A stretch of 64,000 nt of DNA from positions 62,001-126,000 of the forward strand of contig NZ_AKJF01000017.1 of the NCBI RefSeq assembly GCF_000282475.1, written 5' to 3'. Source of the DNA: Pseudomonas sp. GM78. Its GTDB lineage: Bacteria > Pseudomonadota > Gammaproteobacteria > Pseudomonadales > Pseudomonadaceae. A program made the position numbers and the translations under genes. The notes under the pieces were generated by a model. It had not been told where the DNA came from. It worked only from the letters and a program-made list of their open reading frames with translations, and did not search any database. This document shows, one piece after another, positions 1 to 64,000 of the stretch; within the stretch, counting starts at the first letter, position 1; each line of letters begins with the position of its first letter.

Positions 1-48
1 AATTGGCGATTTGCGTATCTACTATGTTTCTACGTTATGGAGGTGTGT

Positions 49-303
49 ATGCAAGTCAAAATTCAGCAATGGGGCAACAGCGCAGCGATTCGCTTGCCAT
101 CCACGGTGCTCAAACAAATGAGCCTGGTCAGCGGCGATCTCCTGTCGCTCGACGTGTCTGCAGAGGTGATGACACTCAAGCCGGCGAAAGCCAAACCGCA
201 TTACCGGCTGGCCGATTTGATGGCGCAATGCGATTTGACCGCACCAGAGCCAGCTGACCTTGCCGCCTGGAATGCCATGACACCGGTAGGGCGCGAAGCG
301 TGA
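49..303 (+). CDS. chpS: ChpS/MazE-type antitoxin
   Basis: 84-residue AbrB/MazE-fold antitoxin. The N-terminus MQVKIQQWGNSAAIRLP is the classic swapped-hairpin DNA-binding segment (KxWGNSxxxRIP), followed by the acidic tail that masks the toxin. I chose the ATG at 49 over an in-frame ATG at 37 because GGAGG at 39-43 sits five bases upstream of it. The stop overlaps the GTG start of the toxin gene, typical of a co-translated type II pair. Antitoxin and complex are expected to repress the promoter, which lies outside the window or within the first 40 bases. Confidence 0.9.
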   Translation: MQVKIQQWGNSAAIRLPSTVLKQMSLVSGDLLSLDVSAEVMTLKPAKAKPHYRLADLMAQCDLTAPEPADLAAWNAMTPVGREA

Positions 304-647
304 AACGAGCCAAATTCAACCGGGCAGACATTGTACGAGTGAACCTGAATCCCACCGCCGGCCGTGAACAACAGGGCGATTTTCGTCCGGCGCTGGTCCT
401 TACACCGGCGGCCTATAACGCCTCGGGACTCGCCGTCATTGCCCCCATCACGCAAGGCGGCGATTTTGCTCGCTATGCGGGTTTCGCGGTGCCATTGAGC
501 GGTTCGGGCACTGAGACACAGGGCGTTGTGCTGTGCAACCAGATTCGTACCGTTGATCTTGAGGCCCGCAGCGCCAAGCGCGTTGAGTCGGTTCCCGAGG
601 TGGTGATTGATGATGTACTGGCCCGTGTCCAGGCACTCTTTGAATAA
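300..647 (+). CDS. chpB: ChpB/MazF-family endoribonuclease toxin
   Basis: 115-residue PemK/MazF-family toxin expected to cleave mRNA. Family hallmarks are the N-terminal GDIVxVxxxPxxGREQQGxRPALVL-type block (here RADIVRVNLNPTAGREQQG), APITQGGDFARYAGF, and the Q-R-D core strand (NQIRTVDLEARSAKR). It resembles ChpB more than MazF in the TQGGDFARYAGF segment. It starts with GTG overlapping the antitoxin stop by four bases, so translation is probably coupled. Length is normal and no lesion is seen. Confidence 0.92.
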   Translation: MKRAKFNRADIVRVNLNPTAGREQQGDFRPALVLTPAAYNASGLAVIAPITQGGDFARYAGFAVPLSGSGTETQGVVLCNQIRTVDLEARSAKRVESVPEVVIDDVLARVQALFE

Positions 648-741
648 CGGGAAAGTGTATGACTCAAATGTCTGATCCCCATCAATGGACGTGCACCATT
701 CGAGAAAACTCGGGCGTCGCACGACATAAACGGTAAACGTC

Positions 742-1203
742 TCAATCCAGGCGTTTTTCAAAGTAAACGCGATCGAACCCATCCTCCGACCGCCGCTGGA
801 CCTCGACGTAACCGAGTCGAGGGTAGATTGACAGATTGTCGGTCATCTTCACGTTCGTGTAGAGATGAACGCTGCCTAGCCCCAAGCGTAGCGCCTGCGC
901 CTCGCAAAATTGAACAAGTGCCTTGCCGATACCTTTGCCGCGCCCGGCTGCTGACACGGCCACGTTTTCGAGAAACATGTGCTGGTCCACGGGAAAGAAG
1001 ACGATGAAGCCTCGCAGCTCATCCTGTTCTCCGGTGGAGATGTACACCAGACCGGCCGCTATCTGCGCCCTGAAATCCGCCAGCATCGGCGCCGGTTTTC
1101 GTCCTATCACGCCAACATACTGCGCATACGCTTGCTCGGCACAAGCGCGCACGGCGACCTCGTCGTCTGGAATGGCCTGGCGGATCAACTGTCGTTCGCT
1201 CAT
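742..1203 (-). CDS. GNAT-family N-acetyltransferase
   Basis: 153-residue single-domain GNAT protein. Motif A, the acetyl-CoA pyrophosphate loop, is seen in ENVAVSAAGRGKGIGKALVQF (V-x-x-x-x-R-G-x-G-I-G). Motif B follows at LYTNVKMTDNLSIYPRLGYVEV. The substrate cannot be named; small amines or amino acids are usual for this subgroup. I chose ATG at 1203 rather than the TTG at 1209: this ATG overlaps the TGA of the upstream PAS gene (ATGA), which indicates translational coupling. Confidence 0.85.
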   Translation of the reverse strand: MSERQLIRQAIPDDEVAVRACAEQAYAQYVGVIGRKPAPMLADFRAQIAAGLVYISTGEQDELRGFIVFFPVDQHMFLENVAVSAAGRGKGIGKALVQFCEAQALRLGLGSVHLYTNVKMTDNLSIYPRLGYVEVQRRSEDGFDRVYFEKRLD

Positions 1204-2285
1204 GAACAATGGGCCAGGCGCGCTTCCAGTTCCCTTATGCGCGTTTGCAGGCGTTCACGTTCGACGTATTCGGCGCTGATATCTTCGAAGACGCTGATCA
1301 GGTGATCGGGCAAGCCGTCCTGGGGTTGGCGCTGCAGCGAGGTGCGCGCCCGGACCCAGAGGTAACTGCCATCAAGGCGGCGCAAGCGTTTCTCGACCAC
1401 GTAGCGGTCAATTTGGCCGGACAGCAGCTGGCGCAGCAATTCGAGGTTGTTCGGCAGATCGTCGGGGTGGGTGATTTCCTGGAAGGTCATGTCGTACAGC
1501 TCATCGGCACTGTAACCGAGCAATTCGCAGAGGCTGCCGTTGACTCGCTGCCAACCGCCATCCAGGCCGATATAGGCCAGCGCGCCCCAGGCCAGCTCGA
1601 AGATTGCCCGGAAGCGCTCTTCACTGTTGCGCAGCTCTTCCTCGATCATCATGCGCAGGGTGTTGTCCATGCTGATGCCGACCATTTTCACGGTTCGCCC
1701 GACCGCGTCCCTGACCGTTGTCGCCCGCGAGGAAATCCAGCGCATCTGGCCATCGGGCTGGAAGATTCGAAAGTCGAACTCACAGCCACTGCCTTCGTTG
1801 ATCGCGCGTTGATACATGGCCTGCATCGCGGCGACATCTTCCGGCGGCAGGTGGCGCCAGAATTCCTCATTGGAATGCACCGGCCAGCCATACACCGTTT
1901 CAACGTTGGGTGAATACATCAGCTCATCGCTGATCAGGTTCCACTCCCAGGTGACGATGCGTGCGCCTTCCTGGGCCAGCTTCATGCGCTCTTCGCTTTC
2001 CATGATCTGGGTGGTGTAGCGCCGGCGCAGGTCCGTCATCGGCAGTTCGACGGTCTCGGCACCTTGCACATCGCGCAGGGCCTCCTCACCGTAACGCAGC
2101 CAGATCCAGTTGACCTTGAGAAAGTCCGCCAGCTTGCGCAGGTTGTCGTAGTCGATCTCGCCCCCACGGGTCCACTTGTGTACCGAAGTGCGCGAAATAC
2201 CCAGCGCCGTGCCCACGACCTGCAGCGTCAGCTTGTTGAGTTCGAGCAATTCCTTGAGGCGGAAGGCGAAGCTGTTTTCCGTCAT
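1200..2285 (-). CDS. XRE-type HTH protein with two PAS domains
   Basis: 361 residues. Residues about 8-65 form an XRE/Cro helix-turn-helix (LGISRTSVHKWTRGGEIDYDNLRKLADFL). Residues about 95-215 and 220-345 are PAS/PAC units (WEWNLISDELMYSPNVETVYG, then AIFELAWGALAYIGLDG...ELLGYSADELYDMTFQEITHPDD). A short C-terminal coiled coil (ERERLQTRIRELEARL) follows. No kinase, GGDEF or EAL output is present, so DNA binding by the N-terminal HTH is the probable output of PAS sensing. It is translationally coupled to the GNAT gene downstream; the two may form one signalling unit. The ligand is unknown. Confidence 0.85.
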   Translation of the reverse strand: MTENSFAFRLKELLELNKLTLQVVGTALGISRTSVHKWTRGGEIDYDNLRKLADFLKVNWIWLRYGEEALRDVQGAETVELPMTDLRRRYTTQIMESEERMKLAQEGARIVTWEWNLISDELMYSPNVETVYGWPVHSNEEFWRHLPPEDVAAMQAMYQRAINEGSGCEFDFRIFQPDGQMRWISSRATTVRDAVGRTVKMVGISMDNTLRMMIEEELRNSEERFRAIFELAWGALAYIGLDGGWQRVNGSLCELLGYSADELYDMTFQEITHPDDLPNNLELLRQLLSGQIDRYVVEKRLRRLDGSYLWVRARTSLQRQPQDGLPDHLISVFEDISAEYVERERLQTRIRELEARLAHCS

Positions 2286-2360
2286 GTTCGGTCCTGTGTG
2301 GGGTGCCGGGGACAGCAGTATACACAGGAGTCAAAACCTTTGACGGCAGCAGCCCGCCCC

Positions 2361-2462
2361 CCCTGGAGGAGCGAGCTCGCTCGCGATGGGCTCAAGCGCG
2401 CCGCGTTGAACCAGCAAATGCGCGTAATCGTTAACGACCATCGCGAGCAGGCTCACTCCCAC
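2361..2462. repeat. REPIN-like inverted REP pair
   Basis: Two REP-like arms in inverted orientation: the left arm ends GAGCTCGCTCGCGATGG (to 2389), and the right arm begins CCATCGCGAGCAGGCTCACTC (from 2438). Together they can fold into a long hairpin. The pair lies between the cntB stop and the convergently spaced PAS gene promoter region, the usual extragenic position for Pseudomonas REPs, and may act as a transcript end for the carnitine operon. Confidence 0.8.
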
Positions 2463-2463
2463 A

Positions 2464-3435
2464 TCAGAGATCGATCACCAGGCGCTCACCGCGCGCCCGC
2501 GAGACGCAGAGCATCAGGGTTTGCTGGGAGGCCTTTTCTGCCTCGGACAGGTATTGGTCGAAATGCTCCACCTCGCCTTCGAGGATGGCGGTCTCGCACG
2601 TACCGCAGACGCCTTCGCGGCACAGGCAGTCAACCTGGGCAGCCTTGACGTTTTCGATGGCCTGGATGATGGTCATGCCCTCCTCCACCCGCAGTTCGCG
2701 ACCGGAACGGCCCAGCACCAGCGTGAAGGCACCACCGCTGACGGGCGCAGCAGCGAACTGTTCGAAGTGCACGCGCGCATCGCTAATACCGGATTTTTTC
2801 GCGCCGTCGATAACCGCATCGATCAGCGGTTTCGGGCCACAGACGTAGACGTGAGCATCGTCGGCCAGGCCGGAAAACAGGCCGGCGAGGTCCAGGCGTC
2901 GCTCGAGGCTGTCGATGTAGAAGCTGACGTTTTGCCCATGCGGACCGTCGGCCAGTTCGCCTTGAAACGCACCATGCTCCGGACTGCGGAAGGCGTAGTG
3001 CAATTCATAAGGCACGGTTTCGCCTTGCAGTTCATGCAGCTGGGACAGGAACGGCGTGATGCCGATGCCACCGGCGATCAGCACGTGGCGACCGGCCTTT
3101 GGGTCAAGCGCGAACAGGTTGTTCGGGGTGGAGATGGTCAGCACGCTGCCGACTTCCACTTGCTGGTGCATGTACGCGGAGCCGCCCTTGGACTGCTCCT
3201 CCAGGCGTACGCCAACCTGATAGTGACTCAGGTCGCGAGGGTCGCTCATCAGCGAGTAGGCATTGCTGAATACCTGCCCCTGGGCGCCCTTCATCTGCAC
3301 GATCACATGGCTGCCGCCGGTGAACGCCGGCATCGGCTGGCCATCCTCGCGTGCCAGGGTAAAACGCTTGATCTGTGGCGTTGCCTGTTCCACCGCGGTC
3401 ACCCGCACGCTGAACATTTCGTATGTGTTGGCCAT
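2464..3435 (-). CDS. cntB: Carnitine monooxygenase reductase subunit CntB/YeaX
   Basis: 323-residue reductase of the phthalate dioxygenase reductase type. It passes electrons from NAD(P)H via FMN and a plant-type [2Fe-2S] centre to the Rieske oxygenase CntA. The order is a flavin-binding barrel (about 1-105, with NAYSLMSDP), an NAD domain (AGGIGITPFLSQL, YVCGPKPLIDAV) and a C-terminal ferredoxin domain with cluster ligands C272, C277, C280 and C310. It is the last gene of the cntA-aldehyde dehydrogenase-cntB unit. The carnitine assignment comes from CntA and the neighbours rather than from the reductase alone. Confidence 0.93.
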   Translation of the reverse strand: MANTYEMFSVRVTAVEQATPQIKRFTLAREDGQPMPAFTGGSHVIVQMKGAQGQVFSNAYSLMSDPRDLSHYQVGVRLEEQSKGGSAYMHQQVEVGSVLTISTPNNLFALDPKAGRHVLIAGGIGITPFLSQLHELQGETVPYELHYAFRSPEHGAFQGELADGPHGQNVSFYIDSLERRLDLAGLFSGLADDAHVYVCGPKPLIDAVIDGAKKSGISDARVHFEQFAAAPVSGGAFTLVLGRSGRELRVEEGMTIIQAIENVKAAQVDCLCREGVCGTCETAILEGEVEHFDQYLSEAEKASQQTLMLCVSRARGERLVIDL

Positions 3436-3500
3436 GATTCACCTCAATTGCAACACGGGGCGACAGCGGCCGCGCCGCCCCGGTAAAAAACTCACCCGGC

Positions 3501-4949
3501 TCAGACCGCCAGGCAGAGATACTTGATTTCCAGATAGTCCTCGATGCCGTACTTGGAGCCTTCGCGCCCCAGGCCGGACTGCTTGATGCCACCAAACGGC
3601 GCAACCTCGTTGGAGATCAGCCCGGTATTGACGCCCACCATGCCGTACTCCAGGCGCTCGGCGACCTTGAACACACGGGCGATGTCACGGCTGTAGAAGT
3701 ACGCAGCCAACCCATAGAGGGTGTCGTTGGCCAGTTCGATCACTTCGTCATCGGACGAGAAGCGCACCAGCGCGGCGACCGGTCCAAAGATTTCGTCCTG
3801 CAGCAGGTCCATGCCCGGGCGAATGCCGCCGAGCACGGTTGGCTCGAAGAAGTTGCCGCCCAACGCATGAGGCTTGCCGCCCAGCAACAGGTCGGCGCCT
3901 TTGGCGGTGGCGTCGTCGATCAGGCTTTGCACCTTGGCCACCGCCTTGTCGGTGATCAGCGGGCCGATTTGCGTGCCCTCTGCCGAGCCATGACCGACGT
4001 CGAGCTCACGTACGCGCTCGACGAAGCGAGCGGTAAAACGCTCGTAGACGGCGTCATGCACGTAGAAGCGGTTGACGCAGACGCAGGTTTGCCCGGCATT
4101 GCGGTACTTGGCGACCAGCGCACCTTCGACCGCCGCCTCGATGTCGGCGTCTTCGAAGACAATGAACGGCGCGTTGCCCCCCAATTCCAGAGACACCTTC
4201 TTGATGGTCTCGGCACATTGCCCCATCAGCAGACGACCGACCGGCGTGGAGCCCGTGAAGCTGAGCTTGCGCACCAGCGGGTGGCCGGTGAGCTGCGCGC
4301 CAATGGTCGGCGCATCGCCGGTGACCACGTTGATCACGCCTGGCGGTACGCCGGCGCGCTCGGCCAGTTCGACCAGGGCCAGGGCGGAAAATGGCGTCTC
4401 GTTGGCCGGTTTGATCACCATGGTGCAACCGGCAGCCAGGGCCGGCGCAGCTTTGCGGGTGATCATCGCGGCCGGGAAGTTCCACGGGGTAATGGCCGCA
4501 CAGACGCCGATACCCTGCTTGATCACCAGCAGGCGTTTATCCGCCGCCGGGCTCGGAATCACATCACCGTAGATGCGCTTGCCTTCCTCGGCGAACCACT
4601 CGATGAACGATGCCGCATAGCGGATTTCACCCAAGGCTTCGTGCAGCGGCTTGCCCTGCTCGAACGTCATCAGTTGTGCCAGGTCTTGTTCGTGTTCGAG
4701 CAGCAACTCGAACCAGCGACGCAGGATCTGCGCACGTTCCTTGGCGGTTTTTGCCCGCCAGCCTTCCAGCGCGGCATTGGCCGCTTCGATGGCGCGCACC
4801 GCTTCGGCGCCGCCCATCAACGGCACGTGGCCCAGGTGCTCGCCATTGGCCGGGTCGTGGACATCCACGCTACGACCGTTGTCAGCGTCACACCAGCGCC
4901 CGTTTATGTAGGCCTGCTGGCGGAACAGGTTGCAATCATTGAGTTTCAC
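3501..4949 (-). CDS. NAD(P)-dependent aldehyde dehydrogenase, probable malic semialdehyde dehydrogenase
   Basis: 482-residue aldehyde dehydrogenase close to the GabD succinate-semialdehyde class. Catalytic features are LELGGNAPFIVFEDAD (general base Glu) and GQTCVCVNRFYV (nucleophile Cys). The cofactor motif is FTGSTPVGR. It sits between cntA and cntB. CntA releases trimethylamine and malic semialdehyde from carnitine, so this enzyme most likely oxidises malic semialdehyde to malate, as described for the Acinetobacter carnitine pathway. GabD-like activity on succinate semialdehyde cannot be excluded from sequence. The gap to cntA is 55 bases. Confidence 0.88.
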   Translation of the reverse strand: MKLNDCNLFRQQAYINGRWCDADNGRSVDVHDPANGEHLGHVPLMGGAEAVRAIEAANAALEGWRAKTAKERAQILRRWFELLLEHEQDLAQLMTFEQGKPLHEALGEIRYAASFIEWFAEEGKRIYGDVIPSPAADKRLLVIKQGIGVCAAITPWNFPAAMITRKAAPALAAGCTMVIKPANETPFSALALVELAERAGVPPGVINVVTGDAPTIGAQLTGHPLVRKLSFTGSTPVGRLLMGQCAETIKKVSLELGGNAPFIVFEDADIEAAVEGALVAKYRNAGQTCVCVNRFYVHDAVYERFTARFVERVRELDVGHGSAEGTQIGPLITDKAVAKVQSLIDDATAKGADLLLGGKPHALGGNFFEPTVLGGIRPGMDLLQDEIFGPVAALVRFSSDDEVIELANDTLYGLAAYFYSRDIARVFKVAERLEYGMVGVNTGLISNEVAPFGGIKQSGLGREGSKYGIEDYLEIKYLCLAV

Positions 4950-5004
4950 GCAAGGTACTCCGCGAACGGTCGCAGGCCCCTGGGGGCCTGCGGCGCGTGC
5001 TTTA

Positions 5005-6123
5005 TCAGTCGAGGTGGGACACGGCGATCAGGTTGTGGAAGTGCGCGATGCCGTGTTCGCTGATGCCACTGCGCTCCTTGTCCACCATGATCCGGCCCTG
5101 GCCGCGATAGCCGCGGGACTTCAAGCCCTTCTGCACGCTTTCCACCAGGCGCAGGTCTTCCGGACGGAACACTTCGCGGTACCAGTCGATCAGCTTCTGC
5201 TGTTCCTCGGTGATGTCCTTGTTGAGGAAGTAGATGTCGTAGTGCTGCAGGGTGGTCTCGGCGTCGACCGGGAACTCGTAGATCACGGTCATGAAGTTGG
5301 CGCCCGGCGGCACGTTGAACATGGTGCACGGCCAGGCCCAGAAGCCGGCGAAGGACGGATCGGTGACCGACTCGTCGACCTGGAACGATTGCTCGGACGA
5401 CTTGGCGATGCCGTACTGTAGCGACCAGTTGCCATGCATGGTGTGCACATACTGACCGACGTCTACCGAGTCGGCAAAGCTTGGGTGCGCCGGACCGCAG
5501 TGGTAGCACTCCATGTAGTTGTCGACGATGGACTTCCAGTTGGCCGGCGTGTCGCTGACGAAACGTGCCGCCAGTTGCAGGTTGTCGATCACGCCGCAGG
5601 CGCTGCGCATACGGGCTTCTAGACCCGGCAACTGGTCTTCGACGCTACCGGCATCAGGGTCCATGTTGACGAAGATGAAGCCGGCATATTCCTCGACGCG
5701 CAGTTGCACCAGGCTGAAGTCACCTTTGTCGAAGGCTTCGACCTGATCGCAGTTGCGTACGTGGGTCAGCTCGCCGTCCAGCTTGAAGGTCCAGGCGTGG
5801 TACGGGCAGGCGATCACGTTCTTGGCCTTGCCACTGCCTTCGAGCAATTGGTGGCCACGGTGCGGGCATACGTTGTAGAAAGCACGCAGCACGCTGTCGC
5901 GACCACGGATCACGATGATGCTTTCACCGATCACTTCGCGGGTGATGTAGGCATTGTTTTCCGCCACTTCGCTGCGATGCCCCAGGCAGATCCAGCTCTT
6001 GGCGAAGATCTTTTCCTTCTCGTGTTCGAACACGGCCGCACTGGTGTAGAAGTTGGCAGGGATGGTGAAAGCGCGCGCAGCATCGCTGCAGAAATCAGCG
6101 GGCAAACGTTCGAAATCAGTCAT
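5005..6123 (-). CDS. cntA: Carnitine monooxygenase oxygenase subunit CntA/YeaW (Rieske type)
   Basis: 372-residue Rieske non-haem iron oxygenase that splits L-carnitine to trimethylamine and malic semialdehyde. The Rieske ligands are C86, H88, C106 and H109. The mononuclear iron ligands are H208, H213 and D323. The bridging residue is E205 in DNYMECYHC, where most Rieske oxygenases have Asp. With the ATG at 6123 (GGAG six bases upstream) this numbering coincides with that published for Acinetobacter CntA, which supports this start over an ATG eleven codons earlier. A probable operator lies 53-78 bases upstream. Confidence 0.95.
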   Translation of the reverse strand: MTDFERLPADFCSDAARAFTIPANFYTSAAVFEHEKEKIFAKSWICLGHRSEVAENNAYITREVIGESIIVIRGRDSVLRAFYNVCPHRGHQLLEGSGKAKNVIACPYHAWTFKLDGELTHVRNCDQVEAFDKGDFSLVQLRVEEYAGFIFVNMDPDAGSVEDQLPGLEARMRSACGVIDNLQLAARFVSDTPANWKSIVDNYMECYHCGPAHPSFADSVDVGQYVHTMHGNWSLQYGIAKSSEQSFQVDESVTDPSFAGFWAWPCTMFNVPPGANFMTVIYEFPVDAETTLQHYDIYFLNKDITEEQQKLIDWYREVFRPEDLRLVESVQKGLKSRGYRGQGRIMVDKERSGISEHGIAHFHNLIAVSHLD

Positions 6124-6164
6124 GGGTGTCTCCAGGCTCTCAATGACCTGCGCCAAGCGCAGGA

Positions 6165-6201
6165 CTTTAGTTATCAGTTAACTGCAACCCGATGGTTAAC
6201 A
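6165..6201 (-). promoter_or_regulatory. Candidate operator of the cntA operon (GTTAAC pair)
   Basis: Two GTTAAC hexamers (6177-6182 and 6195-6200) with starts 18 bases apart, preceded by CTTTAGTTA at 6165. The 26-base block 6176-6201 matches 7992-8017, upstream of the transporter gene, at 22 of 26 positions. It lies 53-78 bases upstream of the cntA ATG. The cognate regulator is not known; the LysR protein encoded at 9312 is the nearest candidate. Confidence 0.6.
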
Positions 6202-6209
6202 AAACAGGC

Positions 6210-6256
6210 AAAAAAAAGGCCTGTCGGTCGCGCTGTCTTCGGGCAGACAGCACGAC
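6210..6256 (-). terminator. Hairpin terminator after the BCCT transporter gene
   Basis: On the minus strand, just past the transporter stop, a 12-bp stem (6245-6256 with 6227-6238, one G-T pair) encloses a 6-base loop. Nine bases further on comes a run of eight T (6217-6210), itself flanked by a second small inverted repeat ACAGGC/GCCTGT. It probably ends the transporter transcript before the cntA promoter. Confidence 0.65.
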
Positions 6257-6267
6257 CCCAGGATCAA

Positions 6268-7878
6268 TCAGGCCACGGCCACCGGCTCGGCAGCGTGGGT
6301 TACCGCAGGCTTGCCACCCGGTTGCTGCGCAGCCATGGCGGCGGCTTCCTCTTCGATACGGTGGGCCGGCACATGGCCGTAGTCCTGCAGCATCCACTTG
6401 AAGAAACCGTAGACCTTGACCAGCAGGATCAGGGTGAACGGGATGGCGGTCAGCACCACGGCGGTCTTCATGGTCGACAGCGATGCCTTGGCGAACAGCA
6501 TGGCCAACGGCACCAGGGTCAGCGTGATGCACCAGAACAGGCGATGGGTCGGCGAAGGGTCGTCGCCTTCCTTCAGGTTGCGGGTACTGGTCGCTGCCAC
6601 GGCATAGGCGGCAGCGTCCATGTGCGAGGCGCAGAACACCGCCATGATGAACAGGTACACGGCGAGGAACACCTTGCCCACCGGCAGCGACATGATCAGC
6701 GCCTGCACCGCGCTTTCACCGCCTTGTTCGGTGAGGATTTTCGGCACATCGATGGCGCCGGTGATGAACTGGTGCATGCTGAAGCTTTCCAGCGCGCCAA
6801 AGAAGAACCAGCAACCGACGCTGCCGCCCATCAACAGGGCGAACACCACTTCCTTGATCTGCCGACCGCGGGAAACCCGGGTCACGAACATCGCCACGCC
6901 TGGCGCGTAGGACACCCACCAGAGCCAGTAGAACACTGTCCAGTTGCGGGTGAATTCACCATTGCCGGCCGGGTCGGTGAACAGGCTCATGTGCACGTAG
7001 TTCTGGATCATCAAGCCAATGCCGTTGGCGGTGTTGTTGATCGCGAACTGGGTAGGCCCCACCAACAGCACCACGGCGGCGAACAACAACGCGCCGTAGC
7101 AGACGATCTTGCTGAGCTTTTGCAGGCCGCCGTCGATGCCGATGTAGGAACTGAGAGAGAACAGCACAGCGATCAGGCCGATCACCGTCACTTGCAGGGT
7201 GAAGGTATCGGGAATGCCGACCAGGCCCGACAGGCCTCGGGTCAGGGTCGACGCGGTGAGCGCCAGGGACACGGTCAGTGCGCCCATCATGGTCAGCAGG
7301 AAGATCAGGTCGACGATGCGCCCCACCGGGCCCGTGGCCTTGAAGCCGGTGACCGCTTCGACGATGGAGGCCAGGTTGAGGCCGCTCTTCTTGCGCACAT
7401 GGAAGTGATACGCCATCGCCAGAGACGCCAGGGCGTAGATCGACCACGCGCTGATGCCCCAGTGGAAGAACGAATAGCTGACGCTGTACTCCAGCGCTTG
7501 GCGCGATTGCGCGGCGATGTTCAGGCCCGGCGTCTGATAGTAGTAGGCCCACTCCATCACCCCCCAGTAGAGGGTGGAAGAACCCATGCCGGCGCAGATG
7601 AACATGAACACCCACGTGGCGGTGGAGTATTCCGGCTTGCCGCTGCCAAGACGAATGTTGCCGTACTTGCTGAAGGCGATGTAGAGCACGGCCAGCGAGC
7701 TGCCGAAGATCAGCATTTGCACGGCGGTGCCAAAGGTACGGGTGGAAAATTCAAACAACTGGTTCGCAGCTTTCTCCGCCTCGGAGGGGAATGCCGCGAG
7801 CCCGACGACCGTGAGCAGTACCGCAATCAAGCTCATGGAGATCAGGAACACATCAACCTTTTTATTCTTGGGGGACAT
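6268..7878 (-). CDS. BCCT-family quaternary amine transporter, probable carnitine importer (YeaV-like)
   Basis: 536-residue betaine/carnitine/choline transporter with about 12 membrane segments. The signature stretch of TM8 is present as [23 protein letters not shown], and an early segment reads [20 protein letters not shown]. The hydrophilic C-terminal tail is short and Ala-rich, unlike the long osmosensory tail of BetP, which suits a catabolic rather than osmotic role. It lies between dmlA and cntA, as yeaV does in E. coli. Carnitine as substrate is inferred from context. It has its own upstream operator block and a terminator. Confidence 0.9.
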
Positions 7879-7976
7879 CAGGCGTCTCCTGGGACGTTTT
7901 TTTTATTTGGATCTCGCATCCGACGCAGGCAGTTTCGGAAGCAAAGTGCAGCATCAGGGCAGGTTGACGACTTACT

Positions 7977-8017
7977 CTTTAGTTAACCATTAGTTAACAG
8001 CTACCCAGTGGTTAACA
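7977..8017 (-). promoter_or_regulatory. Candidate operator of the BCCT gene (GTTAAC triplet)
   Basis: Three GTTAAC hexamers at 7982-7987, 7993-7998 and 8011-8016. The last two have the same 18-base spacing and nearly the same intervening sequence as the block before cntA. The leading CTTTAGTTA (7977) is also shared. It lies about 100-140 bases upstream of the transporter ATG, in a 243-base gap with no other gene. Confidence 0.6.
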
Positions 8018-8121
8018 GTTTGCAGATAATCAGCCCACAACGCAAGAGCAGCATGTCGGCTCGATGGCTTGCGCCAACCGTGGCGCAAGCCCATTTGCAA
8101 TCAGCTCAAGTGCCGCGCCAA

Positions 8122-9207
8122 TCAGCCTTCGATGATTTCAGCGATGGCCTGGCCAACCGCCTGGGTGGACAACGAGCCCCCCATGTCGCGGGTCACGGTG
8201 CCGCTGGCAATCACCTGCTCGATGGCCTTGAGGATCTCGTCGTGGGCGGCGCGATAGCGCTCGTCGCCCTGGCCAAGGAACTCCAGCATCAGTGCGCCGG
8301 ACCAGATCATGGCAATCGGGTTGGCAATGTTCTGGCCGAAGATGTCCGGGGCCGAGCCATGCACCGGCTCGAACAGCGAAGGGAATTTGCGTTCCGGGTT
8401 GAGGTTGGCCGACGGCGCGATGCCGATGGTGCCGGCGCATGCCGGGCCGAGGTCGGAGAGGATGTCACCGAACAGGTTGGACGCCACCACCACGTCGAAG
8501 CGCTCCGGCTGCAACACGAAACGCGCGCACAGGATATCGATGTGCTGCTTGTCCCAGGTGATGTCCGGATAATTGGTTGCCATGGCGGCCGTGCGCTCGT
8601 CCCAGTAAGGCATGCTCACGGCCATGCCATTGGACTTGGTGGCCGACGTCAGGCGCTTGCGCTCACGGGTCTGCGCCAGGTCGAAAGCGTACTTGAGGAT
8701 GCGGTCGACGCCACGACGGGTGAACACCGATTCCTGCAGCACGAACTCGTTTTCGGTGCCTTCGAACATGCGCCCGCCGAGCGAGGAATACTCGCCTTCG
8801 GTGTTCTCGCGGATCACCACGAAGTCGATGTCGCCCGGCTTCTTGCCAGCCAGCGGGCACGGCACGCCGGGGAACAGGCGCACCGGGCGAATATTCACGT
8901 ACTGGTCAAAATCGCGACGGAACTTCAACAGCGAGCCCCACAGCGAAATGTGGTCGGGCACCTTGTCTGGCCAGCCGACAGCACCGAAGTACAGGGCATC
9001 GAAGCCCTTGAGCTGGTCGAACCAGTCATCGGGCATCATCTTGCCGTGCTCGAGGTAGTAGTCGCAGCTGGCCCATTCGAAGTGTTCGAACTCCAGCGCC
9101 AGGCCAAATTTACGCGCCGCCGCCTGGACCACCCGCAAGCCTTCCGGCAGTACTTCCAGGCCAATACCGTCACCGGCGATTGCGGCGATTCTGAATGTCT
9201 TGTTCAT
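8122..9207 (-). CDS. dmlA: D-malate / tartrate dehydrogenase (decarboxylating)
   Basis: 361-residue member of the isocitrate/isopropylmalate dehydrogenase family, D-malate (DmlA/TtuC) branch. It oxidatively decarboxylates D-malate to pyruvate with NAD. Seen: IAAIAGDGIGLEVLPEG at the N-terminus, FRRDFDQYVNIRPVRL (substrate Arg residues), VVIRENTEGEYS, the metal-binding DVVVASNLFGDILSDLG, and the NAD loop EPVHGSAPDIFGQNIANP. It is first in the minus-strand carnitine cluster and divergent from the LysR gene. Here it would consume the malate made from carnitine. The family also acts on tartrate, so the exact physiological substrate is inference. Confidence 0.92.
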   Translation of the reverse strand: MNKTFRIAAIAGDGIGLEVLPEGLRVVQAAARKFGLALEFEHFEWASCDYYLEHGKMMPDDWFDQLKGFDALYFGAVGWPDKVPDHISLWGSLLKFRRDFDQYVNIRPVRLFPGVPCPLAGKKPGDIDFVVIRENTEGEYSSLGGRMFEGTENEFVLQESVFTRRGVDRILKYAFDLAQTRERKRLTSATKSNGMAVSMPYWDERTAAMATNYPDITWDKQHIDILCARFVLQPERFDVVVASNLFGDILSDLGPACAGTIGIAPSANLNPERKFPSLFEPVHGSAPDIFGQNIANPIAMIWSGALMLEFLGQGDERYRAAHDEILKAIEQVIASGTVTRDMGGSLSTQAVGQAIAEIIEG

Positions 9208-9270
9208 GCTGGCACCCTTGTTGGATCAGTGGTTGGATGTGATGCCGGCCATGCTATAAGTTGACGAAGC

Positions 9271-9299
9271 AAGTATAATCAGCGCAACTGTTGATACTT
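9271..9299. promoter_or_regulatory. Dyad between dmlA and dmlR, probable LysR operator
   Basis: Imperfect inverted repeat with 12-base arms matching at 10 positions (AAGTATAATCAG / CTGTTGATACTT) around CGCAA. It contains T-N11-A-like spacing and lies in the 104-base divergent spacer, 13 bases before the regulator start. Position and symmetry fit autoregulation plus control of dmlA. Confidence 0.55.
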
Positions 9300-9311
9300 A
9301 TTATCCGAACT

Positions 9312-10226
9312 GTGAACAATCTACCGAACCTGGAAGACCTCAACGTCTTCGTCCATGTTGCCCGGCGCTCCAGCTTCTCCAGCGCCGCCGCCGAACTGGG
9401 CATGTCCACCGCGTTCATCAGCAAACGCATTCGCCTGCTCGAGCAGAACCTCGGCGTGCGCCTGCTGCATCGCACCACCCGCCGGGTGTCGGTGAGTGAC
9501 GATGGCGAGCGGATCTACCAGTGGGCGTTGCGCATCCTCGACTCCGTGCAGCGCATGGGCGATGACGTCAGTGCGCAGCACCGCGAGCCCAGCGGGCAAC
9601 TGCGGATCGCCAGCAGCCTCGGACTGGGCCGGCGCTTCGTCGCCCCTGCCCTTTCGGAACTGGCCGAGCGCTACCCGCAACTGGACATCCGCCTCGATGT
9701 ACAGGACCGCTTGATCGATCTGATCGACGAAGGCTTCGACCTCGACGTGCGGGTCGGCAACGAAATCGATCCGCACCTCATCGCCAAGCCGCTGGCGCGC
9801 AATCGCCGGGTACTCTGCGCCGCGCCGGCGTACCTGGAACGGCACGGCACACCGCGCACACTGGCGGAGCTGGCGACACACGATTGCCTGGTGATCAAGG
9901 AGCGCGATCACCCCTTCGGGGTCTGGCACCTGCAAGGGCCGGAAGGCGAGGAACAAGTGAAAGTGACGGGCTCGCTGTCGTCCAATCACGGTGAAGTGGT
10001 GCACCAGTGGTGCATCGATGGCCGAGGCATTCTGCTGCGCTCATGGTGGGACGTGTACGACAGCCTGGAGGACGGGCGCCTCGTGCAGGTATTGCCCGAG
10101 TACAGGCAGGCGGCGGACATCTGGGCGGTGTACACGGCGCCCCTCGCCACTTCGGCCAAGGTGCGGGTGGCTGTTGAATGCCTGCGGCAGTACTTTGCCG
10201 AGCGCTACAGCCTGCCGCAAACGTGA
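9312..10226 (+). CDS. dmlR: LysR-family regulator (DmlR-like)
   Basis: 304 residues. The N-terminal winged HTH (LEDLNVFVHVARRSSFSSAAAELGMSTAFISKRIRLLEQNLG) is followed by RTTRRVSVSDDGERIYQWA and a LysR effector domain, in the subgroup that includes DmlR and AaeR-like proteins. I chose the GTG at 9312 (VNNLPNLEDL) because the TTG 21 bases upstream lies in the dyad and lacks a ribosome site. It is divergent from dmlA, as yeaT is in E. coli, so malate or a carnitine intermediate is the likely inducer. Confidence 0.85.
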   Translation: MNNLPNLEDLNVFVHVARRSSFSSAAAELGMSTAFISKRIRLLEQNLGVRLLHRTTRRVSVSDDGERIYQWALRILDSVQRMGDDVSAQHREPSGQLRIASSLGLGRRFVAPALSELAERYPQLDIRLDVQDRLIDLIDEGFDLDVRVGNEIDPHLIAKPLARNRRVLCAAPAYLERHGTPRTLAELATHDCLVIKERDHPFGVWHLQGPEGEEQVKVTGSLSSNHGEVVHQWCIDGRGILLRSWWDVYDSLEDGRLVQVLPEYRQAADIWAVYTAPLATSAKVRVAVECLRQYFAERYSLPQT

Positions 10227-10283
10227 ATCAGCAGGCTAAGCCCAGAGGCAACATTCAGTCAGTCCCCCGATCGCTGCGCACCC

Positions 10284-11615
10284 TCAGGCAGACTTCAGCG
10301 CAAACCGCGAAACCGGGCGACTCAGGCCGTAATGCTCGCGCAGGGTGGTACCCGCATAGTCCTCGCGAAACAGCCCACGCTTGCGCAGGATCGGCAGCAC
10401 TTCATCGAGGAATACTTCAAAGCCCTCGGGGAACGCCGGCGGCATCACGTTGAAGCCATCGGCGGCGCCGCTGCGGAACCACTGTTCGATCAGGTCGGCA
10501 ATTTGCACCGGCGTACCCACCGGCACCCAATGCCCGCGAGCACCAGCCAGGCGGTTGATCAACTGGCGCAGGGTCGGTTGCTCGCGGTCGACGATGTCGA
10601 TGATCAGCTTGAAGCGACTGGCTTGGCTCTCGCCGCCTTCAAAGTTGATCAGGTGACGTGGGAATGGTGCATCCAGGTCCTGACCGGACAGGTCCACACC
10701 CAGCAGGCGGCGCAGCTGGCCCAGCGCGACGTGCGGCAGTACCAGGTCGTTGAGTTCGTCGAACTTGCGCTGGGCTTCGGCTTCGGTGCTACCGATGTAG
10801 GGGCTGATACCCGGGAGAATTTTCAGCTGGCGAGGGTCGCGCCCCACTGCCCTCGCCCGCGCGCGGATATCGTTGGCGAATTCGCTCGCGCTGTGCAGGG
10901 TCTGGTGGGCGGTGAAGATCGCTTCGGCATGCTTTGATGCGAAATCACGGCCATCCTCGGACGAGCCGGCCTGCACTTGCACCGGCCTCCCTTGCGGGGA
11001 GCGTGGCGAGTTGAACGGGCCCTTGACCCGGTAGTGCGTGCCCACATGGTTGATCGAGTGCACTTTCGCACCGTTGGCGAACACCCCCGCCTCCTTGTCC
11101 AGCACCAGCGCATCGTCCTCCCAGCTGTCCCACAGGTCACCCACCACCTGCACGAATTCTTCGGCCTTGGCATAGCGGTCATGGGCCGACGGATGTTGGT
11201 CCAGGCCGAAATTGGCAGCGGCGGCCGCCAGGGACGTTGTGACGATGTTCCAGCCGGCGCGGCCCTTGCTCAGGTGATCCAGCGCGCTGAACGAACGGGC
11301 CAGGTTGTAGGGCTCGCTGTAGGTGGTGCTGGCCGTGGCGATCAGGCCGATGCGTTGGGTCACCGCGGCAATCGCCGCCAGCCAGGTCACCGGTTCGAAA
11401 CGAATGCGCAGGCCTTCGCGGTCGCTTTCGGCCAGGGATGGCGAATCGGCGAAGAAAATCGCATCGAGCTTTTCCCGTTCCGCTCTCAGTGCAAGCTGTT
11501 GGTAGTAGCCGATGTCCATGGACGTTTCCGGCACTGACTGCGGGTGACGCCACGCGGCTTCGTGATGACCATTGGGGTAGATGAAGAGGTTGAGGCTGAG
11601 CTGGCGTTCGGTCAT
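10284..11615 (-). CDS. FMNH2-dependent monooxygenase of the bacterial luciferase superfamily (NtaA/SnaA/DszA type)
   Basis: 443-residue LLM-class flavin monooxygenase. The N-terminus LSLNLFIYPNGHHEAAWRHP and the central block WNIVTTS...NFGLDQHPSAHDRYAKAEEFVQVVGDLWDSWEDDALV are diagnostic of the NtaA/SnaA/SoxA(DszA) branch. These enzymes use FMNH2 from a separate reductase to cleave C-N or C-S bonds. It is last in the sulfur operon, so an organosulfur substrate is likely. I chose ATG 11615 (AGGA eight bases upstream) over an ATG 27 codons earlier. No flavin reductase gene is adjacent. Confidence 0.85.
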   Translation of the reverse strand: MTERQLSLNLFIYPNGHHEAAWRHPQSVPETSMDIGYYQQLALRAEREKLDAIFFADSPSLAESDREGLRIRFEPVTWLAAIAAVTQRIGLIATASTTYSEPYNLARSFSALDHLSKGRAGWNIVTTSLAAAAANFGLDQHPSAHDRYAKAEEFVQVVGDLWDSWEDDALVLDKEAGVFANGAKVHSINHVGTHYRVKGPFNSPRSPQGRPVQVQAGSSEDGRDFASKHAEAIFTAHQTLHSASEFANDIRARARAVGRDPRQLKILPGISPYIGSTEAEAQRKFDELNDLVLPHVALGQLRRLLGVDLSGQDLDAPFPRHLINFEGGESQASRFKLIIDIVDREQPTLRQLINRLAGARGHWVPVGTPVQIADLIEQWFRSGAADGFNVMPPAFPEGFEVFLDEVLPILRKRGLFREDYAGTTLREHYGLSRPVSRFALKSA

Positions 11616-11679
11616 ATCCCTGTTCCTGAAATAGAGAGCTTGAGTCAGTGAATCTGAAAAAGGCAGGACAACACGCGAC

Positions 11680-12441
11680 TCAATGCAACTCTGCAAAGTC
11701 GCTCAACACGTCATCGCGCAGGGCGATGAAACGGCTGTCGCTGCGATTGCGCGGGCGCGGCAGATCGACGTCGACAATGCGCCGGATACGCCCCGGATTG
11801 GGCTGCATCACCACCACCCGGTCGCCGAGGAAGACCGCCTCGTCCACATCGTGAGTGACCAGGATCATGGTGATTTTTTCCTTGGCCCAGATGTTCTGCA
11901 GCTCGCCCTGCAGACGTGCGCGGGTCAAGGCGTCGAGGGCGCCCAGTGGCTCATCCAGCAACAACACGCTCGGACGATTGACCAGCCCGCGGGCGATGGC
12001 CACGCGTTGCGCCATGCCGCCGGAAATCTGGTGCGAGTAGGACTCGATGAAGTCCTGCAGGCCGACCAGTTCGATGTGCTCGCGCACGGTGTCGCGCTTC
12101 TGCCCGGCGCTCAGGGGCGAGTTCTTCAGGCCGACCGCGACGTTCTGCTCGACGTTGAGCCAGGGGAATAACCGGTGATCCTGAAACACGATGCCGCGCT
12201 CCAGGCCCGTGCCCTTGATCGGTTTGCCATCGAGCAGGATGCGTCCGTCGAACTCTTCGTCCAGGCCGAGGATCAATCGCAGCAGCGTGGATTTGCCACA
12301 GCCGCTGGCGCCGACGATGCTGATGAACTCGCCAGGGGCGATGTCGAGATAGATGTTCTCGAGTACCTGCAATTGCGTCGAACTGCCCGGTTGGGAGGTG
12401 AACCGCTTGCTGATGTGTTCCAGGGTCAGACCGTTGCTCAT
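11680..12441 (-). CDS. ABC transporter ATP-binding protein (SsuB/TauB/AtsC type)
   Basis: 253-residue nitrate/sulfonate/taurine-class ATPase. Walker A GASGCGKST, Q-loop VFQDHRLFPW, signature ISGGMAQRVAIARGL, Walker B VLLLDEPLGALD and H-loop VTHDVDEAV are all intact. It energises the two permeases encoded immediately upstream. With the adjacent binding protein and AtsK-like dioxygenase, sulfate esters or sulfonates are the likely cargo. Confidence 0.93.
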   Translation of the reverse strand: MSNGLTLEHISKRFTSQPGSSTQLQVLENIYLDIAPGEFISIVGASGCGKSTLLRLILGLDEEFDGRILLDGKPIKGTGLERGIVFQDHRLFPWLNVEQNVAVGLKNSPLSAGQKRDTVREHIELVGLQDFIESYSHQISGGMAQRVAIARGLVNRPSVLLLDEPLGALDALTRARLQGELQNIWAKEKITMILVTHDVDEAVFLGDRVVVMQPNPGRIRRIVDVDLPRPRNRSDSRFIALRDDVLSDFAELH

Positions 12442-12485
12442 GTTGCGATCCTTTTCAATGTGGCATCAGGGAATCAAAGTGGCAA

Positions 12486-13271
12486 TCAGCGCGCAGCGAT
12501 GCCGTACAGGCGCTGCATCCGCCGCTCAAGTGTCCGGGCCAGGGCGTTGAGGCCCCATCCCACCAGGCCGATCACCACCATTCCAAACAGCACCAGGTCC
12601 ATCATGAAATGTTCGCTGCCATCGATCAGCGTGTTGCCGATCCCCTCCCCCGATACCAGCAGGTATTCGGCGCCGATGGTCGCCAGCCAGCTGTAGACCA
12701 GCGCGAGGTAGAGCCCGGTGAAAATCGATGGCAAGGCGGCGGGCAGCATCACCCCGACAATGGTCTGCCAGCGGCTGAAGCCGTACACCCGCGCCACTTC
12801 CAGCAGGTTGGACGGGACGTTGCGCAAACCGTCGCAGGTGTTGACCACCACCGGCACCAGCGCGGCCAGCGACAGGAACACCACCTTGGCCACATCGCCC
12901 AGGCCGAACCACACCGAGATCAGCGGGATCCAGGCGAACAGGGAGATTTGCTTGAAGGTGTTGAAGCTCGGGCCGACCAGACGTTCGAAATGCCGCGAGA
13001 GACCCAGCAGGCAACCCAGTACCAGACCCAGCGCGGTGCCGATAAAAAAGCCGCTGAGGTTGCGCGCCAGGCTCGCCGAAATGGCCCGCCAGAATTTGTC
13101 CGAGGTGATTTGATCCCAGGCCGTCGCCGCGACTTTTTCCGGCGAAACGAACAGTCCCGATTCGCTCCACCCCAGGTTCGAAGCCAGCCACCACAGGGCA
13201 ATCGCCGAGAGGGGCAAGACCCAACCGCGATAGCGGTGGCTACTGTTAGCTGATGACAAAGCTGCACTCAT
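12486..13271 (-). CDS. ABC transporter permease (SsuC/TauC type)
   Basis: 261 residues with about six membrane segments and the BPD_transp_1 fold. The EAA loop is seen in EVARVYGFSRWQTIVGVMLPAALPSIFTGLYLAL. The start ATG overlaps the stop of the preceding permease gene by four bases, so the two are translationally coupled and probably form a heterodimer. Confidence 0.9.
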   Translation of the reverse strand: MSAALSSANSSHRYRGWVLPLSAIALWWLASNLGWSESGLFVSPEKVAATAWDQITSDKFWRAISASLARNLSGFFIGTALGLVLGCLLGLSRHFERLVGPSFNTFKQISLFAWIPLISVWFGLGDVAKVVFLSLAALVPVVVNTCDGLRNVPSNLLEVARVYGFSRWQTIVGVMLPAALPSIFTGLYLALVYSWLATIGAEYLLVSGEGIGNTLIDGSEHFMMDLVLFGMVVIGLVGWGLNALARTLERRMQRLYGIAAR

Positions 13272-14188
13272 GACTGGTGTCCCCCAACCGTTGGCCGACC
13301 GCGATTGAGGCGTTTCTCCGCGTAATCGAAACCGCGATCGATCAACAGACCCAGCGTCCCCACCACCACGACGGCCGCCATCACCAAATCCAGTTGAAAC
13401 AGCTGACGCCCATAGACGATCAGATAACCCAACCCTTCACTCGAAGCCACCAACTCGACCACCACCAGCGACAACCAGGCTTTGGTGAAGCCCAGGCGAA
13501 ACCCGGTAAACAGCGTCGGGATCGCCGCCGGCAAGACGATGGAGGTGACGCTTTGTCGACGGCTGAAGCCGTAGGTCCGGCCGACTTCCAGCAAGCCTTT
13601 GGGCGCCTGGCGGAACGCCTGCAAGGTACACAGGGTGATCGGCACCAGGGCGGCCTTGGCAATCAGCACGTACTTGAGCGTTTCGCCGATGCCGAACAGC
13701 AGCAAGGCAAACGGTAGCCAGCCCAGTACCGGAATTTGCACCAGTGCGTTGAAGGTCGGTAGCAGATAATCCTCCAGCGTCCGCGACAGTCCCATGGCCA
13801 GGCCCAGCGCCACGCCGAGCAAGGCGCCGAGACTGAATCCGACGACAACCCGCTGCAGGCTGGCCGACGCGTTCAGCCACAGATCGCCGTTGCCGACCAG
13901 GTCCGACAGCGCCTGGTAAACATAGGCTGGCGGTGGCAGCACCTGCTCTGAAAGCCAGCCACGTTCCACTCCCACGTACCACAAACCCAGTAACAGCAAC
14001 GGCAACAGCCAGGGCAAGGCCTTGTCACCCAGGCTCAAGGACCAGGCATTGCTGCGCGACAATTTGCTGCGCGGCACCTCGACCTTGCGCACCGGGCGAG
14101 CGGGTGCCGGTGGAAGACGCTTGACGTTGTCGCTCGGCAATGCCGGCGCCCCATACTTCTCGAGTCTTGCGCTCTGTGCCCTGGCCAT
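13268..14188 (-). CDS. ABC transporter permease (SsuC/AtsB type)
   Basis: 306 residues: a basic, Pro-rich cytoplasmic N-terminal extension of about 55 residues (RPVRKVEVPRSKLSRSN), then about six membrane segments and the EAA loop EVGRTYGFSRRQSVTSIVLPAAIPTLFTGFRLG. It is a paralogue of the next permease. Two unequal permeases with one ATPase are seen in ats-type loci, whereas ssu loci usually have a single permease. Confidence 0.9.
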   Translation of the reverse strand: MARAQSARLEKYGAPALPSDNVKRLPPAPARPVRKVEVPRSKLSRSNAWSLSLGDKALPWLLPLLLLGLWYVGVERGWLSEQVLPPPAYVYQALSDLVGNGDLWLNASASLQRVVVGFSLGALLGVALGLAMGLSRTLEDYLLPTFNALVQIPVLGWLPFALLLFGIGETLKYVLIAKAALVPITLCTLQAFRQAPKGLLEVGRTYGFSRRQSVTSIVLPAAIPTLFTGFRLGFTKAWLSLVVVELVASSEGLGYLIVYGRQLFQLDLVMAAVVVVGTLGLLIDRGFDYAEKRLNRGRPTVGGHQS

Positions 14189-14192
14189 TTGC

Positions 14193-15305
14193 CTAGCTCC
14201 CTTGCTTGCTGGTCGTCGTGACCGCTACCGCGTTACCCGCCGGCTGCTTGCCATCCGGGCCGTAGGGCGTCCAGTAGTTTTCCAGTCCCTTGGCCTTGAG
14301 GGCTTTGTGCAAATAGCTGGTCTCGAACCAGCCATCGATACTGACCGGGCGACGGATGAGTTTTTCTTCCTTGGCCTGGTCCGCCACGGCCTGGTAGCGG
14401 CTGAGCAGGAAGTTGTCGACCAGAGGCGAAGCCCTGTCCCTGAGGGGGACCCCGGTGAAGTCGGCACGCAATGAATCGGCGGGGTCGTTGCTCTTGGCCC
14501 ATTCGGCGAAGACTTCGTCGCGATGGCTGTCGTCCGATGTCCACTTCGCCGCATCCACCAGCGTGTCGACGACCTTTTGCACCTTGTCCGGGTGCTCTTT
14601 CTCATAATCACCGCGAACCACCAGCGCCGTCTGCCGGGTGTAGCGCACGTCCTGTTCGGGATTGTTGTAGACGATGTCGATCAGGCCTTTATCACGCAGC
14701 TTGAACAACTCACGCCCGCCGAATGCGGCGTCCACGCCGTTGGAAATCAATGCCGCCTGAGAGCTGCCGGTATCGAGATTGATAGCCTTGATATCGCGCT
14801 CGGTCAGCCCGTGTTCCGCCAGCAGATTGATCATCACCAGGTGGCCGTTGGTGCCCCGGAAGATCGCGACTTTTTTGCCTTTGAGGTCCTCGATGGTTTT
14901 CACAGACGAGCCCTTGGGCACCGCCAGATAAAGATTGGCGCGCACACCCAATGCCGCCAGCAACCTGGTGTCCAGTCCGTTGGAACGCCCGACGACCGCC
15001 GGCAGATCGCCCTGGTAGGCGAAGTCCAGTTGCTGGTTGGAAAAGGCTTCGTTGACCGCAGGCCCGGCCCCCTTGAAGAAGTACCACTGCACTTCGGTCC
15101 CGGTGCCGGCGAAGGCTTTCTCCAGCAGCTGCTGATTGCGCACGATGCCCAGCGTCGAACCGCTGAAGGTCACCGGGTCACCGCCGCCGGCTGTCGCTAC
15201 ACCGATGCGCAACACATCGGCCTCGGCCACGGGTATCACCAAAACTGCAGCTAGTGCTGCCGCGATGCTGCCTTTTTTGAACAGGCGAATGCCATTGAGC
15301 TTCAT
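14193..15305 (-). CDS. Periplasmic substrate-binding protein for sulfate esters/sulfonates (AtsR-like)
   Basis: 370 residues. The signal peptide (KKGSIAAALAAVLVIPVAEA) is followed by an SsuA/TauA-type periplasmic fold (VLRIGVATAGGGDPVTFSGSTLGIVRNQQLLEKAF; DLPAVVGRSNGLDTRLLA; FRGTNGHLVMINLLAEHGL). It captures substrate for the two permeases. It lies between the AtsK-like gene and the permeases, the arrangement of the Pseudomonas putida ats genes. AtsR is the favoured assignment, but SsuA-like sulfonate binding is possible. Confidence 0.88.
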   Translation of the reverse strand: MKLNGIRLFKKGSIAAALAAVLVIPVAEADVLRIGVATAGGGDPVTFSGSTLGIVRNQQLLEKAFAGTGTEVQWYFFKGAGPAVNEAFSNQQLDFAYQGDLPAVVGRSNGLDTRLLAALGVRANLYLAVPKGSSVKTIEDLKGKKVAIFRGTNGHLVMINLLAEHGLTERDIKAINLDTGSSQAALISNGVDAAFGGRELFKLRDKGLIDIVYNNPEQDVRYTRQTALVVRGDYEKEHPDKVQKVVDTLVDAAKWTSDDSHRDEVFAEWAKSNDPADSLRADFTGVPLRDRASPLVDNFLLSRYQAVADQAKEEKLIRRPVSIDGWFETSYLHKALKAKGLENYWTPYGPDGKQPAGNAVAVTTTSKQGS

Positions 15306-15338
15306 GTCAGCCTTCCTTGTACCGATGAGAGTCGCTCG

Positions 15339-16250
15339 TCAGGCGGCGAGGTGTTTTTTGTCGGCTTCGGTTTTCGGCGAACGCGCATCCACGCTCGGCT
15401 TGAGCGCCTGGCTCAGGCGACCATCGACCCCCACCGGAACATCACCGTCGATGGTGGTGCGGCGCACGATGCGCTGGGCATCCCCGTAATCGTTGATCGC
15501 GATGTGCTGGGTGGCGCGGTTGTCCCAGATCACCACATCGCCCTCCTGCCAGCGCCAGCGCACGGTGTTGTCGACATGGGTAATACGGTCGTGAAACAGG
15601 CGGATCAGTTGTTTGGAGTCGCTGGCACTTACCCCCTGGATCTGTTTGACAAAGTGCCCCAACAACAAACTTCTTTCACCCGACTCCGGATGTACTCGAA
15701 CTAAGGGATGTTCGGTTTCGTAGATTTCCGCGGTGAACTGTTCACGATAACGCTTGAGTCCCGATTCATCGGTATTACGCGGCACTGCGTAGTCATACAA
15801 GTTGGTGTGCAACGCGCGAAGATTATCCGCCAGTTGTTTTAACGGGTCTGGCAGATCGGCGTAGGCCGCTGCCGTATTGGCCCATACCGTGTCGCCGCCA
15901 AAGGGAGGAATAACCACACCTCGCAAGATGGAAATCTTCGGGTAATTGGCCACGAAGGTCACATCGGTGTGCCAGGAATTGGCGCGGGTTTCCCTGGCAT
16001 CCAGATGCAGGATCGCGGCGCCCTGCTCGGCGGAACGCACGGTCGGGTGCGGCACCTGATCCCCGAAGCGGCGGGAAAAAGCCTCGTGTCCGGCGTCATC
16101 CAGATGTTGGTCGCGAAAGAACAGCACTTTATATTTCAGCAATGCCTGATTAATGAATTCGAATGCCTCGGCGCTGATATCCCCTCCCAACTTCACGCCT
16201 TCCAGTTGCGCTCCAATTCGACCAGCGACCGGTTTGATTTGAATAGTCAT
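15339..16250 (-). CDS. atsK: Fe(II)/2-oxoglutarate-dependent alkylsulfatase (AtsK-like, TauD family)
   Basis: 303-residue TauD-family dioxygenase. The iron triad is H94-x-D96 (NSWHTDVTF) and H249 (NRATQHIAINDY); Arg near 260-264 binds 2-oxoglutarate. Segments such as HPVAGRIGA-like VAGRIGAQLEGVKL, YETEHPLVRVHP and EVPVGVDG-like DVPVGVDGRLS match AtsK, which cleaves alkyl sulfate esters to aldehyde plus sulfate, more closely than TauD. I chose ATG 16250 because a perfect AGGAGG is seven bases upstream. It is first in its operon and probably induced by sulfate starvation. TauD-like sulfonate cleavage is the alternative. Confidence 0.85.
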   Translation of the reverse strand: MTIQIKPVAGRIGAQLEGVKLGGDISAEAFEFINQALLKYKVLFFRDQHLDDAGHEAFSRRFGDQVPHPTVRSAEQGAAILHLDARETRANSWHTDVTFVANYPKISILRGVVIPPFGGDTVWANTAAAYADLPDPLKQLADNLRALHTNLYDYAVPRNTDESGLKRYREQFTAEIYETEHPLVRVHPESGERSLLLGHFVKQIQGVSASDSKQLIRLFHDRITHVDNTVRWRWQEGDVVIWDNRATQHIAINDYGDAQRIVRRTTIDGDVPVGVDGRLSQALKPSVDARSPKTEADKKHLAA

Positions 16251-16397
16251 CGAGCTACCTCCTGTCTCACGAGTTGTTGTGGGACAGATCATAAAGACAT
16301 AAAAGCAGTGATGACTAATCACAAATTATTCTAAAGATAGATTAAGTGCTATATAACAAACGCGATATTCAATTCAGATAAAAGCTATAAACCTCCT

Positions 16398-16413
16398 GTT
16401 ATTAGCTAATAAC
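16398..16413. promoter_or_regulatory. 16-bp perfect palindrome upstream of atsK
   Basis: GTTATTAGCTAATAAC is a perfect palindrome in the AT-rich 222-base spacer between atsK and the LysR gene, about 150 bases upstream of the atsK ATG. It may be an operator for a LysR-type sulfur regulator. It could also mark the 3' end of the LysR message, although its stem is too AT-rich for a good terminator. Confidence 0.4.
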
Positions 16414-16472
16414 TTTTTAAAAGCAATATGAAACGAAAGTGCAAACCACCCCACTATTTTGGCTCCCCGCCC

Positions 16473-17426
16473 TCAAATCAACAGCTCCAGCGTATCGAAC
16501 AACTCGACATCTTCCGGCCGTGCCGAGCGGGCGCGGCGGCGGATGACCTGGAACAGGCAATCGACGAAGCATTGTGCGGCGACACCCAACTGGGCGTTGC
16601 GTGGATTGACGATACCGATGGTGTCGGTAGAGAAGCTTTCCGCCAGTGCCAGCCGCGCTACCCGTTCGCGATAGATCGGCACGATCAGCATCGGCTCGGG
16701 AAAATAGCTGAGCATGTCGGTCTGCTCGATCAACGATAAGGTCAGCTGCGGCGAATGCGCGCGGTGGATGTGCTGCATGTCGATCTGCGCGCCGTGCTGC
16801 CAGAACAACTCGGTCATCAGGCCTTCGTGGCTGGCATCCGGATAATTGACCACCCAGTCCTGATCCAGCAAGTCGTGGATGGAACGGCTGTCGCGGCGTG
16901 GATGAGCATGGCGGGCCACCACGGCCATCCGGTAGGAACAGATCGGCTCACAGACGAACTCCGGGCGCGGCAGCAACGAAGACACCAGCCCCACCGCAAA
17001 CTCCATCGTGCCGTCGCGCAATCGTGGCAAGGTTACCGCCATCAGCCCTTCGAAGATTTCCAGGCGCACACGGGGCATTCGTTGGCGGAACAGCGTGACG
17101 ACCTCGGGCAACAGGGTCATGCCCATCCACGGCGAAATACCCAGGCGCAAATGCCCCTCGGCCTGGTCGCTCAGGTGCGCCAACTCCAACTGCGCACGCT
17201 CGAGTTGACTGAGCATCTGCCGCGCATGCTGCAACAGCGATTGGCCATAGGGCGTCAGCACCACCCCGCTGGCATTGCGCACCAGCAAAGGCAATTGCAG
17301 ATGTTCCTCCAGCTCACGCAGGGCCTTGGCCACGGCCGTCTGCGAGACGTCCAGTTGCCGCGCCGCCGCGCGAATACTCCCGCAATCGGCAATCATCACC
17401 AGCGCGCGCAATTGATGCAGCTTCAT
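16473..17426 (-). CDS. LysR-family transcriptional regulator
   Basis: 317 residues. HTH at the N-terminus (MKLHQLRALVMIADCGSIRAAARQLDVSQTAVAKALRELE) and a LysR effector domain with LRLGISPWMGMTLLPEVVTLF. It resembles the CynR/TsaR/AbgR-like regulators that sit beside aminoacyl-amidohydrolases. It is divergent from the M20 amidohydrolase gene, which it probably controls, while its 3' end faces atsK. Inducer unknown. Confidence 0.85.
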   Translation of the reverse strand: MKLHQLRALVMIADCGSIRAAARQLDVSQTAVAKALRELEEHLQLPLLVRNASGVVLTPYGQSLLQHARQMLSQLERAQLELAHLSDQAEGHLRLGISPWMGMTLLPEVVTLFRQRMPRVRLEIFEGLMAVTLPRLRDGTMEFAVGLVSSLLPRPEFVCEPICSYRMAVVARHAHPRRDSRSIHDLLDQDWVVNYPDASHEGLMTELFWQHGAQIDMQHIHRAHSPQLTLSLIEQTDMLSYFPEPMLIVPIYRERVARLALAESFSTDTIGIVNPRNAQLGVAAQCFVDCLFQVIRRRARSARPEDVELFDTLELLI

Positions 17427-17451
17427 CCTTTCCTCCTGGCTCCGCAGGTGT

Positions 17452-17464
17452 AAACCCTGGGTTT
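17452..17464. promoter_or_regulatory. AAACCC-T-GGGTTT dyad in divergent spacer
   Basis: Perfect 6-base arms around one base, in the 142-base spacer between the LysR gene and the amidohydrolase gene, 26 bases upstream of the LysR ATG. It is a plausible LysR site for autoregulation and divergent control. Confidence 0.4.
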
Positions 17465-17568
17465 TCAGCCCCGCTTTTTTGCGACTGCCGCCGCTTTCGC
17501 CAACTCATTAGGATCGCAGGGTATCAGTCGGACATCCAAAAACGACCAATAAAAACGAGGAACCTGTG

Positions 17569-18747
17569 ATGCTCAACCTGCCTGCGCTGCCCGGCATTCG
17601 CGCGCTCGAAGACGAGATGATCGCCCTGCGCCAACACATCCACGCCCACCCGGAACTGAGTTTCGAAGAGTTCGCCACCGCCGACCTGGTGGCCAGCAAA
17701 CTCCAGGCATGGGGCTACCAGGTACACCGTGGCCTGGGCGGTACCGGCGTGGTCGGGCTACTTCGTCACGGCCAGGGCAACAGGATGATCGGCCTGCGCG
17801 CCGACATGGACGCCCTGCCGATCATCGAGCAGACAGGCTTGCCCTACGCCAGTCGCCACGAAGGCGTGATGCATGCCTGCGGTCACGACGGTCATACAGC
17901 GATGTTACTGGCAGCAGCCAGGTACCTGGCCGAGAGCCGCGCGTTCGATGGCTCGCTGGTGTTGATTTTCCAGCCCGCCGAGGAAGGCGACGGCGGCGCG
18001 CAGCGCATGCTCGATGACGGGCTGTTCGAGCGGTTCCCGTGCGATGCGGTGTTCGCGATGCACAACATGCCGGGGCTGCCGGTGGGCAAACTCGGTTTCC
18101 TGCCGGGACCGTTCATGGCCTCGACCGACACGGTGACCATCCGCATCGATGGCGTCGGCGGTCACGGTGCCATGCCGCACAAGGCGGTTGATCCAGTGTT
18201 GGCCGGCTCCGCCATCGTCATGGCGTTGCAGAGCATCGTCGCGCGCAATGTCGATCCGCTCGACACCGCCGTGGTCACCGTCGGCGCGTTCCACGCCGGC
18301 ATCGCCGCCAATGTTATTCCCGATCACGCCGAGTTGCAGTTGAGCGTGCGCGCCCTCAAGACCGAGGTACGCGATGCACTGATTGCACGCATTACCTGCG
18401 TGGCGCAAACCCAGGCGGCGAGCTTCGGCGCCCGCGCTACCATTGATGTCGACGAGGCACAGCGTTTTCCAGCGCTGTTCAACCATGCCGAAAGCACCGA
18501 ATTCGCCCGTCAAGTGGCGCTGGACTGGGTCGGTGAAGACGGTCTGATCCGGGACATGAAACCGCTGACCGGCAGCGAGGATTTCGCCGTGATGTTGCAG
18601 CGCCGCCCCGGCTGCTACCTGCTGATTGGCAACGGCGACGGTGAGGGCGGCTGCATGGTGCATAACCCCGGCTACGACTTCAACGACGACTGCCTGGCCA
18701 CAGGGGCCAGCTATTGGGTTCGTCTGGTTGAAACCTTCCTGGCCTGA
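17569..18747 (+). CDS. M20-family metallo-amidohydrolase
   Basis: 392-residue M20D amidohydrolase of the hippurate hydrolase/AbgA/IAA-amino-acid hydrolase group. Seen: LRADMDALPI, MHACGHDGHTAMLL (metal His and Asp), FQPAEEGDGGAQRML (catalytic Glu pair), MHNMPGLPVGKL, a dimerisation lid domain, and a C-terminal metal His in MVHNPGYDFND. It hydrolyses N-acyl amino acids or similar amides. ATG 17569 is chosen over GTG 17566, with GAGG eight bases upstream. It pairs with a transporter gene 48 bases downstream. Confidence 0.9.
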   Translation: MLNLPALPGIRALEDEMIALRQHIHAHPELSFEEFATADLVASKLQAWGYQVHRGLGGTGVVGLLRHGQGNRMIGLRADMDALPIIEQTGLPYASRHEGVMHACGHDGHTAMLLAAARYLAESRAFDGSLVLIFQPAEEGDGGAQRMLDDGLFERFPCDAVFAMHNMPGLPVGKLGFLPGPFMASTDTVTIRIDGVGGHGAMPHKAVDPVLAGSAIVMALQSIVARNVDPLDTAVVTVGAFHAGIAANVIPDHAELQLSVRALKTEVRDALIARITCVAQTQAASFGARATIDVDEAQRFPALFNHAESTEFARQVALDWVGEDGLIRDMKPLTGSEDFAVMLQRRPGCYLLIGNGDGEGGCMVHNPGYDFNDDCLATGASYWVRLVETFLA

Positions 18748-18795
18748 TTCGCGCTCGACAACCGGGTATCGCCCTCGCCTTCTGGAGTTCGCCAC

Positions 18796-20100
18796 ATGTC
18801 CACGCCCATTTCTACCGTTGCGCCGGCTGCCACTACGGTGCGTCGACCGATCGGCGCACGTGCCATCGCCGCCATCACCATCGGCTCCGGCCTTGAGTTC
18901 TACGACTTCTCCGTCTACAGCTTTTTCGCCACCCTCATCGGCCGGCAGTTCTTCCCCGTCGAAAGCACGCTGGGGCAACTGCTGCTGTCGCTGGCAACCT
19001 TCGGCGTCGGCTTCGGCATGCGCCCCATCGGCGGCCTGGTACTGGGCGCCTATGCCGACCGGGTCGGGCGCAAACCGGCAATGATGCTGACGCTGTGGCT
19101 GATGGCCCTGGGGTCGCTGCTGTTCGCCATCGCGCCCACCTATGCGCAGATTGGTATCGCCGCGCCAGTGATCATCGTGCTGGCGCGCTTGATACAGGGC
19201 TTCGCCATCGGGGGTGAGGTCGGCGCCTCGACCGCGATGTTGATGGAGCACGCCGACGACAAAAATCGCGGATTTTATGGCAGTTGGCAGCTGTTCAGCC
19301 AGGGCCTGAGCTTCCTGCTCGGGGCGCTGGTGGCCCTGGCGCTGAGCTCAACCTTGTCTGACGAGGCACTGGAAAGCTGGGGTTGGCGCTTGCCGTTCGT
19401 GCTGGGCATCCTGGTGATTCCGGTCGGCGTCTACATTCGCCGCCATCTCAAGGAAACCGCTGCCGACATACCCCAAGGCGCTGAAAACCGGTCTGGTATC
19501 CGGCTGATATTCACCCGCCATCGCCAGACCATCCTGACCGGTGTGCTGCTGGTCATCGGCAGCACGGCATCCAGTTACATCGTGCTCGATTACATGACCA
19601 ATTACACCGTCACGGTGCTTCACCTGCCGATGCAGATGGGCACCGCCGCTGCCTGTCTGGGTGCGCTGGTGCAGATCAGCCTGTCGATCTGGGCCGGCCG
19701 ATTGAGTGACCGCATCGGCCGGCGCCGCACCATTGCCTTGGGCGCGATTCCGATGTTGTTGCTGATCTATCCGGCGTTCATGTTGATGAATCACGTTCCC
19801 GCGTTGGGCACGCTGTTGCTCGTTTCGCTGGTCACCACCCTGCTGTTGGTGCTGATTACCGTGCCGACGTTGGTGCTGGTGACCGAGCTGTTTCCGCGGG
19901 CGATTCGTGCCACTGGGCTGTCGATCGTTTATTGCCTGGGGGTTTCGGTGTTTGGGGGTTTTGCCCAGTTCTTCGCGACCGGGTTGATTGGCCTGACGGG
20001 TAATAATAATGCGCCGGCGTTGTATGTGATGGTGTGTTTGAGTCTCACGTTGATGGGGTTGGTGAGGGTCAGGGAAACGGCTGGCAGAGCGTTGGATTGA
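18796..20100 (+). CDS. MHS-family major facilitator transporter
   Basis: 434 residues, about 12 membrane segments, of the metabolite:H+ symporter branch. Diagnostic are GSGLEFYDFSVYSFFATLIG near TM1, GAYADRVGRKPAMMLTL in loop 2-3 and RLIQGFAIGGEVGAST in TM4. It probably imports the amide or carboxylate handled by the adjacent amidohydrolase. Cargo cannot be read from sequence. Confidence 0.9.
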   Translation: MSTPISTVAPAATTVRRPIGARAIAAITIGSGLEFYDFSVYSFFATLIGRQFFPVESTLGQLLLSLATFGVGFGMRPIGGLVLGAYADRVGRKPAMMLTLWLMALGSLLFAIAPTYAQIGIAAPVIIVLARLIQGFAIGGEVGASTAMLMEHADDKNRGFYGSWQLFSQGLSFLLGALVALALSSTLSDEALESWGWRLPFVLGILVIPVGVYIRRHLKETAADIPQGAENRSGIRLIFTRHRQTILTGVLLVIGSTASSYIVLDYMTNYTVTVLHLPMQMGTAAACLGALVQISLSIWAGRLSDRIGRRRTIALGAIPMLLLIYPAFMLMNHVPALGTLLLVSLVTTLLLVLITVPTLVLVTELFPRAIRATGLSIVYCLGVSVFGGFAQFFATGLIGLTGNNNAPALYVMVCLSLTLMGLVRVRETAGRALD

Positions 20101-20159
20101 TCTGGGGCTGGCAAGCCGGCAGCGCCGCCGCCCTGACGTGATATCGCTGTCCCGGTGTT

Positions 20160-21044
20160 TCAACTCACCAGATACCTGTTCAACGCCTCCCCCAGGGCTT
20201 CGAACGTCCTGGCGATGCGCCCGACCTTGCGCAGGTCGTTGTGCATGGCGATCCACACGTCGACCTCGAAGCCAAAGCTGCCCGGCAGGACCTGGATCAG
20301 GCCATGGGTCGCGGCGACCGTGGCCGGGCACAAGCCGAAACCCAGGCCGGCCTTGAGCGCAGCGAGCTGGGCAAGGTGGTTGTCGGTGGCAATGGTGAAT
20401 GACTGATCCGCGTCACACAGCCCCACGTCGACCAGCCGGCGCAGGTCGGCAGAGCGTCGGTCGGGCCCAATCAACGGGGCACGTCGCAGCGCTTCGATAT
20501 TCGCGGGTTCGCCGTAGCGCTCAAGGCACTCGGCGCTGGCGTATATACCGATGCGCAAGGCCCCGGTGCGTCGCGCGACGATCCCTGCTTCGCTTGGGCG
20601 CAACAGGCGCACGGCAATGTCCGCCTCCTGGCGGGAGATGTCCTCCAGCGAGTCGCTGATGCTCATCTCAAGCTTCAGACCAGGGTGTTGGTAGTGAAAT
20701 TCACGGATCAATCCGGGCAGTACCTCAACGCCCAGGAAGTCGCTGCTGGTCAGCCTGACGGTGCCGCGGGACACCTCCGTTTCGCCGCTCGCCATGCGAT
20801 TGAACGCCTCGGCCGCGATCGCCATGGACTCGACATGATGGATCAACCCCTTCGCCGACGCAGTGGGCGTAAGACCCGTGGGAGTACGGGTGAACAGACT
20901 CACACCCAGTCCTGACTCGAGATTCTCCAGCCGTCGCCGCGCAGTCGCCTGGGCAATGCCCAGCATCCGTGCCGCGCCGGACAGGCTGCCACTGCGTAAC
21001 ACAGCCAGAAACACCCGCTGGCTTTCCCATTCAAGGCCGCTCAT
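20160..21044 (-). CDS. LysR-family transcriptional regulator
   Basis: 294 residues: N-terminal HTH (WESQRVFLAVLRSGSLSGAARMLGIAQATARRRLENLESGLGVSLFTRTPTGLTPT) and an effector domain. ATG 21044 is preferred over a start 27 codons earlier; AAGGA precedes it and the family begins near here. It is divergent from the GFA-family gene, its likely target, and convergent with the MHS gene. Confidence 0.85.
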   Translation of the reverse strand: MSGLEWESQRVFLAVLRSGSLSGAARMLGIAQATARRRLENLESGLGVSLFTRTPTGLTPTASAKGLIHHVESMAIAAEAFNRMASGETEVSRGTVRLTSSDFLGVEVLPGLIREFHYQHPGLKLEMSISDSLEDISRQEADIAVRLLRPSEAGIVARRTGALRIGIYASAECLERYGEPANIEALRRAPLIGPDRRSADLRRLVDVGLCDADQSFTIATDNHLAQLAALKAGLGFGLCPATVAATHGLIQVLPGSFGFEVDVWIAMHNDLRKVGRIARTFEALGEALNRYLVS

Positions 21045-21148
21045 ACATTCCTTACCAACGGTTGCTCCATTTGTTGTCTTCTGCCGCACGCGAGGAACAG
21101 CGATCATGTGCCTCTCATTTGTCACGCAGCAGTATAAGGAGCAGCACC

Positions 21149-21622
21149 ATGGGTTTCACCGGTCAATGCCGATGCGGGCGCGTCCATCTTCAATTGCGCA
21201 CCGAAACGCTTGCGCCGCTGTACGCCTGCCACTGCCTGGATTGCCAACGCTGGAGCGGCAGCGCGTTCGCCTTGCACATGCTGTGCAGCGCACAGGCGGT
21301 GGACGTGTCCGGCGACACGCTCAGCTACAGCCATGCCCATGACGGACAGATCTCCACCCAGTATGCCTGCGGCACCTGTTTCACCCGGCTGTTCAATGAA
21401 ACGACGGCAGCCCCCGGTATGCGTGTGGTGCGTGCGGGGGTGCTCGATGGTGCCGAGCGCTTGACGCCCATGGCGCATATCTGGGTCGCGCGCAAACAAT
21501 CCTGGGTCTCGCTGCCGGAGGGCATCGCGCAATGGCCACAAAGCCCGACACCTGAAGCATTCGCAAGCGCCTTGAGCGAACAGACGTTGACTTCGACGCC
21601 GCCGCCAGCGGCTTTAGATTAA
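21149..21622 (+). CDS. GFA-family (glutathione-dependent formaldehyde-activating-like) zinc protein
   Basis: 157-residue CENP-V/GFA-fold protein. The zinc-binding cysteines are C7 and C9 (GQCRCG), C27, C29 and C32 (ACHCLDCQ), and a later CGTC pair. Most members of this family have no proven formaldehyde or glutathione activity. Start chosen at ATG 21149, with AAGGAG seven bases upstream. Confidence 0.85.
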   Translation: MGFTGQCRCGRVHLQLRTETLAPLYACHCLDCQRWSGSAFALHMLCSAQAVDVSGDTLSYSHAHDGQISTQYACGTCFTRLFNETTAAPGMRVVRAGVLDGAERLTPMAHIWVARKQSWVSLPEGIAQWPQSPTPEAFASALSEQTLTSTPPPAALD

Positions 21623-21658
21623 ACCGGGCGATCATTCGCACAGATGGCATAATCGCAA

Positions 21659-21673
21659 CCTGTTTATAACAGG
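21659..21673. promoter_or_regulatory. CCTGTT-TAT-AACAGG palindrome over a ribosome site
   Basis: Perfect 15-base palindrome ending nine bases before the LysR ATG at 21683 and overlapping its AGGGG ribosome site. It is a candidate autorepression site. Confidence 0.45.
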
Positions 21674-21682
21674 GGCGTATCA

Positions 21683-22576
21683 ATGACTGTCGAAAGCTAC
21701 GACCAACTCGCGATCTTCGCGGCCGTGGCCCAGGAGCGCAGCTTCACCCGCGCCGCCGCCCGGCTCGGCATGTCGCAACCGGCGTTGAGCCGGGCCATGC
21801 GTCAGTTGGAAGAGCGTCTGGGGGTCCGGTTGCTTGCCCGTACCACGCGCAGCGTCTCCCCCACCGAAGCCGGTGAGCATTTGCTGCGGGTGATCGCACC
21901 ACGGTTCGAAGAAATCGACAGTGAACTGGCGTTGCTCAGCGAGTTCCGTGACAAACCGGCCGGCAAATTGCGCATCACGGCCGGTGAGCATTCGGCGATC
22001 ACGCTGTTGCATCCGGTGCTGGCGAAACTGCTGCCCGACAATCCCGACCTGAACATCGAAATCATCGTCGACTACGGCCTGACCGACATCGTCGCGGAGG
22101 GTTTCGACGCTGGCGTCCGGCTGGGCCAGCAAGTGGCCAAGGACATGATCGCGATGCGCATCGGCCCTGACATGCGCATGGCGGTGGTGGGCTCCCCGGC
22201 GTATTTCAGCCGATACCCCAGGCCGCTCATCCCGAGCGACCTTACGGTGCACAACTGCATCACCCTGCGCATGCCGACTTACGGCGGCCTGTTCCTCTGG
22301 GAGTTCGAGAAAGGCGGACAGGAACTGAAGGTACGGGTCGAAGGCCAGCTGGTTTTCAACAATATCGCCATGCGCCTGGAGGCGGCCCTCCAGGGGTTGG
22401 GACTGGCCTATATGCCGGAGGACCTGGTGCTGGAGCATGTCGCGCAGGGCCGGCTGATTCATGTACTCCAGGACTGGTGCGAACCCTTCTCTGGCTACCA
22501 CCTCTATTATCCGAGCCGGCGCCAGAGTTCACCGGCCTTTACCCTGCTGCGCGAAGCTCTGCGCTATGAGGGTTGA
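21683..22576 (+). CDS. LysR-family transcriptional regulator
   Basis: 297 residues of the DmlR/AaeR-like subgroup: [66 protein letters not shown], then an effector domain with [24 protein letters not shown]. Its 3' end overlaps the convergent cupin/CMD gene by 13 bases. Regulators of this type often control the adjacent CMD-hydrolase genes in Pseudomonas; here that is only inferred from proximity. Confidence 0.88.
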
Positions 22577-23736
22577 TTGACGAGGACAGTATCGAGCGCT
22601 TCACCGGCGCGCCTGGCAGCAGCGGCATCACCCTGGTCAGCCAATAGCCGGATCAGCTGACGCAACTGCGCAGCCGTCAGGCCGACCCTGAGGCTGGCCG
22701 CCATGTGCGAGCGCAGTTGCGGCTCGACACCGGGCGTGACGGCTAAAGCCGCGACGGTGGCCAGTTCTCGACTTTGCCAGTCCAGGTTGTCGCGCTCGAA
22801 GATGTCGCCGAACAGATGCGCCTGCAAATACTGATTGATGACAGGGACGAAGTCGAACAACGGGCCCTGGACAGGTGCACCGGCGATGCGCGTTTGGTTA
22901 GTTTTGCCCGCCTCTAGCAGTTCCTCGCCGACAGGAATATTCCGACTGGGCTCGCGCCCCGGATCGTCCTGAATACCGCGTTGCTTGCGCGCCTCCACCA
23001 CCTTCATGAGCGCGCCAAGCGCATTGAGACTGCGCGGAAAACCGCTGTAGGCGTAGAGTTGCACCAGGATTTCCTTCGCCTCGCTGACCGTCAGGCCCGC
23101 ATCCAGCCCCTGATTCAAGGCGGTATTGAGCCCGGACATGTTGCTCGTGGCCATGGCGGCGGCAATCAACGGGATGGCCTGTTGCCTGGCTGACAGCGTC
23201 TGGGAAACGGCTTGGGTCGCCGGCTCGGCTTTCGATGCCTGCGAACCTTGGGCGTGGTATTGCTCGTCGCTGACTTTCTCCAGCCATTGCACGCTCTTGC
23301 CATCCACCGAACCCGTCACGGCCAGATGGGTCATGGCGCTCGTCGCCGCGGCGCCATGCCAGTGCTTGACGCCTGGAGGGCAGACGATCACGTCGCCGGG
23401 GCGAATTTCCTGCACGGGCTTGCCCCACTCCTGGACCAGCCCCACGCCGGAAGTCACCACCAATCGCTGTCCCGCGGGGTGGGTATGCCAGGCCGAGCGT
23501 GCGCCCGCTTCGAAGCTGACATACGCGCCGGACGCATTGATCTCATCCGTGGCGGGAAACAAGGGATCGACCCGTACCCGACCGGTGAAATTTTCCGAAG
23601 CGCCCGTTACCGCAGCCTGAGTGCCCGCCCGGCTGATCTGCTGCTCGATGCGGCGGGACTCATTGGCAGTGTCTGCGCCGGCGTCGGCAAAGGGGGCTGC
23701 CGCGCACACCGCAATGCCTATCAAGGTGTATTTCAT
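22564..23736 (-). CDS. Exported cupin plus carboxymuconolactone-decarboxylase fusion protein
   Basis: 390 residues. A signal peptide ([19 protein letters not shown]) is followed by a cupin domain at about 60-140 ([17 protein letters not shown]...[21 protein letters not shown], with metal-type His residues). Two CMD/AhpD-like helical segments follow, at about 185-260 and 300-380. The second segment ends in [22 protein letters not shown]. The CMD parts lack a visible CxxC, so a peroxidase role is doubtful. Start M7 of the open frame is chosen because it begins the signal peptide. It lies two genes upstream on the same strand from two exported hydrolases; function unknown. Confidence 0.8.
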
Positions 23737-23755
23737 GAGCACGTATCCCTTCAAG

Positions 23756-24811
23756 TCAGAGCGTTCTTTGGTAAAACGCGGTCAACTGGTCCATCGCAAT
23801 GTCCACATACGCAGGCACCCAGTAAGTGTCGATATGGGTCGCGCCCTCGATGGTGAACAGTTTTTTGTCCTGGGTACCGGTGGCCTTGGCCAAGGCTTGT
23901 TGCGACATGTACAGGCTGTCGGCCTTGCTGCCGGCGATCATCAGCAACGGCTTGTCGATCAGCTCGATCTGGTCCGTGGCATCGAAGCTCATCAGGTCCA
24001 TCAGGCTGCTCTGGGTGTAGCGGAACGTCGAGTTGGGGTGAGCGTGGGTCTTGCCGTAGTACTCGAAGCCCTGTCGATACAGATCGAACGGCAGCTTGGC
24101 GATCTGTTCATCGGTCAGCTTGGCATCACCGACGTAAAGCACTTCCCCACCCGCCGCTTCCTGGGCGCGGGCCACCGACGCCTGCTGCAGGCGTTGCTGA
24201 ATCGTCGACAGCTGCGAATCTTGATAGCCATTACGCCGGACCAGCCCCGAGTTGAACATGCTCAAGGTCGCAATCGACTGGAAGCGCTTGTCGGTTTGCG
24301 CCGCCGCCAATGAATACCCGCCACCGCCGCAGATACCCAGCAAGCCCAGGCGCTTGCTGTCGACGCCGGGATAGCGGGCAATGAAGTCCGCCATGCCATG
24401 GATGTCTTCGATGCGATGGGCCGGTTTGTCCACATTGCGTGGCTCGCCACCACTGGCCCCTTGATACGCCGCATCTGCCGTGATCGTGATGTAGCCCTGA
24501 TCCGCCAGGCGCTGGGCATACAGGCCCGCGACCTGCTCCTTCACCCCGCCATTGGGGTGCGCCACGACGACCACCGGGTATTTTTTCGCCGCATCATAGT
24601 TCGCCGGGGTGTAGACGTTGGCGGCAATGTCCAGGCCATCCAGCTTGTAGCTGACCGGATGGATGTTGACCTTGCCCGGCTTGTTCCTGGTCAGGGCGCC
24701 ACCGTAGGTCAAGGTGAATGGGTTCTGCCTGTAATCCGCAGCTTCGGCTTCGACGCCCGACATTCCGATCATGGCCGCCATCAACGAGGCCTTCAGCGTG
24801 GTTCGCAGCAT
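23756..24811 (-). CDS. Exported alpha/beta hydrolase with cysteine nucleophile elbow
   Basis: 351 residues with a signal peptide ([15 protein letters not shown]). The alpha/beta hydrolase fold resembles YcjY/dienelactone hydrolase: [27 protein letters not shown], the elbow GICGGGGYS with C161 in the nucleophile position, and a C-terminal [10 protein letters not shown] with the probable catalytic His. Cys instead of Ser is known in dienelactone hydrolases. It is 19 bases from the cupin/CMD gene, so probably co-transcribed. Substrate unknown. Confidence 0.82.
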
Positions 24812-24871
24812 GGGAATACTCCTGACATTTCAAGTGAGTGAGAGAGGTGGCCGACAGCGCCACGCGCTGGT

Positions 24872-25966
24872 TCAGTCCAGATTTTTTTCAGCGAGAAACT
24901 GCGAAACCAGATCAGCGATCTCGACGTTATTCATGTCCGAAAAAGGAAAGTGGCTATTGCCCTTGATACCGATCTGCGGCAAGTGGACGAGCCTGACGTC
25001 GCCGCCATGGCGATTCACCGCATCACGCCACAGGCGCGCCATCTCGAGCCGCGCGCGCCAGCTGTCCTGGGCCGGCAACCGGACCGGTTGCTCGGGGATG
25101 TTGTCGCCGTAGAAAATAACGATGGGGATGCGGGTCAGCGCCTTGAACTGCTGCGCCGATACGGCCTGCCCCGCGAGCGTGTCGAACGCGCTGGCAATCG
25201 GCGCGGGCACCTCGCCCTCGGGAAACACGAAGCTGCTGCCCGGCTCGAACGCCACGATGGCTCGCACCTTCGGACTTTTGATCGCCGTCAACCAACCCGG
25301 ACCGCCGCCCTGGGAATGGGTGAACAGGATGGCCGGTCCGGTCTTTTCCAACAGAGCGGAAATACCATTGGATACGACGTCAATGTCGTAAGGCCCGGTA
25401 TTGGGCGTCATCGACCGAAAGAACTGCTCCAGTGCCGCCTGCCCACGGGGAAACTGGCTGCCCTGGAAACTCTCGGGCCACAGGCCGATGCGGAACTGGT
25501 TGAACCACAACTGCTCGTCCGGCAGCGGCTTGATCGTCGTTTCAACCAGGCTACGCCCCGCATCGCCGCGGCGCGGCTGGTCGATCAGGTACGTGGAGAA
25601 TCCTCGTCGCAGGAAAATGTTCTGGAAGCCTTCACGGCCATCGGCCGTTGTCTCCCAGGACTTCGCGGACTGCCCCGCGCCATGCAGCATCAGAATCGGC
25701 AACGGACGCGCGTCGACGGGCACCTGATAGAACGCGTACACATGGTCGCCGTGATAGGTCTGGCCATCGGGCATCAACGGTTTATAAGGGTCGAAGATTC
25801 CCGGCTGGGTGATCGAGCCGCCGCCGGCAACGAGGCTGCCCTGGCCCTTGATCACCAGTGGCCCCTGCCCCTCAGCGCTAACAAAGGCACTGGCGCCGAG
25901 GGCAAAACACAGACTGCCGGCCTTTGCCGCGGCGGGCACGCACTGACGGATGAAACGCTGGATCAT
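24872..25966 (-). CDS. Exported alpha/beta hydrolase (serine esterase type)
   Basis: 364 residues with an N-terminal signal peptide (about 1-31). Seen: the oxyanion segment LMLHGAGQSAKSWETT, the nucleophile elbow THSQGGG with S218, and a late His in GNSHFPFSD. The long insert between strands (LVETTIKPLPDEQLWFN...) matches an esterase group often annotated only as alpha/beta hydrolase. It is first of a three-gene minus-strand unit with the Cys-type hydrolase and the cupin/CMD protein, suggesting periplasmic ester processing. Confidence 0.82.
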   Translation of the reverse strand: MIQRFIRQCVPAAAKAGSLCFALGASAFVSAEGQGPLVIKGQGSLVAGGGSITQPGIFDPYKPLMPDGQTYHGDHVYAFYQVPVDARPLPILMLHGAGQSAKSWETTADGREGFQNIFLRRGFSTYLIDQPRRGDAGRSLVETTIKPLPDEQLWFNQFRIGLWPESFQGSQFPRGQAALEQFFRSMTPNTGPYDIDVVSNGISALLEKTGPAILFTHSQGGGPGWLTAIKSPKVRAIVAFEPGSSFVFPEGEVPAPIASAFDTLAGQAVSAQQFKALTRIPIVIFYGDNIPEQPVRLPAQDSWRARLEMARLWRDAVNRHGGDVRLVHLPQIGIKGNSHFPFSDMNNVEIADLVSQFLAEKNLD

Positions 25967-26032
25967 GGCTTGCTCTCGGTTTGATAACCCGAGAGCAAAT
26001 TACCTTTCAGCGATTAATCGATAAACCGCCTT

Positions 26033-26063
26033 AATCACATAGCACTGATACCAGAATCACATA
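26033..26063 (-). promoter_or_regulatory. Direct repeat AATCACATA x2 upstream of the hydrolase operon
   Basis: Two exact copies of AATCACATA (26033-26041 and 26055-26063), starts 22 bases apart, 67-97 bases upstream of the hydrolase ATG. Two-turn spacing suits a dimeric activator on one DNA face. A CGATTAATCG palindrome lies between them and the gene. No regulator can be named. Confidence 0.35.
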
Positions 26064-26112
26064 AGTTCGATGAGTCAAACGACAATCAAATCCCTCTCGG
26101 CAAAAGAGCTGA

Positions 26113-26718
26113 TTATTTTCTGGGGAGCGATGCGATCATTTGATCAAAGGCCGTGACCAAATATCTCCCCTCAAGCTTTTCTACGGTGGGCATTTTTGAA
26201 GGAAACCCGAATCGCACTCTGCCGGGAAGCACTTCATCCATAGCGCAGTACCAGGTCAGTAGCGCCTGTTGAAGGCGCACATGCAGCTCGAATTTACTCC
26301 GTCGCCGGGTGGGGTCTGCGTTGGCTCGTTCGCGCGCAAGCTGAGGATCTATTCGGCCAACAATGTAACAGTCAGCAAAGCCGATACGTCCTTGTGCGAT
26401 CGTTTCCCTGGTCGCGTCCAACTCTATTCGCCAGTCGTGTTCGCTCGCCTCGCCGATCTGCCAAAGGCTCCAAATATAGTGCAGCTTGAGAGGGTCACTG
26501 TCACACAAAGCCCACGAAGAAATATCTTCCATGGCCAGCGCCTTTTGCCAGCGATCCACGTTTCGCTCTGCCCAAAAAGTGGCTGCTCCGACGGGATCCT
26601 TTATCCGATCCGGCTCGTTTTCAAAACGACCGTTTTCAGCAATGACATGTTGCCCTCCATGCTTGGCGCACCACGTGGTTTTACCGCTGGCGCTGATACC
26701 CTCGACAACCAAAATCAT
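26113..26718 (-). CDS. P-loop NTPase, kinase-like
   Basis: 201 residues. It opens with MILVVEGISASGKTTW, a Walker A loop (G7, G12-K13-T14) typical of nucleoside/small-molecule kinases and AAA_33-type proteins. Later parts are helical with Trp-rich segments (WAERNVDRWQKAL, LHYIWSLWQIGEASEHDW), and an Arg-rich lid may be ERANADPTRRRSKFELHVRL. I do not recognise a named family. Its base composition is visibly lower in GC than its neighbours, and it stands alone, which suggests acquisition by transfer. No partner gene is visible. Confidence 0.65.
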   Translation of the reverse strand: MILVVEGISASGKTTWCAKHGGQHVIAENGRFENEPDRIKDPVGAATFWAERNVDRWQKALAMEDISSWALCDSDPLKLHYIWSLWQIGEASEHDWRIELDATRETIAQGRIGFADCYIVGRIDPQLARERANADPTRRRSKFELHVRLQQALLTWYCAMDEVLPGRVRFGFPSKMPTVEKLEGRYLVTAFDQMIASLPRK

Positions 26719-27050
26719 CGTTTCGACTACTCCGTTAGTTGCATCGTCCTTGTAGTCCCAAGCATCTGGGGCTTTCTCATGATCGCTGGCGCCTGTTTGC
26801 CGCTGCGTAACGACTCGGCAATGGGCAAAGCCCCATTTTTTACATAGCTCGCCAGCGCTGCCCTGCGATTAAGGCGACTCCTGATTATTGACACATTATG
26901 ACCGGCGGAAGGTTTTGGCGGAAATCTGCCGTTGCCAATCAGCAGCAAAGGGTCGGTTGCTGCCTTGGGTGGAAGGTAAGACACAGGTTCCTTGAAGGGC
27001 CGAGAAACCTGACAGGCGTGTTGGATATACACCTGGCCAGTGGTCGCATA
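26719..27050. other. Gene-poor interval, possible degraded sequence
   Basis: 332 bases between the kinase-like gene and the MBL gene. A minus-strand frame of about 100 codons (26727-27032) is open but has no convincing ribosome site, known motif or codon bias. No terminator, repeat or RNA gene was found. It may be a remnant left by insertion of the low-GC kinase gene. Confidence 0.4.
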
Positions 27051-27920
27051 TCAAGACTCGAATCGACTGAGCGTCGTGTACTTATCAAACGGCAGGTAAC
27101 GCCCCTGCCGGTCTCGCATCACCTTGATCATCGCAATGTCGGGATCGCTGGAAAAGAACAGGCGCCCACCGCTCGCCACGAGGTAATCGAGCAAGCGCTC
27201 CTTTTCCCCGACCAGACTTTCCGGGTTGCGGTCATTGGCGGTGGTGACCTCCAGGCCCAGCCAGTGGGTACCGGGTATCAGGTCGCCGGCAAAAACCACG
27301 GGGCCTCCTGGCATTGCGATTTCCGGGATCAATTGGCCCGGCGTATAGCCCTCGCTGAGGTGGAACCGCCAGCCGTCCCCCAGTTCCTTGCAACGCCCTC
27401 CTTCGAGCAGCATCAGGCGGCCGCTGGCTTCAAGCCTGTGCACGATCTGCCGGACGAACAGGGAACGGTCATGGGGATGGTTGTGACGGGCACGAAACCA
27501 GTGACGTTCCCCGGTAATGTAGCGCGCTGCGGGGAATAACAACCGTGGTGTATCGCCATCGTCGATCGCCGCGCGCAGCTCGGGACTGAGCTGCGCGTGC
27601 AGATGGCTGAGCACCACTGCATGGATGTCGCCCTCAGTCATATCGTTTTGCGCCAGGCTCTCCAGCAACCCGGGGGCATGCTTCTGGCAGGTGCAGGTCC
27701 GGCGCGGTGGCGCGAGCAATGCATCCGCTCCCGCCAGCACCAGAATGTTCCTGTCCCCCTGCTGGACCAGCAAACCCCGTGAGGCAAGTTGCACCAGATT
27801 GTCATGATCGGGCCTGATCCAGTCGGCCCAGACCTGCCTGGGCGTATGACCGAACATCACCCCACCGTCCAGCTTGCGACTTCTACCAACCAGCGTGGAT
27901 AAACGACGGTTCACAACCAT
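27051..27920 (-). CDS. MBL-fold protein with degraded metal site
   Basis: 289 residues with the overall order of YtnP/quorum-quenching-type metallo-beta-lactamase-fold hydrolases (VVLSHLHxxx, ITGERHWFRARHNHPHDRS, TPG, FAGDLIPGTHWL, EKERLLDYL, FFSSDP). The usual ligands are largely lost. HxHxDH reads H106-L-H108-A-Q-L, the TPGH His is Q196, and the final FTHDP His is S258; only H106, H108 and D213 remain. So it is probably not a dinuclear hydrolase; a binding or regulatory role, or early decay of a still-intact frame, is possible. It is isolated, with no operon partner. Confidence 0.75.
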   Translation of the reverse strand: MVVNRRLSTLVGRSRKLDGGVMFGHTPRQVWADWIRPDHDNLVQLASRGLLVQQGDRNILVLAGADALLAPPRRTCTCQKHAPGLLESLAQNDMTEGDIHAVVLSHLHAQLSPELRAAIDDGDTPRLLFPAARYITGERHWFRARHNHPHDRSLFVRQIVHRLEASGRLMLLEGGRCKELGDGWRFHLSEGYTPGQLIPEIAMPGGPVVFAGDLIPGTHWLGLEVTTANDRNPESLVGEKERLLDYLVASGGRLFFSSDPDIAMIKVMRDRQGRYLPFDKYTTLSRFES

Positions 27921-27959
27921 CCCCTCTTTCAGTTCGCGTCACCCGACCGAGTCCAGTCA

Positions 27960-28979
27960 TCACCACAATGCAAGGACACCACCCACTGCAATGAGCTGCG
28001 CCGTCAGCACGAACGCCAGGATCAACGGTTTGATACCCGCCTTGCGCAAGTCCTGCAGACGGGTGCTGAAACCCAGCGCGCCCATGGCCGAGGCCAGCAG
28101 CAGATCATCCAGGCCGACGAGAATCTGCCGGGCACCCTGCGTCAGCGGCATCCATGAATTGATCGACATGCAGATCACAAAGCCCAGCACGAATACCGGC
28201 ACCTTGACCGACGCCGTGGATTCATTGCCGGTTCCGCCCCGCGACCACCACAGCCCGATGCCGATCAATACCGGTGCCAGCAGCAACACGCGGATGAGCT
28301 TGGCAACGATGGCCGCTTCGGCAGCCTGCGGGTTCATTGCTTCGCCTGCGGCCACGACCTGGGCGACTTCATGCAGGGTGGCGCCGGTAAAGACGCCAAA
28401 GGCGTGGCTGTCGCCCAGCAACCCCGGCGCAAGGCTGAACACCCACGGATAGGCCAGCATGCCGAAGGTGCCGAACAGCACGATACAGGCCATGGCAATG
28501 GCGACCTGGTCGTTGCGTGCCCGCACCACTCCCGCGCTGGCGAGGATCGCAGCAGCACCGCAAATCGCGTGACCGGCGCCGATCAGGATGGCTGTGCCGC
28601 GATCCATGCGCAGGACGCGAACACCCAGCCAGATGGCCAGGGACAGCGTGGACAGGATCAACAGCACATCGATGACGAAGGCCTGCACGCCCAGCGCCTG
28701 CACCTGTTGCACGGTGAGGCGAAAGCCATAGAGCGCGACGCCGACGCGCAGCAGTGATTGCTTGCAAAGCTGAACGCCGCTGGCCAGCGCATAGTGGACA
28801 ACGTTTGGCGTCAGGTTACCCAGCGCCAGGCCGATTAGCATGGCCAGTGTCAGTGCGCCAAGACCACTGCCGTGCAGCATCGGCGCAGCGGCGAACCAAA
28901 GGGCGAAAGCGGCCAGTGCGAGGCTGCCTGCCAGCCCGGGAAAAAGGTTGAAGGGAGAACGAAGGCTTGCGACGAGCAT
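27960..28979 (-). CDS. YeiH-family (UPF0324) putative sulfate exporter
   Basis: 339 residues, about ten membrane segments. Family signature segments are LTLAMLIGLALGN, LLRVGVALYGFRLTVQQV, GAGHAICGAAAILASAGVV and FGVFTGATLHEVAQVVAAG. YeiH/TauZ proteins are proposed to export sulfate or sulfite, which could relate to the sulfur genes elsewhere in the window, but no operon link exists. ATG 28979 is chosen over a TTG nine codons upstream that would sit inside a palindrome. Confidence 0.85.
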   Translation of the reverse strand: MLVASLRSPFNLFPGLAGSLALAAFALWFAAAPMLHGSGLGALTLAMLIGLALGNLTPNVVHYALASGVQLCKQSLLRVGVALYGFRLTVQQVQALGVQAFVIDVLLILSTLSLAIWLGVRVLRMDRGTAILIGAGHAICGAAAILASAGVVRARNDQVAIAMACIVLFGTFGMLAYPWVFSLAPGLLGDSHAFGVFTGATLHEVAQVVAAGEAMNPQAAEAAIVAKLIRVLLLAPVLIGIGLWWSRGGTGNESTASVKVPVFVLGFVICMSINSWMPLTQGARQILVGLDDLLLASAMGALGFSTRLQDLRKAGIKPLILAFVLTAQLIAVGGVLALW

Positions 28980-28990
28980 GAGCAAATCCC

Positions 28991-29004
28991 GGCCCGATCG
29001 GGCC
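28991..29004. promoter_or_regulatory. 14-bp GC palindrome before the yeiH-like start
   Basis: GGCCCGATCGGGCC, a perfect palindrome 12 bases upstream of the exporter ATG, preceded on the minus strand by five T. In RNA it would place a hairpin just upstream of the ribosome site; it could also be a protein site. Confidence 0.35.
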
Positions 29005-29035
29005 AAAAAGAATTCGAAGGAGTCGGCGAGACGCG

Positions 29036-29062
29036 AAAAAAAACCGCTGCCGAAGCAGCGGC
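29036..29062 (-). terminator. Rho-independent terminator after the DUF1329 gene
   Basis: On the minus strand: CCGCTGC stem, TTCG tetraloop, GCAGCGG, then eight T. A near-ideal intrinsic terminator about 30 bases past the DUF1329 stop, ending the BKACE-to-DUF1329 transcript. Confidence 0.93.
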
Positions 29063-29090
29063 AAAGTGCACAGCGTCGTGAAACGGAGAA

Positions 29091-30449
29091 CTACTTGCCG
29101 TAGCGGCGCAGGGCTGCCGGGCTGTAGTTTTCTTTTGAAGCCAGCTGGTTGAAGACCATCTTCTGCTGGGTTTCGTTGGTCATGTAGTTGGTGGAGTAGC
29201 GACCCGAAATGAAGTCATAGGTGGCTTCCATCGCCTGGAACGGCACATCCACGTCCGGCAGCTGAATCGGGTAGCTTTCGTACATGCGCCACAACTCGCC
29301 ACGGCTGTCGTACATCTCCGAGCTTGCGATCTGCCAGTTGTCTTCGTCGATGTAGAAGCGGCGCTTGCCGTACACATGGCGGGCGCCAGGCTTGAGGGTC
29401 GCCTCGACTACCCAGACGCGGTGTTTCTCATAACGCACGTACTGCGGGTCGATAGCGTTTTTCTTCAGCAGGTCGGCGTACTTCAGCGACTTGCTCGCCA
29501 GCTTGTAGCTGTTGTACGGGATCAAGCGTTCCTGCTTGCCGATCAGCTTCCAGTCGTAGCGGTCCGGGGCACCGTTGAAGCCACCCACGCCATCGGAGGT
29601 CAGTTGGCCATAGCTGTAGCGGGCACTGTTGTCGTAGGCCACGGTCGGCGCACGACGCACCCGGCGCTGGCCGGGAATGTACTGCCAGGCACCGCGTGGC
29701 TCGGCGACCTGGTTGACCGGCTCGTGGACCATGGTGATTTCACCGGCCACGCGCGACGGGCTCAAGGCGCGGATCATGCTGAAGTACAGGGCGTTTTCTT
29801 CCGGTTGCAGGTCACTGACCGCCGAGCGGAAATGCACGCTCTGCTCATAGGTCACCAGGGTGCTGGCACCGCTGTCTTCGACGGTGGCCGAGGCCATCTC
29901 ACGCTGTACCGAGCTGCCGATGTAACGCGCCAGGTGGTTCCACATGACTTCCAGCGGTTCGGTCGGCATCGGGAACGGCACGCCGGTGTTGTAGCCGATG
30001 ATGCCGTAGCCATTGTCGGCCAGTGTCACCTTGCCGGCGTTGTCATGGGTGGCCGCGTTGACCTTGTCAGGCATGTGCGTGGTGCGATGCGACGGGTAGA
30101 CATTGATCTTGTACGTCGCTGGGAAACGCTTGAGCATCGCCATCTGCCCCGGCGTCAGCAGCTTTTCGTATTGGCCGGCGTTAGCCGCGGTGACCACCAT
30201 CAGTGGTTTTTCGCTGGCGAAAGGATCGGTGTAGTCGCCATTGGCACTGGCACTCAAACTGCCCGGTTTCAGGCCGCCGTCCCAGGCCGGGATAGTGCCG
30301 TCAGCATTGGCCGCACGCTCGCCGCCCATGGCATTCAAGGTCGTGCCCAGCTTTGAAGTGTCGGTGTCCTTGGCGTACAGCGATGTGCTCAGGCATGCCG
30401 CAGCCAGGACGGACATTACGAGGGGTAGTTTTTTCAGTTTCATGGTCAT
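29091..30449 (-). CDS. DUF1329 outer-membrane-associated protein
   Basis: 452 residues with a signal peptide (LPLVMSVLAAACLSTSLYA) and a LolB-like DUF1329 fold, e.g. LTPGQMAMLKRFPATYKINVYPSHRT, AWQYIPGQRRVRRAPTVAYDN and the C-terminal MVFNQLASKENYSPAALRRYGK. It starts at TGATG, overlapping the DUF1302 stop by one base. DUF1329/DUF1302 pairs recur in operons for hydrophobic or aromatic substrate degradation and are thought to take part in envelope transport. The exact role is unknown. Confidence 0.88.
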   Translation of the reverse strand: MTMKLKKLPLVMSVLAAACLSTSLYAKDTDTSKLGTTLNAMGGERAANADGTIPAWDGGLKPGSLSASANGDYTDPFASEKPLMVVTAANAGQYEKLLTPGQMAMLKRFPATYKINVYPSHRTTHMPDKVNAATHDNAGKVTLADNGYGIIGYNTGVPFPMPTEPLEVMWNHLARYIGSSVQREMASATVEDSGASTLVTYEQSVHFRSAVSDLQPEENALYFSMIRALSPSRVAGEITMVHEPVNQVAEPRGAWQYIPGQRRVRRAPTVAYDNSARYSYGQLTSDGVGGFNGAPDRYDWKLIGKQERLIPYNSYKLASKSLKYADLLKKNAIDPQYVRYEKHRVWVVEATLKPGARHVYGKRRFYIDEDNWQIASSEMYDSRGELWRMYESYPIQLPDVDVPFQAMEATYDFISGRYSTNYMTNETQQKMVFNQLASKENYSPAALRRYGK

Positions 30450-32296
30450 CAGAAGCTCACCTTAAGGTTAACCGATGCAAAGTCACGGTCGTCGAGGGTG
30501 CTGAAGTCGCCACCGAAGAAATCGTTGTAGTTGAACTCCAACGAGTAATTGGTGCGGTATTCAAAGAGCAGCGAGAGACCCACTGCTTTCTGTCCTTCCT
30601 GGAAATTGGGGCCATAACCGTTCACGTCATGGCGAAAGTTGATGCTCGGGGTCACGACGGTCGACGGCAGGACGCCTTCGTAAGCCAGGGCACCGCGCAG
30701 GCGGTAGCCCCAGGACCAGTCGGTGTAGAAGCCGCGGTTGTCGTTGCAGTTGTCGGCGTTGAGGTTGGCGATCTGGCCAGCATTGAGGTTGGCCGTGCCT
30801 GGCGTGACGCAGAAGCTGGCCGGAACCGCCGGGTTGAACGCGGTGGTGGTCAACTCGCTGCGGCCATAGGCACCGCTGCGGCCGAAGCGCTCGTTACCCA
30901 AGTCTGAGATGTGGTTGACTGCACCTTCCGCCGCCCAGGAAAACTTGCTCGCCCCCAATACGTTGGACACGCTGTCGGTGGCGCCCAGCGAGAACTGCGA
31001 CACCGGCATGCGCTTGTAGCCTTCGATCGGAGCACCCAGGGCCGGGGCTACCCCCGGACTGGTGAACGGCGTGTTGGGGCTGCGCAGCAGGAACTGAACG
31101 GTGTCGTTGCCGTTGAAACCCAATGGCTGGTTCGGCCGGTAGCTCAGCTCGCCGAACACCGCGGTGCTGCCGACCACGCCGCTGAGGCTCAGGCCGAACA
31201 GACGGATGTCCTCGGGATAGACCGAGTTGTAGCTGGCGGTGGAGATGTTCGCCAGCGAACCGCCTGGGCCGGAAATCGGCCTGCTGACTGCCGTACCGTT
31301 GAACGAAGCGAAACGGCTGGCGTAGTTGGCGTAATACAGGCCCAGCTCGGCATCGTTCAGGCTTTCGATGACCTTGTGCAAGGCCACACCGTACTGGCCG
31401 CCGTCATGGGCGTAATCCGTCTGGCCGCGCGGCACGAAGGTGCCGGCTTGCAAGGCGGTCGCGGTGGTCTTGTCGCCGGTCAGGCCGGCAACGATCGGGC
31501 CGCAGCCTTCCGGGGCAAAGTCGGCGGACTGGAAAAAGGTGCCGCAGCCGTCCAGCACCGAAGGCCGGAAGTTGTATTGATAGAAACCCTCCAGGCTCAG
31601 GGTGTCGTTCAGGCCGAAATTGAACGAGACCATCTCGACCGGCAACTGCCCTTCCTTGAGTTCCACGCCCGGACGGTTGAACGCCGAGACGTCGAGCGGG
31701 TTGATGGCATTGATGCCGTTCTGGAAGAACAGCGCTTCACCCCAGCTCAGCACCTGCTTGCCGACCTTGACGCTCAGTGGGTGATCGGCCACGTCGAAGT
31801 TTTTCCAGACATAGGCGTCCAGGGTCTCGAAGCCCTGGAACTTCGCCATGTCCGGCCAGCCGGAGTCGTCGAATTTCTTGAAATCGCCGTTGCCGCTGTC
31901 CAGCGCGTGGTCATACCAGTACTTGAGGCGAATGAAGGCGCCCTGGTTGCCATCGTTGAAGTCGAACTCGGTCAGGCCCTTGTAGACCTGGGAAATCGTG
32001 TCGTGCTTGGAAAAATTCAGCCGGCCGTCGTCACCGTTGGTGTCGATGCCCTTGCCGTTCTTGCCGATGCTCCTGGCATCCGGGGCGTACAGCATGCCCG
32101 GATCCGGGTTGCGCAACGCCCAGCTCTGGCCGTAGGTCAAGGTGGTGTTGGTGGTCAGCGACCAGTCCTCATTGACATCGAAGGTCACGGCGTAGGCCTG
32201 CGGGCAGGCGAAGGTCGCCAACGCGACGCCGACGGCCAGCAGGCAGGGCGAAAAACGCCGGTGTTGCAGGGTGGAGATGGCGGTACTGCTCAACAT
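30449..32296 (-). CDS. DUF1302 outer-membrane beta-barrel protein
   Basis: 615 residues. Signal peptide to about residue 36 (ACPQAYA), then aromatic-rich alternating strands such as LSLEGFYQYNFRPSVLDG and WGYRLRGALAYEG. It ends in NLKVSF, a BAM-type C-terminal Phe. ATG 32296 is chosen (AAGG eight bases upstream) over a GTG three codons earlier. It is coupled to the DUF1329 gene. Likely an outer-membrane channel for the substrate or a product of this catabolic cluster. Confidence 0.88.
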   Translation of the reverse strand: MLSSTAISTLQHRRFSPCLLAVGVALATFACPQAYAVTFDVNEDWSLTTNTTLTYGQSWALRNPDPGMLYAPDARSIGKNGKGIDTNGDDGRLNFSKHDTISQVYKGLTEFDFNDGNQGAFIRLKYWYDHALDSGNGDFKKFDDSGWPDMAKFQGFETLDAYVWKNFDVADHPLSVKVGKQVLSWGEALFFQNGINAINPLDVSAFNRPGVELKEGQLPVEMVSFNFGLNDTLSLEGFYQYNFRPSVLDGCGTFFQSADFAPEGCGPIVAGLTGDKTTATALQAGTFVPRGQTDYAHDGGQYGVALHKVIESLNDAELGLYYANYASRFASFNGTAVSRPISGPGGSLANISTASYNSVYPEDIRLFGLSLSGVVGSTAVFGELSYRPNQPLGFNGNDTVQFLLRSPNTPFTSPGVAPALGAPIEGYKRMPVSQFSLGATDSVSNVLGASKFSWAAEGAVNHISDLGNERFGRSGAYGRSELTTTAFNPAVPASFCVTPGTANLNAGQIANLNADNCNDNRGFYTDWSWGYRLRGALAYEGVLPSTVVTPSINFRHDVNGYGPNFQEGQKAVGLSLLFEYRTNYSLEFNYNDFFGGDFSTLDDRDFASVNLKVSF

Positions 32297-32384
32297 GCAT
32301 GTCACCTTTTTTTGTTTTTAATGGTGAAGCGCTCCCCGCACCGGGGCCTTTAAGCCCCAGCGTGAGTCAGCGTGGTGTGGCGTC

Positions 32385-33728
32385 TTAGATAGGGTTGCGG
32401 GTGCGCTCGTGCAGCACTTTTGCGGGGATGCCCAGCAGCAGGACCGTCGCGCCGAACACCAGCAGGCCGGCGATCACGTCAAAGGCGACAAACAGGCTGC
32501 CGGTCTGGGTCTTGACCGCACCCACCAGCACCGGGGCGATCATCGCGGCGATGCCACCCAGGCTACTGATAAGTGCAATTCCGCCGGCAGCGACGGGGCC
32601 GCTGAGGTAGGCCGGTGGAATGGTCCAGAACAACGGCACGGCCGACAGGCAGGCAGCGGCACCCAGGCTCATGAACAGTACCGACAGCTCAAGATTGCCC
32701 TGGAAGAGGCCGAGCAAAACAAAGCTGACCGCCCCCACCAGCATGGTCAGCGCCAGGTGCCAGCGACGTTCCAGGTGTTTGTCGGAGCTGCGGCCGAGCA
32801 AGTACATGGCGACCAGGGCGATGCAGTACGGCAGGCTGCTGATCAGACCGATACGGCCGATGTCGGCAAGACCGAAGCTCTGGATCAGGCTCGGCATCCA
32901 GTACGCCACGGTATTGGTGCCCGAATAGATGCAGAAGAACACCAGGCCCGCCAGCAGCACCCGCGGATCACGCAGCAACTGACGAAACGAGGCATGGGGG
33001 TTGCCCTTGATCTCGTTCTCTACTTCCAGCTGTGCCTGGACGATGGCCTTCTCTTGAGCGTTGAGCCAAGGAGCGTCCTGCGGTTTGTCGACCAGCCAGA
33101 ACCAGGCGAACAGGCCCAGAAGCACAGCAGGGATGCCTTCGAAGACGAACAACACTTGCCAATCACGCAGCCCGGCCCAGCCATGGAAATGGGTCATGAT
33201 CCAGCCGGCGAGAGGCCCGCTGACGATCCCGGCAAAGATCCCGGCCATGATGAAGATCGACGTGATGCGCCCACGGCGTGATGCCGGGAACCAGTAGGTC
33301 AGGTACAGAATCACGCCGGGGAAAAAACCTGCTTCGGCGACGCCCAGGAAAAAGCGTGCGACATACAATCCGGTCGCGGAGCTCACCAGGCTGGTGCCGA
33401 TGGTCACCAGGCCCCACAGCACCATGATGCGCATGATGGTCAGCCGCGCCCCAACCCTTTGCATGTAGAGGTTGCTTGGCACTTCGAACAGCAGATAACC
33501 GACGAAGAACACCGCCGCACCCAGCCCGTAGGCGGCGTCGGACAACGCAAGATCTTCAACCATGCGCAACTTGGCGAAAGAAATGTTGATGCGGTCGATC
33601 GAGTTGATCACATAGGCGACAAACAGGAACGGCAACAGGCGCCAGGCAATCTTGCGGAAAATCTGCTGTACCTCGTGTGCAGCTGCCTCGCCCGTCAGGC
33701 ACGGACTTCGTTCAACCACGCTAGTCAT
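32385..33728 (-). CDS. MFS transporter, anion:cation symporter type
   Basis: 447 residues, 12 membrane segments. ACS-family traits: INSIDRINISFAKLRMVEDLALSDAAYGLGAAVFFVGYLLFEVPSNL and VAEAGFFPGVILYLTYWFPASRRGR. These carriers usually take up organic acids such as aromatic or dicarboxylates. ATG 33728 (GGAG eight bases upstream) replaces a start 29 codons earlier. It is placed between CMD and DUF1302 in the BKACE operon, so it probably imports the operon's acid substrate across the inner membrane. Confidence 0.9.
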   Translation of the reverse strand: MTSVVERSPCLTGEAAAHEVQQIFRKIAWRLLPFLFVAYVINSIDRINISFAKLRMVEDLALSDAAYGLGAAVFFVGYLLFEVPSNLYMQRVGARLTIMRIMVLWGLVTIGTSLVSSATGLYVARFFLGVAEAGFFPGVILYLTYWFPASRRGRITSIFIMAGIFAGIVSGPLAGWIMTHFHGWAGLRDWQVLFVFEGIPAVLLGLFAWFWLVDKPQDAPWLNAQEKAIVQAQLEVENEIKGNPHASFRQLLRDPRVLLAGLVFFCIYSGTNTVAYWMPSLIQSFGLADIGRIGLISSLPYCIALVAMYLLGRSSDKHLERRWHLALTMLVGAVSFVLLGLFQGNLELSVLFMSLGAAACLSAVPLFWTIPPAYLSGPVAAGGIALISSLGGIAAMIAPVLVGAVKTQTGSLFVAFDVIAGLLVFGATVLLLGIPAKVLHERTRNPI

Positions 33729-33836
33729 TGCTTGTGCTCCTGCGACAAACGCATTGGAAACATTTCTTGTTGTTATTGTTCTCTCGCCCGACGACGAGAC
33801 TGGGAACAAGGGCAAGGCGACCTGCCCTGTCCACTT

Positions 33837-34577
33837 TCATTGCGCAGCGGATAACGCACGCAGTTCTTCATCAAGCATCGGCACACCCAGCTCGCAGGCT
33901 TCAATGCCCTGCAGGCTGACGATCTTCAGCACTTCCAGCACCTGCTCACGGGTCGCGCCCAGCTGCAGCGCGGCCTGAATGTGGCGCCGCGTGCCATGGC
34001 CATACAGGTGAGTGATGGCGGCATCACCGGCGATGCACAGGAACTCGATCCACAGCGGCGGCAGAATGCCGTCCTTCCACAGCCCGAAGCCCATGCCGAG
34101 GAATTTCTCCAGATAGGCCGGATCCCACTTGTAGAGGGTCTCCCACAGCGGATTGAACATGCCGTTGGCGCGCACGGCATCGCAGACCGGCGTCGCACCC
34201 GCCGCCACCGGTTCATCGTCTATACCGGCATTGGCCAGTTCCTCGGCGAGGATCGGCACCCCGAGCGCACAGGCATGGATACCGACCACGCTGGCCAGCT
34301 TGAACACTTCAAGAATCTCGGCCCGGGTCACGCCCAGGCGCAGCGCGTCACGCACATGGCGGCGCACGCCGGGGGCATACAAATGGGTGGCGGTGACGTC
34401 GATGTTCAGGCGGATCAGCGCCACCAGTTTCGGATCGAGGATGTCGTTGACCTGGCTGTCCTCAACCAACTGCATGAAGCGCTCGGTCCATGGCCCATCC
34501 CACTCCGCCATGCGGTCCAGGCGTTCATCGAACAGGCCGGCGGCGCGCAGCGCGTTGTAATTGGGGGTATCGCTCAT
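33837..34577 (-). CDS. Two-domain carboxymuconolactone decarboxylase family protein
   Basis: 246 residues built of two CMD repeats (about 45-115 and 165-240), each ending in a similar helix pair: HVRDALRLGVTRAEILEVFKLASVVGIHACALGVPIL and HIQAALQLGATREQVLEVLKIVSLQGIEACELGVPML. No CxxC pair, so not AhpD-like. It lies between the SDR and MFS genes. Role within the pathway unknown; it may act as a decarboxylase or lactone/keto-acid processing enzyme. Confidence 0.82.
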   Translation of the reverse strand: MSDTPNYNALRAAGLFDERLDRMAEWDGPWTERFMQLVEDSQVNDILDPKLVALIRLNIDVTATHLYAPGVRRHVRDALRLGVTRAEILEVFKLASVVGIHACALGVPILAEELANAGIDDEPVAAGATPVCDAVRANGMFNPLWETLYKWDPAYLEKFLGMGFGLWKDGILPPLWIEFLCIAGDAAITHLYGHGTRRHIQAALQLGATREQVLEVLKIVSLQGIEACELGVPMLDEELRALSAAQ

Positions 34578-34604
34578 TGTCGTTCTACTCGCTTTGAGAT
34601 GAGG

Positions 34605-35426
34605 TCAGATCACGCCGCCGCCATTGGGGCTGAGCACCTGGCCGACCAGGTAATGCTCGCCCGCCAGATACAGTACGGTGCCGGCATACTCCTCGACCGT
34701 GCCAAAGCGACCCAGCGGAACTCCTTGCCACAAACGGTTGCGGGCGTCTTCACCAACGGCGTCCAGATACTCATTGAACGCCGGGGTGGCAACGCCGCCC
34801 GGGGCCATGGCGTTGACGAAGATGTTGGCGCCAGCCACCTCATAAGCCACCGATTTGGTAAAGGCGATCACCGCGCCCTTGGTGGCGCAGTAGTGCGGAC
34901 TGTGCGCGCTCTTGCTGGACAGACCGGCAATCGACGCGATGTTGATGATCTTGCCCTCTCGCTGCGGCTCCATCAGCCGCAGTGCCGCGCGTGTGCAATA
35001 GAACATGCCGTGCACATTGACGCCCCAGTAGCGGTGCCATTCCTCGTCGCTGATCGCGCTGGTGAAACCCAGGGAGCGACGCGGTTCGGGGCTCGACATG
35101 TAGCGGTACAGTGCATTACGACGCTGGGTATCGACCTCACGGTTCGGCGTCAGTGCGGCATTGTTGACCAGCACGTGCAGGGTGCCGAAGCGCGTCACGA
35201 TCCGGTCGAACATGGCATCCACTTCGGCACTCGACGACACATCGCAGCGCACCGCCAGGCATTCGGCGCCCTGTGCTTCAACGGCATCCCGCGCCTGCGC
35301 CAGCGACTCCTCGCTGACATCACAAATCACTACCTTCGCGCCGGCCTTGGCAAAAGCCACGGCGCACGCCTTGCCCAGGCCAGGACCAACGCCGGTCACC
35401 AGGGCGACTTTATTCACAAGATTCAT
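34605..35426 (-). CDS. Short-chain dehydrogenase/reductase
   Basis: 273-residue classical SDR: VTGVGPGLGKACA (cofactor loop), CDVSSSAEVD, NNAAL, catalytic Ser in IASIAGLSSKS and YCATK (Tyr and Lys), then MAPGGVATPAF. An Asp after the second strand (VVICDVSEES) suggests NAD(H) preference. Between BKACE and CMD genes, it probably oxidises a hydroxy acid to the keto acid that BKACE cleaves. ATG 35426 chosen, with GGAG six bases upstream. Confidence 0.88.
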   Translation of the reverse strand: MNLVNKVALVTGVGPGLGKACAVAFAKAGAKVVICDVSEESLAQARDAVEAQGAECLAVRCDVSSSAEVDAMFDRIVTRFGTLHVLVNNAALTPNREVDTQRRNALYRYMSSPEPRRSLGFTSAISDEEWHRYWGVNVHGMFYCTRAALRLMEPQREGKIINIASIAGLSSKSAHSPHYCATKGAVIAFTKSVAYEVAGANIFVNAMAPGGVATPAFNEYLDAVGEDARNRLWQGVPLGRFGTVEEYAGTVLYLAGEHYLVGQVLSPNGGGVI

Positions 35427-35503
35427 TGCACACTCCATGGAAACGGGTGAATCAGGCGACCGGCAGCGTTTTCGCCACCGGCCTGCGTCCGGTCACGCGT
35501 AAC

Positions 35504-36559
35504 TCAATACTGTCCCGGCACGGTAAAACCACGCTGACCCGGCTTGCGGTTCGGCGCCATGCCCAGCCTGGCGATGGTCTCGTCGGCACTGGTGTAGGTT
35601 TCGCCGATCTTGTAGATCTCGCGCGCTTCCTTGCCGCTGGCAATCTCGCGCCCCAGCTCCCGGGACAGACGCACGGTCTGTTCAATCTGCTGCACCGAGG
35701 TCATGCGTTCGCCCTTGCGACCCCACAGGGTGTCTTCGATGCCGACACGCACATGCAGGCCCAGGGCAATTGCCATGGCGTTCATCGGCAGCACGGCGCG
35801 CATGGCGCTTTCCATGGACAGGACTGCGCCGGGCGGTGTGCGTTTGACGAACTCGATCATGTCGGACGGATCCAGACCCGCCGCGCCGCCACCGATGGCG
35901 ACGTAGTTCAAAATCAGCGGCCCGGTGTACAGGCCCTTGCGAATCAAACGTTCAACGGTTTCCAGTTGGTGCACGTGACCGAGCATGAAGTGCGGCTGGA
36001 TGCCGGAGGCCTGCAGGCGCTTGAGGTGCTCGATGAAGAACGACGGTCGCGCGTCGGAAACCATCTCCTGGTAGGCGTTGAAGTACGCAGGCTGTTCCAG
36101 GATGGTGCCGGCGATGTCATCGGCCGTCAGCAGCTCGCAGATATTCATCTGGCTGGTGTTGATGGCGATGGTCACCTGGTCTGGCTTGGGCGACAGGTCG
36201 GCGAGCATGTGCCGGGTGTCGTAATCGAGCCAGGTGGCCGCCTGCCCTTCGCTTTCCGGAGCGAAGGAAATCGATCCACCCACCTGCAGGACCATGTCCG
36301 GCACCGCCTGGCGCAGCAGCCCGAGCATCTCGTTGAACTTGCTCAGGCGCTTGGAGCCCTTGCCGTCTTCTTCCCGTACATGAACGTGCAGCACGGTGGC
36401 GCCGGCGTTGTAGCAATCGATCGCTTTCTGGACCTGATCGTCCATGCTGACCGGAATATCGTCCGAGTCGGCAGGCGTCCATTGCGGACCATAGGGCGCC
36501 ACTTGAATCACCAGTTTTTCCTGGTTTTCCGGGAACAAGCTGTCATCAAGGAAATGCAT
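35504..36559 (-). CDS. BKACE-family beta-keto acid cleavage enzyme
   Basis: 351-residue member of the DUF849/3-keto-5-aminohexanoate cleavage family. It condenses a beta-keto acid with acetyl-CoA to give acetoacetate and a new acyl-CoA. Zinc ligands H58 and H60 (LHVHVREED), a later His in HFMLGHVHQLE and the conserved VGIEDTLWG are seen. It is about 50 residues longer than KCE (near 300). Dehydrocarnitine cleavage enzymes belong here, but the neighbours do not match cdhABC, so the substrate is open. Start ATG 36559, GGAG eight bases upstream. It is first in an operon behind AraC-type repeats. Confidence 0.88.
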   Translation of the reverse strand: MHFLDDSLFPENQEKLVIQVAPYGPQWTPADSDDIPVSMDDQVQKAIDCYNAGATVLHVHVREEDGKGSKRLSKFNEMLGLLRQAVPDMVLQVGGSISFAPESEGQAATWLDYDTRHMLADLSPKPDQVTIAINTSQMNICELLTADDIAGTILEQPAYFNAYQEMVSDARPSFFIEHLKRLQASGIQPHFMLGHVHQLETVERLIRKGLYTGPLILNYVAIGGGAAGLDPSDMIEFVKRTPPGAVLSMESAMRAVLPMNAMAIALGLHVRVGIEDTLWGRKGERMTSVQQIEQTVRLSRELGREIASGKEAREIYKIGETYTSADETIARLGMAPNRKPGQRGFTVPGQY

Positions 36560-36651
36560 CGTAACTTCTCCGTCCTGTCTTATCGTTATTGAACGAATGA
36601 GCGGTGTAGCTGCTCGCATGACTGAAAAGTTACTGCTTTCGCGCGGGATGT

Positions 36652-36689
36652 TTTTATCATCCTGGCACCAGCTTTTATCATTTCGGCAC
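36652..36689 (-). promoter_or_regulatory. Tandem AraC-type binding sites upstream of the BKACE operon
   Basis: Two direct copies of TTTTATCATNNNGGCAC (36652-36668 and 36673-36689), period 21 bases or two helical turns, lying 93-130 bases upstream of the BKACE ATG. AraC-family activators bind such tandem sites next to the -35 region. The adjacent AraC gene (36843) is the obvious candidate. Confidence 0.65.
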
Positions 36690-36717
36690 ATTCAGGTGAT
36701 TGGCAAAAATCAAAAAT

Positions 36718-36805
36718 GTGGGAGCGAGCCTGCTCGCGAAAGGTGCGTGTCAGTCAACATCACTGGTGAATGACAGATTGCTTTCGCGAGCAGGCTCGCT
36801 CCTAC
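36718..36805. repeat. REPIN (inverted pair of Pseudomonas REP sequences)
   Basis: The left arm GTGGGAGCGAGCCTGCTCGC.. (36718-36742) and right arm ..GCGAGCAGGCTCGCTCC (36781-36805) are almost exact reverse complements around a 38-base centre. Typical extragenic REP doublet, placed between the AraC gene 3' end and the BKACE promoter; it may insulate the two. Confidence 0.92.
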
Positions 36806-36842
36806 AGGGGGAATTGAAAACCGGTGCGCGGCGTACAGCAGA

Positions 36843-37898
36843 TCAGACGGTTGTGCGTGTCTGGGCGGGCGCGACCATAGCCGAGCGCCCCTTGCGCCAC
36901 TCACGCGGCGTACAGTCGAACCAGCGCTTGAAGGCACGGGTGAAATTGCCCTGGGTCTCATAACCCAGGCGGCTGGCGACTTCGGCAATGGGTAGATCGG
37001 GGTCAATCAACAGACGGGTGGCCATATCCTTGCGAGTCTGCTCCAGGAGCAACTCGAAACTGGTCTGCTGTTCGCTCAGGTGGCGATAGAGGGTGAAGCG
37101 ATGCACGGCAAAGAATTCAGCCACCCGTTCCGCCGAACAATCGCCCTGCAACAGCAACGCTTCGATGACCTGGCGTACCCGGCTGGCCAGGTCTTGTCCT
37201 TCTCGGCCCTGCAGCTCGTCGAGGTGACCGCGCAGGAAATCTTCCAGTTGGCGATCGTGAGCAGCGCGCGGTTTGTCCAGCAAGGCCTGGGGAAACAGCA
37301 CTTCATGTTGCGACTGTCCGAACCACACCGGACAGCGGAAAAAATGCTCGTACAACCCTGCCGAGCGCGGCTTGCGATAAGCGATGCGAACCAGCGCCGG
37401 TCGCCAGGTGTGGCCGACGATGAGTTCCATGATGGTGACGATGGCGGCCAGGTAAGCCGTCAGCAACTGATCGCTGCCGGGCACGTTGCCCACAATGGAA
37501 AGGCGCATGCCGGCGTAGCCTCGCTCCTCGACCAGGCTCACGTGCAGACCGCGATACCACAACCCGCAATAGCGGATCAGGCTTTCGGTGGCGGCGCGTA
37601 CCGTGGCGGCGTTGAGCACGAGAAAGCGCAGCGGACCGGCGTTTTGCAGGTTGGCCCGCTGGCCGAGCAACAAGCCCAGATGATCGCAGCCCGATAGCCT
37701 GGCCGCTTCCTCGAGAATCCTGCCGTGGGTGATGACAGGCAACGGGCTCAGGTGCTGCTTGAACGAGTCGGGATAAATGCCGAATCCGCCCAGCAATGGC
37801 CAGGGATCGACACCGTGCTCCTGGAGCACCACCGGCAACGAGACGAGCGCACCCACCGGAATGGACTTATCCGCAACCCGTGGGCTCGCTCGCTTCAT
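36843..37898 (-). CDS. AraC-family transcriptional regulator (ArgR/OruR type)
   Basis: 351 residues: an Arabinose_bd-type N-terminal sensor domain (about 20-210, GALVSLPVVLQEHGVDPWPLL...GLLLGQRANLQNAG) and a C-terminal AraC HTH pair (about 245-335, AERVAEFFAVHRFTLYRHLSEQQTSFELLLEQTRKDMATRLL and IAEVASRLGYETQGNFTRAFKRWFDCTPREWRKG). It lies on the same strand between the acyl-CoA dehydrogenase and BKACE genes, and probably activates the BKACE operon through the tandem sites at 36652. Confidence 0.9.
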   Translation of the reverse strand: MKRASPRVADKSIPVGALVSLPVVLQEHGVDPWPLLGGFGIYPDSFKQHLSPLPVITHGRILEEAARLSGCDHLGLLLGQRANLQNAGPLRFLVLNAATVRAATESLIRYCGLWYRGLHVSLVEERGYAGMRLSIVGNVPGSDQLLTAYLAAIVTIMELIVGHTWRPALVRIAYRKPRSAGLYEHFFRCPVWFGQSQHEVLFPQALLDKPRAAHDRQLEDFLRGHLDELQGREGQDLASRVRQVIEALLLQGDCSAERVAEFFAVHRFTLYRHLSEQQTSFELLLEQTRKDMATRLLIDPDLPIAEVASRLGYETQGNFTRAFKRWFDCTPREWRKGRSAMVAPAQTRTTV

Positions 37899-37919
37899 CG
37901 CCAGGCTCCGTGAATGGCG

Positions 37920-39692
37920 CTAGAACTGCTCGGGATCGAATGCCTTGAGGGTTTCGGCGCCCGTGTTGATACGCTGCAGGTGGATCGTCGTTTCGGGCAG
38001 TATACGCTCGAAGAAGAACCGGGCTGTGGTCTGCTTGGCGCGGTAGAAATCGCCATCGGCCGAACCTTGCGCCAGGTGGTGCCGGGCGACGACGGCCATC
38101 TTCGCCCACTGCAGGCCGAACGCAACCAGGGCGGTCAGGTGCAGGAAGTCCACCGCACCGGCGGCAGTGGCACTCGCATCGGCGCTGCCCATGTATTCGA
38201 CAGCCATCACCAGATCCGCCAAGGCGAGGCGCAAGGCCCGTACCCCCATCAGCTCGTTTCCATGCTGATTGCAGAAATCGTCGACCAGCTTCAGGAAACG
38301 GCGCATCGCCCGGCCATCGTCGAGCCTGAGCTTGCGAGCCGCGAGATCCATGGCCTGCACGCCATTGGTCCCTTCATACAACGGGGTAATCCGCGCATCG
38401 CGCTGAAATTGCTCCATGCCCCACTCACGGATATAACCGTGCCCGCCGAAGCACTGCATCGCCATTCCCGTGCACTCCACACCCTTGTCAGTGCAGTAAG
38501 CCTTGATCATCGGGGTGAGCAGGCCTAGCAGGTCGCTGGCGGCCTCGCGCAGTTCGGGGTCCGGATGTTTGTGCGCCAGGTCGACCTGCAGGCCGGCCCA
38601 ATAGGTCAGCGCCCTGCCCCCTTCAACGAATGCGCGCTGGGTCAGCAACATGCGCTGCACATCGGGGTGCATCACAATCGGATCGGCTGGCTGCCCAGGC
38701 GTCACCGCGCCACCCGGCGCTCGCCCCTGGAGGCGTTCACGGGCATAGCGGGCGGCATTCTGGTAGGCCACCGAGGCCAGGCTCAAGCCCTGGACGCCGA
38801 CCGCCAGGCGCGCGCTGTTCATCATCACGAACATCACGCGCAAGCCTTGATGCGGCAGGCCGATCAGGTAACCGGTGGCACCGTCGTAATTCATCACGCA
38901 GGTCGGGTTGCCGTGGATGCCCATTTTCTCTTCCAGGGAACCGCAACGTACCGCGTTGCGCTCGCCCAGCGAGCCATCGGCGTTGACCAGGAATTTCGGC
39001 ACGATGAACAGGCTGATGCCTTTCACACCCGGCGGCGCATCCGGCAGGCGGGCCAGGACCAAATGGATGATGTTCTCGGCCAGGTCATGCTCGCCGGCAG
39101 AGATGAAAATCTTCGTACCGGTGATGTGGTAACTGTCATCTTCCTGCGGCTCGGCACGAGTCCGTAGCAACCCAAGGTCAGTGCCGCAGTGCGGCTCAGT
39201 GAGGTTCATCGTGCCGGTCCAGCGGCCCTCGATCATCGGCGGCATGAACAGCGCCTTTTGCGCCTCGCTGCCGCCATTGGCGATGGCATTGACTGCGCCA
39301 TGGCTGAGGCCGGCGAACATCGAAAAGGCCAGGTTGGCACTGGTCATGATTTCCCGCACGGCAATGCCCAGCAGGTGCGACAGCCCCTGACCGCCGAATT
39401 CGGGCGACGCGGTCAGGCCGGTCCAGCCACTTTGCGCATAAAGCTGGTAAGCCTCGCGAAAACCTGGTGCGGTCGTCACTTCGCCGTCGGCCAACGTGCA
39501 GCCCTGGTGATCACCGACAGCGTTCAACGGCATCAGCACTTCACTGGCGAGTTTGGCGGCTTCCTCGAGGATCGCGGCGACGACATCCGGTGTGGCCTCG
39601 GCGAAGCCCGACAGGTCGGCGTAGTGGTCCACTTGCAGCAGTTCATCGAGGACAAAATGCATGTCCCGTAGCGGTGCGTTGTAAGTTGCCAT
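37920..39692 (-). CDS. Acyl-CoA dehydrogenase, DmdC-like long type
   Basis: 590 residues, longer than standard acyl-CoA dehydrogenases because of N-terminal (YNAPLRDMHFVLDELLQVDHYADL) and C-terminal extensions typical of the DmdC/3-methylmercaptopropionyl-CoA dehydrogenase class. FAD-contact and acyl-binding blocks MNLTEPHCGTDLGLLRTRAEP and FGGHGYIREWGMEQFQRDARITPLYEGTNGVQAMDL are present, the last holding the catalytic Glu. Last gene of the ech-hydroxyacyl dehydrogenase-thiolase run. Chain specificity cannot be told. Confidence 0.9.
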   Translation of the reverse strand: MATYNAPLRDMHFVLDELLQVDHYADLSGFAEATPDVVAAILEEAAKLASEVLMPLNAVGDHQGCTLADGEVTTAPGFREAYQLYAQSGWTGLTASPEFGGQGLSHLLGIAVREIMTSANLAFSMFAGLSHGAVNAIANGGSEAQKALFMPPMIEGRWTGTMNLTEPHCGTDLGLLRTRAEPQEDDSYHITGTKIFISAGEHDLAENIIHLVLARLPDAPPGVKGISLFIVPKFLVNADGSLGERNAVRCGSLEEKMGIHGNPTCVMNYDGATGYLIGLPHQGLRVMFVMMNSARLAVGVQGLSLASVAYQNAARYARERLQGRAPGGAVTPGQPADPIVMHPDVQRMLLTQRAFVEGGRALTYWAGLQVDLAHKHPDPELREAASDLLGLLTPMIKAYCTDKGVECTGMAMQCFGGHGYIREWGMEQFQRDARITPLYEGTNGVQAMDLAARKLRLDDGRAMRRFLKLVDDFCNQHGNELMGVRALRLALADLVMAVEYMGSADASATAAGAVDFLHLTALVAFGLQWAKMAVVARHHLAQGSADGDFYRAKQTTARFFFERILPETTIHLQRINTGAETLKAFDPEQF

Positions 39693-39702
39693 GGTCGCCT
39701 CC

Positions 39703-40902
39703 TTATAGACGTTCGATCACGACGGCCAGCCCCTGGCCGACGCCGATGCACAGGCTGACCACGGCGTAACGGCCGCCACGGCGTTCCAGTTCGCGCAGCG
39801 CGGTCAGCGCCAGGCGCGCACCGGAAGCCCCCAGCGGATGGCCCAGGGCAATGGCACCGCCGTTGGGATTGACACGCGGGTCGTCGGCGCGCAAGTCGAG
39901 CAGGTGCAGGCAGCCCAGTACCTGGACGGCGAAGGCTTCGTTGATCTCGATCAGGTCCATGTCCGCCAGACTTAAACCGGCACGCTCCAGCGCCTTGGGA
40001 ATGGCAAAGGCCGGGCCGATGCCCATCACCCGAGGTGCAACGCCACTGGCAGCGCCAGCTAGGATTCTCCCTCGCGGCTGCACGCCATGGCGCTCACCCA
40101 ACGCGCGGCTGCCGATCAGCAAGGCAGCAGCACCATCGTTGATACCCGAGGCGTTGCCAGCGGTGACCACACCACCCTCGAACAACGGCTTGAGCCTGGC
40201 CAGATCCTCGGCATTGGCCTGCGGACGCGGGTGCTCATCGGAGGTCACGGTGACCGTGCCCTTGCGACCGGCCGGCGCTTGCACGGCGAGGATTTCATCG
40301 GCGAAGAAACCCTCGGCCAGCGCCTTCGCGTAGCGTTGCTGCGAGGCCAGGGCAAACGCGTCGGCCGCCTCGCGTCCAATGCCGTAATCCTGGGCAACGT
40401 TGTCGGCGGTCTCCGGCATGCTGTCGTCACCGTATTGCGCATTGACCTTCGGATTGGGGAAGCGCGCACCAATGGTGGTATCGAAGAGCTTCGCCTCACG
40501 GCTGTACGCCGATTCGCTCTTGCTCAACACGAAGGGCGCGCGGCTCATGCTTTCCACACCACCGGCCAGATACAACTCGCCTTCGCCACAGCTGACGGCA
40601 CGTGCCGCATCGAGCACGGCGGCCAGGCCGCTGGCGCACAGGCGATTGACGGTCTGCCCCGGCACGCTGACCGGCAGCCCCGCCGCCAGCAGCGCGTTGC
40701 GTGCGACGTTGCGGCTGTCTTCGCCAGCCTGATTGGTGCAGCCGAGGATGACGTCCTCGATCTGTTCGGCAGAAAACGGCGAACGTTCCACCAGGGCCCG
40801 CATCAGCTGGGCGGCAAGATCATCCGGGCGAACCGGCGCCAGGCCACCGCCATGACGGCCGAAGGGAGTCCGCAAACCATCGTAGATATAAGCGTCGAGC
40901 AT
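39703..40902 (-). CDS. Acetyl-CoA C-acyltransferase (thiolase)
   Basis: 399-residue thiolase II-type enzyme. Nucleophile Cys in QTVNRLCASGLAAVLDAAR, NEAFAVQVLG, His in GGAIALGHPLGASGARL and second Cys in VSLCIGVGQGLAVVIERL; the usual GGGQG loop reads GVGQG. It closes the beta-oxidation spiral by releasing acetyl-CoA, and resembles PcaF/PaaJ-like thiolases. It lies ten bases upstream of the acyl-CoA dehydrogenase gene. Confidence 0.92.
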   Translation of the reverse strand: MLDAYIYDGLRTPFGRHGGGLAPVRPDDLAAQLMRALVERSPFSAEQIEDVILGCTNQAGEDSRNVARNALLAAGLPVSVPGQTVNRLCASGLAAVLDAARAVSCGEGELYLAGGVESMSRAPFVLSKSESAYSREAKLFDTTIGARFPNPKVNAQYGDDSMPETADNVAQDYGIGREAADAFALASQQRYAKALAEGFFADEILAVQAPAGRKGTVTVTSDEHPRPQANAEDLARLKPLFEGGVVTAGNASGINDGAAALLIGSRALGERHGVQPRGRILAGAASGVAPRVMGIGPAFAIPKALERAGLSLADMDLIEINEAFAVQVLGCLHLLDLRADDPRVNPNGGAIALGHPLGASGARLALTALRELERRGGRYAVVSLCIGVGQGLAVVIERL

Positions 40903-40929
40903 TCTTATTGTTCCTTCCCGTAGTGAGTA

Positions 40930-42447
40930 TCAGGTGTCAGCGGTGAGCAGCGACAAGTCCAGGCGGGCGCGGCGCATCAACCAGGGGCTGGGGCGATAAC
41001 GCGGGTCGCGGTAGTAGTCGTGGAGGTTGTCGAGGATCTGCAGCACGGTGTCGCCGCCGAGTGCATCTCCCCACGCCAGCGGGCCCAGCGGATAACCCAG
41101 GCCGAGGCGAATGGCACTGTCGATGTCCTTCGGATTGGCCACGCCTTGCTGCGCCATGTCGCAGGCGATGTTGACGATATGCGCCAACACCCGCTGCGCA
41201 ACGAAGCCTGCGCTGTCGCGGATCACGCTGACCGGTTTGCCGTCGGCAGCCAGCAGTGCGTGGGCTGCATCGCGCCAGCCCGGCGCGGTGATGGTCGTGG
41301 TCATCAACACGCGGCGGCGTTCCAGCGGCAGCAGCGTGTCCAGGGCCAGGGTGCGCATCGGGTCGAGCCCTTCGGCGATGGCGGCGTGAGTCGCGTCCGT
41401 ACCCAACGGCAACACCAGGCACAGCGCGTCGGGGCCTGGCCGCAGGCCCGTGTCAATGCGCGCACCCAGGCGCTGGAGCAGACCTATCACGGCATCACGG
41501 GCCTGGGGCCGCGCCATGCTGACCCACACCATCGGCAGCTTCACGTTGGGCGCCGGTGCCTCGTCGGGCACCTGCTGCACACCCTCGACGTAGTGGTAGA
41601 AGCCTTGCCCTACCTTGCGCCCGAGCAGCCCGGCGTCCAGCCGTTGGCGCGTGATCAACGTGGGTCGATAACGCGATTCCTGGTAATACTGCTCGAAGAT
41701 CGATTCGGTAACCGGGTGCGAAACGTCCAGCCCGGTGAGGTCGAACAGCTCGCACGGCCCCATGCGAAAACCGGCCTGCTCGCGCAGGATGCGATCCAGG
41801 GTCAGCGGGTCGGTCACCGATTCGCTGAGCACCCGCATGGCCTCGGTGCCATAACCCCGACCGCCATGGTTGACGATGAAACCCGGGGTGTCCTGGGCGC
41901 GCACGGCGGTATGACCGAAGCGCTCGCCGAGTGCCAGCAAGGTCGCCCCGACCCAGGGTTCGCTCTTGAGGCCATCGATCACCTCGACGATCTTCATCAG
42001 CGCCACCGGGTTGAAAAAGTGGAAACCACCGACTCGCCCCGGCACGCGACATTGCGCGGCGATGGCGGTCACCGACAGCGACGAAGTGTTGGTGGCCAAC
42101 AGACAGTCGTCGGCTACCACGGCTTCAAGGTCGGCGAACAAGGCACGCTTGATCTCGAGGTTCTCGACGATCGCTTCCACCACCAACTGGGCATCGGCCA
42201 GTTCGGCCAGGGCGTTCGCCGCCAGCAGATGTTGCGCGGCGGCCTGTACCTGCTGCTCGCTCAACTTGCCCTTGGCGCAAAGCTTTTCGAGGGTTGTCAC
42301 GATCCCTTGGCGGGCGGCTTGCGCGGCGCCTTCGCGACTGTCGAACAGGTGCACCGTTACGCCGGCCAACGCCGCGATCTGCGCGATGCCGGCGCCCATG
42401 ACACCCGCACCGACCACCGCCATGCGATTAATCTTTCGTGCATTCAT
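40930..42447 (-). CDS. 3-hydroxyacyl-CoA dehydrogenase (PaaH-like, two C-terminal domains)
   Basis: 505 residues. Rossmann domain MAVVGAGVMGAGIAQIAALAGVTVHLFD, catalytic GFHFFNPVALMKIVEVIDG, then two 3HCDH C-terminal domains (about 185-280 and 405-495), the layout of PaaH/PhaC. NAD-dependent oxidation of 3-hydroxyacyl-CoA to 3-oxoacyl-CoA. The gene starts two bases after the enoyl-CoA hydratase stop, so it is tightly coupled. PaaH would imply adipyl-type substrates, but the local context does not prove that. Confidence 0.92.
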   Translation of the reverse strand: MNARKINRMAVVGAGVMGAGIAQIAALAGVTVHLFDSREGAAQAARQGIVTTLEKLCAKGKLSEQQVQAAAQHLLAANALAELADAQLVVEAIVENLEIKRALFADLEAVVADDCLLATNTSSLSVTAIAAQCRVPGRVGGFHFFNPVALMKIVEVIDGLKSEPWVGATLLALGERFGHTAVRAQDTPGFIVNHGGRGYGTEAMRVLSESVTDPLTLDRILREQAGFRMGPCELFDLTGLDVSHPVTESIFEQYYQESRYRPTLITRQRLDAGLLGRKVGQGFYHYVEGVQQVPDEAPAPNVKLPMVWVSMARPQARDAVIGLLQRLGARIDTGLRPGPDALCLVLPLGTDATHAAIAEGLDPMRTLALDTLLPLERRRVLMTTTITAPGWRDAAHALLAADGKPVSVIRDSAGFVAQRVLAHIVNIACDMAQQGVANPKDIDSAIRLGLGYPLGPLAWGDALGGDTVLQILDNLHDYYRDPRYRPSPWLMRRARLDLSLLTADT

Positions 42448-42449
42448 GC

Positions 42450-43220
42450 TCAGTTCCCCGAGTAGACCGGCTGGCGTTTCTCGAGGAAAGCGCGCATGCC
42501 CTCCTTCTGGTCGGCGGAATCAAAGAGCAGCTGGAAGGCCTTGCGCTCCAGCATCAGCGCGGTATCCAGTGAGGCGTCCTGGCCCGCCAGCAAGACTTCC
42601 TTGATCTGCATGACGGCCAATGGCGGCATGCCGGCAATCTGCGTGGCCAGTTCCAGCGCACGTGCCTGCACCTGGTCCTCCTCCACCACCTCACTGGCCA
42701 GGCCCATGCGCAGGGCCTCATCAGCGCTGACCGGCAGGCCGGTGAGCAGCATGCGCATCGCCTGGAACTTGCCGACCGCACGGGTCAAGCGCTGGGTGCC
42801 ACCGGCACCGGGCATGATGCCGACGCGGACTTCCGGCTGACCAAAACGGGCGCCACGGCCGGCGACGATCAAGTCGGCATGCATCGCCAGTTCACAGCCG
42901 CCGCCCAGGGCGAAGCCATTGACCGCAGCGATCACCGGTTTCGGGCACTGGGCGATCGCCGCCCACAGCCGTTGCGTCTGGCGCTGCATCATGTCGATGG
43001 CACCCCGCTCCGCCATGTCGCGAATATCCGCGCCGGCGGCGAACACCTGGTCACCGCCGGTGAGCAGGATGCACCTCACTTCGGGATCGACGCCCAGCAC
43101 GCTGAAGTGTTCCGCCAGTTGCTCACGAACCGCCTGATTCAGCGCATTGCGCGCCTCAGGTCGATTGAGGTGTATCCGCGCCACGCCCGTCATGGGGTGA
43201 TCGACATAGGTCTCGTTCAT
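42450..43220 (-). CDS. Enoyl-CoA hydratase/isomerase
   Basis: 256-residue crotonase. Oxyanion loop FAAGADIRDMAERG, ALGGGCELAMHADLIVAG, and EVRVGIMPGAGGTQRLTRAVGKFQAM with the two catalytic Glu positions. It hydrates trans-2-enoyl-CoA. First gene of the minus-strand beta-oxidation run, with an IclR-type palindrome 18 bases upstream of its ATG. Confidence 0.93.
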   Translation of the reverse strand: MNETYVDHPMTGVARIHLNRPEARNALNQAVREQLAEHFSVLGVDPEVRCILLTGGDQVFAAGADIRDMAERGAIDMMQRQTQRLWAAIAQCPKPVIAAVNGFALGGGCELAMHADLIVAGRGARFGQPEVRVGIMPGAGGTQRLTRAVGKFQAMRMLLTGLPVSADEALRMGLASEVVEEDQVQARALELATQIAGMPPLAVMQIKEVLLAGQDASLDTALMLERKAFQLLFDSADQKEGMRAFLEKRQPVYSGN

Positions 43221-43237
43221 AACTGCCTCTTGTTATT

Positions 43238-43254
43238 GTTCCGCTATGCGGAAC
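43238..43254. promoter_or_regulatory. IclR-type palindrome near the enoyl-CoA hydratase gene
   Basis: GTTCCGC-TAT-GCGGAAC, perfect 7-base arms, 18 bases before the hydratase ATG. The form is typical of IclR-family operators, and the gene for such a regulator starts 210 bases away. Confidence 0.7.
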
Positions 43255-43356
43255 CATGTTTTGCAATTAAAAATAAGCCTACGCAAGTTATCCTGCGTTT
43301 TGCAATCAGACATGCAGTGAAAACGACAAGCGTTGAATTTTTGGCTGGCGCTAGAT

Positions 43357-43373
43357 GCTCCGCTATGCGAAAC
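43357..43373. promoter_or_regulatory. Second IclR-type palindrome, before the iclR-like gene
   Basis: GCTCCGCTATGCGAAAC shares the CTATGCG core and 14 of 17 bases with the palindrome at 43238. It lies 90 bases upstream of the regulator ATG. The two sites would let one regulator control both divergent units. Confidence 0.65.
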
Positions 43374-43463
43374 TAGATTCTATTTTATTGACTATCGCTT
43401 TTCGCCTATGCCAGCATCCGGCCGGCGATCGGCGAGCCACTGTCCGACGCATGAGGATCGACC

Positions 43464-44282
43464 ATGACCAAACCCACGCCTTTCGACACCGAACTCGACC
43501 AGCAAGACCTGGAACAGGACCGCCAGTTCGTCACCGCCCTCGCCCGCGGCCTGGAGCTGTTGCGTTGCTTCCGCCCGGGCGAGCGTTTGCTGGGCAATCA
43601 GGAGCTGGTCGTGCGCAGTGGCTTGCCCAAGGCCACTGTGTCGCGCCTGACCTACACCCTGGTGCGTCTGGGTTACCTGCAATACAACGCCAGCATGGGC
43701 AAGTACGCCCTCGACACCGGCGTGCTTGCCCTCGGCTACGCGCACCTCAGCGGGCTGGACATTCGCCGGGCGGCACGACCGCTGATGGCCGAACTCGCCG
43801 AGCAGACCCAGACTTCGGTGTCCCTCGGCGCGCGCGATCGTCTGAGCATGGTTTACATCGACAACTGCCAGGGCAGCGGCCCGTTGACCCTGCGCCTGGA
43901 CATCGGCGCCCGCATTCCCCTTGCGACCACTGCCATGGGCCGCGCCTATCTCGCCGCCTTGCCGGAACAGGAGCGCGATCTGCTCCTCGACCAACTGCGC
44001 GCCCGCGACCAGGAACAATGGCCGGTCATTCGCGAACAACTGGAAAAAGCCTTCCGCCAGTACCAGGACCAGGGCTTCTGCCTGTCCCTCGGTGGCTGGG
44101 AGAAGGACATCAACGCCGTAGGCGTTCCACTGATCAAACCCGACGGCTCCGGTGTCGTCGCCTTCAGCTGCGGCGGCCCGGCATTCGCCCTGCGCCAGCA
44201 CATGCTGGAAGACGACCTGGGGCCACGCCTTTCGCACATGGTGCGCAATGTCCAGGCCAATCTGGGCCGACAATTCCAATAA
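43464..44282 (+). CDS. IclR-family transcriptional regulator
   Basis: 272 residues: N-terminal winged HTH (FVTALARGLELLRCFRPGERLLGNQELVVRSGLPKATVSRLTYTLVRLGYL) and a C-terminal IclR effector domain (about 95-260; LAEQTQTSVSLGARDRLSMVYID, PLATTAMGRAYLAAL, GFCLSLGGWEKDINAVGVPL). It is divergent from the hydratase operon and followed 10 bases later by acyl-CoA dehydrogenase and ligase genes, so it probably regulates both in response to the CoA-ester or free acid. Confidence 0.92.
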   Translation: MTKPTPFDTELDQQDLEQDRQFVTALARGLELLRCFRPGERLLGNQELVVRSGLPKATVSRLTYTLVRLGYLQYNASMGKYALDTGVLALGYAHLSGLDIRRAARPLMAELAEQTQTSVSLGARDRLSMVYIDNCQGSGPLTLRLDIGARIPLATTAMGRAYLAALPEQERDLLLDQLRARDQEQWPVIREQLEKAFRQYQDQGFCLSLGGWEKDINAVGVPLIKPDGSGVVAFSCGGPAFALRQHMLEDDLGPRLSHMVRNVQANLGRQFQ

Positions 44283-44292
44283 GAGGTCATGC

Positions 44293-45450
44293 ATGATCAA
44301 CGATCAGGAAACACTCAACCTGCTGCTCGACAACCTGTCGCGCTTCGTCCGCGAGCGCCTGGTGCCCGCCGAATCCGAAGTCGCGGAAAACGACCGGATT
44401 CCCCGGCACATTGTCGATGAGATGCGCACATTGGGCCTGTTTGGCCTGTGCATTCCGCAGGAGTACGACGGCCTCGGCCTGAGCATGGAAGAGGAAGTCC
44501 TGGTCGCTTTCGAGCTGGGCAAAACTTCGCCCGCGTTTCGCTCACTGATCGGCACCAACAACGGCATCGGCTCCCAGGGCCTGATCATCGATGGCACCGA
44601 GGAGCAGAAGCTGCGCTACCTGCCGCGGATGGCCGCCGGCGAACTGATCGGCTCATTCGCCCTCACCGAGCCGGGCGCGGGTTCCGACGCGGCCTCACTG
44701 ACAACCCGTGCCGAGCGCGACGGTGACGTCTACATTCTCAACGGCACCAAGCGCTTTATCACCAATGCCCCGCAGGCCGGCATCTTCACCGTGATGGCGC
44801 GCACCAGCAGCGAGATCAAGGGTGCCGGCGGGATTTCCGCGTTCATTGTCGAGGCCGGCACGCCTGGGGTTTCCCTGGGCAAGGTCGACCAGAAGATGGG
44901 CCAAAAAGGCGCGCACACCTGCGACGTGATCTTCGAAAACTGTCGTATTCCGGCCGCCAACCTGATCGGTGGCGTGGAAGGCATCGGCTTCAAGACCGCC
45001 ATGAAAGTCCTCGACAAGGGCCGTCTGCACATTGCCGCCATTTGCGTCGGCGCCGCCGAACGCATGCTCGACGATGCGCTGACTTACGCTCTGGAGCGCA
45101 AGCAGTTCGGTCAGCCGCTGGCCGAGTTCCAGTTGATCCAGGCGATGTTCGCCGACAGCCAAGCGGACATCTACGCCGCCCGCTGCATGGTCATCGACGC
45201 CGCGCGCAAGCGCGATCTCAAGCAGGACGTGTCCATGGAAGCGTCGTGCTGCAAGATGTTCGCTTCGGAAATGTGCGGCCGCGTGGCCGATCGCGCCGTG
45301 CAGATCTTCGGCGGTGCCGGCTACGTCAGCGAATATGGCATCGAACGCTTCTACCGCGATGTCCGCCTGTTCCGCATCTACGAAGGCACTACGCAGATCC
45401 AGCAACTGGTGATCGCCCGCCACCTGATTCGTCGCGCGGGGCTCAAATAA
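44293..45450 (+). CDS. Acyl-CoA dehydrogenase
   Basis: 385 residues, standard length. ACAD signatures FALTEPGAGSDAASL and QIFGGAGYVSEYGIERFYRDVRLFRIYEGTTQIQQLVIAR, with the catalytic Glu in YEGT as in short/medium-chain enzymes. Oxidises the acyl-CoA made by the adjacent ligase. Start at ATG 44293, AAGAGG six bases upstream; longer upstream frame rejected because it overlaps the IclR gene. One base separates its stop from the ligase start. Confidence 0.93.
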   Translation: MINDQETLNLLLDNLSRFVRERLVPAESEVAENDRIPRHIVDEMRTLGLFGLCIPQEYDGLGLSMEEEVLVAFELGKTSPAFRSLIGTNNGIGSQGLIIDGTEEQKLRYLPRMAAGELIGSFALTEPGAGSDAASLTTRAERDGDVYILNGTKRFITNAPQAGIFTVMARTSSEIKGAGGISAFIVEAGTPGVSLGKVDQKMGQKGAHTCDVIFENCRIPAANLIGGVEGIGFKTAMKVLDKGRLHIAAICVGAAERMLDDALTYALERKQFGQPLAEFQLIQAMFADSQADIYAARCMVIDAARKRDLKQDVSMEASCCKMFASEMCGRVADRAVQIFGGAGYVSEYGIERFYRDVRLFRIYEGTTQIQQLVIARHLIRRAGLK

Positions 45451-45451
45451 C

Positions 45452-46996
45452 ATGCTGACTCGTGAAGATGTACTCGCAGGCCTGCCGGATTACCTGCACC
45501 AGATCCTCGACCGCCACGCTTCCAGTCACGATGACGCCCCGGCGCTGCACGAGTCCGGACAGACGCTCAGCTATGGCCAATTGCGCGAGGCGGTCGTTCG
45601 ACTGGCCGAGCAGTTCGAAAGCGACGGCATCCGTGCCGGCGACCGGGTCATGTTGGTCGCGGAGAACAGCCGTCTGCTGGTGGCTTCCCTGCTCGCCCTC
45701 AGTCGCCTGAACGCCTGGTCCGTGGTGGTGAATGCGCGACTGTCAGCGGGCGAAATCGATAACATCCGCGCCCATTGCAGTGCCCGCCGGGTCTTGTACG
45801 GCAGCGCCATCTCGAAGGACGCCGCCGGCCATGCCGACCGCGCCAACGCCGCGCTGCGCATGGAGACCCACCTGGGCAGCTACCACCTTGGCCCCTTGAA
45901 CGAAGACTGCCAGCCTGAGTTCGTCGAGAACGACCCGTCGCGCCAGGTGGCACTCATGATCTACACCACCGGCACCACCGGCGCGCCCAAAGGCGTCATG
46001 CTGACCCACCGCAACCTGCTTTACATTGCCCACTCCGCCAGCCTGCTACGCCAGTTGTGCAGCGAAGATCGGGGCTACGCGGTACTGCCGATTTCCCATG
46101 TGTACGGCCTGTCGGCGGTTTGCCTCGCCAGCCTGTTTGCCGGTGCAGCATTGCAACTGGAAGCGCGCTTCGACCCACAGGAACTGGCTCGCGCCCTGCG
46201 TGACGACGGCATTACCCTGATGCAAGGCGTTCCCACCATGTACGCCAGGCTGCTGGAACTGGCGGACGCTGGCCAGATCGAGTTGCACGCGCCACAGCTG
46301 CGCTTCATGTATGCCGGCGGATCGCCGCTGGACATGACCCTGAAAACTGCCGTTGAACAGCGCTTCGGCCTGACGCTGCACAACGGCTATGGCCTGACCG
46401 AAAGCTCACCCACGATCAGTCAGACGCGCATTGAGACCCCACGCAGCGATACCTCCATCGGTCTTCCAATCCCTGGCCTGGAAATTCGCTTGATGAACAA
46501 CGACCGCAGTGCCTGCGTAGCGCAGGGCGAAGTCGGCGAGTTGTGGGTACGCGGCCCCAATGTGATGAAGGGCTATTACCAATCGCCGGACAAGACCGGA
46601 GAAGTCCTGACGGCCGATGGCTGGCTCAACACCGGCGACCTCGCACGTCAGGACGGCGATGGCGCACTCTTCATCGCCGGGCGCAGCAAGGAGTTGATCA
46701 TCCGTTCAGGCTTCAATGTCTATCCACCCGAAGTCGAGGCTGTCATCGCGGCGTTCCCCGGTGTGGTGATTGCCGCTGTCGTCGGCCGACCGGTGGAAGG
46801 CAATGAGGAGGTCGTGGCGTTCCTTCAGGTCGCCAATCGCGAAGCGTTCGATACCACCGCCTTGAAGGCCTTCCTGGCCGAACGCCTGTCTCCCTACAAA
46901 CGCCCGAGCCATATCCACCTGCTCGACAGCCTGCCGGCCACTGCGTCGGGCAAGATCCTCAAGCATCAACTGAAGACTCAGGCCGAAGCGCTCTGA
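45452..46996 (+). CDS. AMP-forming acyl-CoA synthetase
   Basis: 514-residue ANL-superfamily ligase. P-loop motif MIYTTGTTGAPKGVML, NGYGLTESSP, GWLNTGDLARQDGDGALFIAGRSKELIIRSGFNVYPPEVE and the adenylation Lys in ASGKILKHQL. Activates a carboxylic acid to its CoA-ester, the entry step of this pathway. The family is too broad to name the acid; size and regulator context suggest medium-chain or aromatic-type acids rather than long-chain FadD substrates. Confidence 0.92.
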   Translation: MLTREDVLAGLPDYLHQILDRHASSHDDAPALHESGQTLSYGQLREAVVRLAEQFESDGIRAGDRVMLVAENSRLLVASLLALSRLNAWSVVVNARLSAGEIDNIRAHCSARRVLYGSAISKDAAGHADRANAALRMETHLGSYHLGPLNEDCQPEFVENDPSRQVALMIYTTGTTGAPKGVMLTHRNLLYIAHSASLLRQLCSEDRGYAVLPISHVYGLSAVCLASLFAGAALQLEARFDPQELARALRDDGITLMQGVPTMYARLLELADAGQIELHAPQLRFMYAGGSPLDMTLKTAVEQRFGLTLHNGYGLTESSPTISQTRIETPRSDTSIGLPIPGLEIRLMNNDRSACVAQGEVGELWVRGPNVMKGYYQSPDKTGEVLTADGWLNTGDLARQDGDGALFIAGRSKELIIRSGFNVYPPEVEAVIAAFPGVVIAAVVGRPVEGNEEVVAFLQVANREAFDTTALKAFLAERLSPYKRPSHIHLLDSLPATASGKILKHQLKTQAEAL

Positions 46997-47068
46997 ACCC
47001 GGCCGTGACGAGGCCTGCGCAAAGAACGCCTCGTCACGGATCTGAATGTTCATTTACAGAAGTACCCC

Positions 47069-47380
47069 ATGAAACGACTGTTCGAAATTCCCGCAGACCG
47101 CCTGCCCGTCGAAGGACAGCGCGTCCTGCTACGCCATGAAGAAAAATCCGTGTTGCTGTTCAATGTCGCCGGCACCTTGCATGCCATCGACGACAGTTGC
47201 CCCCATAGCGGCGCCTCCCTGTTCGCCGGCAAGCTGCAAGGGAACATGCTGCAATGCCCGGCCCATGGATTGCGCTTCAACCTGGATAAAGGTTGCCCGG
47301 GTACCCAGGGAATGGAGGTAAGGGCTTACCCGATAAGTTGGCATGGCGAGGTTTGCAGAGTGGATCTGTCCGGATCTTGA
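47069..47380 (+). CDS. Rieske [2Fe-2S] ferredoxin-like protein
   Basis: 103-residue single Rieske domain: C44-P-H46 and C63-x2-H66 bind the cluster (SCPHSGASLF, QCPAHGLRF). No signal peptide, so cytoplasmic, and small enough to be a soluble electron carrier of the CarAc/nitrite-reductase-small-subunit type. It follows the ligase gene on the same strand after 72 bases. No oxygenase of the pathway is adjacent, so its partner is unclear. Confidence 0.9.
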   Translation: MKRLFEIPADRLPVEGQRVLLRHEEKSVLLFNVAGTLHAIDDSCPHSGASLFAGKLQGNMLQCPAHGLRFNLDKGCPGTQGMEVRAYPISWHGEVCRVDLSGS

Positions 47381-47421
47381 GCACCTGGGTAGCAGTCATT
47401 CCCGAGCGTTAGCCCAGTGGG

Positions 47422-47487
47422 TCAGATCCACAGGCTGGCACTGATCACCAGTGCCAGCACCGTGGTTACCCTCGCCATTTGCATCAT
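47422..47487 (-). CDS. Possible 21-codon hydrophobic leader-like ORF
   Basis: ATG at 47487 preceded by GAGGAGG, encoding a short hydrophobic peptide (MMQMARVTTVLALV...), 35 bases past the multicopper oxidase stop. Its second half coincides with a 10-bp hairpin, so the open frame could be accidental. Too short to assign. Confidence 0.25.
   Translation of the reverse strand: MMQMARVTTVLALVISASLWI
47434..47458. terminator. Hairpin between convergent genes
   Basis: GCTGGCACTG and CAGTGCCAGC form a perfect 10-bp stem with a 5-base loop, between the Rieske gene (plus) and the multicopper oxidase gene (minus). There is no T run, so termination is only probable. Confidence 0.45.
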
Positions 47488-47522
47488 GCGCCTGCTGTCG
47501 CCCTCCTCGCCAGGCAACCCTG

Positions 47523-50500
47523 TTACCGCGCGGTATTCGGCGCGGGCTCATCGCTGACTCGCAGCAGCCCCCAGATGCCGCCCAGATTGCCGAAGGCCGC
47601 ATAGTCCCGATACAGGTAGTCGCCAGGTACCGCGTTGGCGCCGCCGGCGCTGGGGAACATGAAGCTGAAATGCGCGGCCGGCAGTACGCTTTCCTGGGCG
47701 CCGATGTACATGGCCATGGGGTTGTAGCCAAAGCGCACCGAACCAATACCCGCGTCTTTCATTGGGTAGCCCCAGAGGTCCACCCTTTCAGCCTGGAACG
47801 GGTTAAACGCCCAGACATGCCCGTCGAGCTGGAAGGTCGCGCCCCGGCTACCGCCCGAAGGCATCAGCACATGGGTGCGGAACGGCTGCCCGGGCTTGAC
47901 CCGCAGTATCGGCGTTACCGGATCGCCGCCGACCAGGGCATTGCTGTAGGCCATGTGAGCGTTGGGCACAGCGCCCAAGCCATTGCCACCCGCCTGGCCG
48001 AACGGTGCGTTCGGTGCACGGGCGAAGCGGTACCACAGGGGCTCGCTCTTGTAGTTGATGGCCATGTCCGAGTTGTCTTTCGGGTCGTTGGGAATGCCCG
48101 GCCCTTCGGACGACATGTTCTCCACTGGCAAGCCGTTGGCCCAGCGCATGTTCAGGGACTTCTGCCAGACCATGACGAAGTCGCGATAACTGCTGACGCC
48201 CGGCGGCTGCACCGTGGCCGACGCTCTGGAAGCAGCATCCTCCTGCCAGGTGGCACCAGCCGGCGCCACCGACATGGCCGCCACCAGGCCTTTTTGCGGT
48301 TGTTTGATCGGGTCGGCCGACATCAGGTTCAGGCCACCAAACTCGATGGGGGTCGCCTCGATCGTGTCGACGTTGCGTCCCAATTGTGACGCGACCGGCT
48401 GACCGGCGCGCTCCAGGTGCCCGGCGTAGTACTGATAGGTCCGGCTTGGCCACGCACCGGTGTTGCTTGCCCTTGGCGCCACCGTCTGCACCGGATTGCT
48501 GCCGACGTTGAAGCCGTCCGACTTGCTGACGTCGTAGGTCAGCAACTGGGCGTGCAGGCCAATGTGGCTGGAGGGCCGCATCAGGTTGTTGTTGAAGGTG
48601 GTGGAGCCTTGCGCACCGGAACGGTCACGCTTGACCGTGCCTTGCATCACCGCGTAGTTCGGCAGGTCCGGCATCATCAGAGGCAGGCGGTTCTCCAGGG
48701 TGATGTTGATGCAATCGCCGGCGGCGGCGCGCAGTACCAGTGGCTCGACCGGCACCCCGGGCTTGAGCTTGCCACTGACCGGGTCCAGGTCGGCCTTGCG
48801 CACATACAGGATGGCGGTCGGATCGTGCAACGGGCCGGACTGCCCGCCAATGGTGAAGGTCTCGCCATCTTCAGGATCGAAGATCGTCACCAGCGGCACA
48901 GTCACCGGCCTTGGGTTGTAGACCAGGGTGCCACCGAGCGGGTTGAGCGGGCCGCCGACATGCTGGCCGGTACCTGCCGGGTCGCCAATGGTCAGGCCCA
49001 ACGGGTTGGCGAGGACATCGTTGGCCAGGGCCGCGACCACCTCGTAGTTACGCTGTACCGTCGGCCGGGTACCGATGCCATTGGGATTGGGGCTGATGCG
49101 CGGGCACACGCCATTGAAATTGACCGTGTTGCGCGCGGCCACCGGCCTGGGGTTGTTCGGAAGCGGGAACAGGTCACTGCGGCTCTGCGAATAGTTGCGC
49201 ATGATGCCCCACAGGCCACTCCAGTAGCCCTCCAGGGAAGCATCCATGGAATACAGGTAATCGCCGGTATCGCTGGCCGCACTGGACATCATCGCCACAG
49301 GTGCCATGAAGCCGAACTGCTCGGAAATCGCCACCATTTGCGATGCCTTCCAGCCGGTATTGGAGCTATTGCCGAAGCCGCTGCCCGAATGCAGCCATTT
49401 CACGCCGTGCACCGTGACGTTGTGCTCCTCTTCGTGGCCGCCGGCATTGACCCGCAGGCGCACGTTGTCGCCGGTGTAGGTTCGCAACGTCGGCGTGAAC
49501 GGATCGCCCGGCAAGTCCCCCCGGTTGATATGTTTGGGCAATAGCGTGACCCCGCCGGTAGGGCCGGTCGCCGTGGTGATCGCGCTGGGGGCCAGGTTGA
49601 GTGCAGGGATTGCCCGATCGGTACGGTTTTGCAGGGCATGGGCCAGGTCACCGGCCAGGCCATCGGCTTGCATGCCGCGCTTGCCGTCTGGCGCCATTTT
49701 GTTCGGGTCGTAGATGCGCAGTCCCAGGGGCTCGTGGCGGTAGTTGACGACGAAGATGCCAGGATCCGAAGCCGAGATCGCTTGCGGGCACGGCCGCGAC
49801 GGGCACGTAAGCAGTTGGCCACTTGCAACTTCCACGACAGACTCCAGCAGGTTGGCGGCCGTCTTGCGCGCAGGCGGGTTGATGGCGTAGCGGAAGCTGT
49901 CCGCCGTGGCCGGGAAGGCGTCCGCATCGGGAATACCATCGGGGCCCGCGCCGACGTAGACACCGGCCTCATAGGCATGCTGGAAGTCGCTGAACTCGAG
50001 GAAAAACTCACGAAAGCTATCGTTCTTGTTGTCGCCGTTGAGATCACCGGTCTCGATCACGGCTTGCCACGACGTCGGGCCGCCGTCCTGGCGGCCACCA
50101 CCGTTGTACAGGGTCTCGCCGGTTTCGGCGTGGTACCACCTGGAACCGGCAGGCTCGGCAAGCACGGTGGCGTACATGCCAACTTGCTGGTGGGTCGAAG
50201 GGCCAAGGTGGTCATGGGTAAAGATATTGCCCAGGCCGCGATCGATGTTGTGCACGTTCAGCACAGGGTCGGCGAACCAGCGTTGCAGCGTGGTGCGCGC
50301 ACCCAGCCAGTCAGCGCGGTTGAACCGTCCGAAATATGGGTGCTGTTTGGCCACGGGACAGTTCCCGGTGCCTTCACGTGGGTCGCCGTCCCGACAATTG
50401 TTGAACCGGCGAATGGCGTGGATACGCTCGACCACGGTGGAGGGTGAGAGCACACCATCCTCGTAGTTCCATCCATTGGCCGAGCCGTCGGCGGCAGTCA

Positions 50501-53351
50501 GGTCCCACTTGGGCAAGTGAATGTGCTGGCCGATGACGTCGGTTGGCGTACGCACCTGGTAATCGTCGAGCTCGTAGACTGACGGCACCAGATTAGTGTG
50601 CTGGTACATGGTGCAGTCGAAGGTGTTCATGCGCATCACCAACGGTTCCGGTGGACGCTGCTTGTTGATCACCGGCCACGCATCCTCCCACAGGGTGAGG
50701 ATGCGGGTTTGCGGGAAGTGATAGCCGATCTTGTTGAACACGGCGTCGAACTGGATATTGGCGCCTTTGTAGACGCGCGGGTGATCGGCACTGAACATCG
50801 AGGCGCCGCTGAACGTCTGGGCGTCGAGACGCTCACCACTGTTGAAATAGCCTGCTCCGGCGCTGCGGGTCAGGCGTTTTTGCCGGTCGTCCATACAGGG
50901 TTCGAAAAAAGGCGCGCCCGCCACCGGAGGGGCCCCGTTGGTCAGGAAGTCACGCGGCAGCAGTTGGCCATTGGGCAGCACGGCGAAGCTGGCATGTGAT
51001 GGCTTGGCATGGAAGGCCATGGCCGACTGTTCGACTTCGGTACCCTCCTCCGGGAAATACACCGGTTTGGCGCGCTCCAGGGCCTTGCTCATGTCCAGCA
51101 AACTGGTGGTCACCTGCGCGTCGCCGCCAGCCGCCCAGCCATCCAGGCCATGACGAGGCAGGCCGCCATCCCAACCACCGGCCTGAGCCGGATCCAGCGC
51201 CGCCCACAATGCCTTGCCGCTGTCCTTCAAGGCCGTGGCGGTTTGCGCATCGAGCATGTCCAGAGGTTGCGTCGGCGGCCGTTGACCGACGGTGCTTTCG
51301 ACGCCGCCGATCCAGAATGGGTAGCCTGGATTTTTCAGGCTGCCATCGGCGTTGCGGTTGGCTTCACTGCGATCGACCAGGGCCACCGAGCCGACGACTC
51401 TCGGTGCAGTCGGTGTTTCGCTGTCGTCACCCGGCTCCTGGTCTGAGGTCAGCGTTTCACTACTCAATTTCGCAATTACTGCCACCTTGCCCGGCATCGG
51501 CGGCAAAGCCTTGCCCGGCAAGGGCACAACCGCCGGAATAGGTGTGCCGGCGACGATCTCGCCATCGGGCAAGGCCCGGGCACCCGAGGCCGGCAAGCCA
51601 CTGCGCAGGGCAAACGGCTGCGCATGAAAGTCGTTGTTGCCCTCTTGGGTTACCGCCAGGCGCGTACCCTCCTCGAACACATCATGGATGCGCCACATGG
51701 CCCACATGCCTTGGGCGAAATGCGGGTAGAAATGGCAATGATAGATCGCATCGCCGACCACCCGATTGCGGTTGCCGGAGCCTCCATTGGCGATTTCGTA
51801 GGTGTAACCCGAGCCCGGGCCGACGCCTTGGGCATCCATGTAGTCGGAGTTGTCATCGTTGGGGTTGAACAACCACTGGTGGCCGTGCAAATGGAAAACG
51901 TGTTGCTCGTAACCCACGCTGATATTGCGAAACTTCACCGCATCGCCCAGGTAGCTATGGGCGACGTTGGAAGGCTCGGCCGGATACAGCGCCATGCTCG
52001 CCTTGATACCGACACTGTCGGCCGGCGCTACCTGGCCGGGCGCCAGCTGCTCGAGGCCGGCGTTGGCCGGCACGTCCACCTGCATCGCGATATCGCCGGT
52101 GGTGTGGGCGCTGAGGAAGAATTCTTCATAGGCGCAGGACAAGCAATCATGCATGGGGCCGACACCCACGCGGTTGGCGATGACCTCGGCGCCCATGCCT
52201 CCGGAACCGTAGTTGACCATGAAGGCGTCGCGCGTCGGATCGAGCATCTGACCGAACGCCAGATCACCCCAGAACCCTGGAAACGCCTGGATGACAGCGG
52301 ATTGGTCGTGGAACACCGCAGCGAAATCGCGGAACGGCTCCAGGCGATTGGGCAGGCTGGGGTTGCGCTTGCCTTGGCTTTCAAGTGGATAGGTGGTGGG
52401 TGGAAAACTGCCATCGGCATTCGGCCCCATGACCACTGCGTCTGCATTGCTGGCAATGATCTCGCTGCCGTCGACCATGCTCAGGATCGGCTTGCCTGCC
52501 TTGCCTTCCGCGATCCAGGGCTCAAGCATCGGGTAGCGAGCCTGGTAGTCGATGATCGGCTGGCCGGCCGGTGTCCGCCCGCGCGTCGCCAGGCGCATGT
52601 CCTCTTCGGTGACCGTGTTGTGATAGGCCTGCCCGCCTTTGGGCAGCACCACAACCTGGGCGAACAGGCCGTTGCCGACGTTGCCGGAAGAACCCTCGCT
52701 GCCGAAGGTGGCGCCGTAGCTGGTCGCCGCGAAAGTGCCTTCGCGTTCGGCGTAGAGGGTGTAACTACGGCTTTGCCCGGGTGCCAGCAAGGTGTTGTCG
52801 TTACGCCCGCTGTTGGCGGAAATATCGTTGATCGAGCCAAATGCCTGTAGACCGTTGACCTGGAAACCCACATGGCGGTCGGCGACTTGAGCGTCGACGT
52901 GCAACTCGCCGTTGGCGGCGTTCTCGTGGTCGATGCCCTGGCCATTGGGGTTGGCCTGGAAAGCCAACAGGTTTTGCAGGTTGACCGTCAGACAATCTCC
53001 GGCAGCAACCCGCAGTACCAATGGACGCGGCCGCTTGTCCGGGCGCAAGGTGACTTGACCTGGCATGGCGCTACCGCCCTGGGTGATCAATACCCCCTTG
53101 GTGTCAACCACATCCGCACGCAGGGCGAACATCATGCCGTTGGGGTTATGCGCACCGAGCCGGTTGAACATCAACGGCTGGTCCATGGCCACGACATTGG
53201 CCACCAAGGTGCGCTGGCACTGCACCGCCGCCTCGGCCAGCTCGCCACCGGCGAGCCATACGCCGGCGAGCAAGGCCAATCCTTGTGGCTTCCTCAACCA
53301 GCGCCGGATGCCATCAAAGTCGATTTGAGAGTGCAGTTGCGAGCAGATCAT
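47523..53351 (-). CDS. mnxG: Giant multicopper oxidase, MnxG-like manganese oxidase
   Basis: 1942 residues with an N-terminal signal sequence (residues about 1-43, ending AGGELAEAA) and several cupredoxin-like units. Copper motifs: H487-L-H-G-H491; H538-C-H540 with H544 and M549 (trinuclear plus type 1 site); HIH 943-945; H1046-D-H1048, H1054, M1059; H1310 and H1315. Length and motif scatter match MnxG, the Mn(II) oxidase of Pseudomonas putida GB-1; McoA-like function is the alternative. I chose ATG 53351 (GGAGG nine bases upstream) over one 50 codons earlier, which would precede the sigma-54 promoter at 53399. Exported and probably extracellular. Confidence 0.85.
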   Translation of the reverse strand: MICSQLHSQIDFDGIRRWLRKPQGLALLAGVWLAGGELAEAAVQCQRTLVANVVAMDQPLMFNRLGAHNPNGMMFALRADVVDTKGVLITQGGSAMPGQVTLRPDKRPRPLVLRVAAGDCLTVNLQNLLAFQANPNGQGIDHENAANGELHVDAQVADRHVGFQVNGLQAFGSINDISANSGRNDNTLLAPGQSRSYTLYAEREGTFAATSYGATFGSEGSSGNVGNGLFAQVVVLPKGGQAYHNTVTEEDMRLATRGRTPAGQPIIDYQARYPMLEPWIAEGKAGKPILSMVDGSEIIASNADAVVMGPNADGSFPPTTYPLESQGKRNPSLPNRLEPFRDFAAVFHDQSAVIQAFPGFWGDLAFGQMLDPTRDAFMVNYGSGGMGAEVIANRVGVGPMHDCLSCAYEEFFLSAHTTGDIAMQVDVPANAGLEQLAPGQVAPADSVGIKASMALYPAEPSNVAHSYLGDAVKFRNISVGYEQHVFHLHGHQWLFNPNDDNSDYMDAQGVGPGSGYTYEIANGGSGNRNRVVGDAIYHCHFYPHFAQGMWAMWRIHDVFEEGTRLAVTQEGNNDFHAQPFALRSGLPASGARALPDGEIVAGTPIPAVVPLPGKALPPMPGKVAVIAKLSSETLTSDQEPGDDSETPTAPRVVGSVALVDRSEANRNADGSLKNPGYPFWIGGVESTVGQRPPTQPLDMLDAQTATALKDSGKALWAALDPAQAGGWDGGLPRHGLDGWAAGGDAQVTTSLLDMSKALERAKPVYFPEEGTEVEQSAMAFHAKPSHASFAVLPNGQLLPRDFLTNGAPPVAGAPFFEPCMDDRQKRLTRSAGAGYFNSGERLDAQTFSGASMFSADHPRVYKGANIQFDAVFNKIGYHFPQTRILTLWEDAWPVINKQRPPEPLVMRMNTFDCTMYQHTNLVPSVYELDDYQVRTPTDVIGQHIHLPKWDLTAADGSANGWNYEDGVLSPSTVVERIHAIRRFNNCRDGDPREGTGNCPVAKQHPYFGRFNRADWLGARTTLQRWFADPVLNVHNIDRGLGNIFTHDHLGPSTHQQVGMYATVLAEPAGSRWYHAETGETLYNGGGRQDGGPTSWQAVIETGDLNGDNKNDSFREFFLEFSDFQHAYEAGVYVGAGPDGIPDADAFPATADSFRYAINPPARKTAANLLESVVEVASGQLLTCPSRPCPQAISASDPGIFVVNYRHEPLGLRIYDPNKMAPDGKRGMQADGLAGDLAHALQNRTDRAIPALNLAPSAITTATGPTGGVTLLPKHINRGDLPGDPFTPTLRTYTGDNVRLRVNAGGHEEEHNVTVHGVKWLHSGSGFGNSSNTGWKASQMVAISEQFGFMAPVAMMSSAASDTGDYLYSMDASLEGYWSGLWGIMRNYSQSRSDLFPLPNNPRPVAARNTVNFNGVCPRISPNPNGIGTRPTVQRNYEVVAALANDVLANPLGLTIGDPAGTGQHVGGPLNPLGGTLVYNPRPVTVPLVTIFDPEDGETFTIGGQSGPLHDPTAILYVRKADLDPVSGKLKPGVPVEPLVLRAAAGDCINITLENRLPLMMPDLPNYAVMQGTVKRDRSGAQGSTTFNNNLMRPSSHIGLHAQLLTYDVSKSDGFNVGSNPVQTVAPRASNTGAWPSRTYQYYAGHLERAGQPVASQLGRNVDTIEATPIEFGGLNLMSADPIKQPQKGLVAAMSVAPAGATWQEDAASRASATVQPPGVSSYRDFVMVWQKSLNMRWANGLPVENMSSEGPGIPNDPKDNSDMAINYKSEPLWYRFARAPNAPFGQAGGNGLGAVPNAHMAYSNALVGGDPVTPILRVKPGQPFRTHVLMPSGGSRGATFQLDGHVWAFNPFQAERVDLWGYPMKDAGIGSVRFGYNPMAMYIGAQESVLPAAHFSFMFPSAGGANAVPGDYLYRDYAAFGNLGGIWGLLRVSDEPAPNTAR

Positions 53352-53398
53352 TTGGATAGTCCTCCAAGTCAGCACACACTTAGACGAACTTCGGCTTC

Positions 53399-53413
53399 GC
53401 AAATATCGCGCCA
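53399..53413 (-). promoter_or_regulatory. Sigma-54 promoter of mnxG
   Basis: Minus strand TGGCGCGATATTTGC: GG and GC separated by exactly ten bases, one mismatch to the TGGCAC-N5-TTGC consensus. Predicted start near 53388 gives a leader of about 37 bases that includes GGAGG. MnxG expression in P. putida GB-1 depends on the sigma-54-type response regulator MnxR, which fits. Confidence 0.75.
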
Positions 53414-53476
53414 AAAACAAATCAAGTTTGAATTCAACTAGTTGGAAAGTTACAACCCACAACCGGGGAAATATTT

Positions 53477-53705
53477 TCCCCCACTTAGCTCCCCCACCCA
53501 CCCCGAACTTATTTCAAATTATGTATGAAAAAACCGCATATCTCGCGCGCGCGAATAACTGCCACGGATACTTACTCAACAACAAAAATTCGGGATTTTA
53601 TTGCCTGCAGCAAATAGCAGTATCAATTATGAAACAGCATACAAGCTGTAACAGCAGAACTTCCACGTCGAACAAAGTCCCCCACCAGTGGGTGCATTCC
53701 CCCAC
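53477..53705. repeat. Four TCCCCCAC repeats, candidate enhancer sites
   Basis: Exact copies at 53477-53484, 53490-53497, 53678-53685 and 53698-53705, in two pairs with starts 13 and 20 bases apart. They lie 64-306 bases upstream of the mnxG promoter and more than 300 upstream of the other, distances suited to a sigma-54 activator. No activator gene is in the window. Confidence 0.5.
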
Positions 53706-54010
53706 CAGCCTAAGTTTCGACAAGGGTTAACTTCCCTTGAAACTGAACCCAGCTTAATCCACGAGCGCTTGACATACTTTGACACACTTTCACCACAGAC
53801 AACTACCGAGCCCGCTTTTTCGCTCAGTAAAAGTGGAGAATCCAGGTACAAAGTTGCAGCATGAAATGCTATCGATCCTCAATATTTACTGAGTAACGTG
53901 CGCCGCTTTAATACGGCAGCACTCACTACCAAAGCGGACACCAAACCAACCCACTTCGACTTGAGTATTTCGCTGAAGATATTGCTCATACGCGTTTTTG
54001 ATAATTAAAC

Positions 54011-54026
54011 AGGCACGATCATTGCT
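54011..54026 (+). promoter_or_regulatory. Sigma-54 promoter of the secreted-protein operon
   Basis: AGGCACGATCATTGCT: GG (54012-54013), ten bases, GC (54024-54025), matching GGCACG-N4-TTGCT completely except the first T. Predicted start near 54037, 56 bases before the ATG at 54093. Confidence 0.8.
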
Positions 54027-54092
54027 GACGCCGATTCAGAACCCTTCGACCGGGCTGCCCCCCAGCCAGTGTCATTTCGAGAGGACTGAATC

Positions 54093-55484
54093 ATGCACAA
54101 CAGATTGGCCCTACTGACAAGTTCGATCCTGCTTGCGTCACTCTGTGGCGGCACGGCGCAGGCAGCACTCTACGCTGTAGACCCGGGTGTCCCTGGAGAG
54201 CGCCCCTACCCCCTCGATAGCGGGAACAAGACCGGGTACGCCGCCTGGTATCAGGACACCCATGGCCGGATCCTGGACCTGTGCCTGAGCAAGGCGGTCA
54301 GCTCTCGCACAGCACCCACACCCGGGGCGCCTGCGTACATGTGCGTCCTCAACCCGGCACCCGGAGAGTTTGATGACACCCAACCCGTCGTCTTTCCGAC
54401 CAACTATCCCGATGAAACCTTCTGGTACGCCGCGGACGGCGCCATAACCGACGCTGCCAGTGGCATCGACCTGACCTACGTTGCGGCCATCGAAGCGGCG
54501 TTCAACGGCGAGATCGCGGACGGTCACCAACTGAGCTTCGCCCGTATCCGCATTCGCGTGGATGTTCCCGTAGCCGGCGTGTACACGGTTACCCACCCCT
54601 ATGGCGTCGAAGTGTTCAACGTAACGCCCGAAGAGTTCGCCGACACCGGCGGCACCCGGGCAATCAACATGACCCGCGATATCGGCATCGGTCCATCCGG
54701 GGACTATACCGGCGCGCTGAAGGGTGACATCGGCCCCTTCCTGCGCAGTCTCAATGGTCCCTACACCGAGACCAACCCGGAAACCGGCCAGCAGGAGAAA
54801 TTCATCGGCGACCCGAATCTGGAGGAGCAAGTGACTGGCAGCCCCTTCAATACCAACTACCTGCGTGTCCAGGGTCCCAACGGCATCGATACTCGCAGCG
54901 ACACATTCTCCGTTTCCGGCAAGCTCAGCGCCGTGGATCTGCCTGCCCCAGCCTTGGTCAAGCGTGCCAGCTACTCGCGCGGCAACTCCTCCGGTGGTGT
55001 GGTCGCGCATCAGGATGTCTTCACCATGGCTCCTCCGCCTCCCGGTACGGTCAACTTCCTGGACAGCACAGGCGCTACCGTGACCATGACGGAAGCCAAT
55101 TCGACCGGCAGCTGGTATGGCCAGTCGACAGTCAATCCGTCGGTACCGGCGACTTTGCAAGTGACCGCCGACAACCACCTGGCGGTCCCTACCCTCCTGG
55201 CGCCAACCACCGTCCCCGTGCAACTGACCGATCTGGTCACCATCAGCCGCGCCGAATACAGCCGCAGTACCGGTCGACTGACCATCGAGGCCTCGACCAG
55301 CGACCGCATCACGCCACCAAACCTGACCGCCTACGCCGGCAAGAGTGGTGCGCTGATCGGTGAACTTTCCGGCGGCGCCGACAAGTCGCTGTCGCCTAAC
55401 GCCGGCACAGTCCCTCCGGCGACCATTCGGGTGACTTCGGCGAACGGCGGCAGCGATACAGAAGAAGTGGTCATCGTCCAGTGA
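54093..55484 (+). CDS. Secreted protein of unrecognised family, paralogue of the next gene
   Basis: 463 residues with a clear signal peptide (LLTSSILLASLCGGTAQA). The N-terminal 230 residues contain LCLSKAVSSR..PGAPAYMC (paired Cys), FARIRIRVDVPVAGVYTVTHPYG and TETNPETGQQEKFIGDPN, all repeated in the next protein. The C-terminal part is Thr/Ser/Pro-rich beta sequence resembling Ig-like domains. I do not recognise a named family or a catalytic motif. AGAGGA seven bases before the ATG. Co-regulated with mnxG by matching sigma-54 promoters, so probably an extracellular or periplasmic partner of the oxidase. Confidence 0.8.
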   Translation: MHNRLALLTSSILLASLCGGTAQAALYAVDPGVPGERPYPLDSGNKTGYAAWYQDTHGRILDLCLSKAVSSRTAPTPGAPAYMCVLNPAPGEFDDTQPVVFPTNYPDETFWYAADGAITDAASGIDLTYVAAIEAAFNGEIADGHQLSFARIRIRVDVPVAGVYTVTHPYGVEVFNVTPEEFADTGGTRAINMTRDIGIGPSGDYTGALKGDIGPFLRSLNGPYTETNPETGQQEKFIGDPNLEEQVTGSPFNTNYLRVQGPNGIDTRSDTFSVSGKLSAVDLPAPALVKRASYSRGNSSGGVVAHQDVFTMAPPPPGTVNFLDSTGATVTMTEANSTGSWYGQSTVNPSVPATLQVTADNHLAVPTLLAPTTVPVQLTDLVTISRAEYSRSTGRLTIEASTSDRITPPNLTAYAGKSGALIGELSGGADKSLSPNAGTVPPATIRVTSANGGSDTEEVVIVQ

Positions 55485-55519
55485 CCCATCCGAATTCGGA
55501 TCAAGAGCCAGGAGGTAAC

Positions 55520-57820
55520 ATGAACAAGTGGCCACGTTTCATATTCAACACACTGAGCCTGTCCATCGCCATGGCAGGCGGTGCCAGCGCCGCCCTGCAG
55601 AGTTTCGATCCGGGACCCTACACCCTCGCCACCGGCCGGTTCCCGATGTGGTATCAGGACTTCAACAGCGTGAAGCTGGAGCTCTGCCTGTCCAAGACAG
55701 TCAGCTCCCGCGCACCGGGCACCCCTGACGCCCCCGGCTACATGTGTACCATTCCCGCCGAAGGCGGCTTCAATCCCGCCGAGCCCATCATCTTTCCCAA
55801 TAACTGGCCAGGCGAAAGCTTCTGGTTCACCGCTGACGCCAGCGTCGGCGACAGAACCTACGGCATCGAGCAGTACGTCGCCGCACTGGAAGCGGTGGCC
55901 GGCGAAGGCGAGATCGTCGATGGGGAACAGCACAACTTCGCCCGCATCCGTATCCGCGCCGCCGTTCCCACCGCGGGCATGTACACCGTGCGCCATCCGT
56001 ACGGGACCAAGGTGTACGTCGTCTCCACGACCGGGCGACGGGCGATCAACGACACCAGTGATATCGGCATCGCCACGCTCAATTACTCGGGCGCCTTGCA
56101 AGGAGCACTCGGGCCGTTCCTGTACAGCGCGACCGCCCCCAACAGCCTGACCAATGAAGCCGGTACGGAGATCGCCCGCTACTTCACCGAAACCAACCCG
56201 GAAACCGGCCTGCAGGAAAAATTCGTCGGCGACCCGAACATCCCTGACCAGGTGCGCGGTAGCCCGATCCTTGATGAACAGGGCAACCCGCAGAACTATG
56301 TGGAGATCTCAGGTCCTGCGGGCACACTGCGCACCAATCTGCTCTCGATCTCAGGCAAGATCTACGACGACCGTACCCAGACGCCGGTGGAGGTGGAGCG
56401 CGTCACCTACCAGCGTGACAGCAACGGCTCGCAGGTCGAAATATTTGCCGACTCGTTCCGTACCAACAACAGTACCCAGGCAGTGGCGCCGGCTGCATCG
56501 ACAGTGTGTTACCGCACCACTCTCATCCTCACCGGTACGCCACCGGGACCGTGCCTGCCTGGCGCGAATTTGTTGACGGATAACAACGGCTATTTCTACA
56601 CCCACTTTACGACACCCGCTGCCCCGCCATCAGTGGTGGTGCTGACAGCAAGCGAATTGGGTGGCGCGAACAAACCCACCTCGGTATCACGTACGCCAGT
56701 CGATGTGGTGAAAGTCAGTACGGCTCGATACGACCCGGCCAATCACCGCCTGACCATCACCGCGAGTTCCAGCGACAAGGTCCTCAATCCCGGCCTCGTC
56801 GCCCAGGGATACGGTCCTCTGCCAGTAGATGGAACGCTGGTGGTCAATGATCTGACCCAGCCACCGGAAAGCGTCACCGTGAAATCGGCTGCTGGCGGAG
56901 CGGACAGTGAGCCTGTGACCGTTACCGGCATCGTCGAAGTCCCTGCCGACAACGAAAAACCCCTGGCCGTGGCGGATAACATCAGCACCAGTTCGGGCGT
57001 ACCGATCACCATCAACGTGCTGGCCAATGACAGCGATCCCGACAACAACACTCCGCTGACCATCGGCAGCTTCGTACCGCCGGCGGCAGGCCAGGGTACG
57101 GTGACGCTCAATGGCACCACCAGCCTGACCTACACGCCACCGGCGACCAATGTCCCGCTGCAGGCGACCTTCAGCTACATCGCCCTCGACAACAAAGGCC
57201 TCGCATCGGAGCCAGCAACGGTCACGGTCAACGTGAGCCCGAACCAGGCACCTGTCGCCAATAACGACACCGCAGCCACCCAAGGTGGAACGCTGACGCT
57301 CAACGTATTGCTCAACGACGCCGACCCCGAAGGCAACGCCCCCTTGAGCGTCATCATCCTCACCCAGCCGGCGGCTGGCCAGGGCAGTGTCAGTACCGAC
57401 GGCACGGTGGTGACCTACACCGCACCGCAGAACATCACGAGTGCCTTTTCCACCACCTTCACCTATCAGGTCCGGGATTCGCTCGGAGCACTTTCGGCAC
57501 CGGCCACCGTCACCGTGCAAGTCACACCCTTGGTAACGCAGGAGAACTTGGTGCTGACCTCCGCCGTGGCACGGGCGCGCGCCAACGACCGCTTCACCTG
57601 GGACCTGTCTGGGACAACCTCGGCCGTGGTCGGAAACACCATCACCGTTCAGGTCTCCACTGCCAGTGGCCTGGTTACGTTGGGCAGCACTACAGTGCCG
57701 GTCACCGGCCGCTGGCGGCTGTCGGCGACCACCACGACCGTAGTGCCCAGCGCCAACCCAACGGTCACGATCCGATCATCGCTTGGAACCGTGCGCACGG
57801 CACCGTTGGTGGTCCAGTAG
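55520..57820 (+). CDS. Secreted protein with Ig/cadherin-like repeats, paralogue of the preceding gene
   Basis: 766 residues, signal peptide ending GGASAA. Residues about 25-300 repeat the preceding protein's blocks (LCLSKTVSSR..PDAPGYMC, FARIRIRAAVPTAGMYTVRHPYG, TETNPETGLQEKFVGDPN). Two tandem Big_9/cadherin-like domains follow (about 483-572 and 573-672), each with NVLxNDxDPxxNxPL and PAAGQGxV, a calcium-binding style. A last beta domain (673-766) ends VRTAPLVVQ. ATG 55520 is chosen with AGGAGG just upstream. Adhesion or matrix association is inferred. No sortase, autotransporter or type I export signal is evident. Confidence 0.82.
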   Translation: MNKWPRFIFNTLSLSIAMAGGASAALQSFDPGPYTLATGRFPMWYQDFNSVKLELCLSKTVSSRAPGTPDAPGYMCTIPAEGGFNPAEPIIFPNNWPGESFWFTADASVGDRTYGIEQYVAALEAVAGEGEIVDGEQHNFARIRIRAAVPTAGMYTVRHPYGTKVYVVSTTGRRAINDTSDIGIATLNYSGALQGALGPFLYSATAPNSLTNEAGTEIARYFTETNPETGLQEKFVGDPNIPDQVRGSPILDEQGNPQNYVEISGPAGTLRTNLLSISGKIYDDRTQTPVEVERVTYQRDSNGSQVEIFADSFRTNNSTQAVAPAASTVCYRTTLILTGTPPGPCLPGANLLTDNNGYFYTHFTTPAAPPSVVVLTASELGGANKPTSVSRTPVDVVKVSTARYDPANHRLTITASSSDKVLNPGLVAQGYGPLPVDGTLVVNDLTQPPESVTVKSAAGGADSEPVTVTGIVEVPADNEKPLAVADNISTSSGVPITINVLANDSDPDNNTPLTIGSFVPPAAGQGTVTLNGTTSLTYTPPATNVPLQATFSYIALDNKGLASEPATVTVNVSPNQAPVANNDTAATQGGTLTLNVLLNDADPEGNAPLSVIILTQPAAGQGSVSTDGTVVTYTAPQNITSAFSTTFTYQVRDSLGALSAPATVTVQVTPLVTQENLVLTSAVARARANDRFTWDLSGTTSAVVGNTITVQVSTASGLVTLGSTTVPVTGRWRLSATTTTVVPSANPTVTIRSSLGTVRTAPLVVQ

Positions 57821-57825
57821 CGACT

Positions 57826-57855
57826 CGCCCCACCTTCGTCACCGGAGGTGGGGCG
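57826..57855 (+). terminator. Hairpin after the secreted-protein operon
   Basis: CGCCCCACCT and AGGTGGGGCG form a perfect 10-bp stem with a 10-base loop, five bases past the stop. It lacks a T run on the plus strand, so it may stabilise or end the message. Confidence 0.55.
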
Positions 57856-58040
57856 CACCCAATGAAAGCGTCTTGATTCGAATCTGAAAGGAACCGACCT
57901 GGTGGATCACTCGCAAGCCACTCTCAATGAGTGGCCAGGCAGCTAAGTAGCCACCCTCGGAAACCTGCCTGCCGTAGTGCTTCCCCCGGAATGCGCTACT
58001 AAGGTGGCGAAGCTCGGCCAGCCTCACCTTCTCCGATTGC

Positions 58041-58976
58041 TCAGTCGCCCATCGACCCCAAAAGCCACTGGCAAAAGATCTCGGCAGAAGCAGAGCGCTT
58101 GCGATGCTTGAGCGACACAAGGAATTCACCATTGCCTGTCACGCATTCAAAAGGTGTCACCCGCTGCAGTTCTCCCTTGGCCAGCGCCTCATCCGCCATG
58201 AACGTCCACGCCAGGCCGATGCCCATGCCTTGCTGAACGGCGCGATAGGCCAATGTCAGCTGGTTGAAGACCGGGGCTTTGTCCCGCGCTACATAGTCGA
58301 TGCCAAAGTGGCCAAACCATTGGCGCCAGTCCAGGCATTGCCAGGCGCAGGTGTCGATCTGCACCAGGTTGGCTTGCGCCAACTGCTCCAGCGTCTTGAC
58401 CGCCGAGACATCCAGTGAAGGATGCGCCACGGCATAGACGATTTCCGGCAGCAGGAAATCGCTGTCCAGCGAGGGCCATTCGCCAGAACCGTAGAGAATG
58501 CCCACGTCAAAATCATTCAGGCTGGCCTCGTCGAACTCGTTGATCGCATGCACGTGCACGGCGATGTCGGGGTAGGCCTTGTTGAATTCGATCAACTTGG
58601 GGAACAACCAGAACTGGGCCAGGGCATGGGTCGCCAGCACCGAGACGGCGTTGGATTGATGCACATTGCGAATTCGCGTGACGCTTTGGTACATCGTGGT
58701 GAGCAGCATGTTGACCGTCATCAGCAGCTCCTCGCCGGCGCCGGTCAAGGTGACACCCCGCGGTTTGCGCTCGAACAGCGCAACGCCCATGCCGTCCTCG
58801 AGCAGGCGCATCTGTTTGCTCACGGCGCTCTGGGTCAGAAACATTTCGCCAGCGGCCCCCGTGAAGCTTTTGTGGCGTCCCACAGCCTCGAACGTGATCA
58901 GGGTCTCCAAGGGGGGCAAGGTACGCAGGTAACGGTTGATGAGGATTCTCCAGGCTTGGTGACTGCACACCGACAT
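58041..58976 (-). CDS. LysR-family regulator, GcvA-like
   Basis: About 311 residues: HTH LPPLETLITFEAVGRHKSFTGAAGEMFLTQSAVSKQMRLLEDGMGVALFERKPRGVTLT and a GcvA-type effector domain (CAWQCLDWRQWFGHFGID). The N-terminus is uncertain. ATGs at 58976 and 58982 lack good ribosome sites, while GGAG followed seven bases later by an in-frame ATC at 58940 would start the protein just before RYLRTLPPLE, where the family begins. Divergent from the EamA gene, its probable target. Confidence 0.82.
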   Translation of the reverse strand: MSVCSHQAWRILINRYLRTLPPLETLITFEAVGRHKSFTGAAGEMFLTQSAVSKQMRLLEDGMGVALFERKPRGVTLTGAGEELLMTVNMLLTTMYQSVTRIRNVHQSNAVSVLATHALAQFWLFPKLIEFNKAYPDIAVHVHAINEFDEASLNDFDVGILYGSGEWPSLDSDFLLPEIVYAVAHPSLDVSAVKTLEQLAQANLVQIDTCAWQCLDWRQWFGHFGIDYVARDKAPVFNQLTLAYRAVQQGMGIGLAWTFMADEALAKGELQRVTPFECVTGNGEFLVSLKHRKRSASAEIFCQWLLGSMGD

Positions 58977-59069
58977 TCCCATGCGGAATGGGTGACCCAC
59001 TTTTTATCGCAGGTGGCGCTTATATAGCATGGCTAGAATGCCGCTAAACAGCCTGTCAGAGCCGAGAAG

Positions 59070-60011
59070 ATGAACAGTGGGATTGTATTTGCGATATTGG
59101 CAGGTGCCATTTGGGGTGGAGTGATTATCGGCCCTTCGTTGCTGCCCGAATTCAACGCCGTGCTGATCAGCAGTGTGCGGTTTACCCTCTATGGGCTGAT
59201 CTCGCTTCTCGTGGCTTTGCCCATTGCATCGCGCCTGCTCGCCCGTTTGACGCGCAAGGATGTCTTTATACTGCTGCGTTTGTCATTGACCGGTAATGTC
59301 CTGAACTACGCGCTGTTGGGCGCTTCCGTACAACTGAGCGGGGTGACGGCGGCGGCCCTGATCAACGGCATGATGCCGGTTGCCATTACCTTTCTGGGGC
59401 GTGGCGATGCGGGGTCCCTGCCCCTGACAAAGCTCAAGCTGCCCCTGTTGCTGGTATTCCTGGGCATCGTATCGGTCAGTCTGGAGCACTCAGGCGCGCG
59501 GGCGGCGGGTACGTCACTGTCTTCCCAGTTGCTGGGCCTGGCCTGCGGCTTCAGCGGTGTGGTCTGCTGGTCGTGGTACGCCACCCACAATGCCCGTTAT
59601 CTCAAGCAAAGCCATTTCAACAGTAGCGAATGGTCGACACTGCTGGGCATCGTGACGGGCATCGTGGCAGTCGTGTTCGGCATCGCTGCCTTGATGTTGT
59701 TCCCCAACCTGGTACCGGCTCAGGTTGAAAGCAGCCGCTGGATGGCGTTGCTGTGGGTCTGCCTGTTCCTTGCACTGTGTGGTTCGTGGCTGGCCAACGG
59801 GCTGTGGAATGCCTGCTCGCGTCGAATGGCCACGTCGTTGAGCGGGCAGATGATCGTGTTCGAAACGCTGTTTGCCTGTGTCTACGGTTTTCTGTTCAGC
59901 CAGCGGGTGCCTGGTTTGATGGAGGTTACCTCGATCGTGTTGCTGGTGGGTGGCGTGGTCTGGGCGGCGAAGCGTCACCGCGTGGTCCCGGTGAAACATG
60001 CAGAACCGTAG
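59070..60011 (+). CDS. EamA/DMT-family transporter
   Basis: 313 residues, ten membrane segments from two EamA repeats (about 5-135 and 150-300). Features: GAIWGGVIIGPSLLPEF at TM1 and ALINGMMPVAITFLG closing the first repeat. Usually metabolite or amino-acid exporters. Divergent from the GcvA-like regulator; 70-94 bases separate them, with no other gene nearby. Confidence 0.88.
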   Translation: MNSGIVFAILAGAIWGGVIIGPSLLPEFNAVLISSVRFTLYGLISLLVALPIASRLLARLTRKDVFILLRLSLTGNVLNYALLGASVQLSGVTAAALINGMMPVAITFLGRGDAGSLPLTKLKLPLLLVFLGIVSVSLEHSGARAAGTSLSSQLLGLACGFSGVVCWSWYATHNARYLKQSHFNSSEWSTLLGIVTGIVAVVFGIAALMLFPNLVPAQVESSRWMALLWVCLFLALCGSWLANGLWNACSRRMATSLSGQMIVFETLFACVYGFLFSQRVPGLMEVTSIVLLVGGVVWAAKRHRVVPVKHAEP

Positions 60012-60050
60012 CCGCTGCAGGCAAATCCCACAGTCTAAATAGCTCCGCAC

Positions 60051-60092
60051 CCTTTTCAGCCCTCCCTTTTCAGCCCTCCCTTTTCAGCCCCT
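60051..60092. repeat. 14-bp tandem repeat, three copies
   Basis: CCTTTTCAGCCCTC at 60051-60064 and 60065-60078, then a third copy (60079-60092) differing only at its end. In the 287-base spacer between the EamA gene and the NTF2-like operon; possibly slippage-prone, no function assigned. Confidence 0.85.
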
Positions 60093-60174
60093 CCAACACC
60101 CTGATCCATCTCATCGATCATGCCCAACAAGGAATGCGCAGAACCACTCTTGACCCGCCCACCTTGGAAATAGT

Positions 60175-60248
60175 TGTACAAAAAAATTGACTTGTACAGG
60201 CCGCATCCTATCCTTCAAATAGCTATACAAAACTCATGTACCTGTACA
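60175..60248 (+). promoter_or_regulatory. Sigma-70 promoter with TGTACA operators (LitR/CarH-like)
   Basis: TGTACA (60175-60180), 12 bases, TGTACA (60193-60198) flank a -35 TTGACT (60187-60192); -10 TATCCT is at 60209-60214, 16 bases away. Downstream lie TATACA (60224-60229) and TGTACA (60243-60248). The first pair fits the T(G/A)TACA-N12-TGTA(C/T)A motif that I recall for LitR, the B12-based light-sensing MerR repressor of P. putida. A repressor there would block the promoter. No MerR gene is in the window. Confidence 0.7.
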
Positions 60249-60298
60249 AGAAAAAGAAACAGGGGAAATTCCATGCCTGCCAGCAATGGAGACACGAC

Positions 60299-60721
60299 GT
60301 GGCTGATTTCTTGCGATGTTTCGCCAGCGAATTTGCAGCGCTGGACGGCAGCAATCTGCACAGGCTCGAGCAGCTGTACAGTCACGACGTACGCTTCAGT
60401 GATCCGCTCCATGAGATCCAGGGCCTGCCAGCGCTGCAGGAATACTTCACTGAGCTATACGCCAACGTCAGCGAGCTTGGCTTCACGTTCCACGGCCATG
60501 ACCAGGTGCAGGACGGCGTCGGTTACCTACGCTGGACCCTGCATTATCGCCATCCCCGCTTGCACCATGGCCAACCCATAGAGGTCGTTGGCTGTTCGTA
60601 CCTGCTGTGGCACGAAAAGGTGTATCAGCATCGCGACTACTTTGATGCAGGCGCCCTGCTCTATGAGCACTTGCCCCTGATGGGCACCGCGATTGGCTGG
60701 CTGAAAGGGAGGTTGGCATGA
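60299..60721 (+). CDS. NTF2-like (SnoaL-type) small protein
   Basis: 140 residues with an NTF2-like cone fold: FAALDGSNLHRLEQLYSHDVRFSDPLHEIQGLPALQEYFTELYANVSEL. I chose the GTG at 60299 because GGAGA lies six bases upstream. The longer frame from ATG 60236 runs through the operator region, has no ribosome site and adds a Lys-rich tail foreign to the family. First gene of an overlapping operon (four-base overlap with the next). Function unknown; such proteins accompany light-induced lipid-modifying genes in Pseudomonas. Confidence 0.8.
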   Translation: MADFLRCFASEFAALDGSNLHRLEQLYSHDVRFSDPLHEIQGLPALQEYFTELYANVSELGFTFHGHDQVQDGVGYLRWTLHYRHPRLHHGQPIEVVGCSYLLWHEKVYQHRDYFDAGALLYEHLPLMGTAIGWLKGRLA

Positions 60722-61479
60722 AACGCATCTGGCTCACCGGAGCCAGCAGCGGCATAGGTGCCGCCCTGGCGGAGATCCTGTTGACCCAAGGTCATTTCCT
60801 GGCTGTCAGCGCCCGCAATGCAGAGGCCCTGGAAAAACTACACGGGGGTTATCCGCAGCAGGTACTGCTTTTGCCCGGCGACCTGACCGAGCCAGGCGTA
60901 GTTCAAGCCATGGGTGAGCGAATCGGGCAAGCCTGGGGCCACCTGGACCAGGTCATCCTCAACGCTGGCACCTGCGAGTATGTGGACTCAGGCGCCTTTG
61001 AAGCCTACATGATCGAACGTGTGATGCGGGCCAATCTGTTTTCCGCCGCCTATTGCGTGGAAGCTGCCCTACCGCTGTTGCGCAAGGCTGCGCGGCCGCA
61101 TCTGGTGGCCGTGTGCAGCTCGGTGACCTACCTGCCGTTACCGCGCGCCGAAGCGTACGGCGCCTCCAAGGCGGCAATGCGTTACCTGTTTCAATCGTTG
61201 CGCATCGACCTGGCACACGAGGGTATCGACGTCACGCTCGTCAGCCCGGGCTTCGTCGATACGCCACTCACGCGACAGAACGATTTTCCGATGCCGATGC
61301 GTTGGCCGGTCGGCAAAGCTGCCGTCTACATCGCCACCCGACTGGAAAAACGACCCCTGGAAATTGCCTTTCCCGGGCCATTCATTGCCGCCCTGCGCGC
61401 ACTGGCCTTATTGCCTCAACGCCTGCAACTGACGCTGGGCAGACGCATGGCGCGTCCGGTCACGCAAGAGCCATCATGA
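60718..61479 (+). CDS. Short-chain dehydrogenase/reductase
   Basis: 253 residues: WLTGASSGIGAALAEIL cofactor loop, LNAGTCEYVD in place of the NNAG motif, catalytic Ser in AVCSSVTYLPL and YGASKAAMRYL (Tyr, Lys), SPGFVDTPLT. A basic residue after the second strand (SARNAEAL) suggests NADP. Start overlaps the NTF2-like stop and its stop overlaps the next ATG. Probably acts on a membrane-lipid or fatty intermediate; inference from neighbours. Confidence 0.9.
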   Translation: MKRIWLTGASSGIGAALAEILLTQGHFLAVSARNAEALEKLHGGYPQQVLLLPGDLTEPGVVQAMGERIGQAWGHLDQVILNAGTCEYVDSGAFEAYMIERVMRANLFSAAYCVEAALPLLRKAARPHLVAVCSSVTYLPLPRAEAYGASKAAMRYLFQSLRIDLAHEGIDVTLVSPGFVDTPLTRQNDFPMPMRWPVGKAAVYIATRLEKRPLEIAFPGPFIAALRALALLPQRLQLTLGRRMARPVTQEPS

Positions 61480-62723
61480 AAATCGCCATCATCGGCAGCG
61501 GCATTTCCGGCCTGACCTGCGCCCACCTGCTCAACCGTCGGCACGATGTCACGGTATTCGAGGCCAGTGACTGGATCGGTGGCCATAGCCATACCGTTGA
61601 CGTTGAGGTTCAGGGCGAACGCCATGCCATCGATACAGGTTTTATCGTCTTCAACGACTGGACCTATCCCAATTTCATCCGTCTGCTGGATCAACTCGGC
61701 GTGGCCTCGCAACCCACCGAGATGAGCTTCTCGGTTCGGGATCCGCAGACCGGCCTCGAATACAATGGCGGCAACCTCAACCAGGTGTTTGCCCAGCGGC
61801 GCAATCTGCTTTCACCCGGATTCTGGGGCATGTTGCGCGAGATTCTGCGCTTCAATCGCCAAGCCCTGCGTGACCTCGACGAACAGCGCATAACCGCCGA
61901 CACCACGCTGGGAGACTATCTGCGGCAAAACGGCTACGGCCAGCGTTTTATCGAACATTACATAGTGCCCATGGGGTCGGCTATCTGGTCGATGTCACTG
62001 GGCGACATGCAGCGTTTTCCGCTGCAATTCTTCGTGCGCTTTTGCAAAAATCACGGGCTCCTGTCAGTCACCCATCGGCCGCAATGGCGTGTGGTCAGCG
62101 GCGGTTCGCGTCGTTACGTAGCCGCGCTGAGCGAAGGCTTTGTCGAGCGAATCCACTTCAATTGCCCGGTATATCGGGTGGAGCGTGACGTGGGTGGGGT
62201 CACCCTGCACTGTGCGACAGGCAGCACGCGTTTTGACAACGTCGTGTTCGCCTGTCACAGCGACCAGGCGTTACGGCTGCTGGCCGCTCCCAGCCAGGCC
62301 GAGCGGGAGATACTCGGCGCACTGCATTACGCCGACAACGATGTGGTGCTGCACAGCGATACCCGCCTGTTGCCGAACCGTCGCCGAGCGTGGGCGAGCT
62401 GGAATTACCGCCTCGGCGGCTCGGCCCGGCAGCTGGCCGCTGTCACCTACAACATGAATATCCTCCAGGGGCTTTCGAGCAACACCACCTTTTGCGTCAG
62501 CCTGAACCAGACTGCGGCCATTGACCCGGGCAAAATCCTCAAGCGCTTGCGCTACGCCCATCCGCAATACAGCCAGGCAGGCCTGGTCGCACAGGCACGC
62601 TGGCAAGAATTACAGGGTGCCCGGTTCAGCTATTACTGCGGCGCCTACTGGGCCAACGGTTTCCACGAGGATGGCGTGGTCAGCGCCTTGCGAGTGGCAG
62701 CCGCTTTCGGAGAACAGTTGTGA
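61476..62723 (+). CDS. FAD-dependent amine-oxidase-like oxidoreductase
   Basis: 415 residues. N-terminal FAD fold MKIAIIGSGISGLTCAHLLNRRHDVTVFEASDWIGGHSHTVDV, then DTGFIVFNDWTYPNF and a C-terminal YCGAYWANGFHEDGVVSALRVA. It belongs to the flavoprotein family found beside DUF1365 and Cfa-like genes, often annotated as an NAD/FAD-binding or desaturase-like protein. Start ATG 61476 overlaps the SDR stop (ATGA); earlier in-frame starts lie inside the SDR gene and are rejected. Confidence 0.9.
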   Translation: MKIAIIGSGISGLTCAHLLNRRHDVTVFEASDWIGGHSHTVDVEVQGERHAIDTGFIVFNDWTYPNFIRLLDQLGVASQPTEMSFSVRDPQTGLEYNGGNLNQVFAQRRNLLSPGFWGMLREILRFNRQALRDLDEQRITADTTLGDYLRQNGYGQRFIEHYIVPMGSAIWSMSLGDMQRFPLQFFVRFCKNHGLLSVTHRPQWRVVSGGSRRYVAALSEGFVERIHFNCPVYRVERDVGGVTLHCATGSTRFDNVVFACHSDQALRLLAAPSQAEREILGALHYADNDVVLHSDTRLLPNRRRAWASWNYRLGGSARQLAAVTYNMNILQGLSSNTTFCVSLNQTAAIDPGKILKRLRYAHPQYSQAGLVAQARWQELQGARFSYYCGAYWANGFHEDGVVSALRVAAAFGEQL

Positions 62724-63511
62724 ACAGCGCGTTGTACCGCGGCTGGGTCAGCCACCGACGGCTGCTGCCGCGCGCCCATGGGTTTCGCTACCGCATGGGT
62801 ATGCTCTACCTCGACCTGGCGGAACAACCGCAGGTGCTGGGCTTATCCTGGCTCGCCGGACATTCGCGCTGGGCCGCCTTCGCCTTCCGCGAAACTGATT
62901 ACCTGCCGCTAGCAACGCGTCAGGGCATGACCCTGAGCGATGCAGTGCGCCAGCGCGTGGAACAGGCCCTTGGCCACGCGCCGCAGGGAGGCATCTGCCT
63001 GCTCACCCAGCCGCGCAGCTGGGGTCTGTCTTTTAATCCAATCAGCCTGTTTTATTGCTTCGAGCCCGACGGCAGCCTGGCCGCCATTCTCTGCGAAGTC
63101 AGCAATACCCCCTGGCGCGAGCGTTACCACTACGTACTGCCGACCCAGGCAACCGGTGAGTCATGCCACAGGGTCGCCAAGGGCTTTCACGTCTCGCCCT
63201 TCCTGCCTCGAGACCTGGAGTACCGCATGCGCTTTTCCGCTCCCGGGCAAACGCTGCACGTGACCATGCAGGATTGGCAGGGTGAGCAAAAAATATTTGA
63301 AGCCGGCCTGGGCCTGGAGCGTGTCGAACTGACGCGCCAAAGCCTGCATCGCCACCTTCTGGACTTTCCCTGGATGACCGGCAAGACCCTGCTCGGCATT
63401 TACTCGCAGGCCCTGCGTCTGCTGCTCAAGCGTCTGCCGCTGTTCTCCCACAAAGCCGCCGCCGGTGAATACCGCACCGCGAACCTGGAGTCTCGCCATG
63501 ACGAACCCTAG
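62720..63511 (+). CDS. DUF1365 family protein
   Basis: 263 residues: LYRGWVSHRRLLPRAHGFRYRMGMLYLDL at the start, SFNPISLFYCF, CEVSNTPWRERYHYVL and FHVSPFLPRDLEYRMRFSAPG, all typical of DUF1365. No catalytic role is proven for the family; it nearly always neighbours the FAD protein and the Cfa-like methyltransferase, which suggests a step in fatty-acid modification. GTG start overlaps the upstream stop by four bases. Confidence 0.92.
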   Translation: MNSALYRGWVSHRRLLPRAHGFRYRMGMLYLDLAEQPQVLGLSWLAGHSRWAAFAFRETDYLPLATRQGMTLSDAVRQRVEQALGHAPQGGICLLTQPRSWGLSFNPISLFYCFEPDGSLAAILCEVSNTPWRERYHYVLPTQATGESCHRVAKGFHVSPFLPRDLEYRMRFSAPGQTLHVTMQDWQGEQKIFEAGLGLERVELTRQSLHRHLLDFPWMTGKTLLGIYSQALRLLLKRLPLFSHKAAAGEYRTANLESRHDEP

Positions 63512-64000
63512 CCTGACCCCGATAACGTGTGGCGCTGCTGCCAACGGGATAGGCGCCCGTATGCTGAAGAAAGGCGTCTTGCGTCAACTGGCGCAGCTGC
63601 GCCACGGGCATCTGGTGATCATCGTCGACGGTGAGCCACTGAGCTTCGGCCAGCCTGGTGCGGCACCCCATGGCGAAATCGAAGTGCACAATGCGGCGCT
63701 CTGGCCAATGCTGGCGGTGAATGGCTCAATTGGCGCTGGCGAGGCCTATATCCATGGGTACTGGAGCAGCCCCGACCTGACGGCCGTGGTCCGGGTATTC
63801 GTTGCCAACCTCGACGTGCTGGATGGAATGGAGCGTGGCCTGGCACGTCTACGCCGTCCACTGGTAAAAGCACTGCACTGGCTCAACCGCAACACCCGCC
63901 AAGGCTCGCAGCGCAACATTCGCGCGCACTACGACCTGGGCAATGCGCTGTTTGAACAACTGCTGGACCCCAGCATGATGTACTCGGCAGCCATGTTCCG
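63498..64000 (+). CDS. Cyclopropane-fatty-acyl-phospholipid synthase-like methyltransferase (partial)
   Basis: Reads open to the window end from ATG 63498, overlapping the DUF1365 stop by 14 bases; 167 codons visible. The N-terminal domain (RHGHLVIIVDGEPLSFGQ, NGSIGAGEAYIHGYWSS) and the junction NIRAHYDLGNALFEQLLDPSMMYSAAMF are those of Cfa-like SAM-dependent methyltransferases acting on membrane lipids. The SAM-binding core lies beyond the window. Being open-ended, it could be missed by simple ORF listing. Confidence 0.9.
   Translation, partial: MTNPSLTPITCGAAANGIGARMLKKGVLRQLAQLRHGHLVIIVDGEPLSFGQPGAAPHGEIEVHNAALWPMLAVNGSIGAGEAYIHGYWSSPDLTAVVRVFVANLDVLDGMERGLARLRRPLVKALHWLNRNTRQGSQRNIRAHYDLGNALFEQLLDPSMMYSAAMF

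Follow-up and report, generated by a model that had tools for sequence, protein, structure and literature searches.

A putative two-way sigma-54 control region between a second MnxG-type multicopper oxidase gene and a pair of genes for probably exported proteins in Pseudomonas sp. GM78

The window analysed here, that is the whole stretch of DNA under study, comprises 64,000 nt of Pseudomonas sp. GM78 (contig NZ_AKJF01000017.1, positions 62,001-126,000, forward strand). It contains a multicopper oxidase gene and, facing away from it across a spacer, two consecutive genes, which we name mnxG2, SP1 and SP2 in this report. The spacer is bounded by the start codons of mnxG2 (ATG at 53351, minus strand) and SP1 (ATG at 54093, plus strand). 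The features are as follows.

47523..53351, minus strand: mnxG2, gene for a second MnxG-type multicopper oxidase of 1942 aa
53352..54092, no strand: divergent regulatory spacer of 741 bases, more AT-rich than its flanks
53399..53413, minus strand: predicted sigma-54 -24/-12 element of mnxG2, TGGCGCGATATTTGC, with 15 columns invariant in 6/6 spacers
53452..53471, no strand: predicted MnxR operator near mnxG2, reading CCCC-N6-GGGT on the minus strand, 8.6 bits, partly conserved
53677..53696, no strand: predicted MnxR operator in the middle of the spacer, GTCCCCCACCAGTGGGTGCA, 10.2 bits, with a core mostly conserved in six spacers
54011..54026, plus strand: predicted sigma-54 -24/-12 element of SP1-SP2, AGGCACGATCATTGCT, distinguished by consensus rank and conservation
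54093..55484, plus strand: SP1, 463 aa, with predicted tandem Ig-like domains
55520..57820, plus strand: SP2, 766 aa, an SP1 paralogue with C-terminal repeats

The initial annotation had placed a GG-N10-GC element near each end of the 741-base spacer and had read the two as sigma-54 promoters pointing in opposite directions. Both positions, 53399-53413 on the minus and 54011-54026 on the plus strand, were borne out. GG-N10-GC alone was dropped as promoter evidence, since it occurs 1190 times in the window (569 plus, 621 minus), and this abundance is what speaks for taking the elements as ordinary GC-rich sequence that arose by chance. Such a reading is opposed by site rank, shuffles and conservation across many species, and we consider it extremely improbable. 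When scored against the sigma-54 consensus TGGCACG-N4-TTGCW, the plus element matches at 11 of 12 positions and stands at the top of the 1190 window sites, and the minus element, with 10 of 12, takes second place level with six others. Two equally good opposed sites appeared in one of 2000 dinucleotide shuffles of the spacer, and equally good opposed sites near both gene ends in none of 2000. Six orthologous spacers were aligned, that of the window and those of five relatives including a genome of the same species, and GCAAATATCGCGCCA and GGCACGA-C-TTGCTGA are identical in all six. A -24/-12 element at a sensible and conserved distance, as expected of a sigma-54-dependent promoter, was thus found on both sides, and the proposed leaders of about 37 and 56 bases agree with an assumed start of transcription about 12 bases past the -12 GC. 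Consensus rank, shuffles and the 6/6 conservation together argue for predicted sigma-54 promoters in both directions.

Comparable sites precede related genes at other loci. A strict GG-N10-GC was found before SP1 in 28/28 rows (27 distinct loci; at -68 to -95), before mnxG2 in 14/14 rows (8 loci; at -60 to -65), before canonical mnxG in 31/31 rows (30 loci) and before mcoA in 5/5; a site score of at least 9 was reached before SP2 in 0/26 and before mnxS1 in 1/11 cases. The SP1 rows exclude L039-L046 and keep L047 and L048 (L047 repeats L052), and rows were skipped where the match started past residue 25, where another query matched better or where fewer than 150 bases lay upstream. A genome scan, in which 212 relatives were found, yielded 80 named loci that were kept; one of these (L131) is too short for the site test and three more are too short for the operator test described below. 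All 79 testable SP1 promoters among them score at least 9, 67 with a strict GG-N10-GC, and the remaining 12 depart from it at the -12 C (11 promoters) or at the GG (L124). Among the controls, 26/198 mechanical and 11/136 intergenic stretches reach a score of at least 9, and 3/198 and 1/136 at least 10. Since controls also reach a score of 9, a single site is weak evidence and it is the constancy that counts. The mechanical controls (198 or 201, depending on the count) are stretches before mechanically called ORFs of at least 150 aa, some of which are not true promoters, and the 136 intergenic controls come from a repeat of the combined site and operator test on intergenic stretches.

The mnxG2 product matches NCBIfam NF041487 (the MnxG equivalog) over profile positions 1-1894 with 3777 bits at a cut-off of 3100, and so belongs to this family by curated cut-off over the whole profile. 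It carries HLHGH, HCHFYPHFAQGM, HIH and HDH, which we take to be the copper-ligand motifs of multicopper oxidases, and 48 His/Cys positions are retained in at least 95% of 32 MnxG rows. Judged by this family match, MnxG2 is MnxG, a predicted manganese-oxidising multicopper oxidase, in a second and divergent copy. The canonical mnxG lies on another contig of the same genome (L038), scores higher against NF041487, and has its own sigma-54 site upstream and two SCO1-like genes downstream. Downstream, mnxG2 faces a convergent gene for a Rieske ferredoxin, and a search for SCO1 in the window gave no match. In a tree of 32 MnxG rows built with a quick method (32 of 33 loci were used, L116 being without a usable frame) the eight MnxG2 proteins form one clade with an SH-aLRT of 100, and L203 from Pseudomonas sp. 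BN411, flagged as a long row, is its sister with a support of 99. MnxG2 is about 75% identical to the canonical MnxG proteins of two mnxG2 genomes. The earlier description of a Mn-oxidase-like enzyme thus stood as regards the family, but the window copy is a second paralogue and the canonical mnxG is found elsewhere. Three tandem mnxG matches, about 72% identical to the window copy, were observed in each of Pseudomonas schmalbachii (L125, G671:C28:69573-87872) and P. jinjuensis (L126, G672:C22:376950-394954), one of those in P. schmalbachii having an in-frame stop.

On the other side of the spacer, SP2 begins 35 bases past SP1 with AGGAGG preceding its ATG. The N-termini of SP1 and SP2 are signal-peptide-like as judged by eye, and both proteins are probably exported. 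They are about 43-51% identical across a common region, for which Pfam, NCBIfam and the sequences of solved structures gave no significant match. SP1 as a whole has no Pfam or NCBIfam family, and its best hit in a profile search of PDB sequences (E 0.12) is not significant. Two C-terminal stretches of SP2 match Big_9/cadherin-like repeats (E 5.8e-27); no Big_9 was found in SP1 by sequence. An AlphaFold2 model of SP1 from a 72-row alignment reached a pLDDT of 87.7 and a pTM of 0.81 and is almost all beta past the signal stretch; a first model (pLDDT 58) was set aside together with its fold search. When the SP1 model was compared with the PDB by Foldseek, the best rows were all generic chains of tandem Ig-like or fibronectin type, the adhesin SiiE and a giant ice-binding adhesin included, at query-normalised TM values of 0.25 or less. 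No anti-phage defence families were found at E 0.01. No enzyme family was matched, and the simplest reading gives SP1 and SP2 a structural role. The step from there to a surface or matrix scaffold, taken alone, we would rate as not quite an even call.

A further pair is present in the GM78 genome, in the order SP2-SP1 | mnxS1-mcoA-SCO1-mnxS2-mnxR and divergent from mnxS1 (L049; L050 is from the same species). We assigned the gene names from their order, the domains and the literature, and the domain searches fit them: both loci encode two histidine kinases, a multicopper oxidase and an SCO1/SenC protein, and their MnxR has receiver, sigma-54 and Fis-type domains, as expected where an MnxR regulon is present. 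The own mcoA (L049:5057-7863) matches as two overlapping pieces in different frames, by draft error or as a broken gene, and in the conspecific L050 it is one frame of 936 aa. Across the 80 named loci (79 titled Pseudomonas and one a MAG titled Paucimonas) the pair directly adjoins mnxS1 in 58, mnxG2 in 4 and neither in 18, several of which sit on short contigs. The usual site of the pair is therefore beside mnxS1, not mnxG. At the mnxG2 loci, six of eight have the pair adjoining and divergent; L031 and L032 are without it. The converse, a window-type SP pair with no adjoining mnxG2, was seen at L066 (G002:C25).

The distribution of the pair was assessed in one draw of 398 Pseudomonas genomes, GM78 included. 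SP1 relatives were found in 131 of these, MnxG matches in 125 (121 over the NF041487 cut-off) and MnxR in 132 (E 1e-170 or better, at least 67% identity). Pair and MnxG occur together in 124 genomes, the pair only in 7, MnxG only in 1 and neither in 266, with a phi of 0.955; for pair and MnxR the respective numbers are 130, 1, 2 and 265, with a phi of 0.983, both statistics ignoring shared ancestry. In the sole genome with MnxG only (G331) the MnxG match is a 73-position fragment; the pair is without MnxR in G316 (78% complete), and MnxR is without the pair in G223 (73% complete) and G331. Some pair matches are partial or weak, such as that of G049 (best E 1e-57). In 14 of 32 same-contig cases, a hand-picked subset of all, mnxG and the pair are at least 100 kb apart, so that linkage accounts for the co-occurrence only in part. 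Among 274 genomes drawn across the class, GM78 itself is the only one in which the pair was found; distant or partial MnxG relatives, none over the cut-off, were found in five of the other 273. It had been stated in advance that secreted genes found mostly without any multicopper oxidase would speak against a link to Mn oxidation. The genomes point the other way, with MnxG present in 124/131 and MnxR in 130/131 pair genomes.

The same counts bear on a different reading, in which the pair belongs to MnxS/MnxR and not to the oxidase: it would be an adhesin responding to Mn or biofilm, or a periplasmic input for the kinase MnxS1, and would merely be co-expressed with MnxG. The pair indeed follows MnxR (130/131, phi 0.98) more closely than MnxG (124/131, phi 0.95). 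All seven genomes having the pair without an MnxG match keep MnxR, with the pair adjoining mnxS1 in six. At L054 (20 kb) only SP2-SP1 | mnxS1-mnxR are present among the genes sought, and the MnxG relatives outside the genus (5/273 class genomes) are not accompanied by the pair (0/273). On the other hand, 124 of the 125 genomes with an MnxG match have a pair match, the exception being the G331 fragment and the G049 match being weak, and a second pair lies divergent from mnxG2 in most mnxG2 loci, as described above. We regard this reading as unlikely. The proposed single extracellular machine stays conjectural, given the 7/131 pair genomes with no MnxG match and the 2/8 mnxG2 loci with no pair.

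Four genomes (G021, G232, G246 and G277; L101, L102 and L056-L059) have an mnx cluster without an McoA match and no MnxG match, and retain SCO1, mnxS1/S2/R and the pair. In G277 and G021 an mnxG-type promoter now precedes an SCO1 gene.

Beyond the earlier sigma-54 observation, an operator-like inverted repeat is a second element of these promoters. Exact CCCC-N6-GGGG is carried by 86% of the 29 canonical mnxG promoters and by 69% of the 26 SP1 promoters, usually around -181; its rate in 201 controls rounds to 0.00. It occurs in 0/8 mnxG2 promoters and is also missing from the window SP1 promoter, the window spacer holding a one-mismatch form. With a weight matrix trained on canonical mnxG promoters only and a threshold of 8.6 bits, the predicted operators at 53677-53696 and 53452-53471 rank second and fourth in the 64 kb; another window site, at 8069, scores 10.3. 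Spacer shuffles matched the score of the mid-spacer operator with one site in 30/2000 and with two sites in 1/2000 cases. A site score of at least 9 together with an operator of at least 8.6 bits was found for mnxG2 in 8/8, SP1 in 21/26, canonical mnxG in 27/29 (largely the training set) and the named SP1 loci in 62/76 promoters (14/76 fail the operator threshold), as opposed to 0/198 mechanical and 0/136 intergenic controls. Because they have spacers in common, the mnxG2 and window-type SP1 rows are not independent; L016, L023 and L039-L048, being duplicates or short copies, are omitted from the operator and combined counts. The same combination was found before SP2 in 0/26, mnxS1 in 1/11 and mcoA in 0/5 cases. 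All five mcoA operators score below 8.6 bits, a shortfall that may reflect the training set, since mcoA carries TTTCCCC-N6-GGGT.

The spacing of these elements is where the window is least typical. By hand reckoning the operator lies 90-100 bases from the -24 site in canonical promoters; in the window the mnxG2 -24 site is about 42 and 267 bases from the predicted operators and the SP1 -24 site about 318 bases. A distance of about 42 bases is short for an enhancer and counts against our best explanation. Pseudomonas genomes encode many sigma-54 activators, and the two promoters might be real and yet respond to different activators, in which case the spacer would not belong to one regulon; the unusual operator distances and the missing exact operator fit such a view. 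It is opposed by the operator-like repeat that the spacer has in common with the canonical mnxG and SP1 promoters and that is conserved in the orthologous spacers, and by the complete absence of both elements together from the 198 and 136 controls. Different activators appear quite improbable to us. The initial suggestion of one regulon gains from the presence of MnxR in 130/131 pair genomes and from the predicted operator shared between the promoters.

A scan of 40 genomes for a composite pattern of operator and sigma-54 site, with the reversed pattern as control, gave 189 matches versus 36 reversed in 36 MnxR genomes (167 versus 35 once G005, a genome with a repeated element, is set aside). 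In four genomes without MnxR the numbers were 5 versus 7. The 7.29-Mb genome of GM78 itself has five distinct places and none for the reversed control, three of them being the mcoA, canonical SP1 and canonical mnxG promoters. The two window promoters were not found by the composite pattern because their operators are differently spaced. In other MnxR genomes composite matches precede genes for a GGDEF/EAL protein, a MauG-like di-haem peroxidase and a 590-aa protein (L107:2118-4127, L108:4079-6196, L109 and L105:2418-4190), which are candidates for further regulon members. According to excerpts of PMC9765421, Mn(II) increases a GGDEF/EAL protein in a different strain.

Our preferred reading makes the spacer a divergent, sigma-54-dependent control region within the MnxR regulon, serving a second MnxG gene as well as the second copy of the secreted pair. 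In full, we consider it probable that it is a two-way sigma-54 control region of an MnxS1/MnxS2-MnxR regulon, with SP1 and SP2 most likely acting as a scaffold. The kinases MnxS1 and MnxS2 would sense an inducing state (Mn(II), stationary phase), and MnxR would bind inverted repeats of the CCCC-N6-GGGG type, the predicted operators, and drive sigma-54 RNA polymerase at both outward promoters. MnxG2 and the SP1-SP2 pair would in this way be made together. Canonical mnxG and the canonical SP pair next to mnxS1 would be under the same control, as would, probably, mcoA. Since the seven genomes lacking an MnxG match keep the pair together with MnxR, we tie the pair to the regulon and not to MnxG as such. 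Once exported, SP1 and SP2, as chains of Ig-like and cadherin-like domains, would most likely form a surface or matrix scaffold that supports the working oxidase or holds the oxide.

Several elements of this scheme agree with published work. According to excerpts of PMC11409713, Pseudomonas MS-1 loses Mn oxidation through rpoN::Tn5 and regains it with GB-1 rpoN, and excerpts of PMC11930936 give predicted sigma-54 and IHF sites for PmnxG and PmcoA of GB-1, which require Mn and stationary phase. Mn(II) induction is reported in excerpts among PMC11409713, PMC11930936, PMC9765421, PMC8218464 and PMC5854784. Neither the pair nor the operator is mentioned in the excerpts of the literature searched, which Geszvain and co-workers (AEM 2010, 2013) lie outside, and Table 4 of PMC11409713 does not list the secreted pair. 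The abstracts of PMC11930936 and PMC11409713 call both the function and the regulation of Mn oxidation by bacteria unknown or unclear.

Since MnxR genomes almost always carry the pair, we consider it a strong candidate for a missing part of bacterial Mn-oxide making. As a more tentative proposal, which we rate as less likely than not, SP1 and SP2 might constitute a new family of exported tandem-Ig scaffolds dedicated to bacterial Mn biomineralisation that in the extracellular space organise the multicopper oxidases and the oxide as it grows, and might be as constant in the Pseudomonas Mn system as MnxR. Our analysis brings to light two conserved, probably exported proteins as companions of MnxR in 130/132 MnxR genomes. 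The predicted operator offers a concrete means of listing and testing the regulon, and there are strains in nature that have both regulator and pair without an MnxG match.

The best described counterpart is the Mn(II) oxidation system of P. putida GB-1 (mnxG, mcoA, mnxS1/S2/R). As in GB-1, the GM78 oxidase belongs to the same family and is preceded by a predicted sigma-54 promoter, and relatives of the same kinases and sigma-54 regulator are encoded in the genome. Unlike in the GB-1 system, the mnxG paralogue of the locus described here is a second one lying outside the mnxG operon, a secreted pair diverges from it, and an explicit operator model is put forward. MnxG2 resembles MnxG (NF041487) by its full-length match over the cut-off and its copper motifs, and differs by its separate clade and by the lack of an SCO1 match in the window. 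SP1 and SP2 are reminiscent of Ig-like/cadherin-like adhesins (SiiE, the large ice-binding adhesin and Big_9 proteins), as the tandem beta-sandwich also appears in the SP1 model and SP2 has two Big_9 repeats; unlike these adhesins, SP1 and SP2 are small (463 and 766 aa) and share a region of their own without a family match.
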